Source of the DNA: an uncultured Alphaproteobacteria bacterium
GTDB lineage: Bacteria > Pseudomonadota > Alphaproteobacteria > RF32 > CAG-239
NCBI GenBank assembly: GCA_949297145.1
Contig: CASFQO010000011.1
Span: 62,001 to 126,000, forward strand
Direction of reading: 5' to 3'
Length of the DNA stretch: 64,000 nucleotides
Positions within the stretch are counted from its first letter, which is position 1. Each line of letters opens with the position of its first letter. Shown piece by piece: positions 1-64,000 of the stretch. Made by a program: the position numbers and the translations under genes. Below the pieces are notes generated by a model. The model saw nothing but the letters and a program-made list of their open reading frames with translations. It was not told where the DNA came from and ran no database searches.

Positions 1-261
1 ATCCGGCTGTAATAAAGACCAAAACTCGGAAGACACCGACTTTTGCAAACGATATCCGTTCTGAAAAACAAAGACATCATCCAAAAGCACTTCCAATTGA
101 TAGCCATGTGCGTCATATAAAGTCACACCGTCTAACAATCGCAGAGCAAACGAACCATTATGAAATTTTCGCGCACCAAAGCAAAAGCCATAGTTCACCA
201 ATCGGTCACAACAAATGACCTCATGCGGTTCCAAAAAACTTTTAACAAATTTTGTCTCCAT
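1..261 (-). CDS. Orphan protein, N-terminal part (paralogue of next gene)
   Basis: This is the first 87 codons of a gene that runs off the left window edge. The ATG at 261 opens METKFVKSFLEPHEVICC, which matches the start of the neighbouring gene at 1411 (METKFVPQFLEPKEVILC). Similarity continues through GARKF, DGSFA and DGVxLYD, so the two are tandem paralogues. No signal peptide or membrane segment is visible. The family is not one I recognise; the short beta-rich units with YD and DG turns recall WG-type repeat proteins, but that is a guess. A promoter of the same design as its neighbour's lies upstream. Confidence 0.8.
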   Translation of the reverse strand, partial: METKFVKSFLEPHEVICCDRLVNYGFCFGARKFHNGSFALRLLDGVTLYDAHGYQLEVLLDDVFVFQNGYRLQKSVSSEFWSLLQPD

Positions 262-311
262 ACTTTATAATAATAATTTAATTATATTCATATACTTAAA
301 AAACCAACGTC

Positions 312-339
312 AGTATAGATAAAGTTTTTTTCAAGTCAA
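312..339 (-). promoter_or_regulatory. Sigma70-type promoter of the partial orphan gene
   Basis: Read on the minus strand: -35 TTGACT (334-339), 16 bp spacer, -10 TATACT (312-317). The spacer begins TGAAAAAAACTTT, nearly the same as in the promoter of the paralogue at 464-491, so the promoter was duplicated with the gene. Confidence 0.65.
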
Positions 340-365
340 ACAGATTTAGCACCTTTTCATCTGCA

Positions 366-400
366 CAAAAAAATAGGATGGCGCAAAGCACCACCCTATC
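366..400 (-). terminator. Intrinsic terminator after the 332-residue orphan
   Basis: Minus-strand hairpin with arms at 391-399 and 373-381 (ATAGGGTGG / CCATCCTAT, one G-U pair), followed by a run of T. It separates the two paralogous genes into two transcription units. Confidence 0.75.
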
Positions 401-412
401 TTTTGAATTTAA

Positions 413-1411
413 TCAAATCAGCCAACAACCTTTTTCACGGCTATTCGCCTTGATTGTCTTTCCGGAAGGTGTAAAATAAACACTGTCATCACCACAAATC
501 AGCCGCACCAAGTTATTATCCACACTTTCGAGCAACATTTTCTCTTGTTTTTCCGTCTCTGCCTCAACAACACAACCATCAGCCGTCTGGCAAACAGATA
601 AATGACGCATTTTACCACGAAGCAATTTATTCTCAGAAGAATACAAAGACCACTCTTCGCCAAACTTCAGCAAATACACTCCGTTAGCAAACCAAAAGGC
701 CTCCTGAAATGCCTGTGCAATCACATTCAACTGCTCATCAAACAGCGCAAGATTTCCCTCATCTGTAGAATAAATAGCCACACTTCCGTCAGAATATTCC
801 GTTTTGACAATATCACTTTTTGAACAAACAAAACATCCATTAAAAAGACATTCAAATTTCTGAAAAGTACCAGCAATTTTATCAACCTTTGTAGAAAAAG
901 CTACGCGATGCTGCAATAAGACAGACGCATCCGGCCGCACAAAAGCAACCACAAAATCATTCGAATTTTTATTTTGAAAGACTTTCAAATCTTCATCAAA
1001 ATAAGAAATTAAAATATACTCTATCAAAGAGCGATGAGGACTAACTTGAAACACTCTCCACGTATCTCTATCATCACACAAAGCAATAACATTCCCGCTA
1101 ACACAAACTTTTTTTGCTTCACATTTAACATAGCAAAGAACATCATTTCCCGATGCATCAACCAGATACCAATAAGGAGAATTTTTCTTTTTGAAGAGTT
1201 TAAATCCCCACGGAAACAGCAAAACATCTTCCAAATCTGCTTCCAACACATGACCGGCATTGTCATATAAAACAACACCATCGGCATATCGCACGGCAAA
1301 AGAACCGTCATCAAATTTTCTCGCACCAAGTGCCGAACCGTAACTAGTTAAATTGTTACAAAGAATAACCTCTTTAGGCTCCAAAAATTGGGGTACAAAT
1401 TTTGTTTCCAT
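413..1411 (-). CDS. Orphan protein, 332 residues, tandem paralogue of the partial gene
   Basis: A complete gene with ATG at 1411, followed by an intrinsic terminator. There is no signal peptide or transmembrane segment, so it is probably cytoplasmic. The sequence is rich in short beta-strand units separated by DDGS, YDNAG, DASGND and TDEGN turns, as in repeat proteins of the WG or beta-propeller kind, but the units are too diverged for me to assign a family. About ten cysteines are scattered through it. The partial gene at 1-261 is clearly a paralogue over its first 75 residues or so. Function unknown; the tandem copy with its own promoter suggests a locally expanding family. Confidence 0.85.
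   Translation of the reverse strand: METKFVPQFLEPKEVILCNNLTSYGSALGARKFDDGSFAVRYADGVVLYDNAGHVLEADLEDVLLFPWGFKLFKKKNSPYWYLVDASGNDVLCYVKCEAKKVCVSGNVIALCDDRDTWRVFQVSPHRSLIEYILISYFDEDLKVFQNKNSNDFVVAFVRPDASVLLQHRVAFSTKVDKIAGTFQKFECLFNGCFVCSKSDIVKTEYSDGSVAIYSTDEGNLALFDEQLNVIAQAFQEAFWFANGVYLLKFGEEWSLYSSENKLLRGKMRHLSVCQTADGCVVEAETEKQEKMLLESVDNNLVRLICGDDSVYFTPSGKTIKANSREKGCWLI
464..491 (-). promoter_or_regulatory. Sigma70-type promoter of the 332-residue orphan
   Basis: Minus strand: -35 TTGACT (486-491), 16 bp spacer, -10 TATATT (464-469). The -35 and the first half of the spacer match the promoter at 312-339. Confidence 0.65.
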
Positions 1412-1562
1412 AAAAAATAAGATTTAATAAGATTAAACAAATAATAATTACTAACTGAGAAACAATATAAGCCAAAGTTTTCTCAAGTCAAATACTTTCT
1501 CCCTTTAAAAAACAAGAATCTGCACTACATAATAAAACAACTAAAACAAGGAGGAGAAAGAG

Positions 1563-1781
1563 ATGGGAAAGATAATCAGTTATATCATATATTTTTTAAT
1601 AGCGATTGCGATATATGTCTTTATCCGCGCTTCATTTACCGGAGAGATAAATTCAAACACGACCATTGGTCAAGCCGCAACAGAAGTTAAGAATGGAAGC
1701 ATTCAAACTCTAACAGATATGAAGAATGATGCTTCATCCGCCATCAACGACTTAAAAAAGGATACGGCTCCCAACAAATAA
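1563..1781 (+). CDS. Small single-pass membrane protein, 72 residues
   Basis: A strong ribosome-binding site (AAGGAGGAG, ending six bases before the ATG) supports this short gene. Residues 4-23 form one hydrophobic segment (IISYIIYFLIAIAIYVFIRA). The rest is a polar, probably helical tail with alternating Asn, Thr, Lys and Asp (EVKNGSIQTLTDMKNDASSA), likely extended or coiled. An inner-membrane anchor with a soluble tail is the natural reading. I do not recognise a family. It stands alone between a divergent neighbour on the left and convergent rplQ on the right. Confidence 0.75.
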   Translation: MGKIISYIIYFLIAIAIYVFIRASFTGEINSNTTIGQAATEVKNGSIQTLTDMKNDASSAINDLKKDTAPNK

Positions 1782-1811
1782 CATCACCCCCAATAAGGGG
1801 ATTCAAAATAC

Positions 1812-1841
1812 AAAAAGAGCGCCCCACAGAGGACGCTCTTT
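1812..1841 (-). terminator. Intrinsic terminator after rplQ
   Basis: Arms AAAGAGCG (814-821 of the second kilobase, i.e. 1814-1821) and CGCTCTTT (1834-1841) with a T run on the minus strand just past the stem, 20 bp beyond the rplQ stop codon. Confidence 0.8.
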
Positions 1842-1860
1842 CAAACCAATACTGTTAAGC

Positions 1861-2313
1861 TTAAGCGGCAGCAGCTTCAGAAGCATTTTGAGCAGCTTCA
1901 GCAGCAGCTTTTTCAGCCTTAACGCGTTCAATATCTTTGAAACCTTTGGCATTAACATCTCTGTCAACCAATTCGATAATTGCCATCGGAGCGCAGTCAC
2001 CATATCTGTAACCAGCTTTCAAAACGCGTGTATAACCACCGTTACGTTCTTTATAACGCTCAGCTAAAACAGAAAAGAGTTTAGCAACAACTTCATTATT
2101 GCGCAAGAAAGACAAAGCCAAACGACGAGAATTCAAATCACCTTTTTTAGCATAAGTAATCATGCTCTCGGCAAAAGTTCTTAATTCTTTAGCACGAGGA
2201 AGAGTAACAGTAATTTGTTCGTGAGTGAACAAAGCATTAGTTAAATTAGCAAATAACGCTCTTCTTTGGCTTTTCGGCATATTAAAGCGTCTGTGTGCAT
2301 CACCATGTCTCAT
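1861..2313 (-). CDS. rplQ: 50S ribosomal protein L17
   Basis: L17 is a structural protein of the large ribosomal subunit near the exit tunnel. The family start MRHGDAHRRFNMPKSQRRALF is plain, followed by LTNALFTHEQITVTLPRAKELR and the closing GDCAPMAIIELVDR. The reading frame is open for 34 more codons upstream, but ATG at 2313 with GGAAAGG eight bases before it gives the conserved N-terminus. The product is 150 residues, longer than the roughly 127 of E. coli because of an Ala/Glu-rich C-terminal tail (AAAEAAQNASEAAAA) common in alphaproteobacteria. It normally follows rpoA directly; here rpoA is about 49 kb away on the same strand, and rplQ is a one-gene unit between two terminators. Confidence 0.95.
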   Translation of the reverse strand: MRHGDAHRRFNMPKSQRRALFANLTNALFTHEQITVTLPRAKELRTFAESMITYAKKGDLNSRRLALSFLRNNEVVAKLFSVLAERYKERNGGYTRVLKAGYRYGDCAPMAIIELVDRDVNAKGFKDIERVKAEKAAAEAAQNASEAAAA

Positions 2314-2337
2314 AGTATAAACCTTTCCATTAACTGA

Positions 2338-2360
2338 GCCCCGGAGCCCGGAGCGGATAA
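2338..2360. other. GC-rich direct repeat in the rplQ leader
   Basis: A short GC-rich block (CCCCGGAGCCCGGAGCGG on the plus strand, two CCGGAGC units) lies 25-47 bp upstream of the rplQ start in otherwise AT-rich DNA. In the transcript it could fold, but I cannot tell whether it regulates anything. Confidence 0.35.
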
Positions 2361-2448
2361 AACCAAATTCCGCACCACCTTCATGAATGCAGAAAAACTT
2401 TGAAATCCCCTTCAATCAACTCTTTTCCATTTGACACATAAAGCCCAC

Positions 2449-2490
2449 AAAAAAGAGCCAAATTTCTGACGATTCTCAAAAATCTGGCTC
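2449..2490 (-). terminator. Intrinsic terminator between the 300-residue orphan and rplQ
   Basis: Minus-strand stem GAGCCA (2485-2490) / TGGCTC (2455-2460), extended by imperfect pairing inside, followed by six T. It implies that rplQ has its own promoter in the 135 bp downstream. Confidence 0.75.
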
Positions 2491-2549
2491 ACTAATACAC
2501 TATTAAATTCAATTTGTAAAGTATTTTCAGCATTTAGCCTAAAAAAACA

Positions 2550-3452
2550 TCACCTTGTCAACCGGCGTTCCATCATAGCCTTGAGCGTAGCGGCATTAAC
2601 TTCCGTTCCTTTTTCCACCTCTTTTTCACCATCTTCAACGCTTTCCATGGTGTAGCCCTGTTTATCAACTTTTGCCTTCAGTGTATCTGTTCCATATTCG
2701 GTTGAAGTTTGTGCATTTAACTTCATCTCTCCATGACGAGACATCCGCACATCAAATTCGGAAATTTCTCCTTCATTTGCTCTGTCATCATATGTCGCAT
2801 GGACAGAAACAGCCCCACCGCGACCGACATTCATCGTTCCTTTTAAATGCCCCATATCTTCGCCCTCGGCCTTTATAGCCATTCTATTGCCGCTTTGCGA
2901 AAAGGCAAATTTCATATCATCGCCTTGAAGTTGAGCCTCCACACGTTGCCCCTTTTGAGCCACATCCAAAACAACACCGTCACTCTGAAAACGTCCGACA
3001 ACATTTCCGGTCCGTTCATCTTTTTGCATAACGCCGGTCAACTGACCATTTTCGTCATACAAAGCCGCACTGCTACGCATATTTCCTTGAGATGTTTGGA
3101 TTCGACTTCCATCTTGCCCGACAATTTCCATATTAAACGGTTTACCGTCAAACCCGCCGCTCAACGAATACTTATTGCCTTCCAACATATAATTAAATTT
3201 CTGTCCATCTGTTCTGAGCGTAGCTTTAACTTCTTTTAATTTATCCAAATCATACGTATCCAAAACACGCTGCACGCCATCACTCATGCCGGCACATTGC
3301 TCTTTTAATTCAGCCATAAGAGCCTGTCTTTGTGCTTCAGTCCAAGAGATAGTCGCTTTGTCTTCATGGGCACCCTCATTTGCTTGTACTTGCCCGGCAC
3401 CGGCCAAAGCAGCCCCCATCATCACAACTGTTTCAGCATTTACACCACTCAT
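2550..3452 (-). CDS. Orphan with shared leader, 300 residues
   Basis: Function unknown. Residues 1-25 (MSGVNAETVVMMGAALAGAG, then QVQAN) form a small-residue hydrophobic stretch ending in an AxA-like site, but without the basic residues of a normal signal peptide. The same leader, followed by the same (K/A)TISW(T/E)EAQ block at about residue 34, opens the next gene upstream (4561), although the remaining sequences differ. Residues 80-260 look like a repetitive beta-structure with many Gly-Asp-Gly turns (EGNKYSLSGGFDGKPFNMEI, DENGQLTG, QSDGVVLDV), perhaps a beta-helix or a series of hairpins. A GGAG site precedes the ATG. It lies 38 bp after the upstream gene and is probably cotranscribed with it. 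Confidence 0.85.
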   Translation of the reverse strand: MSGVNAETVVMMGAALAGAGQVQANEGAHEDKATISWTEAQRQALMAELKEQCAGMSDGVQRVLDTYDLDKLKEVKATLRTDGQKFNYMLEGNKYSLSGGFDGKPFNMEIVGQDGSRIQTSQGNMRSSAALYDENGQLTGVMQKDERTGNVVGRFQSDGVVLDVAQKGQRVEAQLQGDDMKFAFSQSGNRMAIKAEGEDMGHLKGTMNVGRGGAVSVHATYDDRANEGEISEFDVRMSRHGEMKLNAQTSTEYGTDTLKAKVDKQGYTMESVEDGEKEVEKGTEVNAATLKAMMERRLTR

Positions 3453-3490
3453 AGCTTTTCTCCATTTATTAACCTAATAATCACAATCCA

Positions 3491-4561
3491 CTATTCCCTA
3501 AAGGATTGCATTTTATTCAACATTGCCATATTAGCCACATTCAATTTTTCTGCCTGAGCTTGACGATTTTCATTTGCCAATTTCTGAGCTAATTCAGGAT
3601 ATTTATGCAACATCGGCAATTTCGCCCTTTCGCGACTTTCCTCGTTAGCATACTGAGGCTCTTTATCAATTCTTTGGCAATAATTTCTCAACTCTTCTAA
3701 TTTTAAATTTTCTTTATCTGCAGCAGAAAGTTTATCATCACGATCAATAGCGTCCATAACATTCATGGTTACATTTTGATCCACCCATCTTTTCCGCCCA
3801 AACATTTCAAGTTTCATTCTCTCTTCCACATTTTCGGGAGTAGCTTGCTTATTTGCTACCAACAAGTCGTTGCGAACATTTTTTTCAATAGTTTTCTCAT
3901 CATAAGCATCCTTAAAATGTTCTCTCATATAATCAGCAGCCACCATCGCCGAAGCATGGTCAAATTTTTCCATCGCATACTTTAAGGTCAAGAATGTCTG
4001 AGTATTAACAGATTCACTAATATTAGGATTAACTTTCTTAGCAAATTCCCCCTGTGCGATAATTCTATCAGCTGGAGCTAATTGTTGATATTTTTCAGTT
4101 TTCATAAAAGCTTTTATCGGAGATTCTTTATCTTCAATACTCCTTAAAGTTTCATCATTACCTGCCAGATAATAAGGTTGATTATACTCACGACGAAATT
4201 TATGAGTAACAAGAATTTGCTCTTCTTCACTTAATTTCTTATACGCATCGGAACTCTGAAAACGTGCAACTCTTTCCTCATTTTGCTTATAAATATTTTG
4301 ATTAACGCTGTCCATATATTGATTAACAACAGCCTCTTGAGCTTTAGTCGGGAATAAGGCATAAACCATCCCTTGTCCTTCAACAAAATAAGCCAACGTC
4401 TGCCCATCAGCATCTTTTATTGGTTCACCTTTAGACATCCCTTGAGCTTCTTCCCAAGAAATTGTTTTATTATCTTGAGTTTGCGCCTGAGCATCAACAT
4501 TGGCACCGGCAGCCAATGCCGCACCTGCCATCACAACTGTTTCTACATTTATCCCGCTCAT
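3491..4561 (-). CDS. Orphan with shared leader, 356 residues
   Basis: Function unknown. The N-terminus MSGINVETVVMAGAALAAGA followed by NVDAQAQ and KTISWEEAQ matches that of the 300-residue neighbour, while the body does not. Residues about 70-350 are strongly helical and charged, with many Glu-Arg-Lys helices (NEERVARFQSSDAYKKLSEE, ENVEERMKLEMFGRKRW) and no cysteine-rich or catalytic signature that I can see. Two genes with one leader but different bodies suggest that the leader is a common targeting or assembly signal. The first gene of a short leftward operon; a good promoter sits 32 bp upstream of its ATG. Confidence 0.85.
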   Translation of the reverse strand: MSGINVETVVMAGAALAAGANVDAQAQTQDNKTISWEEAQGMSKGEPIKDADGQTLAYFVEGQGMVYALFPTKAQEAVVNQYMDSVNQNIYKQNEERVARFQSSDAYKKLSEEEQILVTHKFRREYNQPYYLAGNDETLRSIEDKESPIKAFMKTEKYQQLAPADRIIAQGEFAKKVNPNISESVNTQTFLTLKYAMEKFDHASAMVAADYMREHFKDAYDEKTIEKNVRNDLLVANKQATPENVEERMKLEMFGRKRWVDQNVTMNVMDAIDRDDKLSAADKENLKLEELRNYCQRIDKEPQYANEESRERAKLPMLHKYPELAQKLANENRQAQAEKLNVANMAMLNKMQSFRE

Positions 4562-4592
4562 AACACGTCTCCACTAATTTTCCATTACTCAC

Positions 4593-4621
4593 AGTATAAC
4601 ACAAACCGCCCCATATAGCAA
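4593..4621 (-). promoter_or_regulatory. Promoter of the leader-sharing orphan pair
   Basis: Minus strand: -35 TTGCTA (4616-4621), 17 bp spacer, -10 TATACT (4593-4598), just after the end of the U32 gene. Confidence 0.65.
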
Positions 4622-4627
4622 GCATAA

Positions 4628-6022
4628 TCAGCGTTGGCAAAGCGTCTGAAATTCATTTAATTTATGCTGATACATCTCTTCATTTTCCCCTTTAAGAGGC
4701 TGATGTTTACGAGCAATCACATACTGCGGCAAAAGTTTTTTAATTTCATGAATATCTCTGCCCCACATTTCCGGACGAATACGAATTTTCTTTCCCTGAC
4801 CGGCAGAAACTTTTGGTGTGATTTCACCAGTTTCCGCATCTTCAAAATTCTGTAAAACCAAATCAAAATTCTCTAAACCGTGAGGGATTAAAAATTGAAT
4901 TGTTTCCCCCGCTTCAATATAATTTCTCAATTCAAAAATGGCATCATCACCCTGCCATTCAACAATAGAGCCCGCAAACAACCATTCTCCCAACGTGCGC
5001 GTATATTCATAATTTTGGCTGATATTGGTAATTTTACCGTCATGAAAGCCCAAACAATAACCGCGATTTTGCAGCGTCATCAATTCCGGCATATATTTAT
5101 CACTCGACCAAGTTTTAGGATTTGCGTAATAATCATCAATAGCCTGACGATAAGCTCTGGCAACCACACCGGCGTAATATTCGGTCTTATTACGTCCTTC
5201 CACTTTGAGGGAATCCATACCGATTCGCAACAAATCATTTAAGCGCGGCATCAAACACATATCTTTTGAATTAAGCATATAGCTGCCATGCTCGTCTTCA
5301 ACCACTTCATAATATTCTCCCGGACGAAAATCTTCTTCCAACAAATACTCAAAGTTATTTTTATTTTCGTCATTAATAACGAGTTCGCGAATAGTGCCGT
5401 CTTTCATCCGAAGATGCAGTTTATAGTGCCATCTGCAGCAATGTGCACATTTCCCCTTATTGGCGCTTCTGTCGGCTAAGAAGTTCGAGATTAAACACCG
5501 TCCCGAATAAGACATGCACATCGCCCCATGCATAAAGCACTCTAATTCAATATCCGGACATTGTTTGCGAATTTCTGCCATTTCCGCAAAAGTAACTTCC
5601 CGTCCGAGCACACAAAGTTTCGCCCCCATGGATTGCCAAAACTTAACCGTTTGCGCCGAACAAATATTAGCTTGGGTTGAAACAAAACGATTAAGTTCCG
5701 GAGCATTTTCTTTTAAGTAATAAAAGACGCCGGGATCTGCCACGAGCACCCCATCCGGATGCAATCTTTTAAGTGTTTCTACAAATTGCGGCAATTTTTC
5801 CGCCTCTTCATTATGGATATAAAGATTAAGCGTCAAATAAATTTTTTTACCCATCTCATGAACGATTCGAATCCCCTCTTCCAATTCTTCCAAAGAAAAT
5901 TTGGATTGCGTTCTGAGACTCATATCTGGCGTTCCGGCATACACGGCATCTGCCCCATAAAGAAGCGCTGTTTTCAATTTAACCAAAGAACCGGCCGGCA
6001 ACAAAAGTTCCGCATTATGCAT
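4628..6022 (-). CDS. trhP: Peptidase U32 family, TrhP/YegQ-like tRNA U34 hydroxylase
   Basis: U32 proteins of the YegQ/TrhP type start the 5-hydroxylation of uridine 34 in tRNAs on the route to (m)cmo5U, using prephenate and an iron-sulfur cluster. The opening ELLLPAGSLVKLKTALLYGADAVYAG and the block CFMHGAMCMSYSGRCLISNF are family signatures; the second holds conserved cysteines, with two more in CAHCCRWHY. The C-terminal third (from about residue 350) is the beta-barrel domain. I chose the ATG at 6022, with GAAGGA seven bases before it, over the GTG five codons upstream. At 464 residues it matches YegQ (453). It follows the DUF3108 gene closely. Other U32 members modify 23S rRNA (RlhA), so the exact substrate is inferred. 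Confidence 0.8.
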   Translation of the reverse strand: MHNAELLLPAGSLVKLKTALLYGADAVYAGTPDMSLRTQSKFSLEELEEGIRIVHEMGKKIYLTLNLYIHNEEAEKLPQFVETLKRLHPDGVLVADPGVFYYLKENAPELNRFVSTQANICSAQTVKFWQSMGAKLCVLGREVTFAEMAEIRKQCPDIELECFMHGAMCMSYSGRCLISNFLADRSANKGKCAHCCRWHYKLHLRMKDGTIRELVINDENKNNFEYLLEEDFRPGEYYEVVEDEHGSYMLNSKDMCLMPRLNDLLRIGMDSLKVEGRNKTEYYAGVVARAYRQAIDDYYANPKTWSSDKYMPELMTLQNRGYCLGFHDGKITNISQNYEYTRTLGEWLFAGSIVEWQGDDAIFELRNYIEAGETIQFLIPHGLENFDLVLQNFEDAETGEITPKVSAGQGKKIRIRPEMWGRDIHEIKKLLPQYVIARKHQPLKGENEEMYQHKLNEFQTLCQR

Positions 6023-6042
6023 TTTTTTATCCTTCACAATTT

Positions 6043-6831
6043 TTACTTAATTTTTAAACTCGTTGGTACTACTTTTAGCGCGCCGAGAGGCGTGGAGTCA
6101 ATCCTTATTTCAAGCACGTAAGGCAATTTTGCCTTTTGTTCAACTCCAATCCAAAAATAAATCGGTGTTTCCGCACTGACATCCCATAAAATATTATCAT
6201 TATTGTCTTTCAGGTTTTCTATATAAAGAGAGCATTTATAAGAATTTTCGGTACGTTTAAGCAAATCAAAATATCGATTCTCCGTTCCTTCGTCTTGAGC
6301 AATAACCCGATAATGTTTTTTACCGTCATAAACTTCTCTGACCAAAGCGCAACTGCGCGTCTGATTAAAATTACCGATTAACTCTGCAAAAATAGTTTGC
6401 AAATCGGCCGCATCTGCCGTTTTAGGCACATCTTTAATCGGAACGACATTTTTCTTTGCATCTTTAGTAGAGATTCGCTGATAAGCATATCCATTTTCAT
6501 CATAAAAGATTTTCTTGGTTCGAACATGATTACGTGATTTTGTATACGTCTGATAAATTTCAGGCAAAATATCCCTAACTTTTCCCTTGGTTTCAAAAAC
6601 ACTACCTTTGCTGGAATAACGCCCTACAAAAGGATATATAGTATCAAAAAAGTTAGCGGTTTTCACTTCTGCGCTAATCTGATACTCAGCAGGCGTCGCC
6701 TTATAATCAAGCACTATTGTAGCCGCATCAAAAACCCCAATACTAACGTCCATTTTCTGTTCAAACCCATTAGCCTGAACCTGACCGATGAACCCACAAA
6801 AAACAAACCAAAATAAAAATATTTTTTTCAC
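6043..6831 (-). CDS. DUF3108 exported protein
   Basis: A 262-residue protein with a clear signal peptide (MKKIFLFWFVFCGFIGQVQA, cleavage after residue 20) and a body typical of the DUF3108 family: ATIVLDYKATPAEYQISAEV, TIYPFVGRYSSKG and the closing ISAETPIYFWIGVE-like strand ending in LGALKVVPTSLKIK. DUF3108 proteins are periplasmic or outer-membrane associated beta proteins of unknown role, widespread in proteobacteria. It is the first gene of a leftward pair with the U32 hydroxylase and is divergent from ddl, with about 80 bp between the two starts. Confidence 0.8.
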   Translation of the reverse strand: MKKIFLFWFVFCGFIGQVQANGFEQKMDVSIGVFDAATIVLDYKATPAEYQISAEVKTANFFDTIYPFVGRYSSKGSVFETKGKVRDILPEIYQTYTKSRNHVRTKKIFYDENGYAYQRISTKDAKKNVVPIKDVPKTADAADLQTIFAELIGNFNQTRSCALVREVYDGKKHYRVIAQDEGTENRYFDLLKRTENSYKCSLYIENLKDNNDNILWDVSAETPIYFWIGVEQKAKLPYVLEIRIDSTPLGALKVVPTSLKIK

Positions 6832-6911
6832 GAAAATTTTAGCCTTTCTTAAATTTTTTCATTTAAATTCATCCACATGAAAACAAGACATAACATATAA
6901 GGGGTTAAATA

Positions 6912-7823
6912 ATGACTAAAAAAGTAATGGTTTTGATGGGAGGTTTCTCATCAGAACGCGAAGTAAGCCTGCAAAGCGGAAAAAGCATCGCTGCTGCCTT
7001 AAAAAACAAAGGCTATGAAGTAACCACACATGATTTGAAAGATACGCAAAAATTAATCAAAGCCTTAAACACACAAAAACCTGATGTTGTTTTTAATGCT
7101 CTGCACGGTAACTGGGGCGAGGATGGAACGATTCCGGCTCTGCTCGACTTACTACAAATCCCCTACACTCATTCCGGCATGGTTGCCTCCTGCCTTGGCA
7201 TGAATAAATATATATGCAAACTCATCGCCGAAAAAGCAAACGTAAAAACCGCTTTCGGGCGCAAAATGACTGCCAAAGAATTTATAACCATTGGCGCCAC
7301 CCTTGCCCGCCCGTTTGTCGTCAAACCTGTATCAGACGGCTCATCGGTTGGGGTGTTTATTGTAAAAAATCCGGAAGACATTTTCAAAATTCGTTACAAT
7401 GATCCCGAAACCGAATTAATTGTAGAAAAATATATCCCCGGACAAGAACTAACCGTGATGTGCTACCAGGGCAAAGCCCACGTTGTAACCGAACTAAAAC
7501 CTAAAAACGGTTTTTATGATTATGAACATAAATATACTTCTGGCGAAACCTTCCACGTTCTACCGGCAAATCTACCTGAAGATGTCACAAACACATGCTT
7601 AGCTTATGCTGAAACCATGCATAACAAACTAGGCTGCAAAACCGTTTCAAGATGTGATTTTCGCTATAATCCAGAAGACGGCGTTGTCTTTTTGGAAATC
7701 AACACCCACCCCGGAATGACGGCCTTATCGCTTGTCCCCGAACAAGCCAAATACATCGGGGTTTCATATGAAGAATTGTGTCAAAATCTTGTGGAAGAAG
7801 CCTCATGCCGCGCCTTAAAATAA
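6912..7823 (+). CDS. ddl: D-alanine--D-alanine ligase
   Basis: Ddl joins two D-alanines with ATP to supply the end of the peptidoglycan stem peptide; it acts in the cytoplasm. The ATP-grasp fold shows MVLMGGFSSEREVSLQSGKS at the N-terminus (substrate-binding Ser-Glu), ALHGNWGEDGTIPALLDLL, FVVKPVSDGSSVGV in the ATP lid region, and the metal-binding CDFRY...FLEINTHPGMT (Glu-x-Asn) near residue 265. Length 303 is normal. AAGGGG lies nine bases before the ATG. It heads a same-strand run through miaA into mreBCD-mrdA-rodA; in most proteobacteria ddl sits in the dcw division cluster instead. Confidence 0.95.
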   Translation: MTKKVMVLMGGFSSEREVSLQSGKSIAAALKNKGYEVTTHDLKDTQKLIKALNTQKPDVVFNALHGNWGEDGTIPALLDLLQIPYTHSGMVASCLGMNKYICKLIAEKANVKTAFGRKMTAKEFITIGATLARPFVVKPVSDGSSVGVFIVKNPEDIFKIRYNDPETELIVEKYIPGQELTVMCYQGKAHVVTELKPKNGFYDYEHKYTSGETFHVLPANLPEDVTNTCLAYAETMHNKLGCKTVSRCDFRYNPEDGVVFLEINTHPGMTALSLVPEQAKYIGVSYEELCQNLVEEASCRALK

Positions 7824-8785
7824 ACACCTCCCCCATCATCATCATCGCCGGTCCCACCGCCTCCGGAAAATCCGGATTAGGTATAGATTTGGCCAAACGA
7901 TTAAACGGCGTCATCATCAACGCCGATTCTATGCAGGTGTATAAAGAAATCCCGATATTAGCGGCCACCCCTACCCCTCAAGAACAAGCAGAAATTCCTC
8001 ATAAACTATATGGAATATATGAAGCATCTAATCGGGGCAACGTTATGGATTGGTTAGTCCTCTGCAAACAAGAAATTGATACGGCGCGCCAAAACCGTCA
8101 AACACCTATCGTCATAGGAGGAACGGGGATGTATCTGGACGCATTGATAAACGGTCTAAGCCCAATACCGGAAACCCCTCAAACCATACGAGATAAAGTT
8201 GAAAATATGCTGCAAGAAAAAGGTCTGGAACATCTCTATGAAATCATCCAAAAAACGGACCCAAAAACTGCGCAAAAACTGAGTCCGAACGACAGCACCA
8301 GAATTCGCCGCGCCGTAGAGATTTGGTTAGACACCAACAAACCCGTATCCTATTGGCACAATATCGCACCAAAACCATTTTATCCGGCTCAAAATTTCTT
8401 TAAAATATACATCAAACCGGAAAGAAGCGAACTGGATAAACGCGCTCGCCTCCGCTTTGATAAGATGATGGAAATGGGAGCATTAGATGAAGTCAAAAAA
8501 CTTTTACCTCTGCACTTATCCGATTCTCTTCCGGCGATGCGCGCGCTGGGTGTCCAAGAGTTGAAATCCTTTCTTGAAAACAAATGCACCCTAGAAGAAG
8601 CCATCGAATTAGGCAAATTGCACACGCGCCAATATGCCAAACGTCAAAGCACCTGGTTTAACAATCGTTTCAACGCCGACGCCGTTTATCCGGAATGTTA
8701 TGGTAAAGATTTAGAAAAGGACAATTTTTTTGTTGATGAACTTGTTGATAAATTGCAAAAGAGGTATAAAATTCTTGCAAAATAA
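7805..8785 (+). CDS. miaA: tRNA dimethylallyltransferase MiaA
   Basis: MiaA adds the isopentenyl group to A37 of tRNAs reading UNN codons; MiaB, encoded at 61829-63160, then methylthiolates the same base. The P-loop IIIIAGPTASGKSGLGIDLA starts at about residue 10, followed by INADSMQVYKEI, IVIGGTGMYLDALINGL and the C-terminal ALGVQELKSFLE and RQYAKRQSTWFNNRF, all family blocks. I chose ATG at 7805, with GGAAGAAG before it, over a GTG at 7778; the gene then overlaps ddl by 19 bp, implying translational coupling. 326 residues. Confidence 0.95.
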   Translation: MPRLKINTSPIIIIAGPTASGKSGLGIDLAKRLNGVIINADSMQVYKEIPILAATPTPQEQAEIPHKLYGIYEASNRGNVMDWLVLCKQEIDTARQNRQTPIVIGGTGMYLDALINGLSPIPETPQTIRDKVENMLQEKGLEHLYEIIQKTDPKTAQKLSPNDSTRIRRAVEIWLDTNKPVSYWHNIAPKPFYPAQNFFKIYIKPERSELDKRARLRFDKMMEMGALDEVKKLLPLHLSDSLPAMRALGVQELKSFLENKCTLEEAIELGKLHTRQYAKRQSTWFNNRFNADAVYPECYGKDLEKDNFFVDELVDKLQKRYKILAK

Positions 8786-8817
8786 ACGAATTTTTCTTAA
8801 AAAAGAAAGAAATATGA

Positions 8818-9876
<1,059 letters not shown>

Positions 9877-9897
9877 TTCCTTCACAAAGGATGCGCC

Positions 9898-10761
9898 ATG
9901 AAACGTGAAAGAGTTCTTTTTCTAAAAGAAAATTATGTATTACGAGTTTTGAAGAGCTTTTTCTTAGCAGGGCTGTTTATTATAGCCCTGCTGTTAGTTT
10001 TGGTGCACAAAATTGACATAAACATCGTTTCCGGCGTATCAAGGAGCGTTATGTTCGTTGTTACCCCGCTCATTCATGTGGCCTCACTTCCGGCAGAAGG
10101 CTTAGGATACGGCTATAAAAAGATTGCAGAAATCATGTATATTCATGAAGAAAACGAGCGTTTACGTCAAGAAAATCAAGAGTTATATTTGCTAAAAGAC
10201 CGCATGCGTGCCCTGCAAACCGAAAACCGAATTTTCAAAAAGCTCTTACACCATATAGATATCCCGCAAACAAAGAGTTATACAGCTCGTGTTATTGCCG
10301 AAAATGACAATGCTTTCAGCAATTCGCTAATACTCTATTTAGGCAACGCCGCAGATTTCATCAAAAGCGGATATGCAGTCGTTAATGCCTCAGGCTTAAT
10401 TGGCCGAATAGAAATTGTAAGTGGCAAATATGCACGTGTTACCCTCATCACGGATATTAACTCTAAAATTCCGGTTGTCTCACTAAAAAGCCGTGATAGA
10501 GGAATTTTGGTCGGTAACAACACCCGTAGCCTAAATCTGATTTTTCCGCCATTGATGGCCGAATTACATAAAGGTGATATTTTAGTAACATCCGGCTCCG
10601 GCGGTGGATTACCACCTGATATACCTGTCGCAAAAATAAAAAGAGCCGGTGTTGATACCATAACCGCCACTCCGTTATTTTCGCCTTCTGAATTAGAAAT
10701 TGTAAAAATCATTGCCTACGACGTTATGCCTGATGAAGCAACCGCCAAGGAGCTGCAATAA
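9898..10761 (+). CDS. mreC: Rod-shape determining protein MreC
   Basis: MreC is a bitopic inner-membrane protein that activates PBP2. One transmembrane helix at about residues 17-37 (LKSFFLAGLFIIALLLVLVH) is followed by a coiled coil at about 80-120 (EENERLRQENQELYLLKDRM) and the two beta-barrel domains with NASGLIGRIEIV, RVTLITDINSKIPV and GDILVTSGSGGGLPPDIPVA, the family's best-conserved blocks. 287 residues. It begins 21 bp after mreB and overlaps mreD by one base (TAATG). Confidence 0.95.
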   Translation: MKRERVLFLKENYVLRVLKSFFLAGLFIIALLLVLVHKIDINIVSGVSRSVMFVVTPLIHVASLPAEGLGYGYKKIAEIMYIHEENERLRQENQELYLLKDRMRALQTENRIFKKLLHHIDIPQTKSYTARVIAENDNAFSNSLILYLGNAADFIKSGYAVVNASGLIGRIEIVSGKYARVTLITDINSKIPVVSLKSRDRGILVGNNTRSLNLIFPPLMAELHKGDILVTSGSGGGLPPDIPVAKIKRAGVDTITATPLFSPSELEIVKIIAYDVMPDEATAKELQ

Positions 10762-11291
10762 TGTCGGAAATAAAGAATTTCTGCGCCATTTTAGCAACCT
10801 ACCTTATCCCTCCGATAAGTGTTATTTTAATAGATTTACTTTTTTATATTCCACGTTCTTCAGATTTTTGGAATTTCACCCGCCTTGTACCGTTTTATAC
10901 CGGCGTATATTTTTGGTTAAGCCAACGTCCGGACGCGTTCAATGGCATCACCGCCTTTATCTTAGGAACAGTAGCCGATGTCATAAGTGCAACCCCGCTT
11001 GGAATAAATATTCTGACCTTTCTGTTTTTATATTACTGGGGAACAAGACTATCAACATACTTTAATGTCAAAAAATTTTCATATGCATGGCTCTTGTTTG
11101 CACTTACAATTTTTATAACCATTGCATTTAAATTTTTAATTACCAGCACTTTTCATCGTAGTTTTGTACCTCTCAATCAGACCTTATTAGAGCTGCTGCT
11201 GACAATTACCATTTACCCCATACTGACTTGCTACTACATATGGGTAGAGCGCCATTACATACATCTGGAGGAACGTTATGAAAAAATCTAA
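10761..11291 (+). CDS. mreD: Rod-shape determining protein MreD
   Basis: A polytopic inner-membrane protein of 176 residues with about five transmembrane helices (YLIPPISVILIDLLFYIP, TRLVPFYTGVYFWL, ILTFLFLYYWGTRL, WLLFALTIFITIAFKFLI, ELLLTITIYPILTCYYIW). The block NGITAFILGTVADVISATPLG is the family's diagnostic FxxGLLxDxLxxxPLG motif. The start codon overlaps the mreC stop and the end overlaps mrdA by 14 bp, so the three are tightly coupled. Confidence 0.93.
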   Translation: MSEIKNFCAILATYLIPPISVILIDLLFYIPRSSDFWNFTRLVPFYTGVYFWLSQRPDAFNGITAFILGTVADVISATPLGINILTFLFLYYWGTRLSTYFNVKKFSYAWLLFALTIFITIAFKFLITSTFHRSFVPLNQTLLELLLTITIYPILTCYYIWVERHYIHLEERYEKI

Positions 11292-13089
11292 CGACAAACT
11301 CCGTATTTTGTTAAAACGCTCGTTAATCATCTTCAGCGCCAACATCTTTTTATTTTTCGTTTTAGTCGGCCGTTTATATTATCTGCAAATTTATCAAAAA
11401 GAAAAATATGCCCTCTTAGCTGACAGTAACCGTTTCTCAACCAGACTTTTAGTTCCACCGAGAGGAAGCATCAACGACCGCAACGGTGTCGAATTAGCCA
11501 CAAACATTCAAAATTTTCAAGCCCTACTGATTGCCGAACAAGTACGCGGAGATATCAACAAGTTACTTGAAGAAATCACCCCTATCCTAAAACTGACACC
11601 GGAAGACATTGAGCAAATCAAAAAAGATATTAAGAGACACCGCCGCTTTGTCCCTGTCAAGATAAAAGATAATTTAAGCTGGGATGAAGTTTCCACTCTC
11701 ATGTTAAATAATCACCGTTGGCCGGGGCTGGTGATAGACCAAGGCCTAATCCGCTATTATCCGTTTAAGCAATATACGGCCCACCCTCTCGGATATGTCG
11801 GGTCTGTATCTGAAAAAGATTTACAGCAATCAGATGCCCCTTTGCTTCAAGTACCGGGATTTAAAATTGGCAAATCCGGATTTGAAAAGACGTATGATGA
11901 AAGCCTCCGCGGCAAAGAAGGAAGCCTAAAATATGAAGTCAACGCCTACGGACGTATTATGCGTGAAATAGAAAAAATAGAAGGAACAAAAGGTGAAGAT
12001 TTGAATTTAACCATAGACATCCGCCTTCAAAAAGCAGCCTTTGATGCCTTTGGAGACGAAGCCGGAGCAGCCGTTGTTTTAGATGTTCACACCGGAGAAA
12101 TATTAGCATCCGTATCCACTCCATCATTTGACCCCAATTTATTTGTAGACGGCATCTCTCAAAAGAATTGGGATGCTTTGCTTTATGATGAAAAGACGCC
12201 TCTGACCAACAAAGCCATTTCCGGACAATATTCCCCTGGTTCTACTTTCAAAGTCGTTGTTGCTTTGGCGGCATTGGAGGCCGGTGTGATTGATGAAAAG
12301 ACCGATTATTTTTGCTCTGGAAAAATGAAGTTGGGTAATCACCTGTTCCATTGTTGGAAACACTACGGACATGGACACCAAACTCTGGTTAACGCCCTCA
12401 AGAACTCCTGTGATATTTATTTTTATGAAACAGCTCTGGAGTTAGGGATAGAAAAGATAGCCGCAATGAGCCGCAAATTAGGCTTAGGCACAACCTATGA
12501 TTTAGGATTAGAAAATCAAAAGAAAGGCGTTATTCCGGATAAAGCTTGGAAACGGCAACAATTTAAAACCGGTTGGCAAAAAGGTGAAACCGTAATTGCA
12601 GGCATTGGCCAAGGTTATGTCCTCGTCACTCCGACACAACTTGTGACCATGCTGGCAAGAGTAGTCAACGGCGGCTATGAAATAACCCCAACCTTCATTA
12701 AAAGACCAAATAACGAAGCGCCAAAGTCTTTACATCTTAATCCGCACGACATCTCTTTGGTAAAACAAGGGATGTATGAAGTGGTAAACGGCAAAGGCGG
12801 AACGGCAACCCGTGCGAAACTAAAGATTAAAGGTATAGAAATGGGCGGCAAAACCGGAACGACACAAGTCCGCCGCATCAGCTTAAAAGAACGTGCCGAA
12901 GGCATAAAAAAAGATGAAGATTTACCTTGGAAATATCGTAACCACGCCTGGTTTATGGCCTACGCGCCACACGACAATCCCAAATATGCCGTTGCCGTCA
13001 TTGTTGAACATGGGCGCTCCGGTGCAGGAGTTGCTGCCCCGATTGCTTCAAAGATTCTGGAAGAAGCCATAAAGTTAGACATCAGATAA
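11278..13089 (+). CDS. mrdA: Penicillin-binding protein 2, elongation transpeptidase
   Basis: PBP2 crosslinks new peptidoglycan in the side wall and is the partner of RodA. It has one N-terminal transmembrane helix (about 13-33), a pedestal domain with PPRGSINDRNGVELATN, and a transpeptidase domain. Catalytic motifs are intact: S322-TFK within QYSPGSTFK, S377-C-D, and K525-TG in GGKTGTTQVRR. 603 residues is normal. Its SD (GGAGG) lies inside mreD. The monofunctional class B architecture, with position between mreD and rodA, separates it from the division PBP3. Confidence 0.96.
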   Translation: MKKSNDKLRILLKRSLIIFSANIFLFFVLVGRLYYLQIYQKEKYALLADSNRFSTRLLVPPRGSINDRNGVELATNIQNFQALLIAEQVRGDINKLLEEITPILKLTPEDIEQIKKDIKRHRRFVPVKIKDNLSWDEVSTLMLNNHRWPGLVIDQGLIRYYPFKQYTAHPLGYVGSVSEKDLQQSDAPLLQVPGFKIGKSGFEKTYDESLRGKEGSLKYEVNAYGRIMREIEKIEGTKGEDLNLTIDIRLQKAAFDAFGDEAGAAVVLDVHTGEILASVSTPSFDPNLFVDGISQKNWDALLYDEKTPLTNKAISGQYSPGSTFKVVVALAALEAGVIDEKTDYFCSGKMKLGNHLFHCWKHYGHGHQTLVNALKNSCDIYFYETALELGIEKIAAMSRKLGLGTTYDLGLENQKKGVIPDKAWKRQQFKTGWQKGETVIAGIGQGYVLVTPTQLVTMLARVVNGGYEITPTFIKRPNNEAPKSLHLNPHDISLVKQGMYEVVNGKGGTATRAKLKIKGIEMGGKTGTTQVRRISLKERAEGIKKDEDLPWKYRNHAWFMAYAPHDNPKYAVAVIVEHGRSGAGVAAPIASKILEEAIKLDIR

Positions 13090-13099
13090 GGAAAAGGAC

Positions 13100-14233
13100 A
13101 TGGCAATCATATTAAATCAAAATCAAGAACTGAGCTTAAAAGAGCGTTTCTTTAATCTGAATTTCGTATATATACTCATACTCTGCCTCTTAGCCATGAT
13201 TGGCTGCCTAACTTTGTACTCTGCAGCCGGAGGCAAAATAACACCCTGGGCTCTGAACCAAGGAATTCGCTTCGGCATGGGCTTATGCGTGATGATAACA
13301 GCCGCCATGATAAAACCGGAATTTTACTATAAAATAGCCACGCCTTTTTATTTATTTACCTTGTTTTTGCTGCTTGTCGTAGACGTTGCCGGTCACACCG
13401 GAATGGGCGCGCAAAGATGGATAAATTTAGGCTTTTTCAAATTACAACCATCCGAATTGATGAAATTGGCAATTGTGTTGCAATTAGCGCGTTATTTCAG
13501 CAACACACCGCTTGAAGAAATTAGAACGATACGCGGCATAATCGTTCCGATTATCATTGTGGCTGTTCCGGTTGCCTTTATCATGATACAACCGGACCTT
13601 GGAACATCTTTAATGGTGCTATTCTGTGCCACTGCATTATTTTATTTAGCCGGCATACAGTGGTGGAAATTTGGGTTAGCATTAGGAGGAGTTGCAGCCG
13701 CTGCCCCAATTTTATGGCATTTTTTGCATGATTACCAAAAGAATAGGATTCTAACCTTTTTAGATCCGGAACGTGACCCGCAAGGTGCCGGCTATCACAT
13801 CATCCAAGCAAAAATAGCCCTTGGTTCAGGCGGAGCATGGGGAAAAGGATTTTTATCAGGAACTCAAAGCCATTTGAATTTTTTACCGGAAAAACATACT
13901 GACTTTATTTTCACCATGTTCTCCGAAGAATTTGGAATGATTGGGGGAATTGTCATCTTATTCTTAAATCTAATCCTCATCAGCTACGGATACTGGTTTG
14001 CCTTTAGAATCCACCCCTCCAACTATTTTGGCAAGATGGTCATCTTAGGGCTTAACACAAACTACTTCTTATATGTATTTATCAATGTCGCAATGGTCAT
14101 CGGCTTATTACCGGTTGTAGGCATTCCCTTGCCGTTAATTAGCTACGGCGGCACGGTAATCATTTCGGTAATGGCAAGCTTTGGCATCATGCAGTCGTTC
14201 TATGTCAACCGCGACCGAGAGTTAAAAAAATAA
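13100..14233 (+). CDS. rodA: Peptidoglycan glycosyltransferase RodA
   Basis: RodA is the SEDS-family polymerase that works with PBP2. About ten transmembrane helices are visible, with the conserved GAQRWINLGFFKLQPSELMKLA block near residue 105, the catalytic-loop region LPEKHTDFIFTMFSEEFGMIGG near residue 255 and the closing GIPLPLISYGGTVIISVMASFG. 377 residues. AAAAGGA precedes the ATG, 10 bp after mrdA. Family members FtsW and RodA look alike; neighbours decide for RodA. Confidence 0.96.
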   Translation: MAIILNQNQELSLKERFFNLNFVYILILCLLAMIGCLTLYSAAGGKITPWALNQGIRFGMGLCVMITAAMIKPEFYYKIATPFYLFTLFLLLVVDVAGHTGMGAQRWINLGFFKLQPSELMKLAIVLQLARYFSNTPLEEIRTIRGIIVPIIIVAVPVAFIMIQPDLGTSLMVLFCATALFYLAGIQWWKFGLALGGVAAAAPILWHFLHDYQKNRILTFLDPERDPQGAGYHIIQAKIALGSGGAWGKGFLSGTQSHLNFLPEKHTDFIFTMFSEEFGMIGGIVILFLNLILISYGYWFAFRIHPSNYFGKMVILGLNTNYFLYVFINVAMVIGLLPVVGIPLPLISYGGTVIISVMASFGIMQSFYVNRDRELKK

Positions 14234-14300
14234 TCTCCTGCATTGAAAAAGGAAGAAGAAAGCATACATCTCCCGATAGAGCAATTATCGGAGAAGAAAG

Positions 14301-14711
14301 ATGTTAAACATTTCAAAATATTTGGTATTAGCCATCATTTTAAGCATAAGTGCCTGCGCCACACCACAAAAGTACACCGCCCAATTAAATCAAGAATTAG
14401 GCAAAACATCCGAACAACTTATGAATACCTTTGGTCAGCCTGTAAAAATAAAAAAGCTTGCTAACGGCGATAAAATTATCACCTATATCAGTATAAACTA
14501 TCAAGTTCTGCCGGATCCGAACTATTACTTTAACACCGGCCTAATGACCGAAGATGAAATGTTCTATCCCTTTACCTATGGCGGAGCAGAAATTCCGGTC
14601 GGTAATTTTATGGGCGAGACGATTACCGAATATTGCAAAACAGACTTTTACCTAAAAAACAACATCGTCACCTCATGGCAATGGAAAGGAAACGCCTGCG
14701 TTGCATTGTAA
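14301..14711 (+). CDS. Small lipoprotein, BamE/SmpA-like
   Basis: A 136-residue protein with a lipobox signal peptide (YLVLAIILSISAC, lipidated Cys19) followed by a short region ELGKTSEQLMNTFGQPVKIKKLANGDKIITYISI that resembles the core of BamE/SmpA/OmlA-type lipoproteins: a helix, a Gly-x-Pro turn, then a strand. The rest contains two more cysteines that may pair (YCKTDF, GNACVAL). Likely anchored in the outer membrane; the exact role is unknown. It lies 67 bp after rodA on the same strand and closes the elongation cluster, with GGAGAAGAAAG before the ATG. Confidence 0.75.
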   Translation: MLNISKYLVLAIILSISACATPQKYTAQLNQELGKTSEQLMNTFGQPVKIKKLANGDKIITYISINYQVLPDPNYYFNTGLMTEDEMFYPFTYGGAEIPVGNFMGETITEYCKTDFYLKNNIVTSWQWKGNACVAL

Positions 14712-14721
14712 CAAGATAAAA

Positions 14722-15699
14722 TTAAGCATTAACATTTTGGCGACCGGCACGTCGAGCCGCAACCAAAGCATTGATATCTAAAGTCTTTGCTTGTTCTAAG
14801 ACCTGTTTAGCGGAAGCTCTGTCAAAACTTTTATTTTGATATTGATATTTACCGCATAAAATATTCTCGCGCTTTCGGCAATCTTCAAAATTTTTTTTCA
14901 GACTTTGCGCCAAATTTTCCCGATTAACTTGCGCCACATTTTTATCTTCAACAGCAATACCGCTTTTATGCAGCATATCCACAAAGCGTTGCCGCACTTC
15001 AGGACTCATTCTCTTCAAAGCAGCTTGCTGCGGTTGTTCGCGCAAATACTCAACCATGGCTTTCTTTTGTTCCACATCAGACAAACCACCGAGCAACTGA
15101 GCCGCTTCATTTTCCATTTGGCTTATTTTCATAAAAGATTGAGACGTTTGTCCGTTTTTATCGGCACGGCGTCTTTCTCTGTCAATTTCCTTAAACAAAT
15201 GCACAATAAATTTTTCCACGTGGTTTTCTTTCCAATCTTTTTGGATAGCCTGTTTATCACTTTCACGTGTCTGCAACCATAACTTCATTTGTTCATCCGT
15301 CAAAGCACCACCATGGGCAGCTGCCAACAAAGCCTCTCTTTGCCGTCTGTTTTCTACCATAACAGCCACCGTCTCGGCCGCATACCCAAGAGCCAACAAG
15401 CTAACACTATAATTTAAGAGTTGCTGGGTTTCCTTTTCTTCATTCGCCAACTTTTTTTGTTCTTCTTCCACAAAATCTCGAACTGTTTCATTGCCGTTCA
15501 AGACATCCGGCGGCAAAACATCACGATACTCATTTTTAATCCATTCTGGAATATTCCTCCAAATCTGATAATGTTTTTCGTGTTTAGAAAGAATAGCATT
15601 AATAACATCATCCGGCACATCATCAGCCGTTGCACGCCGATAATCATCCGGATAATTAGCATATAAGAATCTTTCAAAATCACCCATTGAGTTAGCCAT
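14722..15699 (-). CDS. Orphan helical protein, 325 residues
   Basis: Unrecognised. The start MANSMGDFERFLYANYPDDY has a good GAGGG site. The protein is charged and mostly helical: EEEQKKLANEEKETQQLL, then a small-residue stretch LLNYSVSLLALGYAAETVAVMV (residues about 95-116) that could be one membrane segment or a buried helix, then basic helices up to the C-terminus RAGRQNVNA. It has no catalytic signature. The strand is opposite to the elongation cluster; the gene is convergent with the lipoprotein with only 10 bp between stops. Confidence 0.8.
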   Translation of the reverse strand: MANSMGDFERFLYANYPDDYRRATADDVPDDVINAILSKHEKHYQIWRNIPEWIKNEYRDVLPPDVLNGNETVRDFVEEEQKKLANEEKETQQLLNYSVSLLALGYAAETVAVMVENRRQREALLAAAHGGALTDEQMKLWLQTRESDKQAIQKDWKENHVEKFIVHLFKEIDRERRRADKNGQTSQSFMKISQMENEAAQLLGGLSDVEQKKAMVEYLREQPQQAALKRMSPEVRQRFVDMLHKSGIAVEDKNVAQVNRENLAQSLKKNFEDCRKRENILCGKYQYQNKSFDRASAKQVLEQAKTLDINALVAARRAGRQNVNA

Positions 15700-15770
15700 A
15701 ACACCCTCATTAGAAACATAATTGCCCTTAATTTAAAAAGATTATACCACAAAATTTATCTATCATCAAC

Positions 15771-15803
15771 AAAAAAAGTCCCTCAGCAAAAAGCTGTAGG
15801 GAC
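15771..15803 (-). terminator. Intrinsic terminator after the 123-residue membrane protein
   Basis: Minus-strand stem GTCCCTacAGC / GCTgaGGGAC (15793-15803 with 15778-15787) followed by seven T. Confidence 0.8.
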
Positions 15804-15822
15804 CATTAAAAAAGAAATAAAA

Positions 15823-16194
15823 TCACCGCTGAGGTTCATCAAGTTTACTTTCAGCATCCGGACCACAATATTTATTCAAATAAAAGGCCCCCCACAACAC
15901 CAAAATAGCACCAAACAGCAACACCGCTAAATAGAAATAGCTGGCTATCTGCTGACACCCAAAGACAAAGAACCACCTACCGCAAAACAAAAGCAACAAA
16001 ATAAAATTGAGCAACTTTGTACTCAACGATTGACTGTACTTTAAGCTCAATGCAAAAACTTCTGCTGCTCCGGTTACTGCTGCAAATAACAACACCAATG
16101 CTGCAATTTTATCAATCCAAAAAGAAAGAACAAAAAGCAACACACATGCACTGATAACACATCTGGCCATCAGTCTAAACTGATTTTTTTCCAT
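15823..16194 (-). CDS. Small polytopic membrane protein, 123 residues
   Basis: Four hydrophobic segments are visible (about residues 11-27, 29-48, 59-77 and 84-105: ARCVISACVLLFVLSFWI, IAALVLLFAAVTGAAEVFAL, LLNFILLLLFCGRWFFVFGC, YFYLAVLLFGAILVLWGAFY), with a short polar C-terminus (DAESKLDEPQR). It is an inner-membrane protein with no recognisable family. It stands alone between a terminator on each side. Confidence 0.75.
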   Translation of the reverse strand: MEKNQFRLMARCVISACVLLFVLSFWIDKIAALVLLFAAVTGAAEVFALSLKYSQSLSTKLLNFILLLLFCGRWFFVFGCQQIASYFYLAVLLFGAILVLWGAFYLNKYCGPDAESKLDEPQR

Positions 16195-16315
16195 ACCTAA
16201 TAATTTTTAGATTAATTTTTTAATAATTCAAAACTGACGGCACGATAACAAACTTAAATCAAAAAATCAAGCCTGAAAAAAACATTTTTTTACCTTAAAT
16301 TCTATTTTTATATTC

Positions 16316-16344
16316 AAAAAAAGCTGCACAATTGTACAGCTTTT
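16316..16344 (-). terminator. Intrinsic terminator after the maltokinase-like gene
   Basis: Near-perfect palindrome AAGCTGyACAATTGTrCAGCTT followed by a T run on the minus strand, 25 bp past the stop codon. Confidence 0.8.
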
Positions 16345-16369
16345 CTTTAAACACAAAACGAAGTATGCG

Positions 16370-17977
16370 TTACAAACCACGTCCGCTCTTGCTCAACCAT
16401 ACAGCATGAACCAAATCCGCAACATTGATAGGTTTCTGAACTTCGATTCTTGTACGCGTATTTTCAACTTCATTATCTTGTCTCAACAAGCTAACCAATC
16501 CTTTAACCGGAATATGTGCCATATCCGGACGATTGCTAACCTCATACTGAACTTCATACAAATTTTTACGCAAAATTTCCAAAGCCAACATAGGTTCACG
16601 CTCGCTATGTCCTTGCAAGAAAGCTCTTGTCGCGGCTTCAATCATCGGAGCAACAGCCTGATTAGCCCAAGCTTCTTGCTCTGGATTGGTAACATTTTTA
16701 TCTGTACCGTTTGCACGTTTAACAATTTCACCTGTAGCCGCAAAAGTTTCCGCCACCACCGGTCCCAAATATCCGCTGATAGAACGATACATACCAGCAA
16801 CATCGCGCGTTTCCGGATACTTAACTTTTCTGGCCTTAACAGATAATCCAGGTTCCCCTGCAAAGTCCAAAAACTTCAAATCATTATCTTTGGTAACCAA
16901 AACTTGCCCAAGGTGAAAATCCCCATGCACACGAACAATAGAACTTTTGGCTTCGCCGTTATTTAATTGTTCAACTTTATGATGAATAAAGTTATGCGTC
17001 AAATTATCCCAATTTTGCAACAAATCTTCAGCTTGAACTTTTGTATCTCCATCCAAATTTTGAAGATTTTGAGCAATTGTTTTTTCCGTTTGATACAACA
17101 AAACAGCCAAATTTTTCTCATACTTATAAAGATAAGCATCATCAATCAAAACCGGTTCAAAATCGGGATTACCATCTGGACGAGAAAGACACTCAGACAT
17201 TTCCGCAGTTTTACGTCCGAGATTGCGCATCATTTCCAAAAATTCTTTATGATCCGCAACATTAATTTTATCTTGTCCGTTAGCCTGAGCCTCTGTTAAA
17301 GCACCAACTAAATAATTGTTAGCATATTCCCACAGGTCGCCGCGATTTGGAACAAACTCTTGAACAATACCCAATGTCGCAATTTTGCCGTCTGGCTCTT
17401 TCATAATAAAAGCACCATAGGTTTTAGGCATAGCCGAACATCCTGCTTCCATCAACTTAGCATTCATTTCCACTTCAACGCTAACCCCATAATCACTTTC
17501 AATCATACGATCTTGTTTAAAAGCAATATCCTCGCCGACACGAATTGTTGTATTACTTTGTTCCACATTCAACGGTTTAGAAGAAGCCTTCAAATTATCT
17601 TGAACAACCTCTTTTTCACCGATACTATGATATTTAACCACAGCCCCATTATGAAACGTAACAGAATTATTATTTTCCTTAAAAAAGTTCATCAAAGATT
17701 TCCAATAATCCGGAGCTTTCATTGCATCAAAATATTCTTGACCGTTAATTGTGACACAATCAACACCATCCATACGTCCTTTAGCCAAAGGCATAAAGAA
17801 TTTCTTTTCAGAACCATCGTCAAATTTAGCTGTTCCCAAAGTAAAAAATTTACGTCCGCCATCAAACGGGATGGCATCTAACTCTACATCTGCAACTTTG
17901 CCGTCAGCAATTTCTTGCTTAAAACCGCACCATCTTTGTGCACGAATGTAGTTAATAAGTTCATTATTTCCTTTCAT
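16370..17977 (-). CDS. Maltokinase-like phosphotransferase
   Basis: Maltokinases (Mak/Pep2) phosphorylate maltose at C1 with ATP; the product feeds the GlgE glucan polymerase. The N-terminal cap starts LINYIRAQRWCGFKQEIAD, matching the RWFxxK cap of the family. The catalytic loop is HGDFHLGQVL (D353), and the metal-binding block FLDFAGEP (D371) follows 18 residues later, both as in Mak and aminoglycoside kinases. The length, 535 residues, is slightly above the usual 430-460 because of inserts at residues 80-150. A strong AGGAG site precedes the ATG. It is divergent from malQ with 116 bp between the starts. No glgE or treS lies in the window, so another use of maltose-1-phosphate, or another sugar substrate, is possible. 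Confidence 0.75.
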   Translation of the reverse strand: MKGNNELINYIRAQRWCGFKQEIADGKVADVELDAIPFDGGRKFFTLGTAKFDDGSEKKFFMPLAKGRMDGVDCVTINGQEYFDAMKAPDYWKSLMNFFKENNNSVTFHNGAVVKYHSIGEKEVVQDNLKASSKPLNVEQSNTTIRVGEDIAFKQDRMIESDYGVSVEVEMNAKLMEAGCSAMPKTYGAFIMKEPDGKIATLGIVQEFVPNRGDLWEYANNYLVGALTEAQANGQDKINVADHKEFLEMMRNLGRKTAEMSECLSRPDGNPDFEPVLIDDAYLYKYEKNLAVLLYQTEKTIAQNLQNLDGDTKVQAEDLLQNWDNLTHNFIHHKVEQLNNGEAKSSIVRVHGDFHLGQVLVTKDNDLKFLDFAGEPGLSVKARKVKYPETRDVAGMYRSISGYLGPVVAETFAATGEIVKRANGTDKNVTNPEQEAWANQAVAPMIEAATRAFLQGHSEREPMLALEILRKNLYEVQYEVSNRPDMAHIPVKGLVSLLRQDNEVENTRTRIEVQKPINVADLVHAVWLSKSGRGL

Positions 17978-18093
17978 AAAAAATCTCCTATTGATAATAA
18001 TAAGTTTAAATTGGAACGAATAGAGTAGATTTCAATACAAATTTAGAAAAAGAACTAAAACTGTTGATAAAAATGAAGGGTTTAGAAGTAGTT

Positions 18094-20304
18094 ATGTCCA
18101 AAATAGAAGAATTAGCCAAAATTTCCGGCATATCATCCGAATACATAGACAAAACAGGAAAAACGCATTATACGACAGACGATGTTCGTCGCTGTTTTTT
18201 AAAAGACATGGGGTATGAAACAGATTCCGATTCCTCACTTGACTCAAACATAAAAAAGCTTGACGAAAGAGTTTGGAAAGACGGCGTTGACTATGTCAAT
18301 TCATTCTTCACAGATGAAAAAGATACCTCTATTAAGTTGTATTTACCCGAAACAGAATTAAAGAACGCAGTTTCCTTTGAATTGGAAGATGAAAAGAAAA
18401 ACATCACCAAAGGTGCATTGTCACTGGCTAATCTACCGATAGAAGAGAAAAAGAATATTGATGGCACACCTTATGCAATGGTAAAAGCCACCTTTTTCAA
18501 ACAGCTTCAACCGGGATATTACACCCTTCGCATCACCATAAACAATCGCACCATGGAAACAATGATTATTATGGCAGAAACCAAATGCTTCTTAGAAGAA
18601 GGCGTTTCAGAAGAAAAATTCCGCGTATATGGGCTTGCTATTCAACTATATGCTCTACGTTCTAAAAACAATATGGGCATCGGTGATTTTACGGATCTAA
18701 AAAATATCATCAAACTGGTCGCAAAAAACGGCGGTGATGTTGTTGGAGTTAACCCTCTCGGAGCCTCGTTTCCGGAAAGCCGAGACGATGTTTCTCCTTA
18801 TCGTATTTTAACCAGAGCCTTTTTAAACTACGGATATATTGATTTAAAAGCTGTTCCCGAATATCAAGAATCACCGGAAGTTCAGACACTGGCAAACTCT
18901 GCAGAAATGAAAGAACAAATTGAACATCTGCGTAGTTTAGATAAGGTTGACTATCTGGGGGTATACAGAGTAAAAATCAAACTACTGAAAGCTATGTATG
19001 CCTACTTCAAACAAACACATTTAAATATGAGCAAGGGAATATCCGAACGAGGCACGGCTTTTCAAAATTTTGTAGCCTCAAAAGGAAAACCTTTTGCCAA
19101 TACGTGCTTATTTGAAGCAATACTTGAAAAGTATAATGAAAACGGTTTACATAATGATTGGCGCTTTTGGCCAAACAATTATGACAAGATAAATTCTTTC
19201 CACACGAGAGATTTTGAACAAATCAATCGCGATTTAATTCAATTTTATGCATATTGCCACTGGCTTGCCGATCAACAACTGGCCGAAGCAGCAGATTTAT
19301 GCAAACAACTTAAGATGAAAATTGGTTTATATCTTGACTCACCGATTGGCGCCGCTGCAAGCGGGGTAGAAGTTTGGGAAAATAGAGAACTCTTTGCCGA
19401 AAATATGGGTATTGGTGCCCCAGCAGACCCGATGCGTCCACGTGGACAGAGTTGGGGCTTTGCACCATATCATCCGCAAAAATTGCGCCAAGCCCACTAT
19501 GCGCCGTTTATTTCGCTAATTAGAGAAAATATGCAACACGCCAAAGCCTTGCGTATAGATCACGCCATGGGTTTAATGCGTTTATTCTGGGTATATTTTG
19601 TAAAAGACAATCCGGTTGTTCAAGGCGCATATGTTTACTATAACATGAGAGAAATGGTCGCCATTTTATCGGTAGAAAGTCATAGGGCTCAATGCATGGT
19701 CATCGGCGAAGATTTAGGCACCGTTCCAGCAGGCTTCAGAGAATATATGTATGAACATGGATTGATTTCCAACAAGGTATTTTTCCGCCAAAAAGATAAA
19801 GATGGAACATTCTTGGCTCCAGAAAAATATCAATACCTATCCTTAGCCCAAGCCAGCACCCACGACCAAGCCACCGCCTATGGATATTGGCTGGATGAAG
19901 ACATCAACACCTTCAATGCATGCCATTTATACGTAAATGAGGAGCAATATCAAAGCAACCTTGAAACCAGGGCTAAAGAGCGTGCTTTGCTGATAAAGGC
20001 TTTTGAGGAACAAAAGACATTTCCGTCAGAAGAATGCAAAAAAGACGCTGAAGCAAAATTGGATGGTAAAAGCGTACCAGAAAAATTGGAATACGCCGTC
20101 AATAAATATGTTGCGCGCTCCAACAGTGCCATTTTCCTCCAACGTATAGAAGACATATATGGTCAAATAGCCATGGAAAATGTCCCAGGCACAATAGCCG
20201 AATATCCGAACTGGCGGATAAAATTAACCATCAACGTTGATGACATGGATAAAGACAATCGTTTCAAAGCCATGTTTGACATCATACGTGGTGAACGTCA
20301 ATAA
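18094..20304 (+). CDS. malQ: 4-alpha-glucanotransferase (amylomaltase), copy 1
   Basis: MalQ moves alpha-1,4-glucan segments between maltodextrins and releases glucose. The GH77 triad is complete: D489 in ALRIDHAMGL, E539 in VIGEDLGTV and D591 in STHDQAT. The N-terminal 150 residues form the extra beta-rich domain of E. coli-type MalQ. I start at ATG 18094 (MSKIEELAKISGIS) because it aligns with the start of the second MalQ at 34049; in-frame TTG 18064 and ATG 18073 would add 10 or 7 residues. 736 residues. It shares YGLAIQLYALRSKNNMGIGD with YGFSIQLYSLKSRRNWGVGD of copy 2. Divergent from the maltokinase-like gene, and closed by a strong terminator. Confidence 0.93.
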   Translation: MSKIEELAKISGISSEYIDKTGKTHYTTDDVRRCFLKDMGYETDSDSSLDSNIKKLDERVWKDGVDYVNSFFTDEKDTSIKLYLPETELKNAVSFELEDEKKNITKGALSLANLPIEEKKNIDGTPYAMVKATFFKQLQPGYYTLRITINNRTMETMIIMAETKCFLEEGVSEEKFRVYGLAIQLYALRSKNNMGIGDFTDLKNIIKLVAKNGGDVVGVNPLGASFPESRDDVSPYRILTRAFLNYGYIDLKAVPEYQESPEVQTLANSAEMKEQIEHLRSLDKVDYLGVYRVKIKLLKAMYAYFKQTHLNMSKGISERGTAFQNFVASKGKPFANTCLFEAILEKYNENGLHNDWRFWPNNYDKINSFHTRDFEQINRDLIQFYAYCHWLADQQLAEAADLCKQLKMKIGLYLDSPIGAAASGVEVWENRELFAENMGIGAPADPMRPRGQSWGFAPYHPQKLRQAHYAPFISLIRENMQHAKALRIDHAMGLMRLFWVYFVKDNPVVQGAYVYYNMREMVAILSVESHRAQCMVIGEDLGTVPAGFREYMYEHGLISNKVFFRQKDKDGTFLAPEKYQYLSLAQASTHDQATAYGYWLDEDINTFNACHLYVNEEQYQSNLETRAKERALLIKAFEEQKTFPSEECKKDAEAKLDGKSVPEKLEYAVNKYVARSNSAIFLQRIEDIYGQIAMENVPGTIAEYPNWRIKLTINVDDMDKDNRFKAMFDIIRGERQ

Positions 20305-20321
20305 GTCATAAAGAAGCAAAA

Positions 20322-20352
20322 AACAGCGCTATGTTGATAGCGCTGTTTTTTT
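20322..20352 (+). terminator. Intrinsic terminator after malQ
   Basis: Stem AACAGCGCTAT (20322-20332) / ATAGCGCTGTT (20337-20347), four-base loop GTTG, followed by T6. Confidence 0.9.
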
Positions 20353-20363
20353 GTGATATAGAA

Positions 20364-20440
20364 TGGTGTCAGCGGCGGGACTCGAACCCACTACCCACAG
20401 TTTAGGAAACTGTTGCTCTATCCTGATGAGCTACGCCGAC
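20364..20440 (-). tRNA. tRNA-Arg, anticodon CCU
   Basis: On the minus strand a full cloverleaf is visible: acceptor stem GTCGGCG / CGCTGAC, D arm GCTC/GAGC, anticodon arm ACAGT-TTCCTAA-ACTGT with CCT at positions 34-36, and T arm GTGGG-TTCGAGT-CCCGC, then A73 and a genomically encoded CCA. The anticodon reads the AGG arginine codon. Confidence 0.95.
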
Positions 20441-20451
20441 ATAACAAAATA

Positions 20452-20480
20452 TTTATAAGACGCTGTAAAATATTTTGCAA
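20452..20480 (-). promoter_or_regulatory. Promoter of tRNA-Arg
   Basis: Minus strand: -35 TTGCAA (20475-20480), 17 bp spacer, -10 TATAAA (20452-20457), ending 11 bp before the mature 5' end. Confidence 0.65.
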
Positions 20481-20615
20481 TACATTTTACGGAGAAATCA
20501 GCACAAGATTTCACACGATTGATAGGCAATAAGCCACCGCAATTTATAAAATTTTAAGCAATTCAAACTATACTAAACAAGATAAAAAACTTTTGCAATA
20601 ACGGCAAATACTCTA

Positions 20616-23108
20616 ATGACAAACGAAAAAACAGACATAATCAACACCCAATATACCAAATCTGATACCATCACTTTTGAAGATGAAAAATATATCCAAA
20701 AGCACCTTTCCCCATTATATGCATTTAGCAAAGATTCCGCGTTAAAGCTCTATCTTCAACAAATTAAAGAACCTCAAAGAATAACCGAGCTGAAAACCCA
20801 ATATGCTAAAAACACTCAACAATTAGAAAAAAATTTACAACGCCTAAAATCCGTAGAAGGCAACATTGCCAACAAGCAGTTTCAAACTGAACAAGAATTT
20901 GCTTGGTTAGATCGTATCAATGCCTTCCGCACACATCTATTAAGTTATCTTCCCCGTTGCTACTATAAAGAAGGTGAAACTTTCATCAATCGGTTTATAA
21001 TGGAAAATCATCAAGAAGAATATAAAGAAGTTGCCACCCCGCCACAATCACATTATATAGAGCCGCATACAAACTATGCACCGGGGATGCACCCACAACA
21101 ACAAACAATACATGATAGAATAAAGCGCTTTTACTACAATCAATCTTTACAAAAATTTTATGATGAATTTGTGCAAAAAAATGCAGAATACAAAGAATTT
21201 GAACCAAGATATGATATCACCATACCTATCGACAAGCTCAAAAGCGATATCTTAAATAAATTTGACACGAGTTCACTACTTCAAGAGCGCGAACGCATCA
21301 ATAAAGAAATAGAAAGACTAACTGCAGAAAATGAAGAACTAAACCAGCATCTCAATCAAACACAAGCCTCTCTAATATTAAAACGAGAACGCTTTCTCGC
21401 CTATTATGACAAACAACTGTTCTACACAGATTATGAAGATGAGACCGTCAGCCAAGCCATACAAAATAATCAGTTAATCGGAACTGAAGAACAACAACAA
21501 TACTTAAAAATTCTCCTCAACACCCTATGCGAATATTCTGAGCTCGGACGCGACATCATTCATCAATGCTTAAAAATCGGCACAAAATATGATTTAAGCA
21601 TTCCCAATAATACGCAACAAACCCATAGCACCTACCAAAATGGAAAAATTACACTGCCGGATTTGACCCAACATCCCAAGCAGGCATATTCCATCTTAAC
21701 GCGGATTATCTATGAATCCAAACATGCCCTGCAAGACACACATCCGGAATTCACTTTGTATCCCTCTATCAGCAATCGCCTCTTACAAATAAGCCTAAAA
21801 GAAAGAGATGCTCTTGCAGCAGCTTGTGCCGTAAGCCACGACCTCAAAGACATCTATCCTCAAGTATATCAAACAATGCTAAGTAAAGCACCCTATATGC
21901 AACGAGCTTACACTCAAAGCATACAAGAAACAAAAGATATCCTGCAAGCACTCAACAAAACAGCTCTCGCCTGGGATAAAGACTTTGGCGAATATTGCAA
22001 AAAACTCATCAGTGAGCATCCTCTTGAACCAAGCCCCACCCAAGCCACAGAAATTTCAGATGATATTATGAATATTTCACCCGAAACAATGGCTGAGAAG
22101 TATAACATTCGTATATTTGATAAACCCTATCTGGATTTATCAGAAGCAACCAAACAATCCCTCACCGTAACCGATGACGTCTACGCCCGCCTGACGATTC
22201 TTAATAAAATTCCCTCTCAAATGCCCACAGATAACAGTCTGGACTATATCAATCGCCAAACCCAAAACAAGACCACCCAAAAAGATATTTATGGTTTACG
22301 CATAACCAAAGCCAAACAGATATCCGCCCCAAAACATTTTACAATATCGCCTATAAAACCGACCGCATATCACTATACGAACCTCCCCATAAGAGCATAC
22401 ACATTTGAAACATTACTCGAGCAGATAGCTCAACTTTCTCCTCTGGCAAAATCACTTCAAGAATATGCTAATGAAAAACACATTACTTTTACCAAAACAC
22501 GCGGTTTAACCGAAGAGTTGATGCCAAGACCAGCCCTTTATAATTCCACCAACAACAGCATCATTTTCAATCAAAGTTATACAGAAGACGAGCAAATTCT
22601 CTCCTTTGCAGAAATAATTTTATCTCTGCAATTAACGCTGCTCCCTCCCGAATTTAAGATAAAATCACAGTTGATATATGCCAATTTATGCCAAGCCGAA
22701 CAAATCACCAAACTCTATGCTTTAGCAACCGAGCTTTCGCTGCAACATCCATTGATATTACAAAAATTAAACACCAAACACCCCCATATCCAAACTTCAG
22801 CACCAGAACAAATATTTATGTCATCTCTAAAAGACCCTAAAATTCGCCACCGTGCTTTAACCTACTTAGAGCAACAATTACCCATCAATAATCAAGAAAA
22901 GAAAAACGATGTGTACACCATCGCTCCAACAGAAATAGTAAAGCTTTTTGCCGAAAATCTACCTTTAAGCGGCAACATCAAAAACATCGCCCAACTGGCT
23001 CGCAGCATCACCATGCAAGATTTCCAAAAGCTTCAACTAATCTCGGCCATCTGGCAAGATACGAGTATAAAAGACCTGCGTCTTATAAACAGTTACGAAG
23101 AATTATAA
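20616..23108 (+). CDS. Large orphan with duplicated, degenerate metallopeptidase-like domain
   Basis: An 830-residue protein with no signal peptide or membrane segment. Residues 30-100 and 210-250 are charged helices (SSLLQERERINKEIERLTAE, a coiled coil). Two regions share a layout. In residues about 300-415, LCEYSELGRDIIHQCLKIGT, a gap, YQNGKITLPDLTQHPKQAYS, IIYESKHALQD and DALAAACAVS follow each other. In about 600-710, IAQLSPLAKSLQEYANEKHI, a gap, YNSTNNSIIFNQSYTEDEQI, AEIILSLQ and YANLCQAEQITKLYALATEL follow in the same order. This is the plan of the predicted metallopeptidase-like DUF6782 domain, in which an H-E-x-x-H helix follows the NGxI strand. Here the first copy has YESKHALQ and the second has lost all of it, so both look inactive. 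The assignment is from memory of the family and unverified. Preceded by TATACT at 20569-20574. Confidence 0.75.
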   Translation: MTNEKTDIINTQYTKSDTITFEDEKYIQKHLSPLYAFSKDSALKLYLQQIKEPQRITELKTQYAKNTQQLEKNLQRLKSVEGNIANKQFQTEQEFAWLDRINAFRTHLLSYLPRCYYKEGETFINRFIMENHQEEYKEVATPPQSHYIEPHTNYAPGMHPQQQTIHDRIKRFYYNQSLQKFYDEFVQKNAEYKEFEPRYDITIPIDKLKSDILNKFDTSSLLQERERINKEIERLTAENEELNQHLNQTQASLILKRERFLAYYDKQLFYTDYEDETVSQAIQNNQLIGTEEQQQYLKILLNTLCEYSELGRDIIHQCLKIGTKYDLSIPNNTQQTHSTYQNGKITLPDLTQHPKQAYSILTRIIYESKHALQDTHPEFTLYPSISNRLLQISLKERDALAAACAVSHDLKDIYPQVYQTMLSKAPYMQRAYTQSIQETKDILQALNKTALAWDKDFGEYCKKLISEHPLEPSPTQATEISDDIMNISPETMAEKYNIRIFDKPYLDLSEATKQSLTVTDDVYARLTILNKIPSQMPTDNSLDYINRQTQNKTTQKDIYGLRITKAKQISAPKHFTISPIKPTAYHYTNLPIRAYTFETLLEQIAQLSPLAKSLQEYANEKHITFTKTRGLTEELMPRPALYNSTNNSIIFNQSYTEDEQILSFAEIILSLQLTLLPPEFKIKSQLIYANLCQAEQITKLYALATELSLQHPLILQKLNTKHPHIQTSAPEQIFMSSLKDPKIRHRALTYLEQQLPINNQEKKNDVYTIAPTEIVKLFAENLPLSGNIKNIAQLARSITMQDFQKLQLISAIWQDTSIKDLRLINSYEEL

Positions 23109-24689
23109 AGAAGCCCCAATGAGCTCTCGAGCATATGGCGTCTGCGGGGCAGAAAAGATATCTTTTGCCATTCCCGTTTCAACAATCACGCCGGCCTTCA
23201 TCACCGCCACTTCGTGAGCAATAGACCTAACAGCTCGCATATCGTGAGAAATAAACAAATAAGCGATTCCGGTCGTTTCCTGAATTTTTTTAAGCAATGC
23301 GAGAATTTCCGCCTGCACGGTCACATCAAGCGCTGACGTCGGTTCGTCCAAAATCATAATTTTCGGCTCAATCACCAAGGAACGCGCAATAGCAATACGC
23401 TGCCTTTGGCCTCCGGAAAATTCATGCGGATATTTATTTAAGACTTCATCCGTAGGAAGCCCCACATCGGCTAAAACCTTTTTGACTTTTTCCAAAACTT
23501 CATTTTTCTTCAACTGCGGAAAATGCACTTTAATCCCCTCACTGACAATTTCTTGAACAGTCATACGTGGGTTAAGCGAGTTATACGGATCTTGAAAAAC
23601 AACTTGCACATTTTTGCGAAAATCACGTTCTTTTTGAATATGCACCGATTTAGCCGTCAAAATCATCCCGTCATATTTCATCAAATTAGCCAAACACATT
23701 CCAAGCGTCGTTTTGCCGGAACCGGACTCTCCCACAACTGCCAATGTTTTCCCCTCATAAAGAGCCACCGAAACATTTTTTAACGCCTGAATACTTTTTG
23801 TTACTTTTCCAAATAAATTTTTCTTAATCGGGAACTCAACGGATAGATTTCTGGCTTCCATCAATTTTCTGGAAACAAAATCCTGCCGAACGCTTCTCTG
23901 GTTAAAGGCTTCCAACAAACTTTTCGTATACGGATGTATCGGGGCATTAAAAATATTTCCGACGCTTCCCTGCTCAACAATAACGCCCTGCCTCATCACC
24001 AAAACTCGGTTAGCAATACGTCGTACCAAGTTCAAATCATGCGAAATAAAAATAACCGCCATCCCAAATTTTTGTTTTAGTTTAAGAAGAAGATCCAAAA
24101 TCTGCTTTTGCACCGTCACATCTAACGCTGTCGTTGGTTCATCGGCAATCAAAATTTTCGGATGATTAGCCACCGCCATCGCAATCATCACACGCTGCCG
24201 CTGTCCTCCGGAAAGTTCAAATGGAAAAGCATTCATGCGTTCATCTGCATTTTCAATACCCACCAATCGCAACAGATAGCGAGCTCTGGCCCATGCTTTT
24301 TTATCTGAAACCGCTTTATGTACCTTGATAATCTCTGCCACCTGCTGCCCGACTTTAATAAGCGGATTAAGCGAGCTCATCGGCTCCTGAAAAATCATAC
24401 TGATTTGATTACCGCGAATATTCTCCCACTCTTGCTCAGAGAGCGCCGTTAACTCACGATTTTCAAACAAAATAGAGTTAGTACTTTTATACAAAACCTT
24501 ACGCGGATTGATTAACCCCATAATAGAAAGAGCTGTAACCGACTTACCCGAGCCCGATTCGCCCACAATAGCCACCACTTCACCTTCATCCACGGTAAAA
24601 GAGCTATTATACACCGCAGAAAAGAGAGCGCCGTTTTCATCAATAAAGCGAACATTCAAACTTCTGACATCTAAAATCGGCTCACTCAT
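23103..24689 (-). CDS. yejF: Peptide ABC transporter, double ATP-binding protein (YejF type)
   Basis: YejF-type proteins hold both ATPase domains of an oligopeptide importer. Each half is complete: Walker A GESGSGKS (near 40) and GESGSGKTT (near 315), signatures LSGGQRQR and FSGGQRQR, and Walker B ILIADEPTTALD and MILDEPTSALD. The 528-residue length fits. The C-terminal oligopeptide-transporter extensions (HPYTKSLLEAF and TPYARELIGASL) are present. Its start overlaps yejE by 4 bp, and its stop overlaps the convergent 830-residue gene by 6 bp. The solute-binding protein YejA and permease YejB do not lie beside it. Confidence 0.9.
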   Translation of the reverse strand: MSEPILDVRSLNVRFIDENGALFSAVYNSSFTVDEGEVVAIVGESGSGKSVTALSIMGLINPRKVLYKSTNSILFENRELTALSEQEWENIRGNQISMIFQEPMSSLNPLIKVGQQVAEIIKVHKAVSDKKAWARARYLLRLVGIENADERMNAFPFELSGGQRQRVMIAMAVANHPKILIADEPTTALDVTVQKQILDLLLKLKQKFGMAVIFISHDLNLVRRIANRVLVMRQGVIVEQGSVGNIFNAPIHPYTKSLLEAFNQRSVRQDFVSRKLMEARNLSVEFPIKKNLFGKVTKSIQALKNVSVALYEGKTLAVVGESGSGKTTLGMCLANLMKYDGMILTAKSVHIQKERDFRKNVQVVFQDPYNSLNPRMTVQEIVSEGIKVHFPQLKKNEVLEKVKKVLADVGLPTDEVLNKYPHEFSGGQRQRIAIARSLVIEPKIMILDEPTSALDVTVQAEILALLKKIQETTGIAYLFISHDMRAVRSIAHEVAVMKAGVIVETGMAKDIFSAPQTPYARELIGASL

Positions 24690-25681
24690 AATTTCCTCTT
24701 ATCCAAAGCATCACGCACACCTTCGCCCACAAAAATCAGAGCCGTTAGCAACAATGACAAAACAAAAAAGATACTAAGCCCAATCCACGGCGCTTGCAAA
24801 TTATCCTTCCCTTGGCGCACCAAATCCCCCAAAGATGGATACTCATGACCAAGTCCGAGCCCCAAAAAGTCTAACGCAGTCAAAGCCACAATAGCCCCCG
24901 CCAAAATAAACGGCACAAACGTCACCGTTGTCACCAAAGCATTGGGCAAAATATGCCGCCAAATAATCCGAAAATTACCCACGCCGATTGCTTTTGCCGC
25001 TTTGACATATTCAAAATTGCGCGCCCGCAAAAATTCAGCCCGCACCATCCCCGTCAACTCTGTCCAAGAAAAGAGCAACAAAATAAACAATAACGTCCAA
25101 AATGTCGGCACAAAAACACTGGCAACAATAATCAAAATAAACATCTGCGGCATAGATTCCCAAATTTCAATAAATCGCTGCATCAAGATATCCGTTTTGC
25201 CGCCAAAATATCCCTGCACTGCCCCGATAAAAATACCGATAGCCGTAGAAAGAAATGTCAACAAAAAGGCAAACGCAAAAGACAAACGAATGCCATACAA
25301 CAATCGTGCCACAATATCGCGTCCCTCTTCATCGGTTCCCAGCCAATGACGAGAAGAAGGAGCCGCCGGAAAAGGTTCATTAAGTTCATAATCAACCGTA
25401 TTATAAGAAAATTCAATAAGAGGCATAATCATAAAGCCATCCGCTTCAATATTTTTCCGAATAAGCTCATCCTTATAATTAGCCTCAGTCGGAAAATCCC
25501 CGCCAAATCTGGCATCGGTATATACCTTAAAAATCGGGAAGAAATATTCGTCATCATATTTCAACACAATCGGTTTATCGTTGGCAATAAACTCTGCAAA
25601 AACCGACAGCAAAAAGATAACGCCCAAAATAAAGAGCGACGTTTTACCGCGTTTATTTTTAATATATTTGCCAAACAGCAT
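24686..25681 (-). CDS. yejE: Peptide ABC transporter permease (YejE type)
   Basis: An inner-membrane permease with one N-terminal helix, a periplasmic insert at about 35-110 (typical of YejE; HWLGTDEEGRDIVARLLYG ends it) and five further helices. The EAA loop contacting the ATPase is EYVKAAKAIGVGNFRIIWRH (about residues 225-244). 331 residues. No yejB follows or precedes it: upstream lies an unrelated membrane protein and an intrinsic terminator whose stem ends about 26 bp before this start, leaving little room for an ordinary promoter. Confidence 0.9.
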   Translation of the reverse strand: MLFGKYIKNKRGKTSLFILGVIFLLSVFAEFIANDKPIVLKYDDEYFFPIFKVYTDARFGGDFPTEANYKDELIRKNIEADGFMIMPLIEFSYNTVDYELNEPFPAAPSSRHWLGTDEEGRDIVARLLYGIRLSFAFAFLLTFLSTAIGIFIGAVQGYFGGKTDILMQRFIEIWESMPQMFILIIVASVFVPTFWTLLFILLLFSWTELTGMVRAEFLRARNFEYVKAAKAIGVGNFRIIWRHILPNALVTTVTFVPFILAGAIVALTALDFLGLGLGHEYPSLGDLVRQGKDNLQAPWIGLSIFFVLSLLLTALIFVGEGVRDALDKRKL

Positions 25682-25697
25682 ATACCGTTCATCCCAA

Positions 25698-25732
25698 TAA
25701 AATAAAACCTACCATTGTTTTATAATGGTAGG
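25698..25732 (-). terminator. Intrinsic terminator between the sulfatase-like gene and yejE
   Basis: Minus-strand stem CCTACCATT (25724-25732 complement) / AATGGTAGG (25708-25716 complement), followed by TTTTATTTTATT. It ends about 16 bp before the yejE ATG, so it may act as a leaky terminator or attenuator for yejEF. Confidence 0.75.
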
Positions 25733-25776
25733 CATATTTTTTCAACAGCTAACTATCTTTATTCGCAATATTTACA

Positions 25777-28176
25777 CTACGGCAGAAGTTGCGGAATTTC
25801 TGGCTCGGATGAAGTTTCAACCACAGCCGGAGCAGGTTCAGTTGCCGCAGGTGCTGCTACAGAAACAACAGCCGGAGCTTGTTCAATTGCCGCAGGTTCT
25901 ACCACCGGAATCACATCTGGAACTTGTTCAGTCACCGCAGGTTCTACCGCCGGATCCACAGCCGGAGCTTGTTCCGTTACCGAGGGTTCAGCCGTCGGTG
26001 CCACAGCCGGAGCTTGTTCAGTTGCCGCAGGTTCTACCACCGGAACCACAACCGGAGCTTGTTCAGTTGCCGAGGGTTCAGCCTTCACTGGCACAATAAC
26101 CTTTTCTTGCCCGTCTGATCTTTTTTCAAACTGTTGTGATAAAGAACGTATTTCCCCCTTATCATCCATTTCCAAAATTAAATCATCTGTTGGAACAAAA
26201 ATATTACTGTCATGAATGCGGCTTACACGATTTTCCGACGGAGCAGGTGCCGCATTATCCACCTGAGCATTTTCTTCACGCTGAGCCTGCAATCGTTTCT
26301 GTTCCTGCTGTTCTTTAAGTCTTTGCTGATAAGATTGACTTTTCAACTTATACTCTGCATACCAATCTCGATAATTTGCCGCAATATTAGAAATTTTGCT
26401 ACCACGAATAATAGAATTATTGATAAGATTCTGTTTCAAGCTCAAAGCTTCATCTTTTTTCAACTTCATATTATCTATGGTATAGCAATAGTCCTGATAC
26501 CGAATAAGAGTCTTTGTAAAATCACTTGCCAAACAAATATTAGCATTAATTAAAAACTTCGGATTTTTACCTTTACGAATAGCCAAGTTGACTAATTGAT
26601 CTTTTACAAAATTTCCATACCGACCGGCCATCATACCGGCCAAATCACGAATCGTACTAACTCCTTGCACAATAACATCCGTTTTAGGATTCTTATAACT
26701 GGAATTAACCACATCCATATACTCTTGCAATTTACCAATAAGACATTTCGCCTGATCGGCATAAGCTTTTCTTTTCTCGTCAATTCCTCCATTTTGAATA
26801 GAATTATCTTTTAATGCAACCCATTCTTTACGCGGCTTCAAATTGCAAAATTCATCATACATATAAATATCTGACGGCAAATCCACATAAATAACATAAA
26901 TCTGCCCTCCTTTATCATGCGCATAATCGTCTGCCGCCTCATCCACCAAATGAGGAGATCCTTCCAAAGAAACCCTTCTGTTTTCTGCGGAAACTTTAAT
27001 TCCTTTAAGCGGAGACATATTAGCAAACATTTTAGCCACAGACTTTAAATTTTGATCTTTAAAGCTTAAAATCCATTCAGCCAACAAAGCATAAATATTT
27101 TGCTCCAATGATTTTGTTTTATCATAAAGAGAAACCGTCTTATAATTTTTAATAACACACCTATCCGTATCCATAGCCCCCGCCTTGATACACGTATTAA
27201 ACCCAGGCATAGCATACGTACTAATGGCATAACCATTTTCTCTTAAATAATCATATAATCGATTCTCTTCCAAACTAAAGTAATCTAAGCCACCATGAAT
27301 AAAATCCCAATTATTGATAAATTCCGAATAAGCTCTATTACCGCTGGCCGAGCTTGTATAATCAACCTGATTAAAAATATCAATCATATTACTAACGGTA
27401 TCATCTTTTTTAATAAAGGCATTCGGATAAATTTCAAAATTATTAACAGCATAAAATCCAACCATTAAATCTCGCAACTCTCTAAAATTATGGTCATTTA
27501 CATTACTTAACAACTGATAAGACGGCAATTTAGGCAACATAAAATAAACTAGATTTCCATTTCTTTCTGCCCCACTTTTATTACCCAATGCTTTAACTTC
27601 ACTATATTCATTTTTTGCAACTGATAAAAATTCATTTTTCTGCACACCGATAACCCCAGCAAAGAGAAGTACACATACAACAAACAACATCGCAAACGTT
27701 GAGCGAAATGCAAAAAAGATAACTACGCCAATAAGAAGTCCCAGTAACCATGAAGACGGAATAATACAAATAAAAGTAAGCCAACTTGCCTTTGTTTTCA
27801 ACCAATCTTCAATAAACGTATCCACGTTAAACAAAGCAAACTGATTAAAAAAGACAACCACAAACAGCATGGTCATCAAGGCGCACACAACATTTTGAAC
27901 ATCTTTAGAAAAAGAGAGCAAAAGCATCAAAACAAAAGCAACAGCAAATACCCCGCCAAACAAAGCCAACACAGCCTGATTAAATTGTCCACCTTCAATC
28001 AACTTTGCATTGATAGAATAAACAAACATTACCATATCAATGGCAAACAATAAAAAGATATAAAATGCACGCAAGAATTTATCATAAAAGTGATTAGCAT
28101 CTCCGCCCCAACTGGCAAAACGGCTGGATCTGCTTTTTTTTCTTAACACCAATGGTTGATTAACGCCTTCGGTCAT
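25777..28176 (-). CDS. Membrane protein with degenerate sulfatase-like domain and Pro/Ala/Glu repeat tail
   Basis: About 799 residues. I start at the second of two adjacent ATGs (28176), five bases after GAGGG; a far upstream ATG at 28221 lacks a site. Five transmembrane helices cover residues about 32-185, then a periplasmic domain from 200. This domain follows the layout of alkaline-phosphatase superfamily sulfatases: LVYFMLPKLPSYQLLS, IYPNAFIKKDDTVSNMIDIF, YDYLRENGYAISTYAMPGFN with cysteines, DRCVIKNYKTVSL and IYVIYVDLPSDIYMYDEFCN. In active members these blocks carry metal-binding Asp (FMLDEL) and His (LPHxPYxYD); here they read MLPKL and LPSDIYMYD, so the centre is probably dead. A charged helical region (about 600-660) and six 15-residue Pro/Ala/Glu repeats (25810-26079) end the protein. 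The fold call is inference. Confidence 0.75.
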   Translation of the reverse strand: MTEGVNQPLVLRKKSRSSRFASWGGDANHFYDKFLRAFYIFLLFAIDMVMFVYSINAKLIEGGQFNQAVLALFGGVFAVAFVLMLLLSFSKDVQNVVCALMTMLFVVVFFNQFALFNVDTFIEDWLKTKASWLTFICIIPSSWLLGLLIGVVIFFAFRSTFAMLFVVCVLLFAGVIGVQKNEFLSVAKNEYSEVKALGNKSGAERNGNLVYFMLPKLPSYQLLSNVNDHNFRELRDLMVGFYAVNNFEIYPNAFIKKDDTVSNMIDIFNQVDYTSSASGNRAYSEFINNWDFIHGGLDYFSLEENRLYDYLRENGYAISTYAMPGFNTCIKAGAMDTDRCVIKNYKTVSLYDKTKSLEQNIYALLAEWILSFKDQNLKSVAKMFANMSPLKGIKVSAENRRVSLEGSPHLVDEAADDYAHDKGGQIYVIYVDLPSDIYMYDEFCNLKPRKEWVALKDNSIQNGGIDEKRKAYADQAKCLIGKLQEYMDVVNSSYKNPKTDVIVQGVSTIRDLAGMMAGRYGNFVKDQLVNLAIRKGKNPKFLINANICLASDFTKTLIRYQDYCYTIDNMKLKKDEALSLKQNLINNSIIRGSKISNIAANYRDWYAEYKLKSQSYQQRLKEQQEQKRLQAQREENAQVDNAAPAPSENRVSRIHDSNIFVPTDDLILEMDDKGEIRSLSQQFEKRSDGQEKVIVPVKAEPSATEQAPVVVPVVEPAATEQAPAVAPTAEPSVTEQAPAVDPAVEPAVTEQVPDVIPVVEPAAIEQAPAVVSVAAPAATEPAPAVVETSSEPEIPQLLP
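25810..26079 (-). repeat. Six 45-bp tandem repeats coding for EPxxTEQAPxVxPxx units
   Basis: Six in-frame units of 15 codons, such as EPAATEQAPAVAPTA and EPSVTEQAPAVDPAV, lie near the 3' end of the sulfatase-like gene. The units differ by several substitutions, so the array is not freshly duplicated. A proline-rich, acidic, probably extended tail like this often spans the periplasm. Confidence 0.9.
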
Positions 28177-28294
28177 CATTCCCTCTTCAAAATTAATTTT
28201 TTCTATAAAATAAACCCGCATTACTAAACAAAAACTTAACCAACCAACAAAAGAAACATTTTTTCAAAAATAAAAAAGTAATACGCGATAAAAC

Positions 28295-28323
28295 TTGAAT
28301 TTAAAAAAAATAAACACTATACT
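28295..28323 (+). promoter_or_regulatory. Promoter of ssrA
   Basis: -35 TTGAAT (28295-28300), 17 bp spacer, consensus-like -10 TATACT (28318-28323). Transcription would start near 28330. Confidence 0.75.
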
Positions 28324-28329
28324 AAACGA

Positions 28330-28640
28330 AGTTTATGGCTCGCCATAAACTATGATACGAAAAGCCGTATGAAATAGATATATTGGACCCGGGGGCGGTA
28401 CCCGGCACCTCCACCAAAAATATTTAAGAGGGGGTGAAACAGGTTAGACAGTGTATAGTAAAGATATAGAGCTGTATTCGGCGAGACACCACCGTTATCG
28501 GTTCAAAATAAATAAACGCAAATGATAATTTTGCACCAGTTGCTGTAGCTGCATAAGGCAAAGCAACAAATTAAATTCTTCTGACTATGGTTAGTCGGAA
28601 GTGGGGAAGGAGCCGCCTAGCAACAGAACGGCTCATTTTG
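28330..28640 (+). ncRNA. ssrA: Permuted two-piece tmRNA
   Basis: tmRNA rescues stalled ribosomes and tags the nascent chain for degradation. The gene is circularly permuted as in alphaproteobacteria: the acceptor piece comes first and ends CACCTCC-A-CCA (28406-28416), a short spacer of about 13 bases is removed, and the coding piece begins GGGGGTG (28430-28436), which pairs with CACCTCC to form the acceptor stem. The T stem is CCGGG / CCCGG (28389-28393, 28401-28405). The tag frame reads GCA AAT GAT AAT TTT GCA CCA GTT... to a TAA at 28554, giving ANDNFAPVAVAA. Two hairpins (CTTCTGACT / AGTCGGAAG and GAGCCG / CGGCTC at 28610-28634) close the gene. Outer ends are estimates. Confidence 0.93.
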
Positions 28641-28669
28641 TGTAATAAAGGATATAGAAAGCGCTGAGG

Positions 28670-29134
28670 ATGACTGAATTTGTAGATGAAATCAACTATG
28701 ATAAACTAATTGAAAAAGCCCTAAAACAAGTAGTGGTAGAAGCTCTAAAAATAGCAGAATTTCAAGGTTTACCCGGTGAAAATCACTTTTATATTACGTT
28801 CAAGACATCCTTTCCGGGAACAGTTGTCCCGCGTGATTTAAAAATTCAATATCCGGATAGTATGACGATAGTTCTCCAACATCAATATTCAAACCTAAAA
28901 GTAGATGAAACAAGCTTTTCCGTAGACCTAAGTTTCGGAGGTCATCTGGAAACATTGGTTATCCCTTTCGATTCGATAACTTATTTTGCAGATCCATATG
29001 CCAAATTCGGCTTAAGCTTTTCTTTCTATGAAAACGGAGATGTTCATTCTTTGGAAGATTTGGAACCGGAGAAAAAAGTTTCCGGTGAAAGTGCCCAAAT
29101 CATTTCTTTTGACAGTTTCAGAAAGAAAAAATAA
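28670..29134 (+). CDS. sspB: ClpXP adaptor SspB, alphaproteobacterial type
   Basis: SspB holds ssrA-tagged proteins and delivers them to ClpXP. The 154-residue protein opens with MTEFVDEINYDKLIEKALKQ, the N-terminal helix of the alpha form, then NHFYITFKTSFPGTVVPRDL, PDSMTIVLQHQYSNLKVDE, FSVDLSFGGHLETLVIPFDS and YADPYAKFGLSF-like blocks, which form the tag-binding beta domain. A charged linker and a basic SFDSFRKKK end carry the ClpX-contacting tail typical of SspB. The gene sits 30 bp after ssrA, which encodes its ligand. The start ATG is preceded by GAGG immediately, so the exact ribosome-binding site is unclear. Confidence 0.92.
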   Translation: MTEFVDEINYDKLIEKALKQVVVEALKIAEFQGLPGENHFYITFKTSFPGTVVPRDLKIQYPDSMTIVLQHQYSNLKVDETSFSVDLSFGGHLETLVIPFDSITYFADPYAKFGLSFSFYENGDVHSLEDLEPEKKVSGESAQIISFDSFRKKK

Positions 29135-29352
29135 TGAAAAAATTTTCAGTTGTCATTGCCCATCGCCATGCAACCAGCATTTCTTTGGAAGAAGAATTCT
29201 ATACTGAGTTATGCAAATTGGCAACCGAACAAAACACCACGGTAAAGCAGCTGATAACAGACATTGATAAAACACGCACGACACCTAATCTGTCATCTGC
29301 TCTGCGCCTTTACGTCCTCAATAAGCTTCTTGAAAAATTACAGCAAAAGTAA
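29134..29352 (+). CDS. Ribbon-helix-helix domain protein, 72 residues
   Basis: A short RHH-type protein of the kind found across alphaproteobacteria, usually downstream of or near other genes and of uncertain DNA-binding role. The strand HRHATSISLEEEFYTELCKL, the turn, and SALRLYVLNKLLEKL fit the ribbon-helix-helix plan with the conserved ATSISLE start and LSSALRLYVL helix. The start codon overlaps the sspB stop (TAATG), so translation is coupled, and the stop abuts the next gene's stop on the other strand. Possible roles include autoregulation of the ssrA-sspB region, not shown by the sequence. Confidence 0.85.
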   Translation: MKKFSVVIAHRHATSISLEEEFYTELCKLATEQNTTVKQLITDIDKTRTTPNLSSALRLYVLNKLLEKLQQK

Positions 29353-30186
29353 CTAAAACAGATTTAAATCTTCAAAAGCATCATCTGAAAACACATCTTC
29401 TTCCAACGTTTTAGAAGAACCATTTTGTGGCATCTGTTGCTTTTCATTTTCACCGGATGATGATAGTTGCGGAATAGCTTTCTCCTGAATATCTACCGAA
29501 ACTTCTGATGATGGAGCAACCCCCGATGATGCAGAAGAAGTTTCCTCAGTTTTTTCCTCAACTTTCACATCCTGCGCACTTTCCTGAGCTTCCTCAACAA
29601 CCTTAGCGTCAGATGCCTTACCTAAAATATCTGCCAAACCACCTGCAGCCCCCATATCGGCATCAAGTGTTCTCTGTACATTCCTGGCAGGAGGCGTAAT
29701 ACTTTCGGCATTTTGCTCAGCAACATTCTCGTCATCAGCCCCTTTCTTCTTAAAACCGCGACGACGTTGTTTCAAATCTTGCTTAACTTCTTCAACCTTA
29801 GTATCTCTGCTGATATTTTCATTATAATTTTCACTTTTTGGACGTGCCGCCTCAAGCTTTTCTTCTTCCATTTTTTGTTTTGTCTTTATAACTTCATCCA
29901 CAATAGCTTGCGGGATAAAATCAGTTTTACCACTTTCCACCGCTTGTGTCACCACATCATACTTCAATTTTTTATATTTATCTTGGTACCACTGTAGTAT
30001 CTCTTCAGATTTAACACCTTGGCTCATCGGATAATAAACAGCCCCACCGGCCCCCAAACACAGCAAAAATAAAATCCACAGAGGATGTCTCAAAACAAAC
30101 AATATCGCAAAAATCGGAAATGTAATAACACTAAGCACGATATAAAGAAATTTAAATAATCCGCTTCTTTGTTTACCTTCTGCCAT
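29353..30186 (-). CDS. Orphan membrane protein with long acidic tail, 277 residues
   Basis: Two hydrophobic segments near the N-terminus (LFKFLYIVLSVITFPIFAIL and PLWILFLLCLGAGGAVYYPM, residues about 10-56) are followed by a helical region at 58-110 (YQDKYKKLKYDVVTQAVESG) and then a disordered, low-complexity tail from about residue 115 to the end, first basic (LKQRRRGFKKKG), then rich in Glu, Ser, Ala and Gln. No family is recognisable. The protein is probably in the inner membrane with the tail in the cytoplasm or periplasm. Convergent with the RHH gene without a gap. Confidence 0.8.
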   Translation of the reverse strand: MAEGKQRSGLFKFLYIVLSVITFPIFAILFVLRHPLWILFLLCLGAGGAVYYPMSQGVKSEEILQWYQDKYKKLKYDVVTQAVESGKTDFIPQAIVDEVIKTKQKMEEEKLEAARPKSENYNENISRDTKVEEVKQDLKQRRRGFKKKGADDENVAEQNAESITPPARNVQRTLDADMGAAGGLADILGKASDAKVVEEAQESAQDVKVEEKTEETSSASSGVAPSSEVSVDIQEKAIPQLSSSGENEKQQMPQNGSSKTLEEDVFSDDAFEDLNLF

Positions 30187-30289
30187 ACTTCCTCCGTAAT
30201 TTTATCATATGCACAAACTTTTCTAATAGAATAATACAAGTTTATATTTAAAACAAGCTTAATACATAAGCAATCAAACATTTCTCTGT

Positions 30290-31822
30290 TTAATTTTGAA
30301 ATTTCCATTGTCCGGTCAGCGGATCATGCACACATTTACGTTTATCAAACTCAGGCTTCAGCTGATAAACAGAAGCAAATCTGGTCGGATTATAAAAAGC
30401 ATTAATGATATCTTTGTCCACATAATGAACAATTTCCATCTTACCACTTTCATCTGCAAATTTATTAAAATAGCTTTTACCAAAAACAAATTTCGGTTTA
30501 AGTCGCAAAATGAGCTCATTGATATTAGGCTTGGGAGCAATGCCCGTCTGTTCCCCAATAACATCCAATTGCCCGATAAGTTGCCAATAATAAGCCGGAT
30601 CTTTTCCAAACAGATTATACATCATTCCATCACCGTTAAAAACATAATCACACGGGCTGATATTTCTGGAAATATAATCCGGTAAATATTTGCGCTCCGA
30701 TTGTGCTTTAATAACCTCTATTTGAAAAACAAAAGCCTTGTAAAACACGAAATAAAGCCCAATGACTGCCCCCCATAGCCAAAGTGTATTTTTAACGGCA
30801 ATTTTGCTCAAGACAGGTACCCCGCATAAAACCGCAAAATAAGACAACAACCAATAGTAATATGAATAAGGTGAAAAATAAAACTTACGCTGCACAAATT
30901 CGGTTACAAACAAAACCATAATCACCATCCAATACTTGTTTTTAGAAACAAGAGCAGCCAACGCACCCACAAAGCCAAGCCAAACAAGGACCGCCATAAA
31001 CGGCGGAAAATCCACAATCTTATGCATTTCAAACCCATTAACCAAATTAAGGTTAAACGTAAAGTTAGATGCATAATAGAGTTCTATCATATCATAGTGC
31101 AAAAGATACGCCATAAACGCCGCCCCACCCAAAACAGGTAAGATAAGAGCCTTGAGCATATCGGTTGTCTTGATATCTTTCACATACCAAAAATAAAGTC
31201 CCGTACACCCTAAGACAAAGAGAGGGAAAACTGCTTTTTGCGCAAACATAAACGACACAAAAAACCACACAAAAGCAATCACAAGTTGAGAAGTCTTATG
31301 CTCTTTCAAATAAGAAAAATAATAATAAATTCCCCCCATTAAAGCAAACACCATATAATTGTCAGGTCTAAAATCCACCGCATATAATTTATACCCCGGT
31401 GCCAAAACCGCAGCCGCCATCACTAACGCCCACCTTTTGTCACACAAAAATTCCGCACCGATTTTATAAACATAAACTCCCGATTTTAAGCACACTAATA
31501 AAGAGATTAAGCAAACAATTTCGGTAATCGTGGCATTATAGGCAAACAAATTAACAATCGGCGCAAACAAATACCACATCAAAGGGTTATGGTGTTGAAA
31601 AAAATCACGATAAGGCACCAATCCTTGAGCAACTAAAAAGCTGGAGTGAATATGCTCAATATTATCCCCGTTTTGCGTTGGAACATGTGCGGTCATAAAG
31701 GCATACAAAATAGCCACCGCTGCTAAATCAATTCCCAGCGCGATAATGGGCAATTTCTCCGCCCAAAATTTCCCTATTCTGTTCCAATCAAAATTCTGCC
31801 ATAACCGCATTATCTTTTCCAT
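30290..31822 (-). CDS. GT-C type membrane glycosyltransferase-like protein
   Basis: A polytopic protein of 510 residues with about ten to twelve transmembrane helices. The first periplasmic loop after helix 1 reads AHVPTQNGDNIEHIHSSFLV, then QGLVPYRDFFQHHNPLMWYL; an acidic residue there followed by an (Y/P)xDFFxHHxP stretch is the layout of GT-C enzymes that use polyprenyl-phosphate sugars (ArnT, PMT and their bacterial relatives). The C-terminal 130 residues are soluble and probably periplasmic. I start at ATG 31822 rather than the TTG four codons upstream. Donor and acceptor are unknown. It lies after malQ2 and its terminator on the same strand. Confidence 0.75.
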   Translation of the reverse strand: MEKIMRLWQNFDWNRIGKFWAEKLPIIALGIDLAAVAILYAFMTAHVPTQNGDNIEHIHSSFLVAQGLVPYRDFFQHHNPLMWYLFAPIVNLFAYNATITEIVCLISLLVCLKSGVYVYKIGAEFLCDKRWALVMAAAVLAPGYKLYAVDFRPDNYMVFALMGGIYYYFSYLKEHKTSQLVIAFVWFFVSFMFAQKAVFPLFVLGCTGLYFWYVKDIKTTDMLKALILPVLGGAAFMAYLLHYDMIELYYASNFTFNLNLVNGFEMHKIVDFPPFMAVLVWLGFVGALAALVSKNKYWMVIMVLFVTEFVQRKFYFSPYSYYYWLLSYFAVLCGVPVLSKIAVKNTLWLWGAVIGLYFVFYKAFVFQIEVIKAQSERKYLPDYISRNISPCDYVFNGDGMMYNLFGKDPAYYWQLIGQLDVIGEQTGIAPKPNINELILRLKPKFVFGKSYFNKFADESGKMEIVHYVDKDIINAFYNPTRFASVYQLKPEFDKRKCVHDPLTGQWKFQN

Positions 31823-31843
31823 TTTTAAACCCAATAAACCAAA

Positions 31844-31875
31844 TATCAGGCAGAAGTATCCTCCTCTGCCTGATA
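31844..31875 (-). terminator. Hairpin after the second malQ
   Basis: An 11-bp perfect stem TATCAGGCAGA (31844-31854) / TCTGCCTGATA (31865-31875) lies 33 bp after the malQ2 stop. The T run after it is poor (ATTTGGTTTATT), so termination may be incomplete. Confidence 0.65.
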
Positions 31876-31907
31876 CCTATTATCAAACAAAATTCTTACT
31901 AATACGT

Positions 31908-34049
31908 TTATAAAGCACGCCATTTTTTAACAACGTCAATATTCCGGTGATAAGCCTCACTATCCTTCATATCTTCTACATCAACAGGAAGTTTTGTACG
32001 CCAGTTTGGATATTTATCGATGTCTGTCCCCGGAAGATTTTGAATTTGCATAGATTGAAAAATATCTTCAGGCTGCAGCATAAAGACAATACTGTTCGTT
32101 TTAGCCATATATCCATGAACAGCCTCTTCAAGTCCTTCCGGATATCCTTCACCAAAAAGATAATCACCCTGTCTTCTTTTATCCTCCGGCCAAACGCCCT
32201 CCTTATCCATGGCATTAAGTAAAAGCCAACGTTCATGTTCGCGGCATTTATAAGCATTTGTAGCCTCTTCTGGTGTAAACAATTGCAACTCTTTCATCAA
32301 TCCGATTTCAGCCCCAAACCACCAAGCCTTAAGCGGCGGCATATCATGCGTTCCGACAGAAGCAAAATATAAAGTTTCATATTCATTAGGCGCTTTAAAT
32401 GAAAAGCCGTCATTTCCGCGTTCATTCCATAAAACACCCAAAGAATAAATATTACGTTCCGCCAGCATTTCTTTGAAGCCATCTGCAACATTACCGATGC
32501 ACTCGCCCACCACAATACATTTATTCAAATAACTTTCCAACGCCAAAATATTAAACATATCCTGCACATTATAAGCCAAATACGTTCCATCTTTACCTTT
32601 ATCAGGGATCATATAAAGTCTGGACAATCCCATCACATGATCAACACGCAACGCACCGGCATAACGCATATTCGCCCTTAAAATCCGAATAAACGGCTTA
32701 TAACAACGTTCTTTAAGCTCAAATGGATTAAATGCGCCCAATCCCCATTTTTGGCCTGTCGGAAAACAATTGTCCGGCGGCGCTCCGGCACCACTCTCCT
32801 GCATATAAAGATATCTGTCGCTCCAAACTTCGGCACTATCCTTTGAAACACCGACCGGCAAATCACGATATAAACCGATAACCAGATTTCTCTGCTTAAT
32901 TTTATCCTCAACCAAACGCAGCTGTCTATCAGCCTCAAACTGCAAAAACTTAAAGAAATCAATTTCTGCCGCATGTTTGTGAGCAAATTTCTCTACCTCA
33001 CTCCCAATAGATGAATGCAACAATTCATCTATTTGTTTCACTTCTTTCTTATCGGCAATTTTTTTAGCGTGACATAGCGCCTGAAAAACCGCCAACCGGT
33101 TTAAGTCACCGCTGTCATTTTTCTTAAAATCATGAAACTCTTTGGCATAATCGGAATGAGCATTTTCCTTCACACGTTCATAAATATTTTGGAGCGCTTT
33201 TATTTTAGCATTATAAACTGCCGTATAATCAATATGTTCCTGACCGCGCGCTTCTAAGACGGCTTGTTCATCTTTGTCACCCGCCTCATAAAACGGCACT
33301 TTTTCAACATCAATATAAATAGGATTTAAGAACAACCTGCTGATAGAAGCATAAGGGCTCGCCGCTTCCGGATAATCATGTAACAACACGCTAAGCGGAT
33401 TAAGCCCGATAACATCCCCGCCGCTATCTGCTAACAGATCAATCATATTCTCTAAATCCGTAAAATCCCCGACACCCCAATTTCTTCTGCTTTTCAGCGA
33501 ATAAAGCTGTATGGAAAAACCATATAATTTCTTTTTACCCTTTGTATCAAGCTGATAACACTGTTGAGGAGCTAGCGCCAATAAAGTTTTATATTCGCCC
33601 TTAGCCGTTTTAACTTTAATATCATAATAGCCAAAATCCAACTGCTCACAAATACGCAACTGCTTTTTAACATACGAAACTCGTCCCTCTTGCCGCGTTT
33701 CCAAATCAATCATTTCAACATTAAGTTTATGAAAATCATTTTCTCCTTCCGGCGCAAAATAAACTTCCACCCCGCTCTCAACCTCTTTTTGAGGCAAAAC
33801 AATATCCATCACTGGCGCTGCATTTGTAACCACATAAACAGCTTCCAACGCACGTTGCCATCTTTTCTTTTCCAAGCGCTCCAGAGAACGTGTCATCTCT
33901 GCATCGTTTTTAGCATCATAACCTAAGCTCTCAATAAAAAAGCGGAGCAATTCATCGCTTGCGACACTCGTTTTAATCGTTCCACCGCCATAAGTAAAAC
34001 TTGTGCTGATACCTAATTTGTTCGCTAATTGATACAAAAGCTCACTCAT
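31908..34049 (-). CDS. malQ: 4-alpha-glucanotransferase (amylomaltase), copy 2
   Basis: GH77 enzyme of 713 residues, a diverged paralogue of the gene at 18094. Triad residues are in place: D470 in ALRVDHVMGL, E516 in VVGECIGNV and D569 in GTHDMPP. The acid/base loop GECIGN differs from the GEDLGT of most MalQ and of copy 1, so specificity may differ. An N-terminal beta domain precedes the barrel. It begins 26 bp after the glgX stop, in a glgB-glgX-malQ operon read leftwards. Two copies may divide the work, copy 1 with the maltokinase-like enzyme, copy 2 with debranching. Confidence 0.93.
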   Translation of the reverse strand: MSELLYQLANKLGISTSFTYGGGTIKTSVASDELLRFFIESLGYDAKNDAEMTRSLERLEKKRWQRALEAVYVVTNAAPVMDIVLPQKEVESGVEVYFAPEGENDFHKLNVEMIDLETRQEGRVSYVKKQLRICEQLDFGYYDIKVKTAKGEYKTLLALAPQQCYQLDTKGKKKLYGFSIQLYSLKSRRNWGVGDFTDLENMIDLLADSGGDVIGLNPLSVLLHDYPEAASPYASISRLFLNPIYIDVEKVPFYEAGDKDEQAVLEARGQEHIDYTAVYNAKIKALQNIYERVKENAHSDYAKEFHDFKKNDSGDLNRLAVFQALCHAKKIADKKEVKQIDELLHSSIGSEVEKFAHKHAAEIDFFKFLQFEADRQLRLVEDKIKQRNLVIGLYRDLPVGVSKDSAEVWSDRYLYMQESGAGAPPDNCFPTGQKWGLGAFNPFELKERCYKPFIRILRANMRYAGALRVDHVMGLSRLYMIPDKGKDGTYLAYNVQDMFNILALESYLNKCIVVGECIGNVADGFKEMLAERNIYSLGVLWNERGNDGFSFKAPNEYETLYFASVGTHDMPPLKAWWFGAEIGLMKELQLFTPEEATNAYKCREHERWLLLNAMDKEGVWPEDKRRQGDYLFGEGYPEGLEEAVHGYMAKTNSIVFMLQPEDIFQSMQIQNLPGTDIDKYPNWRTKLPVDVEDMKDSEAYHRNIDVVKKWRAL

Positions 34050-34075
34050 AACAAACCCCTCTTTTTTATCTTAAA

Positions 34076-36151
34076 CTACTTTTTAATTTCAAAACAAAGA
34101 ACCGACCACGCCGGTACCCAAATCTCAGCTCCGCAAGCAATTTTATCTGCTTCAAATTTAGCTGAGCTATCTAACAGCAAATTCCACTTAAACGACTTTT
34201 TAATATTCGGCAGCTTCCACTTTTGATGACTGCCTTGCGCATTAAGAATAACCATAAACAACTTCTCCCGCGCACTGACAATATAAGATAAAGATTTTCG
34301 GTTAGTTTGGTACCAATCAGCATTAGTAAACTCTGTACCTTTTTCTGTATACCAAGCCAAATCTTTAATCCCAAGCTTAGCATCCACAACCTGCCCCGTA
34401 AAGAAGTTCCTTCGATTAAAGATACCCATTTTTCGCCGCAACCGAATAAGATTTTTCACAAAACGGATATTAGCAATTTCCTCGTTGCCGATAGCATCCC
34501 AAACCAAATAAGAAATAATATTATCCTGGCAATAAGCATTATTGTTGCCAAACTGCGTATTAAAAAACTCATCACCGGCGCGAATAATCGGCGTTCCGAA
34601 AGAAAGCAACAATGTACTCATCATGGCTCTTTGGCGAAGCTTTCGATTTTCCAAAATTTCCTTATTATCGCTTTCCCCTTCATAGCCTGAATTGTAGCTC
34701 CAGTTTGCATCACTTCCGTCGCGATTATCTTCTCCGTTCGCATAATTATGCTTATGATTATAAGAAACCAAATCAGCAAGCGTCATTCCGTCATGCACAG
34801 TCAGATAATTAACCGAGCTCCAAATAGTTCTTTTACTTGGTCCAAAAACATCACTGGAACCGGAAATTCGGCTAGCCAGTTCACCAACCTGCCGATCATC
34901 GCCGCGCCAAAAACGTCTGGTTACATCGCGATATCTATCATTCCACTCCATTTGTCCGGGAGGAAAGGCGCCCAACTGATAACCGCCAATTCCCACATCC
35001 CAAGGTTCTGCCGTCATTTTAACAAGTTGCAACACCTCATCCTGACGCAAGGCCATCAAGAACCCACTGCTTTGGCTAAATTCTTGCCGAACACGCGCTA
35101 AAGACGCTGCCAAGTCTAGTCTGAAGCCATCGACATGCATTTCCTCCACCATATAGCGCATAGAGTCCATCACCAACGTCAAGACATATGGATTTTGCAA
35201 ATTAAACGACGCCCCGCAACCTGTGCTATCGTAATAATAGCGCTTATTGGTTCCGTCTAGCGTATAATAGCTTTCGTTATCAATTCCTCTGTAACAGAGT
35301 GTCGGCCCCATATGATTACCTTCAAGCGTATGGTTATACACCATATCCAAAATAACTTCCAAACCGCACTCGTGAAATCGCTTGACCATACGTTTGAAAT
35401 TATTGATATCGGCATTAACCATATAGCTCGGTTCCAGAGCAAAAAAATTCAGTGTTTCATAGCCCCAAAAATTATCTTTCATACCGGTATTTCTTTCTGC
35501 CATAAAAGCATTCACCGGCATGAGTTCAACAGATGTAACACCAAGCCATTTCAAATAACCGCAAACACTTCTGCTCGCCAAACCGGAAAAAGTTCCCCGC
35601 TTGGCATCCTGCACTTTGGGGTGCAATTTTGTATATCCCTTAACGTGTAACTCATAAAAAACCGTTTTCGCAGCATCAACTTGCGGCGGCACATCACCGC
35701 TCCAATCAAAATCAGAATTATCAACCACCACCGATTTCGGCACATACGGAGCGCTGTCTAACGTAGAAAAAGACAAATCTTTATCCGGACTATCCGTATC
35801 ATATCCAAAAATAGCTTTATGCCAAATCAGTCTGCCGATAATTTTCTTCGCGTATGGGTCTAAGAGTAATTTATTAGGATTAAACCGTTTTCCCTTTGCC
35901 GGTTCATATGGTCCATAAACACGATAACCATAAACCTGCCCCGGCGTAACACCTTCAAGATAAATATGCCAGATATTATTTTCATGAACAGGAAGTTCAT
36001 AACGTGCAAACTCTTTAACACCGCTTTTATCAAACAAGCACAATTCAACTTTTGTGGCACCGGCGGAGAACAAAGCAAAATTAACTCCCCATTCATCTGC
36101 CGTCGCCCCCAAAGGATAAGCACGACCTTCCCAAACTCTAATATCTGGCAT
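34076..36151 (-). CDS. glgX: Glycogen debranching enzyme GlgX
   Basis: GlgX hydrolyses alpha-1,6 branches of limit dextrins during glycogen breakdown. The N-terminal carbohydrate-binding domain begins EGRAYPLGATADEWGVNFAL, and the GH13 barrel carries VYNHTLEGNHMGPTLCYRGI, catalytic D346 in GFRLDLAAS, E382 in TAEPWDVGIGGYQLGAFPPG, and D454 in TVHDGMTLADLVSYNHKHN, all as in E. coli GlgX. 691 residues is close to the family's 657. It lies between glgB (29 bp upstream) and malQ2. Confidence 0.95.
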   Translation of the reverse strand: MPDIRVWEGRAYPLGATADEWGVNFALFSAGATKVELCLFDKSGVKEFARYELPVHENNIWHIYLEGVTPGQVYGYRVYGPYEPAKGKRFNPNKLLLDPYAKKIIGRLIWHKAIFGYDTDSPDKDLSFSTLDSAPYVPKSVVVDNSDFDWSGDVPPQVDAAKTVFYELHVKGYTKLHPKVQDAKRGTFSGLASRSVCGYLKWLGVTSVELMPVNAFMAERNTGMKDNFWGYETLNFFALEPSYMVNADINNFKRMVKRFHECGLEVILDMVYNHTLEGNHMGPTLCYRGIDNESYYTLDGTNKRYYYDSTGCGASFNLQNPYVLTLVMDSMRYMVEEMHVDGFRLDLAASLARVRQEFSQSSGFLMALRQDEVLQLVKMTAEPWDVGIGGYQLGAFPPGQMEWNDRYRDVTRRFWRGDDRQVGELASRISGSSDVFGPSKRTIWSSVNYLTVHDGMTLADLVSYNHKHNYANGEDNRDGSDANWSYNSGYEGESDNKEILENRKLRQRAMMSTLLLSFGTPIIRAGDEFFNTQFGNNNAYCQDNIISYLVWDAIGNEEIANIRFVKNLIRLRRKMGIFNRRNFFTGQVVDAKLGIKDLAWYTEKGTEFTNADWYQTNRKSLSYIVSAREKLFMVILNAQGSHQKWKLPNIKKSFKWNLLLDSSAKFEADKIACGAEIWVPAWSVLCFEIKK

Positions 36152-36179
36152 ATACCCTCTCTACAAAAATAAGACGCAA

Positions 36180-38480
36180 TTAATATCTGATATGTTTCAG
36201 AACAATCGTCGACAACGGCGGCAAAACAAGCTCAATAGAGTGCGGACGACCATTGATACTCTCGTCAGAAGCAATCATTTCACCTTCGTTCTTAACACCG
36301 CTTCCCCAGTAATTTTTGTCATCACTGTTAAAGATTTCCTGATAAGCCCCGCTATCCGGAACACCAATCTTAAAGCCATGACGAACCACCGGCGTAAAGT
36401 TGCATACAACAATCATATAGTTATTGTAGTCATGTCCGCGACGAATATAAGAAATGACACTGTCGTTTGCATTAGCATGGTCAATCCATTCAAAGCCTTT
36501 GCTATCAAAATCCTCTTCATAAAAAGCAGAGTTTCCTTTATACATCAAGTTCAAATCGCGCACACAATTTTGCATTCCTTTATACATCGGATATTGCAAC
36601 AAGTGCCATCTCAAACTTTCATTAGAGTTCCACTCCCAATCTTGTCCGAATTCGCATCCCATAAAGAGTAATTTTTTACCAGGGTGTGTCCACATAAATC
36701 CGTAATATGCACGAAGGTTTGCAAACTTTTGCCATTCATCTCCCGGCATTTTACCGAGCATAGAGCCTTTACCGTGAACAACTTCATCATGGGAGATTGG
36801 CAAGATAAAGTTTTCATTAAAGGCATAGAGCAAACCGAATGTCAATTTACCATGTTCATATTTACGATAAACTGGATCTTTGCTGATATAGGTAAGGGTA
36901 TCATTCATCCATCCCATATTCCATTTATAACCAAATCCAAGTCCGCCCATAGATGTCGGACGAGAAACCATCGGCCATGCGGTAGATTCTTCCGCACAAG
37001 TCATAACTCCCGGACAAGTTCCATAGCACAATTCGTTCATCTTACGAATAAAGGCGATAGCTTCAAGGTTTTCATTTCCGCCATAGATATTCGGGATCCA
37101 CTCACCTGGTTTACGAGAATAATCCAAATACAACATAGAAGCAACGGCATCCACGCGCAACCCATCAATATGATATTCTTTCAACCAATAAAGCGCACTG
37201 GAGCAAAGAACATTGCTAACTTCTGTTCTGCCGTAGTTATAAATCTTTGTCCCCCAATCTTTGTGTTCACCTTTACGCGGATCGGCATGTTCATAAAGAT
37301 GCGTACCGTCAAATTCAACCAAGCCGTGAGCATCTTTCGGGAAGTGAGCCGGAACCCAATCCATAATCACGCCGATATTAGCTTGGTGAAATTTATCAAT
37401 CATATATCTAAAGTCATCCGGATTACCAAAACGCGATGTCGGGGCAAACAATCCGGTAACCTGATATCCCCACGAAGCATCTAACGGGTGTTCACATACC
37501 GGCAAGAATTCAACATGCGTAAAGCCCATATTCATAACATATGGAACAAGACTGTCTGCCAATTCACGATATGTCAAAAACTCAGAACCGTTTTCGCCTT
37601 TTCTGCGCCAAGAACCGAGATGCACCTCATAAATAGACATCGGTCTGTCAAAACTGTTATAAGAAGCACGATACTTCATCCATTCATTATCATTCCAGTT
37701 ATAGTGATTAAGATCAAAAACAATAGATGCCGTATTCGGTCTGACTTCAGAATAAAACGCCATCGGATCACTCTTGGTTAAGATATAACCTTCATGAGTT
37801 TTGATTTCATATTTATAATATTCACCTTCTGTAATATTTGGAATAAAGATATCCCACACACCGCAGTTATAGTGTTTGCGCATCACATTAACGCGCCCAT
37901 CCCAATTATTGAATGCGCCGATAACGGAAACACGTTTTGCATTTGGCGCCCATACAGAAAAGCCAACACCTTTAACCCCATTAATTTCCATAATATGAGC
38001 ACCAAGTTTTTTATACAATTCCAAGTGATTACCCTCAGCAAAGAGATACTCATCAATATCACCTAAAATAGATGGGAAAGAATAAACATCCTCTTCCTCA
38101 TAAGTTTCACCTTTATCATTAGTTATTCTAAACTTATAGGAAAAGTTATCTGTGTTCATCACGCCGAGATTAATTTGATAAAAACCACGTTTATCCAACA
38201 TCGTCATCAAGCCGAGTGAATTACCGTTTTTATCTAATAGTTCAATAGATTTTGTTTTTGGTTTATATGCACGAATAAAGACTTCTTTAGAACCTTTATC
38301 CCGATGAATGCCCAACACCGCCATCACGTTTTCATAATCGCCGTTAATAATGCAGTCCATCTCATTTTTTGACAGTAAATTTTTCATCTCTCCCCCATTG
38401 CAGGAACTCAAAACCGCAAAGTCATGCGGCGTATTATTATTCTCTGATTTTACAGTTTGATTTTTAACTGTGTTGGCCAT
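36180..38480 (-). CDS. glgB: 1,4-alpha-glucan branching enzyme
   Basis: GlgB introduces alpha-1,6 branches into glycogen. The first 100 residues form the N1 domain, then the CBM48 domain (GVGFSVWAPNAKRVSVIGAF), then the GH13 barrel with D444 in GLRVDAVAS, E497 in TCAEESTAWP and D565 in ISHDEVVHGKGS, plus the C-terminal beta domain. The length (766) fits. ATG 38480 has GGAG about 12 bases before it; an internal ATG at about residue 32 is less likely. Promoter-proximal gene of the glgB-glgX-malQ operon. Glycogen synthase GlgA and GlgC are not in the window. Confidence 0.96.
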   Translation of the reverse strand: MANTVKNQTVKSENNNTPHDFAVLSSCNGGEMKNLLSKNEMDCIINGDYENVMAVLGIHRDKGSKEVFIRAYKPKTKSIELLDKNGNSLGLMTMLDKRGFYQINLGVMNTDNFSYKFRITNDKGETYEEEDVYSFPSILGDIDEYLFAEGNHLELYKKLGAHIMEINGVKGVGFSVWAPNAKRVSVIGAFNNWDGRVNVMRKHYNCGVWDIFIPNITEGEYYKYEIKTHEGYILTKSDPMAFYSEVRPNTASIVFDLNHYNWNDNEWMKYRASYNSFDRPMSIYEVHLGSWRRKGENGSEFLTYRELADSLVPYVMNMGFTHVEFLPVCEHPLDASWGYQVTGLFAPTSRFGNPDDFRYMIDKFHQANIGVIMDWVPAHFPKDAHGLVEFDGTHLYEHADPRKGEHKDWGTKIYNYGRTEVSNVLCSSALYWLKEYHIDGLRVDAVASMLYLDYSRKPGEWIPNIYGGNENLEAIAFIRKMNELCYGTCPGVMTCAEESTAWPMVSRPTSMGGLGFGYKWNMGWMNDTLTYISKDPVYRKYEHGKLTFGLLYAFNENFILPISHDEVVHGKGSMLGKMPGDEWQKFANLRAYYGFMWTHPGKKLLFMGCEFGQDWEWNSNESLRWHLLQYPMYKGMQNCVRDLNLMYKGNSAFYEEDFDSKGFEWIDHANANDSVISYIRRGHDYNNYMIVVCNFTPVVRHGFKIGVPDSGAYQEIFNSDDKNYWGSGVKNEGEMIASDESINGRPHSIELVLPPLSTIVLKHIRY

Positions 38481-38523
38481 AACTATAACTCCAAAATATA
38501 AACAAAAAATAGGTTACAAAATA

Positions 38524-38552
38524 TGTATAAAAACAATTCAAAAAAATTGCAA
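38524..38552 (-). promoter_or_regulatory. Promoter of the glgB operon
   Basis: Minus strand: -35 TTGCAA (38547-38552), 17 bp T-rich spacer, -10 TATACA (38524-38529). Confidence 0.6.
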
Positions 38553-39092
38553 GAATTTTATTAAATTTTTTCACCACGACAAACTTCATTTTCCTTTTAA
38601 AAACAACCGGATTGCGCTTTAAAAGCCTTGCACAAATTTTCCATTCAAGAGCACTCAGATTCCATGCATTTTATCACCACTATTATCTACTCATTTTTAG
38701 CGTCAAAAACAACGATAAAAATAGATATATTTTTTGTATTTTTTTATAACACATACGCTCTTTTTTGGATATTATCTCTTATATAAATCTTATTATTTGT
38801 ATTTTCGACTTTTTTTTTGCACAAGAAACAAAAAAAAATTTTTTTATTTTTTACATTCATTTTTTTTAAAATTTTCAGCCCCCAAAAATCTCATTTTTTT
38901 ATCTTTTTAAAAATTCAAAAAAACAAATTAGAATCAAATAATTAAAGACAATAATTTTATACTTTTTCACCCCTAAAAAAATCCCCTTTTTGAGCTTCAA
39001 AAATTTTTTTATTTTCCCCTCTTTTTTTAATCATTTTTTAATCTATTTATGTATATACAATAACTAACAAGCAAAGCGAAGAAAATTTCGTA
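38553..39092. other. Very AT-rich gene-free stretch
   Basis: About 540 bp between divergent glgB and the DUF2934 gene. It is dominated by long runs of A and T with only a few short GC-containing segments around 38600-38700. I see no open frame of note, no tRNA-like or CCA-ended structure, and no tandem repeat unit. Its strand asymmetry (T-rich on the plus strand around 38700-39030) is visible by eye. Confidence 0.7.
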
Positions 39093-39120
39093 TTTACAAA
39101 ATAAAAATTATATTTATACT
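39093..39120 (+). promoter_or_regulatory. Promoter of the DUF2934 gene
   Basis: -35 TTTACA (39093-39098), 16 bp spacer, -10 TATACT (39115-39120). Confidence 0.55.
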
Positions 39121-39157
39121 TAACCTTGTTTTATAACAAATTATTTGGAGAATTGAA

Positions 39158-39373
39158 ATGACATTCAATGAAAATTTAATTAGAGAAGCTGCTTACTACA
39201 ATTGGCAGAATGCTGGTTGCCCGTTTGGTCAGGATGAAAAGTTCTGGAACATGGCAATTGAACAAATCTATGGTTCAAAAGCTACCAAGTCTTGCTGCAG
39301 CACATCTTCTTCTTCTAAGAAGACAGCTTCTTCAAGCAAAAAAACTTCTTCTAAATCAAAATCTAAGAAGTAA
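39158..39373 (+). CDS. DUF2934 mini-protein with Ser/Lys tail, 71 residues
   Basis: Residues 5-42 (ENLIREAAYYNWQNAGCPFG and QDEKFWNMAIEQIYG) match the DUF2934 helix pair, whose core is IRxxAYxLWxxxGxPxGxDxxFW. The last 30 residues are almost only Ser, Lys, Thr and a Cys pair (SCCSTSSSSKKTASSSKK...), a basic low-complexity tail that could bind nucleic acid. Role unknown. TTTGGAGA precedes the ATG, and it has its own promoter and a strong terminator, so it is a monocistronic unit. The 5' leader is likely long and AT-rich. Confidence 0.85.
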   Translation: MTFNENLIREAAYYNWQNAGCPFGQDEKFWNMAIEQIYGSKATKSCCSTSSSSKKTASSSKKTSSKSKSKK

Positions 39374-39392
39374 GATTTTTTATTAAGAGCTT

Positions 39393-39428
39393 AAAAAAAG
39401 ACCACCTGTAATTAGGGTGGTTTTTTTA
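39393..39428 (+). terminator. Intrinsic terminator after the DUF2934 gene
   Basis: Stem ACCACC (39401-39406) / GGTGGT (39416-39421) flanked by A7 and T8, so it works on the plus strand and could also act on the minus strand. Confidence 0.85.
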
Positions 39429-39542
39429 TATCTAAAATTCGCTTAACAACGCAAATAAATTTATCATATTTACTGAAAATTAAGCTCTGAAATTCTAAAC
39501 TATCTGCACCATAAAAACAATTCTAAAAAAGCGATAAAAAAG

Positions 39543-40769
39543 ATGAAAACCCTAAACCCGTTAAACCGACTAGACATTGCCTGTTTTTTACGTTCACAGC
39601 TATATTTGGCGCCGGTTCTTTTGCTCTTTTATCAGCAAAACGGTTTAACCATCGCAGACTTTGTTTTATTCCAAGGAATTTTTCAATTAACCGGAATTGT
39701 TTTTGAAATACCATGCGGTTACATAGCCGATGTCATATCAAAGAAAAAAGTTCTGATTTTAGCTTTCACATGTTTCTTTTTAAGAGCCGTTTTGTGGCTA
39801 AGTTTTTCAGGGATATACATCGTCCTTTTAGGTGAACTTTTCAATGCCTTATCGCGTGCATTTTTATCCGGCGTTTATGACAGCTATATATACGATTACC
39901 TCAAAAATGAAAACAAGACAAAGCGTATGCTGAAAGAATGCGGACGCACCAATTTTGCCATGTCATCGGGTGCTATGTTTGCGGCCATTTTCAGTGCAAC
40001 ATTATATGCCCATTATGGCACAACCGTTCTTCTCGGATTAGAATTCTGTTTAACACTCATCAGTATTCTCTTATTAACCTCTCTGCCAAATCCCCCTTCA
40101 GCTCGCCCGCATGCTAAAACGATTAAAGAGAAATTTATAGAAATAAAAGATACAACCGTTACCACCATAAAAAACAAAAACATCAACGTTTATATTTTAT
40201 ATTCAGCCCTTTTGTTTTCGACCACATCACTCTTCTGCTGGTGTTTCCAACCCTTGCTAAAAATGTCATCTGCACCGGTCATCATGTTCAGTTCCATTTA
40301 TGTGATAAATCATGCGTTGCGGGCGACTTTTTCATACTACGTCAACAAGCTTAAAAAATTCTTTGGATTTAATCGTTTGCTGGTTGTAACAACATTTCTG
40401 TGCTTATATTCTTTTGCTTGCATGATTTTGAGTTTTTATTTCAAACAACCGAATGTTGCATTCGTATGCTTAATATTCGTTTGTATCGGAATTGGGTTTC
40501 AACTAGCCTTTGCAATCGCCAACATCAATCACATCCACGACTATGCTCTTGAAGAGACCAGAGCCACCATCTCCTCGGTAAACAATATGCTTCAGCAAAC
40601 GATTTCCGGACTTTCTTTAATTTGCTTTAAGTTCGTAATTGCCCCGGACAACGAAACGAGTGGCCTAAGCTTTGCCTCTGCTTTCTCGTTATTTGGTGTA
40701 TTTTACATGAGTTTATTTATTTTCTTGCTATACATCATATACCAACGCTCCCGCGAACCGGTCAAATAG
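39543..40769 (+). CDS. MFS transporter, 408 residues
   Basis: A twelve-helix major facilitator. The loop 2-3 signature appears as EIPCGYIADVISKKKVLILA, and helices are visible throughout (LLLFYQQNGLTIADFVLFQG start, FIFLLYIIY end). The central loop carries a helical KEKFIEIKDTTVTTIKNKN segment. Substrate unknown; similar sequences are found among multidrug and small-molecule exporters. ATG 39543 has a poor ribosome-binding site. Downstream lies the NfeD/SPFH pair, about 110 bp away. Confidence 0.85.
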   Translation: MKTLNPLNRLDIACFLRSQLYLAPVLLLFYQQNGLTIADFVLFQGIFQLTGIVFEIPCGYIADVISKKKVLILAFTCFFLRAVLWLSFSGIYIVLLGELFNALSRAFLSGVYDSYIYDYLKNENKTKRMLKECGRTNFAMSSGAMFAAIFSATLYAHYGTTVLLGLEFCLTLISILLLTSLPNPPSARPHAKTIKEKFIEIKDTTVTTIKNKNINVYILYSALLFSTTSLFCWCFQPLLKMSSAPVIMFSSIYVINHALRATFSYYVNKLKKFFGFNRLLVVTTFLCLYSFACMILSFYFKQPNVAFVCLIFVCIGIGFQLAFAIANINHIHDYALEETRATISSVNNMLQQTISGLSLICFKFVIAPDNETSGLSFASAFSLFGVFYMSLFIFLLYIIYQRSREPVK

Positions 40770-40879
40770 AGAACAGTATAGATAAATCATTTAAAAAACA
40801 TACTTTTTCTTTAACGAAAAATAAAGTAATCATCCTTAAAATAAAGCCAATTATTGTTCAACCGTAAGAGGATAATCAG

Positions 40880-41317
40880 ATGTCTGCATGGATTGTTTTT
40901 TTAATTATATCACTAATTTGTTTCATTGCTGAAATATACACCCCCACAATGTTTTTCTTGAATTTTGCCATAGCCGGAATTGTCTGCACCGTTTTGGCAT
41001 TAGTAACTGACAATTACAATATTCTCGTCCCGATATTTACGATTTTATCTATTCTATTCATTCTGTTTTTGCGTCCTTTACTAAACATCAATCCCAAAAA
41101 GGAAAAAGAACACACATTTGAATCCCAATACATCGGCAAAATAGCAACCGCCATCACTGATATAAACGCCTTTTCTGGACGCTTAAAAATCTATGATGAA
41201 AACTGGGAAGCTCGTACCACAGATGAATCTGTTCCGGAAATTAAAAAAGGTTCAAAGGTAACCATTCTTCGCCATGATGATCTAACCATGTTTGTAGAAA
41301 AGAAAGGAAAAAAGTAA
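40880..41317 (+). CDS. NfeD-family membrane protein
   Basis: 145 residues with three transmembrane segments (WIVFLIISLICFIAEIY, MFFLNFAIAGIVCTVLALVT, ILVPIFTILSILFILFLRPL) and a C-terminal OB-fold domain starting at about 78 (SQYIGKIATAITDINAFSGR, ending KGSKVTILRHDDLTMFVEKK). NfeD proteins are almost always paired with an SPFH (stomatin/slipin) protein, as here: its stop overlaps the SPFH start (TAATG). They are thought to act in membrane-domain organisation or protease regulation. No membrane protease domain is visible, so this is the short NfeD1b-like type. Confidence 0.9.
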   Translation: MSAWIVFLIISLICFIAEIYTPTMFFLNFAIAGIVCTVLALVTDNYNILVPIFTILSILFILFLRPLLNINPKKEKEHTFESQYIGKIATAITDINAFSGRLKIYDENWEARTTDESVPEIKKGSKVTILRHDDLTMFVEKKGKK

Positions 41318-42297
41318 TGGAAACCGTATTAGTCTTATTGATTATTGCCGCTTTTGCGATTGCGATAAAAGGTTGTATCATTGTAGAACAACAGGAAGTT
41401 GTGATTGTTCAGAGGCTAGGAAAATATAAAGAAACACTGACTGCCGGACTAAATTTCATTGTTCCTTTCATTGATGCACCCAAGAGCGTATATAAAAAAG
41501 TCAGCACCACCTATCCTGATGGCCGCACCTATTCTTATATGCAAAAGAGCACTCGTTTAGATTTAAGAGAAACGGTATACGATTTTCCCCGTCAAAACGT
41601 TATCACCAAAGACAACGTATCAATTGCCATCAATGCCGTTTTGTATTTTCAAATCATCAATCCGGAAAAAGCCGTTTATGGGGTAGAAAATTTATCTGAA
41701 GCGATTGAAAAATTAACCCAAACAACTCTACGCCAACTCATTGGTAAAATGGAGTTGCAAGAGACCCTGGTTTCACGTGATAAAATCAACGAAGAATTGA
41801 GAGGAATTTTAGACACCGCCTCTGACAAATGGGGCGTCAAAGTCAACCGCATCGAGCTGCAAGACATTATGCCTCCGGCAGACATTCAAGCCGCCATGGA
41901 TAAGCAGATGAAGGCCGAACGCGAAAAACGCGCGATGATATATGAAGCCGAAGGCGAAAAAGAATCATCCATCCGCATCGCAGAAGGACAAAAGGAAGCC
42001 GCCATCCGCAAAGCCGAAGGTGAAAAGGAAGCCTCCATCTTAAAAGCCGAGGGTATTGCGCAAGCACGCATGGTGGAAGCCGAAGCCGAAAAAGAAGCAA
42101 TTAAAAGAATAATTGAAGCTCTTTCTTCCAAAGGCCAAGCCGACAAATATCTGATTGCGATGAAGTATCTGGAAACCATGAAAGAAATGACCTCAGGCCA
42201 AGACAACAAGATTGTTTATATGCCCTATGAAGCCAGTGCCGTATTAAGCTCTGTTGATGGCATCCGTGAAATGCTTTCAACCAAAAAAGGCGCATAA
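41317..42297 (+). CDS. SPFH/Band 7 protein (QmcA/paraslipin type)
   Basis: 326 residues: an N-terminal transmembrane segment (VLLIIAAFAIAIKGCIIV), the SPFH domain (VVIVQRLGKYKETLTAGLNF, ITKDNVSIAINAVLYFQIIN, LRQLIGKMELQETLVSRDKI) and a long coiled coil from about 190 to 275 with repeated AEGEKEASI/AEGQKEAAI units. This is the plan of E. coli QmcA. It assembles into ring scaffolds in the inner membrane. Translation is coupled to the NfeD gene upstream. Confidence 0.92.
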   Translation: METVLVLLIIAAFAIAIKGCIIVEQQEVVIVQRLGKYKETLTAGLNFIVPFIDAPKSVYKKVSTTYPDGRTYSYMQKSTRLDLRETVYDFPRQNVITKDNVSIAINAVLYFQIINPEKAVYGVENLSEAIEKLTQTTLRQLIGKMELQETLVSRDKINEELRGILDTASDKWGVKVNRIELQDIMPPADIQAAMDKQMKAEREKRAMIYEAEGEKESSIRIAEGQKEAAIRKAEGEKEASILKAEGIAQARMVEAEAEKEAIKRIIEALSSKGQADKYLIAMKYLETMKEMTSGQDNKIVYMPYEASAVLSSVDGIREMLSTKKGA

Positions 42298-42326
42298 CTA
42301 AAACCTTAAAAATATAAGGACGAAAA

Positions 42327-42692
42327 ATGTTTATACTACTCACCATCGGAATTGTCATCTTAAAATTTTTAGCGCTGGCTGTCGTCGGCCTATTCTTCGC
42401 TGAAGATTTGGAGCTGACACGTTCCGTCGGAGGTGCTGTTTATTCAGCTTATTTCACCATAGGATTATGTACTTTTTTTGCATTATTTTTCTTCGTTTTG
42501 GGGAAAAGGCTTTTCTGGCTGATTATAGCAGGCGTACTAGGGTTCTTTTACTTAGGAATGTATAATGGCGCCCCAGGCATAAAAGATGTACACGCCAGCA
42601 ATGATTTAAAAAGCCGATATTTTAAGGATACAGACACTTTCATCGCGCGTATGCATGATGTGGTCAAAATTATTCAAAAAGATAAGCAGTGA
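42327..42692 (+). CDS. Small membrane protein, 121 residues
   Basis: Three hydrophobic segments (LLTIGIVILKFLALAVVGLF, YSAYFTIGLCTFFALFFFVL, LFWLIIAGVLGFFYLGMYNG) occupy residues 3-75, with a soluble helical tail (LKSRYFKDTDTFIARMHDVV). It lies 29 bp after the SPFH gene with AAGGA before the ATG, so it may be a third member of that operon. No family recognised. Confidence 0.8.
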   Translation: MFILLTIGIVILKFLALAVVGLFFAEDLELTRSVGGAVYSAYFTIGLCTFFALFFFVLGKRLFWLIIAGVLGFFYLGMYNGAPGIKDVHASNDLKSRYFKDTDTFIARMHDVVKIIQKDKQ

Positions 42693-42730
42693 CAAAAAAA
42701 TCCTCGTTTTAACATCAAAACGAGGATTTT
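42693..42730. terminator. Shared bidirectional terminator
   Basis: Stem ATCCTCGTTTT / AAAACGAGGAT (42700-42727) with A run on the left and T run on the right, between the membrane-protein operon and convergent ppa. Confidence 0.85.
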
Positions 42731-42749
42731 CAATAACAACACCGTTTAG

Positions 42750-43286
42750 TTAGAATTGACCACCAAACTTTTCTTCATAAGCATCACGAGCTTCTTCAAT
42801 CAATTTTTTCGCCTCACTTGGCCCCAAAAATTTTTCAATAGTAACTTGCTTTTTTTCCAAAACTTTATAATCTTCAAAAAAGCGTTGCAACATTTTCAAA
42901 ATATGCGGCGGTAATTGAGATATATCCGTAAACACATTATACTCCGGATCGTCCTCATGGATAGCAATAATTTTATCATCAGCTTCACCGCAATCAATCA
43001 TTTTCATCACCCCGATAGGTCTTGCACGCATAATAGAAAGCGGCACAATCGGTTCTTGACCTAAAACAAGAATATCAAGCGGATCATTGTCTTCACAATA
43101 CGTTTGCGGAATAAAGCCGTAGTTTGCCGGATAATGCACGGAAGAATAAAGAATACGATCCACTTTTAACAATCCGCTTTCTTTATCCAATTCATATTTA
43201 ACTTGAGACCCTTTCGGCACTTCAATAATCGCCGGAATGATATTCGGAAACTGTGAATAATGTTTTACTTGATGCCACGGATGCAT
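42750..43286 (-). CDS. ppa: Inorganic pyrophosphatase
   Basis: Soluble family I pyrophosphatase that hydrolyses PPi made by biosynthetic reactions. The active-site block [15 protein letters not shown] is present (three metal-binding Asp), preceded by [21 protein letters not shown] and followed by [20 protein letters not shown]. 178 residues is the usual bacterial length. Own promoter and terminator; divergent from the 511-residue orphan. Confidence 0.95.
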
Positions 43287-43318
43287 AACAACTCTCCTAA
43301 AAAACTCAAAACAGCAAG

Positions 43319-43347
43319 AAAATAATCTTTGTCATATTTTTTGTCAA
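43319..43347 (-). promoter_or_regulatory. Promoter of ppa
   Basis: Minus strand: consensus -35 TTGACA (43342-43347), 17 bp spacer, -10 TATTTT (43319-43324). Confidence 0.65.
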
Positions 43348-43371
43348 GAGAAACTTTTTCAGAAAAAGACA

Positions 43372-43400
43372 TTGCTATCTAAAGAAAAGCGTGTTAGAGT
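43372..43400 (+). promoter_or_regulatory. Likely promoter of the 511-residue orphan
   Basis: -35 TTGCTA (43372-43377), 17 bp spacer, -10 TAGAGT (43395-43400), 33 bp before the start codon. Confidence 0.5.
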
Positions 43401-43433
43401 GTAAGGATTAGTAATATACTCTGGAGAATAAAA

Positions 43434-44969
43434 ATGAAAACATATACCCTAGACCAATTAATTAATTTGGATTCTGGCGGAATAGACATCGTACAAAAAA
43501 ATAACGACGACGATGCCCAAAATTTTTTGGAAGAAAAAAAGGAAGAACTTTCATTTTTAAGTCCCCGAGAGTATGAGCAACTCAAAGAATACTATACAGA
43601 CACGATGGAAAAATATCGCCTGATATATGAGGCCATCGTTTCAGGTTTTTCCACTTCGAACAACCCTGGTTTTCCGGAATATATTTATAACATCAATCTC
43701 AAAGACGGTAGCATAGAAAGAGACAAAAACGGCCGTTTAATTAGCTATTCAACAGAAGTTTTAGCGCCCTGCTCAACTTCAATGCTGCACTACATCAACC
43801 ATGAATGTAATGATGTCTTTGTTATCATCCCGCCGATTAAAAGCGAGCAGCGTACTGCTGAAAAGATGATTTCGGAGTGTCTTCGCGAATATGATGCGGA
43901 AAAAGAAAACAATCTGAATAAATTTACAACAGACCCAACTTTTAATCCGGAAGATGAGCCGGAATTGCCTTTCCCAACAACAAATGATAAAAAGCAAACT
44001 TCATCTTGCCAAACAGCCTTGCGGCTCAACGATTTATTTGATGAAGAAAAGACCTCCGACGCTCTCATCAACATCGCTAAGAAAGATATTATTCCGCACG
44101 ATATTTACCGCTTATCCATCACCTCCAAATACCCAAATGATTTGGAAGAGCTGATAAAAGAATTGGAAGCCAAATTTCCACCGTACATTTCTTTTGAAAA
44201 AGGCGAGCGAAACCTTTATAAAAAGAATTTGAGTGAAAATACGCGTAACTATTTTGATATCAAAAAGACCGCTCGAATTACCATTCCCGAAACCGGAAAA
44301 ACATTTTTCATTGAATTTCAATTCAAACAAACATTAATGTTTTTCGCCCACCTTCGTTCGCACGCTGCATATGAAGAGTATCGGATATTAGAAGCCAAAT
44401 ATCAGGCCTTAAAAGATGCAGAACAAAAAAATAAAAACAAGAACGTCACCACACGCCAAAAATTACAGCAACTCAAAAAACAGCGTGATGAAAAAAAAGA
44501 ATTATGTTTACAAATCCACCGCAACGCCGTCCATCAAAGCAATTTATACTTGATGCATAAAATTCAGTGGCTGGATGACAATGCCAGAGGCCTTCATCGC
44601 GTGCCGGACTATACGGATGACAAATACAAACATTCGGTAGATACCATTAAGAAGAACTATATCGTAGAAAGCTATGAACCTTTTGACGGAGCCACCGCTT
44701 TTACAACAACGCCGGATGAATATCTGAATAAATCTTTTTATTTAAAGATGATAGGCATTCTTCCGGAAAGTTTTGATGAACTAGGCAAAAATGCAAAAGA
44801 CCATGTCATGAAAGCATGGAACACCTTAACACCGGCCGATTTAAAAGATTTTACGCGTATTAGCAAAACAGCCGTCAAATACCAAGACGTCATCAAAGAC
44901 ATTCAAAAAAAGCGCAAGATGATGGATTCCGTGACACTCTTAAACACTTTTGCCCAAAACGAACGATAA
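43434..44969 (+). CDS. Orphan with possible RelA/SpoT-like nucleotidyltransferase fold, 511 residues
   Basis: Function unknown. Charged, mostly helical, no signal peptide. One stretch stands out: residues about 221-325 read HDIYRLSITSKYPNDLEELI, then NYFDIKKTARITIPETGKTF, FIEFQFKQTLMFFAHLRSHA and YEEYRILEA. This order (Asp-x-x-Arg strand, Tyr-x-Asp-Ile strand, E-x-Q strand, then helix with His and YEEYR) follows the nucleotide-binding fold of RelA/SpoT synthetase-like domains in their small and effector versions. I have not been able to check it by alignment. The N-terminal 200 residues and the Lys-rich coiled coil at about 335-370 have no counterpart that I know. A canonical Ser/Lys-rich G-loop is not visible, so activity is uncertain. 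Confidence 0.75.
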   Translation: MKTYTLDQLINLDSGGIDIVQKNNDDDAQNFLEEKKEELSFLSPREYEQLKEYYTDTMEKYRLIYEAIVSGFSTSNNPGFPEYIYNINLKDGSIERDKNGRLISYSTEVLAPCSTSMLHYINHECNDVFVIIPPIKSEQRTAEKMISECLREYDAEKENNLNKFTTDPTFNPEDEPELPFPTTNDKKQTSSCQTALRLNDLFDEEKTSDALINIAKKDIIPHDIYRLSITSKYPNDLEELIKELEAKFPPYISFEKGERNLYKKNLSENTRNYFDIKKTARITIPETGKTFFIEFQFKQTLMFFAHLRSHAAYEEYRILEAKYQALKDAEQKNKNKNVTTRQKLQQLKKQRDEKKELCLQIHRNAVHQSNLYLMHKIQWLDDNARGLHRVPDYTDDKYKHSVDTIKKNYIVESYEPFDGATAFTTTPDEYLNKSFYLKMIGILPESFDELGKNAKDHVMKAWNTLTPADLKDFTRISKTAVKYQDVIKDIQKKRKMMDSVTLLNTFAQNER

Positions 44970-45008
44970 CAAGCCATAAAAGTTCCCATAAAATAGTCAT
45001 CTTTTCTA

Positions 45009-45037
45009 TTGACTAAAATCCAAAAAAAACATATCAA
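45009..45037 (+). promoter_or_regulatory. Possible promoter of the 145-residue orphan
   Basis: -35 TTGACT (45009-45014), 17 bp spacer, -10 TATCAA (45032-45037), 44 bp before the start. Confidence 0.4.
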
Positions 45038-45080
45038 AGGAAAGTAATACTTATTTTTATGAACTCTAAAATGAACTATT

Positions 45081-45518
45081 ATGGAACAAAAAAAGACAAC
45101 TGAGCCGCATTTTCCATTAAAAATTTTGGTAAGAACCGCTAAAGAAAACTTCGTGCAAAAAGACGCACCTTCCGCAGAAGACATCAAACTAGGCATATGT
45201 GTTGAACAAAATGCCTGGTTGCTGGTCAAAATTCCAACAGATCGTTGCTCGCCGGAAAGTTTCTTAAAAACCGTTGCCAATCTGACAGGATTACCGGTTC
45301 ACTATCCGAAAGCAGAAGATTTTGCTAAATTAAAAGAAGTTTTTCCCATGGTAACAGAAATCTGTGCAACCCTAAAAAAGGATGAGCGAACAAACCGTGG
45401 ATTAAGCTATTCTCACATAGACAATTTTAATGAAGAAGAAGAGCGAGTTTTGCAAAATTTTCTAACCAATCATCGACCGAGTTATATTCGTCTTGTGATT
45501 AACTTAGATGAGCTATAA
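45081..45518 (+). CDS. Orphan, 145 residues
   Basis: A soluble acidic protein, with EQKKTTEPHFPLKILVRTAK at the N-terminus and closing SYIRLVINLDEL. Predicted mixed alpha/beta, with a segment KTVANLTGLPVHYPKAEDFA and a helical EEEERVLQNFLTNH. No family recognised. It is 112 bp downstream of the 511-residue orphan on the same strand and has a possible promoter of its own. A terminator follows. Confidence 0.75.
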   Translation: MEQKKTTEPHFPLKILVRTAKENFVQKDAPSAEDIKLGICVEQNAWLLVKIPTDRCSPESFLKTVANLTGLPVHYPKAEDFAKLKEVFPMVTEICATLKKDERTNRGLSYSHIDNFNEEEERVLQNFLTNHRPSYIRLVINLDEL

Positions 45519-45574
45519 ACGGAAAACAAGCCTTAATGCCACCCAAGAAAAAGGGCCGCATTTTATGTAAAAAC

Positions 45575-45610
45575 AAAGGAGCCTCTATAAAAAGAAGCTC
45601 CTTTTATTTT
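45575..45610 (+). terminator. Intrinsic terminator after the 145-residue orphan
   Basis: Stem AAAGGAGC (45575-45582) / GCTCCTTT (45597-45604) followed by TATTTT. Confidence 0.8.
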
Positions 45611-45690
45611 AGCAAACGACATTTTTCAACCGTAAAATTTTTCATAAAAAAGATTGAAAAAAATGATTTTTTTTGTAAAATAACTTCATT

Positions 45691-46005
45691 ATGAGAAAGT
45701 TTATTGCCATATTGATGATAATCACGTTTACGACATCCATTTTTGATATCTTGGACGCCAATGAACTGTGCTTTGATAACGGCAAACAAATTTTCTCCAC
45801 CGACAATCCAAACGCCGATAACGAATATGACGGCTTGAACGATAACGGCTTCCAATATACCACTGTAGAAAATTTCTTTTTACCCTATTTTCCGCAAGTC
45901 TACAAAGAAAAGCGTGTTTTGCAGCATAAGATTTCAGCTCTAAACACGACCTTATTTTTTTATAACTACATCCCCGCAAATAACGAACAACCTCCGAGAG
46001 TTTAG
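45691..46005 (+). CDS. Small exported orphan, 104 residues
   Basis: Short basic n-region (MRK) and hydrophobic core (FIAILMIITFTTSIF) form a signal peptide, probably cleaved near residue 23 (DANEL). The mature part is acidic and Asn-rich (FSTDNPNADNEYDGLNDNGF), then FFLPYFPQVYKEKRVL. No family known. No clear ribosome-binding site precedes the ATG, which lowers confidence. Confidence 0.6.
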   Translation: MRKFIAILMIITFTTSIFDILDANELCFDNGKQIFSTDNPNADNEYDGLNDNGFQYTTVENFFLPYFPQVYKEKRVLQHKISALNTTLFFYNYIPANNEQPPRV

Positions 46006-46070
46006 TCTTATTTTTCCCATAAATATCGGGATACAAATTTTTGGTAAAGACTAAACAAACGAGGACGACC

Positions 46071-46592
46071 ATGCAACAAGAATTGCATCTTTTTATCATA
46101 TGGAGCAAAGGACTCTATTTGCAAGAACCTATTATTGATGATATAAAAAAGCACTTTGAAATCAAACAAATATTTAACTGCAACTGGGAAAAGCAAAGTT
46201 TTGCCTCACACTTATCGCGTTTTTACGGCAAAAAGCTCTTCCAGTGTTATAAAAAAGAAAAACGCTGCGGCAACGACAACTTTTTAGCCATTGTTGTGAT
46301 AGACAAACACCCTCACTACAAAGATGGGTTAAACACCAACACGGCAGAGCTAAAATATAAATACAGAAGCTGGTATGGAGGTGGATTTTTAATACACGCC
46401 AGCGATACGGCAGAAGAAGGCGCAGAGAATCTCAAAACCTTAACAGGTTTAAGCGTACCGGAATTTTTGGCGCGTTATCCCAAAGATTGGGATGGAAACC
46501 ATATTTCTCAATTAGAAGAAAAGCCGCTTGCCTTAGCACCAAAAGAAAATTTTTATCTCAAATTGCTCCATAGCTTCAGTATCTTTTTTTAA
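46071..46592 (+). CDS. Orphan family found with surface-polysaccharide genes, 173 residues
   Basis: I start at ATG 46071, six bases after GAGG, instead of a TTG 30 bp upstream. The protein runs LHLFIIWSKGLYLQEPIIDD, IKKHFEIKQIFNCNWEKQSF, LSRFYGKKLFQCYKKEKRCG, FLAIVVIDKHPHYKDG, YRSWYGGGFLIHASDTAEEG and LKTLTGLSVPEF. This layout (a WS/W segment, LSRFYG, K-x-CG, a hydrophobic strand, then GGG-x-x-IHA) is one I recall from small proteins encoded in capsule and teichoic-acid loci of Gram-positive bacteria, where their role is unknown. The recall is unverified. No such locus is in the window. Confidence 0.7.
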   Translation: MQQELHLFIIWSKGLYLQEPIIDDIKKHFEIKQIFNCNWEKQSFASHLSRFYGKKLFQCYKKEKRCGNDNFLAIVVIDKHPHYKDGLNTNTAELKYKYRSWYGGGFLIHASDTAEEGAENLKTLTGLSVPEFLARYPKDWDGNHISQLEEKPLALAPKENFYLKLLHSFSIFF

Positions 46593-46652
46593 TAGACTTT
46601 TATAAAACCGACTTTTATACTTACTAAAAGAAAACGATAAAAGGATACACCG

Positions 46653-47288
46653 ATGAATAACTTGCCCGATACCCAAGTACCCACCATACAATATGCCATC
46701 TTTGATGTCGGACAAGTTATTTATCCATTTTCACTAAATCCCCTAAAAGAACTGTTGGAAAAGCTAACCACTTCTCCATCTTTATATGAAAACAACGCCA
46801 ACCCGCTACATTACAATTATAACCCCTATATGAAAGGGGAAATGAACAAAGAAGAATTTGCAAAAGACCTCTGCACCTTTTGCCATGTTCCATACACCAA
46901 GCCTCTTGCTAAAGACATTCAAAAAGCCTTGCATGAAGGATGCGGCCCCCGATACGAAGAAACAACAAACGCCATAAAGTACCTAAAACAAAGAGGCCTT
47001 ACCATTTGCATCCTCTCTAATGCTTTACCAACCCTCAAAGATACCGTCTCCGGAATAACCACTCCGCAATACATTTTTGCCTCTTATCAGCTGGGTTTAT
47101 TAAAGCCGGATACGCACATTTACGAACGCGTCAGAAGCGCTCTGGATGTACCATATAGCCACCTTCTGTTCATAGATGATAAAGCAAAAAACATAGAAGC
47201 CGCCCAAAAACTCGGTATACACGGGATTATCTATAATCGCAACACCATTTTAGATGACATAAAATCAGCCCTGTCGGCGGAAGAGTAA
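46653..47288 (+). CDS. HAD-superfamily hydrolase
   Basis: 211 residues. Motif I is YAIFDVGQVIYPF (nucleophile D18, with Gly at +2 instead of the general-acid Asp, as in YihX-type phosphatases); motif II ILSNALP; motif III K-P-D in LLKPDTHIYERVR; motif IV FIDDKAKNIEAAQKLGIHGI. An alpha-helical cap occupies residues about 30-100. Such proteins dephosphorylate small molecules such as sugar phosphates or nucleotides. The substrate cannot be told. Overlaps the convergent MFS gene by 24 bp at the 3' end. Confidence 0.9.
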   Translation: MNNLPDTQVPTIQYAIFDVGQVIYPFSLNPLKELLEKLTTSPSLYENNANPLHYNYNPYMKGEMNKEEFAKDLCTFCHVPYTKPLAKDIQKALHEGCGPRYEETTNAIKYLKQRGLTICILSNALPTLKDTVSGITTPQYIFASYQLGLLKPDTHIYERVRSALDVPYSHLLFIDDKAKNIEAAQKLGIHGIIYNRNTILDDIKSALSAEE

Positions 47289-48476
47289 TCGCCACATAAT
47301 AAACACACAGAGCAAACAAGCCACCCCATTGATAGCAAAAATCCGCCCCACGCCATAAAGATTAGCAAACTGACTAAAAAAGATAATTCCGAGCGGAAGT
47401 GCAGCCGCAGTCACAAACTGCAAAAAGCCAAAAATCCGCCCCTGAAACGGCACCATTACTTTTTCTTGAATAAGTGTCGTAACCGGAGTGTTATAACAAG
47501 GCACCGTAACTCCGGCCATCAGATTAATCCAAAGATATAAGACAAAGGTATCGGCACGCCCCAGCCCAATCATAAACAAGCCATAAAGCGCAGCCGCCGC
47601 CAACATAATCTGCAACTTGTATTTTGTTTTGTTTAACCCTATCACGACAACACCGCCAATCACCATTCCCAAACTATAAACAGCTTCGGCATAACTCAAC
47701 AAATCAATATCTTTTCCGAAAGTCTGACTAACAAGCAACGGATTCAAAAATGCCGACGGACTAATTAAAAACAAAATCACAAATTGAAAAAAGAGTACTC
47801 TGAAAATCAAACTATTTTCTCTTAAATAAAGCCATCCCTGCCGAACCGATAAATATGTATTTTTCAACCACTGTCCGGTACTCAAAGCCATTTTATCATC
47901 CGGCTTAAACGGCGCCACTTTAAGCCACATCAGCAGAGAAACTCCCACAATCGCCGTTATAATATCTGAAAAGAGCAACGCCGTAAACGGCAAATAATTT
48001 AAGAGCACGCCTCCCAACAATGGTGCAATTAACATCATCCCGGAATTAAGCGCACTGTTAATACCGTTTATTCGCATCAAATTTTCTTTACCAACAATCT
48101 GCGGAATAAGCGCATTAACAGCCGGCATCTGCACCCCGGTTGCCAACGCCCGCACCACCAAAACCAGAAAAATAACCGCCATTGTCTCTTTATGAAAATA
48201 AAACAAAACCGCCAATCCGGTTGTCACTAGCGCCGTTAAGACATCCGCGGCAATAATCACCTTTTTGCGATTATATTTATCAATCCACACCCCAGCAAAC
48301 ATAGAAACAGCCAGTTGCGGCAAAAAGCCGGAAATAGCCGATACCGCTAACATAGTTGCCGATTCGGTCACAATAGTCACATACCATACAATGGCAAACT
48401 GTACCACCAGCGATCCCCAAAGCGAAATCGTTTGCGCGCCCAAAAATAATCCAATAGCCGCCGATGACTTCATCAA
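47265..48476 (-). CDS. MFS exporter, 403 residues
   Basis: Twelve-helix transporter of the macrolide/enterobactin exporter kind (MFS_3): the N-terminus LFLGAQTISLWGSLVVQFAI, the loop 2-3 signature FAGVWIDKYNRKKVIIAADV, then ALATGVQMPAVNALIPQIVG with NLMRINGINSALNSG are family blocks. Substrate unknown. Same strand as the GDYXXLXY and DUF2157 genes further right and about 20 bp after the first of them, so the three may be cotranscribed. Confidence 0.9.
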   Translation of the reverse strand: MMKSSAAIGLFLGAQTISLWGSLVVQFAIVWYVTIVTESATMLAVSAISGFLPQLAVSMFAGVWIDKYNRKKVIIAADVLTALVTTGLAVLFYFHKETMAVIFLVLVVRALATGVQMPAVNALIPQIVGKENLMRINGINSALNSGMMLIAPLLGGVLLNYLPFTALLFSDIITAIVGVSLLMWLKVAPFKPDDKMALSTGQWLKNTYLSVRQGWLYLRENSLIFRVLFFQFVILFLISPSAFLNPLLVSQTFGKDIDLLSYAEAVYSLGMVIGGVVVIGLNKTKYKLQIMLAAAALYGLFMIGLGRADTFVLYLWINLMAGVTVPCYNTPVTTLIQEKVMVPFQGRIFGFLQFVTAAALPLGIIFFSQFANLYGVGRIFAINGVACLLCVFIMWRLLFRRQG

Positions 48477-48496
48477 TAATTGACCTCAAAAAGCTT

Positions 48497-48901
48497 CTAA
48501 TTTTGTTTCTCATCAAGAAAGGTTTTCCCATTAATCAACAATTTCAAAGCCAAGGGGTGTCTTCCTTTTTGATACGCAAAAACAATCTCCGCCTGGTTTT
48601 GAGTATTTTGAATTTCCTTTTCTAAATCTTGTGCCAATTCTTGAGGAACATAAAAAGTATAACTTTGCTCAAACTCTTTTTGCGGACATATTTTATCAGG
48701 AAATTGTGCACAATCGGTCTTGCTCCAATCAATAGAATAGCGGATATAATGCCCCGCCAACAAATCCCGCGGATCATACCCTTGAATGCGGACTTTAACC
48801 TCTACTCCCATCGCAATCTGCATCAAGAAATACCCGCAAATCCCAACAAAAAATATCACCGGCACGAGAGCAGCAACATAGTTTTGTATTTTCTTAAGCA
48901 T
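48497..48901 (-). CDS. GDYXXLXY-domain protein
   Basis: 134 residues: one N-terminal transmembrane helix (ALVPVIFFVGICGYFLMQIA) and a periplasmic domain with the family block RDLLAGHYIRYSIDW, a variant of the GDYxxLxY motif. Cysteines at DCAQFPDKICPQKE may pair. Proteins of this family are regularly encoded next to DUF2157 membrane proteins, as here (start overlaps the DUF2157 stop by 8 bp). Their function is unknown. Confidence 0.85.
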   Translation of the reverse strand: MLKKIQNYVAALVPVIFFVGICGYFLMQIAMGVEVKVRIQGYDPRDLLAGHYIRYSIDWSKTDCAQFPDKICPQKEFEQSYTFYVPQELAQDLEKEIQNTQNQAEIVFAYQKGRHPLALKLLINGKTFLDEKQN

Positions 48902-49844
48902 GATTTTTCTCCTCTAAAACACGGCGTATAAATTTAGGTATAAAGACAAGCGCCGCAATAAGCAGAGCTCCGCTGATAACCAACCCGATACCTGTTTCAA
49001 ACAGCCCGAAACGTTCCCCAAAATTGACATAGAGCATCAGAATGGCCAAGCCCTCTAATTTAAGAAATGAGCGCACGATTTTATGATATTTAACCCGCGC
49101 AAATACACCCGCCAAAATACCGACATATAAAAACGACTTAAAGAGCATAATCAAACCATCACCAGAGTCAAATCCGGCAGTAATGATATAAAAAGCCAAT
49201 AACAAATACAAACAAACCAACGCTTCCCGAAACAACACAACGCCCACCGAAATTTTAGGCTTCCACCAATCAAACACTTTTCCAGCTCCCACAAGAACTG
49301 CAAAGAAAAGCAAAACATAATCAAGTGTTGCAAAAAAGTTCCACCACCTATCACACAAAAAGAGCACCGCCCAAGTTAAAAAAAGCGGCATCCAAAAATA
49401 AGAAACCAACCTTTGTTCTGGCAAAAACAACAAAGAAGCCGTCATCAGCGCCCAAACGCCTAAAGGAGAATAGATTTCTCCGCCGCTGAGCTGAAATATC
49501 TGAATAACAAGGCCAACTGCCGCACCGGAAAAAAGAAACTCACTCAGCGCCCATTTTTCAGCCGTTTTCCATTTATTTTGTCGTCCGTAATATAACACAC
49601 CACCCGCAGACAAAAGCAACAGTACAAACATCCCGATAAGTTTAGCCCACTTTCCGATATCATACCAATTTGCCGCCACAATAGAAATCACGCCCACACC
49701 AAGCGTAAAAATCCCCAATGTCATAAGCGCGCGATAAAGCCAAGTCCGCCCATTGTCACTATCAAAATCCAAAATCTGCAACTTCTGCGTTGGCGTAATA
49801 ATCCCTGCGGCCACCAATCTATCCAGTTGTCTCGGCTTAAACAT
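48894..49844 (-). CDS. DUF2157 membrane protein
   Basis: 316 residues. The soluble N-terminus LDRLVAAGIITPTQKLQILD is the DUF2157 start, followed by eight or nine transmembrane helices (RALMTLGIFTLGVGVISIVA and so on), including IGMFVLLLLSAGGVLYYGRQ and LSGGEIYSPLGVWALMTASL, characteristic of the family. Function unknown. First gene of a leftward group with the GDYXXLXY protein and probably the MFS exporter. Confidence 0.88.
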   Translation of the reverse strand: MFKPRQLDRLVAAGIITPTQKLQILDFDSDNGRTWLYRALMTLGIFTLGVGVISIVAANWYDIGKWAKLIGMFVLLLLSAGGVLYYGRQNKWKTAEKWALSEFLFSGAAVGLVIQIFQLSGGEIYSPLGVWALMTASLLFLPEQRLVSYFWMPLFLTWAVLFLCDRWWNFFATLDYVLLFFAVLVGAGKVFDWWKPKISVGVVLFREALVCLYLLLAFYIITAGFDSGDGLIMLFKSFLYVGILAGVFARVKYHKIVRSFLKLEGLAILMLYVNFGERFGLFETGIGLVISGALLIAALVFIPKFIRRVLEEKNHA

Positions 49845-49943
49845 ATCCTCACCTCTCTAAAACTTTTAAGAATAGGCCAATCCTATCGTAAAAAGATAAA
49901 TAAAGCGTAAAATAAAAATCCACTTCCACACATCCGCCAACAC

Positions 49944-49973
49944 AAAAAAGCGACAGTTTTTAACTGCCGCTTT
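49944..49973 (-). terminator. Intrinsic terminator downstream of the 149-residue orphan
   Basis: Minus-strand stem AAAGCGGCAGTT / AACTGTCGCTTT (one mismatch pair tolerated as G-U) followed by T6. Confidence 0.75.
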
Positions 49974-49995
49974 AAGTTTAGAGAGGTGAAACGAA

Positions 49996-50091
49996 TTATG
50001 CAAATTTCTTCACATACTCGCAACTTTTCAATACATCTTCAATCGTTGCATTTTCTGCAAAGAGTTTAACCAAGACGTCAGCACATACCTT
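49996..50091 (-). pseudogene. Short C-terminal gene remnant
   Basis: On the minus strand a frame reads KVCADVLVKLFAENATIEDV, then LKSCEYVKKFA and a stop at 49996-49998. A TGA closes the frame directly upstream (50092-50094) and no start codon with a ribosome-binding site lies inside it. The composition looks like the end of a real protein: a helix ending in Lys-Lys-Phe-Ala. It lies between the 149-residue orphan and its probable terminator. I cannot name the parent family. A chance frame is possible. Confidence 0.35.
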
Positions 50092-50146
50092 TCACATCAA
50101 AAGAAACAAAATCCCCAATACGACAAAACGTAATTTTTTGCTTTAA

Positions 50147-50596
50147 CTAAAGAAATGGTTCTGATGGCTCATACATACGAGAATCAAAGAAACCATATTC
50201 TTGCCGATCTAGAGAAATGTAATACTCTTTATAAACAAGACATTGCCCTAAACGATTATGAACCGAACAATTAGTTCCTAAAAATTTTTCTTTCAACCAA
50301 ATCTCAGAAACATCTTCCCTCGAAACAGGAATTTGAAGTAATTCCTCAAAAAATTTCGCCGCATCATATTCTGACCAAAAAACTATGTCATAATGTCCCA
50401 TAACAGTATGAGCACAAGGAGGAGATGGTAGCCACGGATCATTAGATTTAGATTTTTTCTCCAAAAATTCATCGACAAGTCGACGAACATTGGCGATTTT
50501 ATCTTCCTCATTTCGAGGAAGTTTCTCTTTAACCTCCATAGCCGCAGACAGCTTATGTCCCAACTGCGCAAAATAAGTAATAATTTTTTTAATCAT
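50147..50596 (-). CDS. Orphan, 149 residues
   Basis: A soluble protein with an N-terminal amphipathic stretch (MIKKIITYFAQLGHKLSAAM) and a mixed body containing HTVMGHYDIVFWSEYDAAKF and a closing EYYISLDRQEYGFFDSRMYE. Four cysteines. No family recognised. It has its own promoter and lies left of the IS200-type element. Confidence 0.75.
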   Translation of the reverse strand: MIKKIITYFAQLGHKLSAAMEVKEKLPRNEEDKIANVRRLVDEFLEKKSKSNDPWLPSPPCAHTVMGHYDIVFWSEYDAAKFFEELLQIPVSREDVSEIWLKEKFLGTNCSVHNRLGQCLVYKEYYISLDRQEYGFFDSRMYEPSEPFL

Positions 50597-50624
50597 AATA
50601 TCATAAGTTTTAAATTACGGCATC

Positions 50625-50652
50625 TTTATACCATTTTTTCACTTTTTGTCAA
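50625..50652 (-). promoter_or_regulatory. Promoter of the 149-residue orphan
   Basis: Minus strand: consensus -35 TTGACA (50647-50652), 16 bp spacer, -10 TATAAA (50625-50630). Confidence 0.65.
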
Positions 50653-50818
50653 CTTTCAATTTTTCAACCGCTAAGACCTTTCCTTAAACACCGAAATTTC
50701 GCCGTAAAACAAACTATTATTTCGTTCAGTAAAAGATGAAATATTTTTTAATAATCTCCAATCACTAACATTCCATTTTTTGCTTTAACGACACCCAATT
50801 AAACCAAGCACAAAAAAG

Positions 50819-51274
50819 CTACCCACCCGTAAACGGGTCATTCAAATCCATTGTCAGTTGTTCTGCTAACTGATCTTGCTTAAGTTGCTCTTTAATATAT
50901 TCCTTAATTTTTTCTGTGTTTTTACCAGTTGTATCAACATAATATCCTTTACACCAAAATTCTCGGTTGCGATATTGATACTTTATATTACTCCATCTCT
51001 CATATATCATTAAACTACTCTTTCCTTTGAGAAATCCCATAAATCCTGATATACTGATTTTCGGTGGTATCTTCACTAAAATATGGATATGGTCTGGACA
51101 TGCCTTTCCTTCAAGAATTTCCACTTCTTTCCATCTACATAATTCTTTAAGTATTTTAACTATTTCTAGTCTTTTACTTCCGTAAAAGACTTTTCTCCTA
51201 TACTTTGGCGCAAATACTATATGATATTTGCAATTCCACGTTGTATGTGCTAATCTTTCTATGTCAGTTTTCAT
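50819..51274 (-). CDS. tnpA: IS200 family transposase TnpA
   Basis: A Y1 HUH transposase of 151 residues that moves single-stranded DNA. It has the start AHTTWNCKYHIVFAPKYRRK, the HUH pair at H62 and H64 (PDHIHILVK), the FWCKGYYVDTTGKN block near 106-119, and the likely catalytic tyrosine Y126 in the C-terminal EYIKEQ helix. Length and motifs are complete, so it is probably active. Its ribosome-binding site GGAGG is buried in a long hairpin (see 51282-51337). IS200 insertion in this genome suggests mobile DNA, at one copy in this window. Confidence 0.95.
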   Translation of the reverse strand: MKTDIERLAHTTWNCKYHIVFAPKYRRKVFYGSKRLEIVKILKELCRWKEVEILEGKACPDHIHILVKIPPKISISGFMGFLKGKSSLMIYERWSNIKYQYRNREFWCKGYYVDTTGKNTEKIKEYIKEQLKQDQLAEQLTMDLNDPFTGG

Positions 51275-51281
51275 TACTGTC

Positions 51282-51337
51282 CTCCAAATAGGTTGTTTTG
51301 CGTTCTGGCAGACTGCAAAACTCTAACCTATTTGGAG
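51282..51337 (-). promoter_or_regulatory. Hairpin that sequesters the tnpA ribosome-binding site
   Basis: CTCCAAATAGGTT (51282-51294) and AACCTATTTGGAG (51325-51337) are perfect 13-bp inverted repeats, continued by GTTTTGC / GCAAAAC (51295-51301, 51315-51321). In the tnpA transcript this holds the GGAGG in a stem. It is the known IS200 control in which a 5' stem-loop limits transposase translation. Confidence 0.8.
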
Positions 51338-51404
51338 CGTTTTGTCATCCTCACCGCTATAAGCTTTACTGAACCACGCGTCTAACGCGTGGTTTTCAGA
51401 ATAC

Positions 51405-51433
51405 AAAAAAGAGCCGGAAGTTATCCGGCTCTC
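51405..51433 (-). terminator. Intrinsic terminator of the rpoA operon
   Basis: Minus-strand stem GAGCCGGA / TCCGGCTC (51424-51431 and 51411-51418) followed by T6, 23 bp after the rpoA stop. Confidence 0.85.
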
Positions 51434-51455
51434 TCACACAATATTTTAGATTCTC

Positions 51456-52466
51456 TTAAAAATGTTCATCACATTTTTTAATTAACTCTTCAATATTCTC
51501 AGGCGGCCAACCTGGAGTTTCCATACCCAAGTGAATACCCATCTTTGCTAAAACTTCTTTAATTTCATTCAAAGATTTTCTACCAAAGTTCGGTGTTCTG
51601 AGCATTTCGGCTTCAGTCTTTTGAACCAAATCACCGATATAAACAATATTGTCATTCTTCAAGCAGTTAGCCGAACGAACAGACAATTCAAGTTCATCAA
51701 CTTTACGCAACAAGTTTCTGTCAAACGGAAGTTCTTCTTTAACATCTTCAACTTCGTTTTCAGGCTCATCAAAGTTAATAAACGGCTTCAATTGGTCTTG
51801 TAAGATTCTGGCAGAAAGAGCAACGGCATCTTCAGGAGAAACAACACCATTTGTTTCAACAACCATTGTCAACTTATCATAATCTGTATTTTGACCAACA
51901 CGAGTTTTTTCAACTTTGTAAGAAACTTTTCTAACCGGAGAATAAATTGCATCAACAGCAATCACACCGATTGGCGCATCAGCAACTTTATTTTGAACAG
52001 CCGGAACATAGCCTTTACCTGTACCAACTGTCAATTCCATAGAAATTTTAGCACCGGCATCCAAAGTACAAATAACGTGCTCTGGGTTCATAATTTCAAC
52101 ATCATGACCTGTTTCAATCATACCAGCGGTAACAACCATCGGACCTTCGGCCTTCAAGCGCATTGTTTTCTGTCCTTCAGAATGAACAGCAACAGCGAGT
52201 CCTTTGATATTCAGGATAACATCGGTAACATCTTCACGAACGCCTTCGATAACCGAAAATTCATGTAAAACGCCGTCAATTTTTACTGCGGTAACAGCAC
52301 CACCCTGTAAAGAAGACAACAAAACTCTTCTTAATGCGTTACCGAGAGTTAAACCAAAACCTCTTTCTAAAGGTTCAACAACTATCTTAGCAACATTCCT
52401 GCCTTCGCCTGGAACAACCTCTAGATTAGTTGGTTTTATAAGTTCTTGCCAATTTTTCTGAATCAC
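51456..52466 (-). CDS. rpoA: RNA polymerase subunit alpha
   Basis: 336 residues. The N-terminal domain has the assembly blocks [22 protein letters not shown] and [20 protein letters not shown]; the C-terminal domain has [20 protein letters not shown] and [20 protein letters not shown], which bind UP elements and activators. The two are joined by an acidic linker ([15 protein letters not shown]). Last gene of rpsM-rpsK-rpoA; rplQ, which almost always follows rpoA, is absent and replaced by a terminator and the IS200 element. Confidence 0.97.
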
Positions 52467-52544
52467 CGGAATACCCTCTTAATAGATTTATACGCAACTA
52501 AAAAACAAGCAGAAGGAAGGTAAACCTTCCTCTGCAATAAAAAA

Positions 52545-52928
52545 TTAAACTCTGCGGCGTTTTCTTAAACGACAGCCGTTATGTGGAATTGGAGTCACAT
52601 CACGGATAGAAGTAATGGTAAAGCCGATAACCTGCAAAGCTCTGATTGCGGATTCGCGTCCAGAACCTGGACCTTTAACTTCAACTTCAAGAGTTTTCAT
52701 ACCATTTTCTTGAGCTTTTTTACCAGCTTCTTCAGCAGCAACCTGAGCAGCATAAGGTGTAGACTTTCTAGAGCCTTTAAAGCCTTGAGCACCGGCAGTA
52801 GACCAAGAAACTGTATTACCTTGAGCATCCGTAATTGTTACTCGTGTATTGTTAAAAGTAGAATTTACATGAGCGACACCGGATGTGATGTTCTTTTTTT
52901 CTTTTCTTTTAATAACTGTTTTTGCCAT
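52545..52928 (-). CDS. rpsK: 30S ribosomal protein S11
   Basis: 127 residues in the ribosomal platform. The N-terminal tail and [40 protein letters not shown] and the closing [20 protein letters not shown] are diagnostic. I chose ATG 52928 (MAKTVIKRK), five bases after GAGG, over a GTG one codon upstream. 78 bp upstream of rpoA and 11 bp after rpsM. Confidence 0.97.
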
Positions 52929-52939
52929 CACTACCTCAC

Positions 52940-53308
52940 TTATTTCTTCTTGTTAGCCACAGTCTTGCGTTTACCTTTACGGGTTCTCGCATTTTGTTTA
53001 GTACTCTGACCACGAACAGGCAAACCTTTACGATGGCGAAGGCCGCGGTAGCAACCCAAATCCATCAAGCGCTTAATGTTTACAGCAACTTCACGACGAA
53101 GTTCACCTTCAACGAGGTAGTCCTTATCAATTACATCACGAACTTTTGCAATATCTTCGTCAGACAATTCCTGCACACGACGATCACCAGCAACGCCCGC
53201 TTTTGCACAGATAACCTGTGCTGTTTCTCTTCCGATACCATAGATAGAGGTCAATGCGATCTCCAATTTCTTGGCAGAAGGAATATTTACACCAGCTATA
53301 CGAGCCAA
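52940..53308 (-). CDS. rpsM: 30S ribosomal protein S13, TTG start
   Basis: S13 contacts tRNA in the head of the small subunit. The family start [20 protein letters not shown] follows directly on TTG at 53308, with GGAGAG eight bases before it, giving [10 protein letters not shown]. The upstream frame is open for another 20 codons but has no sequence like S13. The rest ([57 protein letters not shown]) fits. 122 residues. Its own consensus promoter lies upstream. Confidence 0.95.
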
Positions 53309-53379
53309 ATTAACTCTCCATTTATTTAAACAATTAAACCATTCAAAAAGTTGATCACCACTCTTCAAAATTAATGCGG

Positions 53380-53407
53380 ATTATAGGGCATAATTTCTTA
53401 GAGTCAA
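53380..53407 (-). promoter_or_regulatory. Promoter of rpsM-rpsK-rpoA
   Basis: Minus strand: -35 TTGACT (53402-53407), 16 bp spacer, perfect -10 TATAAT (53380-53385), about 70 bp before the TTG start. It splits the operon from secY-adk. Confidence 0.8.
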
Positions 53408-53460
53408 CACTTCTTTTAAAAAAAATACAAAAAAAATACACATTTTTAATAAATTATTAA

Positions 53461-53490
53461 TTTAAAGAAGCCGAATCGCTAAGCTTCGGC
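53461..53490 (-). terminator. Weak hairpin at the adk stop
   Basis: Minus-strand stem GCCGAA (53485-53490) / TTCGGC (53470-53475), the adk stop codon inside the loop, then TTCTTTAAATT. A weak T run means it may only attenuate. Confidence 0.45.
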
Positions 53491-54150
53491 AATCCCTAAA
53501 ACTTTTTCTATTTTGGCAGCAACGGCCTCAATCGTACCCGTCCCGTCAACACATCTAAGCAGCCCCTCTTTTTCAAAAAAAGGAATTGTCGGATAGGTAT
53601 AAGCTCTAAAATTAACCAAACGATTATGAACAGTCGTCCGATTATCATCTTGCCGACGTGAAAATTCAACTCCGCCGCATTCATCACATACGCCATAAAC
53701 CCTTGGTTTTAAGAACTTATCATGATAGCCGCGTCCACATTTCATGCAAGCGTAGCGCCCCAAAATACGTTCCATAATAATTTCATCAGGAACTTGAATC
53801 TCAATAACGGCATCTAATTTCTGCTTTTTTGCTTTGAGCATTTCTTCCAAAATTTCAGCCTGCACCAAAGTTCTTGGGAAACCATCCAGAAGGAAACCAT
53901 TTTTACAATCTTCTTGTCCGATTCTATCCTCAACCATGCGGATAATCAAATCATCAGATGCAAACCCACCATTATCCAGAGCTTCTTTAAGTTCCAACCC
54001 CAGTGGAGTTTCTTTTTTAATCTCAGCCCGAAGCATTTCTCCTGTAGACAAATGGCAAATCCCCGTTTTCTCACACAAAATGCGAGCCTGGGTGCCTTTT
54101 CCGCACCCGGGCGCGCCGGTAAAAACAACAAACAAATGTTTATTCGTCAT
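53479..54150 (-). CDS. adk: Adenylate kinase with Cys4 zinc lid
   Basis: Adk interconverts AMP, ADP and ATP. P-loop GAPGCGKGTQARIL near residue 13, AMP site LSTGEMLRAEIKKETPLG, the NGFLLDGFPRT strand, and a long LID domain with two Cys-x2-Cys pairs (CMKCG at about 135 and CDECG at about 156), which bind a structural metal. The lid-closing RRQDDN and the closing YTYPTIPFF are normal. 223 residues. Starts four bp after secY, the common secY-adk coupling. Confidence 0.96.
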   Translation of the reverse strand: MTNKHLFVVFTGAPGCGKGTQARILCEKTGICHLSTGEMLRAEIKKETPLGLELKEALDNGGFASDDLIIRMVEDRIGQEDCKNGFLLDGFPRTLVQAEILEEMLKAKKQKLDAVIEIQVPDEIIMERILGRYACMKCGRGYHDKFLKPRVYGVCDECGGVEFSRRQDDNRTTVHNRLVNFRAYTYPTIPFFEKEGLLRCVDGTGTIEAVAAKIEKVLGIAEA

Positions 54151-54153
54151 TTT

Positions 54154-55503
54154 CTATTTTTTCCTTTTGCTAATCAGTGAAGCCTTTTTCAAAAGACCTT
54201 CATACTGATAAGCAATCAAGTGAGATTGAACTTGTGTAATAAAGTCCAACGTAACTTGAACCACGATAAGCAAGGTTGTACCGCCCAAGACAAACGGGAC
54301 AGACAACTTTGTAATCAAGATTTCCGGTAAGATACATAAAGCTGCCAAGTAAAAAGCACCCAAAACAGTCAATCTTGTCACAACGTAGTCAAGATATTCA
54401 GCCGTATTTTTACCCGGACGAATACCGGCAATAAAACCACCGTGTTTTTTCAAATTTTCAGCTGTTTCTTCCGGATTAACCACAACCGCGGTATAGAAAA
54501 AGGCAAAGAACACTATCAAGAAGGCATACAAAGCCAAATACAACGGTTGCCCGTGGTTAAGATATCTGCTCAAGGTTTGAACCCATTCCGGCCCATTATT
54601 AGACCAGATATTTGCAATTGTAATCGGCAACAACAGCAAAGCACTGGCAAAAATCGGCGGAATAACACCTGTCGGGTTAACCTTCAACGGCAAGTGAGAG
54701 CTTTCAGCAGAAGTCATACGCAGACCAACTTGACGCTTTGGATATTGTACCAAAATTTTTCTTTGCGCCATTTCCACTTTAAGGATGATAAATACCAACG
54801 CAATGCTCATCACAAACAAGCCCAAAATAACGAGCGGAGACATAGAACCGATACGTCCCAATTCCAAAGTTTGAGCAATTGCAGAAGGAATATTGGCAAT
54901 AATACCGACCGTAATAATCAAAGACGAACCGTTACCAACACCGCGAGAAGTAATTTGCTCTCCCAACCATACAATAAACATTGTACCGCCGGTTAAAGAA
55001 ACGATTGTAGAAAAGATAAATGTATACGGTGCAATCACCACAGCGCTGGATCCATCAGCATTAGCCAAGCTCATCAAGCCAACAGCAATACCATAGCCTT
55101 GAATAATTGTAATCAACACTGTCAAAAGTTTGGTATAGTGCATCATTTTGCGGTGACCGGCCTCTCCTTCTTTTTTAAGAGCAGCCAAAGACGGTACGAT
55201 AGACTGTCCGAGTTGCAAGATAATGGAAGCTGAAATGTACGGCATAATGTTGAGAGCAAAAATCGTCATACGCTCCAAAGCACCACCGGAAAACATATTA
55301 AACATACCCAAAATACCATTGGAATGTCTGGCAAAAATTTCAGCCAACACGCGTGAATCAATTCCCGGAAGAGGAATAAACGTTCCCAAACGAAAAACAA
55401 TTAAAGCCAATACCGTAAACAACAGACGCTTTTTCAAATCCGTAGCTTTACTAAAGACGGATGCATCCATATTGGCGGCCATTTTCTCTGCTAATGATAC
55501 CAT
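54154..55503 (-). CDS. secY: Preprotein translocase subunit SecY
   Basis: The central pore of the Sec translocon, ten transmembrane helices, 449 residues. Blocks FTVLALIVFRLGTFIPLPGI (helix 1 start), PYISASIILQLGQSIVPSLA, GEQITSRGVGNGSSLIITVG, AQRKILVQYPKRQVGLRMTS and the ribosome-facing loop GGFIAGIRPGKNTAEYLDYV are the standard signature. In most bacteria rplO precedes it; here no ribosomal gene lies upstream, only an intergenic stretch and a divergent exported orphan, so the spc operon is broken. Confidence 0.97.
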   Translation of the reverse strand: MVSLAEKMAANMDASVFSKATDLKKRLLFTVLALIVFRLGTFIPLPGIDSRVLAEIFARHSNGILGMFNMFSGGALERMTIFALNIMPYISASIILQLGQSIVPSLAALKKEGEAGHRKMMHYTKLLTVLITIIQGYGIAVGLMSLANADGSSAVVIAPYTFIFSTIVSLTGGTMFIVWLGEQITSRGVGNGSSLIITVGIIANIPSAIAQTLELGRIGSMSPLVILGLFVMSIALVFIILKVEMAQRKILVQYPKRQVGLRMTSAESSHLPLKVNPTGVIPPIFASALLLLPITIANIWSNNGPEWVQTLSRYLNHGQPLYLALYAFLIVFFAFFYTAVVVNPEETAENLKKHGGFIAGIRPGKNTAEYLDYVVTRLTVLGAFYLAALCILPEILITKLSVPFVLGGTTLLIVVQVTLDFITQVQSHLIAYQYEGLLKKASLISKRKK

Positions 55504-55689
55504 TTTTATTTCCTTAAAATTATTACTTATAAGTCATTAAAAGAAGTAAAACTTCTCCAAGTCTTACAGAGACTAATACATAAAATTTAATTTTACCTTT
55601 AAAAAGTGATATTTTTCCACCGTCTTTTAAAATAAAAAGAAACCACATAAAAAACATTCGTAACCGTACAATAATTTTGTTTCCCCTCT

Positions 55690-55718
55690 GGACAAACGAA
55701 AATTTATATGCTATATTA
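55690..55718 (+). promoter_or_regulatory. Promoter of the exported 485-residue orphan
   Basis: -35 TGGACA (55690-55695), 17 bp spacer, -10 TATATT (55713-55718), 55 bp before the start. Confidence 0.6.
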
Positions 55719-55773
55719 AAAAATGAGTATAAGTGGAATAAATATTTATATCTAAAGAGGAAAATATAAAAAG

Positions 55774-57231
55774 ATGTCAAAAGCAAAATACATAGCCGGC
55801 GCAGGAATTGTCGCCGCCGGAGCTGCACTTTCAAGCCTTCCGCCGCAAGGACAAGTTCAAGCAGAACCATTGGATTCAACAAGACATGAAATAATTATAT
55901 CCGATGCCCCATCGCATGAACAAATAGCAGCTTTAAACGCACAAAAAAAAATAACGCCTAGAACAGCGCAAAAAGTATATCATCGTTTTGAAGAAATCCC
56001 TGCCATTTCTGATGCAGAAGCCAGTGCATATAATCGTAATGACTACACTTATATTGTTAACGCCGAAGAATACCAAAAAACTGGAAAAATAGAATTAAAG
56101 CGCGTTCTCAAAGATGAAGTAACCAAAGCTAATGCTCTAAGCTTAGTATACCGTAGCGAATGTCAAACATATAATCCAAAACCAACCGAAGACCAATTGG
56201 CAAAATACGTCATCGATTTACGCATTATGAGCAAAACCGGTATAACCAAAGGCCCGTCACAAATGGACGATAACGCCATAAGCTCTTTTATAAAATATAT
56301 GGCCGCCAATCCACAAACAAGGCAATATGTCCTCCCTTTACTAAAAGCAACAAAAGGTAGTGTAGCGGAAGCTGCTCAAAAACTTGAACATAAATTTTTC
56401 GATGAAAATGGCGACCTACGTCCTATGGACGAACGTGATGCCATCTTGCATGGAGATGCCTATAAAAGCCTCTACCTCAACGATAATGCATGGAAAACCG
56501 TCGCATCAGCAAAGCTAAAGAAATTTATCTCTGCCACAGAAGCAGAAAAAACCAAAAAAGTTGGCAGACCGGTTCATTTGAGCAATACCACAAAAAATTA
56601 TCTCTGCCTGACAGAGCTTTTCCCGTCTGAAGAATTATTGATACAACAAATTGAAGATTACAATTTAGCGTTCTATCAATTAGGACGTCCGGGAAAAACC
56701 AAACATGTAACAGCAGCCTTAGCTCGTAGTATGAATCTAAAAGATAAGGATGGGAATTTAGATGCAACTCGTCTACCACCTTTTGCCGTTGCGGCAGCCA
56801 TCAGCAGCATCAACTGGAAAGGTAATGGGAAACAAGCTCTTAGAACAGCACAAACCTTAAGAAGTGAATTAGCTCACAGTTCCAACCCCAACAAGACACT
56901 TCGTGAAAGTGTCAAGACATGGGTAACAGGCAAGAGCAAAAGATACGGTGTAGATGAAATGTACGAGTTAAACATCCTCACCCCGGATATTATTCGCCAA
57001 TATACCGAGCTAGAGTTATCCGGTTCAAAAAATTTAGCCCACAACTACCAAACAGCCGTTGAAATAGCTGAAAGCAAAGCACGAATTGCCCACCACAAAC
57101 AAACGAGACAAGCAACCCCGCACACTGCTCAGCAATCAACACAAAACAACGAGCAAGAAAATCTTTTGCAAAAAGGCAAAACCTTACTGCTCACGGCTGC
57201 GGATTTTATACGAGGCAAAAGCCGAGACTAA
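55774..57231 (+). CDS. Exported orphan, 485 residues
   Basis: A Lys-containing N-terminus and a hydrophobic, glycine-rich segment (KYIAGAGIVAAGAALSSLPP) end near QVQA, like a signal peptide (cleavage after about 30). The body is charged and helical, with a long stretch of domains such as LKDEVTKANALSLVYRSECQ, GPSQMDDNAISSFIKYMAAN and NPQTRQYVLPLLKATKGSVA and a low-complexity tail (HKQTRQATPHTAQQSTQNNE). The segment KGPSQMDDNAISSF... recalls lysozyme-like or transglycosylase folds only weakly. No family assigned. AAAGAGG precedes the ATG by 14 bp, further than usual. Confidence 0.75.
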   Translation: MSKAKYIAGAGIVAAGAALSSLPPQGQVQAEPLDSTRHEIIISDAPSHEQIAALNAQKKITPRTAQKVYHRFEEIPAISDAEASAYNRNDYTYIVNAEEYQKTGKIELKRVLKDEVTKANALSLVYRSECQTYNPKPTEDQLAKYVIDLRIMSKTGITKGPSQMDDNAISSFIKYMAANPQTRQYVLPLLKATKGSVAEAAQKLEHKFFDENGDLRPMDERDAILHGDAYKSLYLNDNAWKTVASAKLKKFISATEAEKTKKVGRPVHLSNTTKNYLCLTELFPSEELLIQQIEDYNLAFYQLGRPGKTKHVTAALARSMNLKDKDGNLDATRLPPFAVAAAISSINWKGNGKQALRTAQTLRSELAHSSNPNKTLRESVKTWVTGKSKRYGVDEMYELNILTPDIIRQYTELELSGSKNLAHNYQTAVEIAESKARIAHHKQTRQATPHTAQQSTQNNEQENLLQKGKTLLLTAADFIRGKSRD

Positions 57232-57244
57232 AAATATAAGCCAC

Positions 57245-57285
57245 AAAAAAGGTTCGGTGTTAAACACCGAACCTTTTATTTTTAT
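57245..57285. terminator. Bidirectional terminator
   Basis: Perfect stem AAAAGGTTCGGTGT / ACACCGAACCTTTT (57247-57277) with T runs on both strands, between the exported orphan and convergent trmB. Confidence 0.9.
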
Positions 57286-57295
57286 AAGCTTAATA

Positions 57296-58033
57296 TTACA
57301 ATTTTTTATAATCAAAAAAGACCGGACGCCGCCCTTCACGAATAGCCTTTTGCTGGTATTTTGTTCTAACCCAATCAACCGGTTCTTTTCGCCAATCATC
57401 ACCACATTTTGCCGTCCAAACAAAATCAGCATTTTGATGCATTGTTCTTAAAACATGCCTTTTATAAACCGGATGGTCAGTTGCAATTCTAAAAATACCA
57501 CCGGACTTTAAAATGCGTTTAATCTCCTTCAGATTATCCGGATTAACAAAACGTCTTCCTGCGTGTTTTTTCTTTGGCCAAGGATCCGGAAACAACAAAT
57601 AGATTTTATCAAAAAAATCATCCGGCAGTGCCTTAAAGAGCAATCGCACATCATCATCAAAAACTCTGATATTTTGGACAGCATAATCATGAACATCCAC
57701 GTTTTCCGGCAAATTATCACCTTCTTTTAAGCCGCTGATAAGGGTTAAAAGATTAGCCACCCCATTTTGAAAAACTTCAACACCGACATAGCCGTTTTGT
57801 GGATTCTTAAGAGCTTGCCCATACAAATGCTGCCCGTCCCCAAAACCAATTTCTAAGCAGATTTCTTGTTTTGCCTCACCAAACAGGCGCTCCGCATCAA
57901 ACACCGTTTCAGGTGTAACGCGCATTTGCAGCAACATATTATCCAATAAAAATTGCTTGGCTTTTCGCACAACCCGTCCTTTTCTGCGACCAAAAAATTT
58001 AGGAACATCGGGAATTTGATTAAGATTAAACAT
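57296..58033 (-). CDS. trmB: tRNA (guanine46-N7)-methyltransferase
   Basis: TrmB methylates G46 in the variable loop with S-adenosylmethionine. The SAM site is CLEIGFGDGQHLYGQALKNP, and the family block KIYLLFPDPWPKKKHAGRRF with NPDNLKEIKRIL follows near residue 145-165. C-terminal TKYQQKAIREGRRPVFFDYK closes the family signature. 245 residues. Overlaps the XRE regulator upstream by 8 bp, so the two are translationally coupled. Confidence 0.95.
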   Translation of the reverse strand: MFNLNQIPDVPKFFGRRKGRVVRKAKQFLLDNMLLQMRVTPETVFDAERLFGEAKQEICLEIGFGDGQHLYGQALKNPQNGYVGVEVFQNGVANLLTLISGLKEGDNLPENVDVHDYAVQNIRVFDDDVRLLFKALPDDFFDKIYLLFPDPWPKKKHAGRRFVNPDNLKEIKRILKSGGIFRIATDHPVYKRHVLRTMHQNADFVWTAKCGDDWRKEPVDWVRTKYQQKAIREGRRPVFFDYKKL

Positions 58034-58667
58034 CGCTATCCATATCTTCCTTATCTTTAAGACTTGTCAACATTACGAGCAACGCACTGCGTGCCTTTGG
58101 CGGAAGAGAATAAAAAGCCTTTAAAAGCATAACAGCTTCAGCCCCTTGCATCGGGTCTGATTTATAGTCACTATCATCTTCTTGCAAATAGCCTGTACCT
58201 CTTTTGGACGTAATACCATCGTAATCAGCACAACCATTAATTTTATCGGGCGTCAACCCACTAAAGAAGTAGTCAATATCTACCCCCAAAATATTGGCAA
58301 TTGTATAAAGTCTACCGGCGCCGATACGATTAACACCTTTTTCGTATTTTTGAATTTGTTGAAAAGTGATACCTAATTTTTCAGCCATCTGCTTCTGGCT
58401 AAGCTGCAACAATTTACGACGCGAGCAAATACGAGCCCCAACAAACACATCAACCGGCCCAATACTTGTATCATTAGCACCATCGTTTCCGGCATCATTT
58501 CCGCCATCATCACCGCCGTTATTATTTCCACCGCTACCACTAGCTTTTTTTACAGTATCGTCCACTTCCTCGTTTTCGTTACCATCATCAAAAGGCTTTT
58601 TTTCCATATCGTTATTAATCGTATTATTTCCTTGATTTTTTGATTTCTTTTTACGTCCACGTGGCAT
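58026..58667 (-). CDS. XRE-family regulator with Gly/Asn/Asp-rich N-terminus
   Basis: 213 residues. Residues 25-75 are low complexity (ASGSGGNNNGGDDGGNDAGN and more), so the N-terminus is disordered. The HTH is at about 85-140: ICSRRKLLQLSQKQMAEKLG, then FQQIQKYEKGVNRIGAGRLY and VDIDYFFSGL, the alphaproteobacterial XRE type. A C-terminal helical block (MQGAEAVMLLKAFYSLPPKA) follows, as in cell-cycle-linked or polysaccharide-linked regulators of this class. It probably binds DNA as a dimer. The ATG has CAGGAG before it. Coupled to trmB, and has its own promoter. Confidence 0.9.
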   Translation of the reverse strand: MPRGRKKKSKNQGNNTINNDMEKKPFDDGNENEEVDDTVKKASGSGGNNNGGDDGGNDAGNDGANDTSIGPVDVFVGARICSRRKLLQLSQKQMAEKLGITFQQIQKYEKGVNRIGAGRLYTIANILGVDIDYFFSGLTPDKINGCADYDGITSKRGTGYLQEDDSDYKSDPMQGAEAVMLLKAFYSLPPKARSALLVMLTSLKDKEDMDSDV

Positions 58668-58705
58668 TGCTTATCTCCTGAGTTATTAGTGAAACCGATA
58701 CCAAT

Positions 58706-58734
58706 GTCATACACTATTACTTTATAAGTTGCAA
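58706..58734 (-). promoter_or_regulatory. Promoter of the XRE regulator
   Basis: Minus strand: -35 TTGCAA (58729-58734), 17 bp spacer, -10 TATGAC (58706-58711). Confidence 0.55.
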
Positions 58735-58772
58735 TAACATTTTAAATCACCTTATAGTAAACTTTTTATCGC

Positions 58773-60332
58773 TTATTTAGCGGATGAATGTTTTGAAATA
58801 GCAACACCCCACAAGATACAAAAAACAACCATAAACAATGGCAATAAATTACCATATCGATTATAAAGGGTAAAATGAGAAAGTTTTTTAGGCAATTCCA
58901 CATCAGAAATACCAACTTTATTCAGTTCAATACGCCCATACACCTCACCATTTGGCGCAATAACAGCACTAATGCCCGTGTTTGCACTGCGTACAACGGT
59001 AATTCCCTCTTCCACGGCTCTCATCTGTGCGGCCGCTAAATGCTGATATGGTCCGGCACTGATGCCGTACCATCCGTCATTTGCCACAACAATTAAGAGT
59101 TCCGGTTTTTGCAGGGGGTTAACAACACCTTTCGGGAAAATAACTTCATAGCAAACAGCGCCCCCCATAAGCGGTAATTCCGCGACTTGAATATTTTTAA
59201 ATTTTTCACCTCTTCCCAAATCACCCACGACATTGGCAACCGGTTCCATAAAACGCGGCAAATAATCTCTTAACGGCAAATATTCACCAAACGGAACCAA
59301 ATGAGATTTATCGTAATAATCCCGTATATACCCCTGTTTATCAATCACAAACATAGAGTTAAACGGAACAATCTGCCCATTTTCCATCCCAACACGCAAG
59401 AGCCCCGTGATTAAAAAACCATTTTCAGGAATAGCCTCAGTAATCTCACGCAAATGAGCCGCATCTCTATCCAAATAAAAAGGACTTGCCGTTTCACCCC
59501 ATACCACCAAACGAACATTATCAAGCGGCTTGCTTTTACTTAAATTGATATATTGATGGAAATTATCTTCCGCCATCTGCTTATTCCACTTAAAAGTCTG
59601 CGGAATACTGGGCTGAACCAAGCGCACACGAAAATCACCTTTTTGTAAAGGTTGATAGCCTAAAGCAAAGCCGCCTAATACCAACAGCGGAACAAAAATA
59701 AAAATCAGAGCCTTGCTATCAAACCGACAAGAAAAAATCTGCCTCACCCATATCGCCGCACCGGAAAGCATCAATAGGAGCAATAAAGATAATCCATACG
59801 TTCCGACATAAGCCGTCCCTTGAATAAGCCGCGCATCAAAGCTCAACGCCGTACCGAGTAAATTCCATGGGAAACCGGTAAAAATAAAACTTCTTATCCA
59901 TTCAAACACCACAAACACGCAGCAAAAGAAGAGCGCCTTTGCATAAATATTTTTCCCCCAGCTCAAAGCAAGCGCCGGTAGCGCCCAAAACAGCGCAAAA
60001 AACGCCCCTATGGCAAGAAACACCGCCGGAACAAAAGCCAAAAACTTCTGCCCATCTATCAGCAAGGCATTACATATCCACGCAAAGCTAACCCCATAAA
60101 AAGAAAAGCCAAACGCATACGCCAACCAAAACAAACTCTTCTTACTTCGATTCGGCTCAAACAAAATGGCCAAAAAGAAAATCAGTGCCACATAACCGAA
60201 AACACTTGAAACAAAGGGCGGAAAGATAAAGGCAGCCACGCCGCCGCACAAAAAGGCAAAACTTCCTTTTGCAACCTTTCCGCGCCACAACATCTGTTTC
60301 ACAGATATATTGCTTATCCCTTGACCAAACAT
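58773..60332 (-). CDS. lnt: Apolipoprotein N-acyltransferase
   Basis: Lnt adds the third acyl chain to lipoproteins in the inner membrane. Six or seven transmembrane helices cover the first 200 residues; the nitrilase-like periplasmic domain carries the triad: Glu in VVWGETASPFY, Lys in YYDKSHLVPFGEYLPL and Cys in MGGAVCYEVIFP. 519 residues is normal. Starts 3 bp after ybeY stop, in the operon miaB-phoH-ybeY-lnt, the standard arrangement in proteobacteria. It supports the lipoprotein encoded at 14301. Confidence 0.95.
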   Translation of the reverse strand: MFGQGISNISVKQMLWRGKVAKGSFAFLCGGVAAFIFPPFVSSVFGYVALIFFLAILFEPNRSKKSLFWLAYAFGFSFYGVSFAWICNALLIDGQKFLAFVPAVFLAIGAFFALFWALPALALSWGKNIYAKALFFCCVFVVFEWIRSFIFTGFPWNLLGTALSFDARLIQGTAYVGTYGLSLLLLLMLSGAAIWVRQIFSCRFDSKALIFIFVPLLVLGGFALGYQPLQKGDFRVRLVQPSIPQTFKWNKQMAEDNFHQYINLSKSKPLDNVRLVVWGETASPFYLDRDAAHLREITEAIPENGFLITGLLRVGMENGQIVPFNSMFVIDKQGYIRDYYDKSHLVPFGEYLPLRDYLPRFMEPVANVVGDLGRGEKFKNIQVAELPLMGGAVCYEVIFPKGVVNPLQKPELLIVVANDGWYGISAGPYQHLAAAQMRAVEEGITVVRSANTGISAVIAPNGEVYGRIELNKVGISDVELPKKLSHFTLYNRYGNLLPLFMVVFCILWGVAISKHSSAK

Positions 60333-60335
60333 GAA

Positions 60336-60872
60336 CTATTCATCCGCATCATCGGCATACGGATTCGCCACGGAGAATTGCTCCAAGATTTCCACCTCCA
60401 GCCCTTCCATTTCATCCGCTTCTTCATCTGTCTGATGATCAAATCCGAGAATATGCAAAAAACCATGAACCAACAAATGGCAATAATGCGCATAAACCGT
60501 GATATTCTTTTCATCTGCCTCGCGTTGCAGCGTTTCAAACGCAAGAATAATATCACCCAAGTCCAAGCGCTCGGATTTATCTAACATATCCCAGAATTCA
60601 TCATCATCAATATTAGCAAACGAAAGCACATTAGTGGGCTTATCCATACCGCGAAATTCTTTATTTAAGCGATGTACTTCATCATCATCACTCAGCGATA
60701 CATTAACATCAAAAGTTTTGCTCAAATCCAAGAAGTCTATATCGGCCACTTCGCTGACATAGTTAAAAGCCAAATCTTTCAGCTCTTCCGCAACTTTAAC
60801 CGCATCAAAATCCACTGCTTCCGTCCAGAGCGGATTATCCACCGAAACGTTCAGAACAATATTACTTTTCAT
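60336..60872 (-). CDS. ybeY: Endoribonuclease YbeY
   Basis: YbeY is a zinc endonuclease for 16S rRNA 3' maturation and ribosome quality control. The motif HLLVHGFLHILGFDH is the H-x3-H-x5-H metal site, followed by acidic DEEADEMEGLE. MSNIVLNVSVDNPLW (after MK) starts the domain. I chose the second of two adjacent ATGs (60872), five bases after AGGA, over ATG 60875 or a far upstream in-frame ATG. 178 residues. It overlaps phoH by 11 bp. The N-terminus is somewhat longer than E. coli's. Confidence 0.92.
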   Translation of the reverse strand: MKSNIVLNVSVDNPLWTEAVDFDAVKVAEELKDLAFNYVSEVADIDFLDLSKTFDVNVSLSDDDEVHRLNKEFRGMDKPTNVLSFANIDDDEFWDMLDKSERLDLGDIILAFETLQREADEKNITVYAHYCHLLVHGFLHILGFDHQTDEEADEMEGLEVEILEQFSVANPYADDADE

Positions 60873-61827
60873 CATGTTCCTTTCTGCTCTTTTCCTCATA
60901 TGCTTTAACAATTTTAGCCACTAACCCGTGACGAACAACATCATTGGCCGAAAAACTTACTGAGCTGATGTTGCTGACACCTTTTAAGGTTTCCAAAGCA
61001 TCGCGCAAACCGGAAACAACACCGCGCGGCAAATCCACCTGACTAAGGTCGCCGTTAACCACCATGCGTGAATTTTCACCCAACCTGGTCAAAAACATTT
61101 TCATCTGCATTGGCGTTGTGTTTTGCGCTTCATCCAAAATCACAAAAGCATTAGAGAGTGTACGCCCGCGCATAAAAGCCAGAGGTGCAATTTCGATTTC
61201 ACCTAAAGCAATTTTTTTATCCACCTGCTCAGCCGGCAGCATCTCATAAAGAGCATCATAAAGCGGACGCAGATACGGATCAACTTTCTCTTTCAAGTCA
61301 CCCGGTAAAAAGCCCAAATTTTCACCGGCTTCAACGGCCGGACGAGATAAAATAATTTTATCAACGGCCCCTTCAATCATCATAGAAACAGCCAGAGCCA
61401 CCGCCAAATATGTTTTACCCGTACCGGCAGGCCCTAAGCCAAAGACTAATTCATTTTTCATCATTTCGGTGATGTATTTAGCTTGTGTTGCCGAACGCGG
61501 ATAGATATAACGTTTTTTCGTTTTCAAAACAATTTCGCTCAAAGATTGTTTTTCATCATGAGTTTCCGCTCCGCCGCAAATACGAACGGCAGCTTTAACT
61601 TCTTGTTCACCGATAACATGACCTTTGCTGGCTTTTTCATACAAGATATCAATAGCGGTTTTGGCATTATCCACATCATTAGCCGCCCCTTTAATGGTAA
61701 TCTGATTACCGAAGCTCAAGATTTCAACATCCAACATCCGTTCAATCAAACGAATATTTTCGTCATTAACTCCCACAACCACTTTAAGCAACTGATTATT
61801 AAAGAGTTCAAAACTTAGTTCAGCCAT
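60862..61827 (-). CDS. ybeZ: PhoH-family ATPase YbeZ
   Basis: An NTPase linked to YbeY and rRNA processing. The Walker A is FGLGPAGTGKTYLAVALAVS (near residue 130), Walker B VILDEAQNTTPMQMKMFLTR, with PRGVVSGLRDALETLKGVSN at the end; the N-terminal KH-like domain (about 20-80) reads VGVNDENIRLIERMLDVEIL. 321 residues. It ends inside ybeY and starts one base after the miaB stop. Confidence 0.95.
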   Translation of the reverse strand: MAELSFELFNNQLLKVVVGVNDENIRLIERMLDVEILSFGNQITIKGAANDVDNAKTAIDILYEKASKGHVIGEQEVKAAVRICGGAETHDEKQSLSEIVLKTKKRYIYPRSATQAKYITEMMKNELVFGLGPAGTGKTYLAVALAVSMMIEGAVDKIILSRPAVEAGENLGFLPGDLKEKVDPYLRPLYDALYEMLPAEQVDKKIALGEIEIAPLAFMRGRTLSNAFVILDEAQNTTPMQMKMFLTRLGENSRMVVNGDLSQVDLPRGVVSGLRDALETLKGVSNISSVSFSANDVVRHGLVAKIVKAYEEKSRKEHDEK

Positions 61828-61828
61828 A

Positions 61829-63160
61829 TTAAAGTACCTCCCCGCTTAATGAATTTGTTGAAGCATCCGTAACCCGAACGTCAACAATTTTGTTGAGTAA
61901 TGAATTATCGGCAGCTGCGTGCAAATTTTGCATATAAGGTGTACGCCCGACCAACTGCCCTTTGTGTCTGCCTTTATTTTCAAACAACACCGGCATAACC
62001 TTTCCGATACTGTCCTTATTAAATTTCGTCTGATAAGAAAACAGTAAATCTTGCAAAATCTGTAATCTTTCTTTTTTAACTTTCTCTTCAATCTGTCCAT
62101 CCATAACCGCGGCAGGTGTCCCCGGACGACGACTATATTTGAAAGAGAAAGCTTGAATATATTTAACGCGATTAACCACATCCAGCGTCATCTGAAAATC
62201 TTCATCAGTTTCCCCCGGAAAGCCGACAATAAAGTCTGAAGACATGCCGATTTTTGGATTCGCCTCTTTGAGTTTATCCACCACGCGCAAATAGTCATCC
62301 CTGGTATGGCGTCTATTCATCTTTTTCAAGATAGCATCCGAACCGGATTGGATAGGCAAATGCAAATAAGGCATCAACTTAGATATTTCCTTATGGCAAC
62401 GAATTAAATCATCATCCACATCTGCCGGATAAGACGTTGTATAGCGAATACGTTGCAAACCGTCTATTTCCGCAATTTTATTTAAAAGATAAGCCAAATT
62501 ACGCTCATGCCCCAGAGCATCTTCTCCGTGGTAAGAATTAACATTTTGCCCCAAGAGGTTAATTTCCAAGCTCCCCGTTTGTACCAAACGTCTGGCCTCT
62601 TTTAACACATCTTCCACCGGACGAGAAACTTCCACACCGCGGGTATACGGAACAACGCAATAAGTACAAAAGTTATTACATCCCTCTTGAATAGCCAAAT
62701 AAGAACATCCGCTTTCAGATTTATTCTCCGGCAAGAAATCAAACTTAGACACCGCTGAAAATTCCGTATCCAAAAGTTGCTGCTGTCTTTGATGAAAAAT
62801 AGCATCAACCACTTCTTTCAAGCGAAAATATCTGAGTGGCCCCAACGCAAAATCAACATAAGGCGCCCGCTTTAGAATTTCTTTATCTTCAGCCTGCACC
62901 ACGCAACCGGTCACACCGATAACGGTGTCCAGTCCTTGAGCTTCACGTTCTTGTTTAATCAGATAGGCACGCCCCAAATCCGAAAAGACCTTTTCGGCCG
63001 CTTTTTCACGAATATGACAGGTATTAAAAATCACGACATCTGCGTCATGTTGATTTTGAGTTTTTTTCAACCCCATTTCTTCCAGCATCACCGCCATACG
63101 ATTAGAATCATAGACGTTCATCTGGCATCCGAAAGTTTTAATATAATATTTCTTGACCAT
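61829..63160 (-). CDS. miaB: tRNA methylthiotransferase MiaB
   Basis: Radical-SAM enzyme that adds 2-methylthio to i6A37; MiaA, its supplier, is at 7805. N-terminal cluster cysteines appear in KTFGCQMNVYDS, FNTCHIREKAAEKV and GVTGCVVQAED; the SAM cluster motif CNNFCTYCVVPYTRGVEVSR is near 165; a TRAM domain closes the protein (GKVMPVLFENKGRHKGQLVG, VRVTDASTNSLSGEVL). 443 residues. First gene of the ybeZ-ybeY-lnt operon; weak ribosome-binding site. Confidence 0.96.
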   Translation of the reverse strand: MVKKYYIKTFGCQMNVYDSNRMAVMLEEMGLKKTQNQHDADVVIFNTCHIREKAAEKVFSDLGRAYLIKQEREAQGLDTVIGVTGCVVQAEDKEILKRAPYVDFALGPLRYFRLKEVVDAIFHQRQQQLLDTEFSAVSKFDFLPENKSESGCSYLAIQEGCNNFCTYCVVPYTRGVEVSRPVEDVLKEARRLVQTGSLEINLLGQNVNSYHGEDALGHERNLAYLLNKIAEIDGLQRIRYTTSYPADVDDDLIRCHKEISKLMPYLHLPIQSGSDAILKKMNRRHTRDDYLRVVDKLKEANPKIGMSSDFIVGFPGETDEDFQMTLDVVNRVKYIQAFSFKYSRRPGTPAAVMDGQIEEKVKKERLQILQDLLFSYQTKFNKDSIGKVMPVLFENKGRHKGQLVGRTPYMQNLHAAADNSLLNKIVDVRVTDASTNSLSGEVL

Positions 63161-63202
63161 ATTTTTTATACATAATCCTAAAGCTAATTATTATTGGCAA
63201 CA

Positions 63203-63231
63203 AGTATACCAGCAAACTTTAATTTTTTCAA
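63203..63231 (-). promoter_or_regulatory. Promoter of miaB-ybeZ-ybeY-lnt
   Basis: Minus strand: -35 TTGAAA (63226-63231), 17 bp spacer, -10 TATACT (63203-63208). Confidence 0.7.
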
Positions 63232-63330
63232 ACAAAATCTACACTCCCCCGATGATTTTAGCAATAAATGTTTTTTCTGTTGCAAGATAAGAGTTTTTCT
63301 GGCAAAATAGCTATAAAGGAGTAGAAAGAA

Positions 63331-63777
63331 ATGTCAAAACGCAAAACAATCAACAATCACCTCCAAATTGCCAGTCCGGAAGAAAAAGAAATATTCTTAT
63401 CTACCCTCTGCACGCTAGCTCAAATTGACGGCAAAATAAAACCGGAAGAGATGGATTTTATTGAATCTCTCGGAAAGACCATGCATCTGGAATTAAAGCC
63501 GCAATTTTTCACCTGCTCACCTAAAAATTGCCTATCTAAAATAGGCTGCATCAAAGACCGCCGCCTAAGTTTGGAGCTCATCAAAGATATGCTGACCATA
63601 GCCTACACAGATAATGACTTTTCCGATTCGGAGGGACATTTTATCTGCGACGTCGGGGATGCATTGAAAATAGAGCCGCAAAAAATCGGAGAAATCAGCT
63701 CTTGGATTATAGACCACATCATCTGGTTAGAGCAAGAAGCCTTAATTTTTGAAGAAACAGACCGCAAAGGAGAATAG
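63331..63777 (+). CDS. TerB-like helical protein, 148 residues
   Basis: All-helical. The segment EKEIFLSTLCTLAQIDGKIK, then PEEMDFIESLGKTM, with later MLTIAYTDNDFSDSEGHFIC, is the TerB plan: two homologous helix bundles, each with an Asp-Gly-x-Ile/acidic loop that may bind a metal. TerB-like proteins appear in tellurite-resistance and stress-response contexts and as stand-alone proteins. Two cysteines, CSPKNC, lie in a central loop. AAAGGAG precedes the ATG. Coupled to the next gene with only a 2 bp gap. Confidence 0.75.
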   Translation: MSKRKTINNHLQIASPEEKEIFLSTLCTLAQIDGKIKPEEMDFIESLGKTMHLELKPQFFTCSPKNCLSKIGCIKDRRLSLELIKDMLTIAYTDNDFSDSEGHFICDVGDALKIEPQKIGEISSWIIDHIIWLEQEALIFEETDRKGE

Positions 63778-63779
63778 AG

Positions 63780-64000
63780 ATGCCTTCAGAATATTCATCA
63801 TCAACAAATACAAATTCATCCAACGACATAAATTACTATCTTGTTATCCAAAAATACTTAAAAAAACAATATCCGGATATATCCAAACAAGAAGCTAATA
63901 CTTTGTCGCGAGAAATTGTTTTTGCACCAGAAAACTATACCTCAAAAATTAATTCTGCTCCCAAACCGGTTAAAGCACTGCGTGAAAATTTAGCCGATTT
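63780..64000 (+). CDS. Orphan, N-terminal part cut by the window end
   Basis: 73 codons are visible: MPSEYSSSTNTNSSNDINYY, then LVIQKYLKKQYPDISKQEAN and TLSREIVFAPENYTSKI. A polar Ser/Asn-rich start is followed by a helical region. No family recognised. AAGGAG lies 8 bp before the ATG, and it starts 2 bp after the TerB-like stop, so it is likely in the same operon. Confidence 0.7.
   Translation, partial: MPSEYSSSTNTNSSNDINYYLVIQKYLKKQYPDISKQEANTLSREIVFAPENYTSKINSAPKPVKALRENLAD

What the first reader, a model, noticed from the sequence alone, without database searches (positions are those of the whole stretch)
2550..4561. Two adjacent proteins share a non-basic, AxA-ending leader but different bodies
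MSG(V/I)N(A/V)ETVVMxGAALA..., ending in an AxA-like site and followed by (K/A)TISW(T/E)EAQ, opens both proteins. There is no Arg or Lys before the hydrophobic part, so it is not a normal Sec or Tat signal, yet it is short, small-residue rich and conserved while the rest of the proteins is unrelated. A lineage-specific targeting or self-assembly tag is a possibility. A looser relative (GAGIVAAGAAL...QVQA) begins the protein at 55774, this one with a Lys-containing n-region.
Basis: partly seen in the sequence, partly recalled or inferred. Interest (0 to 1): 0.7.

Follow-up and report, generated by a model that had tools for sequence, protein, structure and literature searches.

The report
Genus-specific conserved leader, atypical signal peptide
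Two neighbouring bacterial proteins with different bodies share a short conserved start that looks like an export signal lacking the usual positive charge, found so far in one genus only and apparently copied from one gene to its neighbour.

Summary
A (2550-3452, -) and B (3491-4561, -) share a 40-residue start (24 of 41 columns identical) without Lys/Arg before the hydrophobic part; GGAGA lies 6 nt before each ATG. Among 58 held genomes the leader occurs on A in 9 of 19 genus members, on B in 3, on a third, unrelated protein in 1, and in 0 of 39 genomes outside the genus (E<=0.1). A sits between rplQ and a U32-like peptidase; G012 has a homologue there without the leader, so it was gained or lost within the genus. 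B is absent from the closest relative and is 98-100% identical to G003's B while 100-base blocks around it are 60-97%: B moved recently as a ~1.2-kb piece, and its 5' end looks like a copy of A's. Copying explains why these two share the leader, but not its conservation: across 8 genomes it averages 73% identity against 51% for A's body, whereas a neighbouring ordinary signal peptide averages 44% against 78% for its mature part. I read it as a Sec-like export or membrane signal with an unusual, constrained neutral-to-acidic n-region; export is inferred, not shown. The 55774 protein has an ordinary Lys-containing signal and is not a demonstrable relative.

The parts
2550..3452 (-). gene A, 300 aa: leader, fast linker, helical N-domain, 18 predicted strands, C-terminal helix tail
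   Evidence: ORF; orthologues; AlphaFold model mean pLDDT 72, residues 1-43 and 49-69 below 50
3381..3452 (-). A leader, residues 1-24 MSGVNAETVVMMGAALAGAGQVQA
3330..3353 (-). TISWTEAQ of A, shared with B
3491..4561 (-). gene B, 356 aa, mostly helical body without known relatives; clear orthologues in G003 and G017 of 58 genomes (a further G018 match at E 0.069 was not inspected)
   Evidence: model mean pLDDT 60
4490..4561 (-). B leader, residues 1-24 MSGINVETVVMAGAALAAGANVDA
4442..4465 (-). TISWEEAQ of B
3460..4636 (-). approximate exchanged piece carrying B, 98-100% identical to G003 per 100-base block and absent from G006 (ends approximate)
4593..4621 (-). promoter-like site before B (TTGCTA-17-TATACT); 6 such sites in the region against 5.7 expected, so no evidence by itself, but a similar stretch precedes A in relatives without B
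2455..2490 (-). terminator-like hairpin with T-run after A (5 such sites against 1.3 expected)

Best explanation
The leader is one N-terminal module gained (or lost in the others) within one alphaproteobacterial genus, in front of the fast-evolving gene A. Its 5' end (upstream stretch, ribosome site, leader, TISW) was copied in front of another body to make B (indicated by synteny and DNA comparison; order of events inferred), and B then moved between species as a ~1.2-kb piece, most simply by homologous recombination (inferred from the identity profile). Function, inferred: an N-terminal export or membrane-targeting signal of Sec anatomy (short polar start, 10-12 residue hydrophobic Ala/Gly/Val core, VxA/AxA site) whose n-region is neutral-to-acidic and carries a conserved N-x-E-T/S, so that it would be recognised or timed differently from ordinary signal peptides.
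For: Core hydropathy 2.01-2.30 in 11 of 12 distinct leaders (1.82 in G008A), level with the Lys-containing signal of the 55774 protein (2.07); A ranks 24th and B 21st of 58 window gene models (script-made models). Ala at 24 with V/A/S at 22 in 10 of 12 distinct leaders. D in G008 has the motif with two Lys before the core on an unrelated body (E 5.6e-4 with an A-only model; among 14 pattern hits in 19 genomes against 0 control hits). Leaderless homologue G012X at the same place. The constraint is on the protein: in the 10 pairs of the five closest A orthologues the leader has dN 0-0.15 with dS 0.44-1.62 or not computable. In A the linker after residue 24 is the fastest part, as expected after a cleavage site.
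Against: No Lys/Arg before the core in 10 of 12 distinct leaders and Glu7 in 12 of 12; zero or negative n-region charge lowers Sec transport (PMC5875014, passages). The leader evolves more slowly than the body, whereas signal peptides had 2-7 times the Ka/Ks of mature parts in an Actinobacteria study (PMC3729583, passages). The cleavage-site Ala is lost in 2 of 9 A orthologues (G008, G014). A homologue does without the leader (G012). B's linker is not fast (15 of 16 identical). Hydropathy does not separate cleanly: a window protein at 63331-63777 that I take for cytosolic (TerB-like, own reading) scores 2.08. AlphaFold leaves the leader unresolved. No signal-peptide predictor or experiment was available.
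Confidence: 0.5

Rival explanations
1. The leader is not an export signal but a partner-binding or self-assembly helix (capped at Asn5, small-residue face G13/A14/A15) that recruits A and B to the same complex.
For: Sequence-specific conservation incl. N5 and E7 (12 of 12) and T8 (11 of 12), leader above body in 26 of 28 pairs and above the N-domain in 21 of 28; helix 6-20 in A and 6-17 in B in the models, at low confidence.
Against: pLDDT about 30 over the leader; Lys-bearing relative D and the VxA site look like a signal peptide; fast linker after residue 24 in A.
Confidence: 0.22
2. Mere duplication relic: A and B share the leader only because B's 5' end was copied from A, with no special function.
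For: Adjacent genes; own genome has only these two at E<=10; upstream stretches and ribosome sites alike, B absent from G006.
Against: Protein-level constraint in 9 A orthologues (for 8 of them) and in B (G000B/G017B 23 of 24, dS 0.67); a third carrier D elsewhere.
Confidence: 0.13
3. The proteins are substrates of the genus's type IV secretion system; the conserved C-terminal tail addresses them, and the leader is an add-on for periplasmic pick-up or for action in a host cell.
For: VirB4 family in 16 of 19 and PF02534 (VirD4-type) in 18 of 19 genus genomes; A's tail is kept when the middle is lost (G008A, 173 aa) or replaced (G011A, 719 aa); a VirB2-like gene (PF04956, E 1.1e-9) lies at this locus in G013.
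Against: No effector signal was tested; A's tail model does not recognise B, D or the other tails (B E 75); PF02534 also rings in 5 of 14 control genomes, so the machinery may serve DNA transfer only; G012 shows no VirB4 match.
Confidence: 0.1

Closest known systems
Sec signal peptide / signal peptidase I substrates
   Same: Position, 24-residue length, hydrophobic Ala/Gly/Val core, VxA/AxA site before a polar linker
   Different: No basic residue before the core in 10 of 12 leaders, invariant Glu7, motif-level conservation higher than that of the body
OspA-like single-layer beta-sheet (Borrelia outer surface protein A)
   Same: A's predicted strands; Foldseek best hits 1osp_O E 6e-4 and 2i5z E 9e-4, probability 1.00
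   Different: TM-scores 0.18-0.36 and 8-15% identity in the OspA rows listed; no lipobox Cys; likeness of repeat geometry, not evidence of homology
S-layer protein chains 9rpl, 7qld, 7qle (sequence profile match)
   Same: Weak profile match of A's beta part, E 0.003-0.007
   Different: Borderline E-values on a repetitive beta stretch; no membership claimed

Membership tests
Sec signal peptide | positively charged n-region | tested here: not met
   No K/R before the core in 10 of 12 distinct leaders; A and B have net -1 from Glu7. G006 A has an in-frame ATG 24 nt upstream that would add K, R, R, but the GGAGA site favours the MSG start
Sec signal peptide | hydrophobic core | tested here: inconclusive
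   2.06 (A) and 2.27 (B), level with the 55774 signal (2.07), but a TerB-like protein (own reading) scores 2.08
Sec signal peptide | small residues at -3 and -1 | tested here: met
   10 of 12 distinct leaders, both window proteins; lost in G008A and G014A
Sec signal peptide | export and cleavage in vivo | not testable with these tools
   needs fusion or mass spectrometry
Tat signal peptide | twin arginine before the core | tested here: not met
   no Arg before the core in any of 12
Lipoprotein signal peptide | Cys after the core | tested here: not met
   no Cys in the leader region of any of 12
T4SS substrate | secretion by the VirD4-type coupling protein | not testable with these tools
   machinery families present in the genus; signal not tested
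Known protein family (Pfam, NCBIfam, PHROGs, PADLOC) | match over the curated cut-off or clearly significant | tested here: not met
   A, B and 55774: best Pfam E 0.022, none over cut-off; NCBIfam none at E<=1; PHROGs best E 0.013; PADLOC none at E<=0.1

The most novel reading that the evidence does not exclude
A genus-specific address tag: a charge-free N-terminal leader (with N-x-E-T) and, on A, a conserved C-terminal tail bracket exchangeable, hypervariable bodies at one hot-spot locus, routing them by a path other than ordinary Sec recognition (a dedicated receptor, or two-step Sec plus type IV secretion) to the surface or a host cell.
Probability: 0.12. Interest if true: 0.65.

Novelty: new variant of a known kind. 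Interest (0 to 1): 0.36.

Why it matters
Signal peptides are usually defined by physics, not sequence, and evolve fast. A natural, sequence-conserved, charge-free leader that has been copied onto unrelated bodies would be a clean test of whether the positive n-region can be replaced by a specific motif, and would mark a set of surface or host-contact proteins in an uncultured alphaproteobacterial genus that carries type IV secretion genes.

Tried and rejected
Alternative start codons giving a basic n-region: in the window the open frames upstream read 'VNKWRKA' (A) and 'WRRV' (B), but both V codons are GTT and W-R is the ribosome site TGGAGA itself. In G006 A an in-frame ATG 24 nt upstream exists (MENKRRSA-MSG); in B of G000 the corresponding ATG is followed by a stop, so I keep the MSG start, but for G006 the longer form is not excluded. 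D too has an in-frame ATG, 6 nt upstream.

Phage or plasmid origin: A in phages no match, B in plasmids no match, A and B in viral contigs none confirmed of 38 and 50 pattern stretches. B body as a diverged A body: an A-body model does not report B at E<=100, but does report leaderless G012X (E 1e-7) and weakly G005X1 (E 0.09); hhalign extends past leader plus TISW by about 24 columns only. A's tail shared with B: the two B tails rank 3rd and 4th of 67 with E 75-76, i.e. not shown. Leader relatives in the 55774 protein and in the metallopeptidase-like M (HExxH, own reading) of G006 and G009: E 3.4, 4.6 and 150, only the core/cleavage part.

Wider look with the 12-row model at E<=3: 20 of 39 genomes had a match, 10 of the 20 outside the genus, at E 0.05 or worse. 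Of the 13 outside loci that I translated, 2 are signal peptides of other proteins (DctP-like, LolA-like), 2 are DnaK-like GVNPDEVVAMGAAIQ, and 9 are neither (names are my reading); the weaker outside matches without a locus were not read. DnaK as source of the leader: not matched in the own genome at E<=3; taken as chance likeness. B fold search: no hit at E<=0.001, best E 0.42. Of the two structure models only A's beta part is usable.

Full report
What is there. On the minus strand the window holds A (2550-3452, 300 aa) and B (3491-4561, 356 aa) between rplQ (1861-2313) and a U32-type peptidase (about 4628-6022), then a DUF3108-like protein (6043-6831), with ddl, miaA and mreB beyond on the plus strand (these names are my reading of the sequences). 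Residues 1-41 align with 24 identical columns. Neither protein, nor the one at 55774, has a Pfam match over its cut-off, an NCBIfam match at E<=1, a PHROGs match better than E 0.013 or a PADLOC match at E<=0.1.

Where the leader occurs. The two-row model at E<=0.1 hit 10 of 58 genomes; one of these, G002 (E 0.036), is a stretch of another, ankyrin-like protein (own reading), leaving 9, all in the own genus (9 of 19 genus genomes; 0 of 39 others). A DNA pattern for M-x-x-[IV/M]-N-x-E-[T/S-like]-... over 19 genus genomes gave 14 hits, control 0: 9 A, 3 B, 1 D, and one with an in-frame stop. D (G008, L024 1433-2869) has a 478-aa protein whose body is found in 1 of 19 genomes. A scan of 84,980 species genomes with the A alignment gave 36 pattern stretches, 8 confirmed, all 8 titled 'uncultured Alphaproteobacteria bacterium'; the other 28 were not inspected.

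History. A tree of 17 genus genomes from five marker proteins (incomplete for several) puts the 9 leader carriers on one side of a split with local support 0.952 and the 8 non-carriers on the other. I read the rplQ locus of 8 of the 10 non-carriers (G004 and G007 not read). G012 has a 613-aa homologue of A that starts MTDISEDKKKLIAEIKAQ, about where A's TISW stretch lies (blastp to A E 3.5e-13, residue 42 of A to residue 8). G001 has a leaderless 604-aa protein that shares one domain with G011's A (E 3.4e-7). G005, G013 and G010 have other proteins there. G002 and G018 show no open frame of 90 aa or more apart from one antisense to rplQ in G018, G016 one of 104 aa on the opposite strand. So gene content at this locus varies greatly, and the leader was most simply gained or lost once.

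Transfer of B. In G000 the eleven 100-base blocks 4600-3501 are 98-100% identical to G003, while the 40 aligned blocks outside are 60-97% (26 of 40 in 80-93%); the nearest relative G006 lacks B and aligns straight through from 4512 to 3470. The stretch before B (TATACT ... ATGGAAAAT ... GGAGA) resembles the stretch before A in G006, which has no B, more than the stretch before A in G000 (judged by eye). Hence B sits behind the old 5' end and A has a second one.

Constraint. Over 8 genomes and 28 pairs (not independent; G011 left out) the leader averages 73% identity, A's N-domain 64%, A's body 51%; leader above body in 26 of 28, above N-domain in 21 of 28. The DUF3108-like protein averages 44% in its signal peptide and 78% in the mature part; signal above mature in 0 of 28. 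Two more controls are mixed: the 55774 protein has signal dN 0.104 against mature 0.134, M has 0.261 against 0.185 (one pair each), so a signal peptide slightly slower than its mature part does occur in this genus. Leader dS in the five closest A orthologues is 0.44-1.62 or not computable, so the constraint is on the protein. G008A has drifted most (15 of 24 to G000A).

Body and tail. A's model shows helices at 37-83 (largely low confidence), 18 strands from 85 to 282 and a C-terminal helix, with an OspA-like geometry at low TM-score. Orthologues run from 166 to 719 aa; N-domain and tail are kept while the middle changes, except that G014A's tail does not align.

Mechanism. Shown: distribution in the genomes searched, synteny, ribosome sites, constraint, near-identity of the B piece. 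Inferred: that the leader exports. For: length, core hydropathy, VxA site, Lys-bearing D, A's fast linker. Against: charge, conservation, leaderless homologue, two orthologues without a good site. I give 0.5 to a Sec-like but atypical signal, 0.22 to a binding or assembly helix, 0.13 to a relic, 0.1 to a type IV secretion role, the rest to causes not thought of.

Literature. From passages only: PMC5875014 on n-region charge and PMC3729583 on fast signal-peptide evolution. Other papers were seen only as listings with the starts of abstracts. None listed concerns this leader, but those searches used general terms, so novelty in print is not established.

Noticed in passing
window 2550-3452, 43434-44969; L024, L046, L048, L097, L098, L102, L103: Orphan proteins of this genus often end in Arg (A, D, M, G001X, G005X1, G005X2, G012X, G013X, window 43434-44969 ending NER; B and 55774 do not). 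5 of 56 window ORFs of 120 aa or more end in R, 2 of them such orphans; in relatives 17 of 135, of which 3 are U32 orthologues. Possible C-terminal signal; noticed post hoc.
   Followed up: partly
window 3460-4636: Near-identity of the B piece between two species whose surrounding 100-base blocks are 60-97% identical: recent transfer.
   Followed up: yes
L097 2224-2592 (-): A VirB2/TrbC-like gene lies at this locus in G013 (PF04956 E 1.1e-9); VirB4 family in 16 of 19 and PF02534 in 18 of 19 genus genomes.
   Followed up: partly
L046 1936-3480 (+), L048, L047: A 515-aa HExxH (metallopeptidase-like, own reading) protein with a Lys-rich signal ending AQAQ; in G011 the frame is split into two ORFs.
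   Followed up: no
window 1861-2313 and 52940-55503: rplQ lies about 50 kb from rpsM, adk and secY (names are my reading) instead of in one ribosomal block.
   Followed up: no
L030 and L044: The leader model weakly matches the GVNPDEVVAMGAAIQ stretch of DnaK-like proteins (E 0.39 and 0.58); probably chance likeness.
   Followed up: partly
window 413-1411; L015 7993-8820 and 8979-9980: METKFV.../MDTKFV... proteins occur as adjacent divergent copies beside rplQ in several relatives; no Pfam match at E<=0.1 for the window copy.
   Followed up: no
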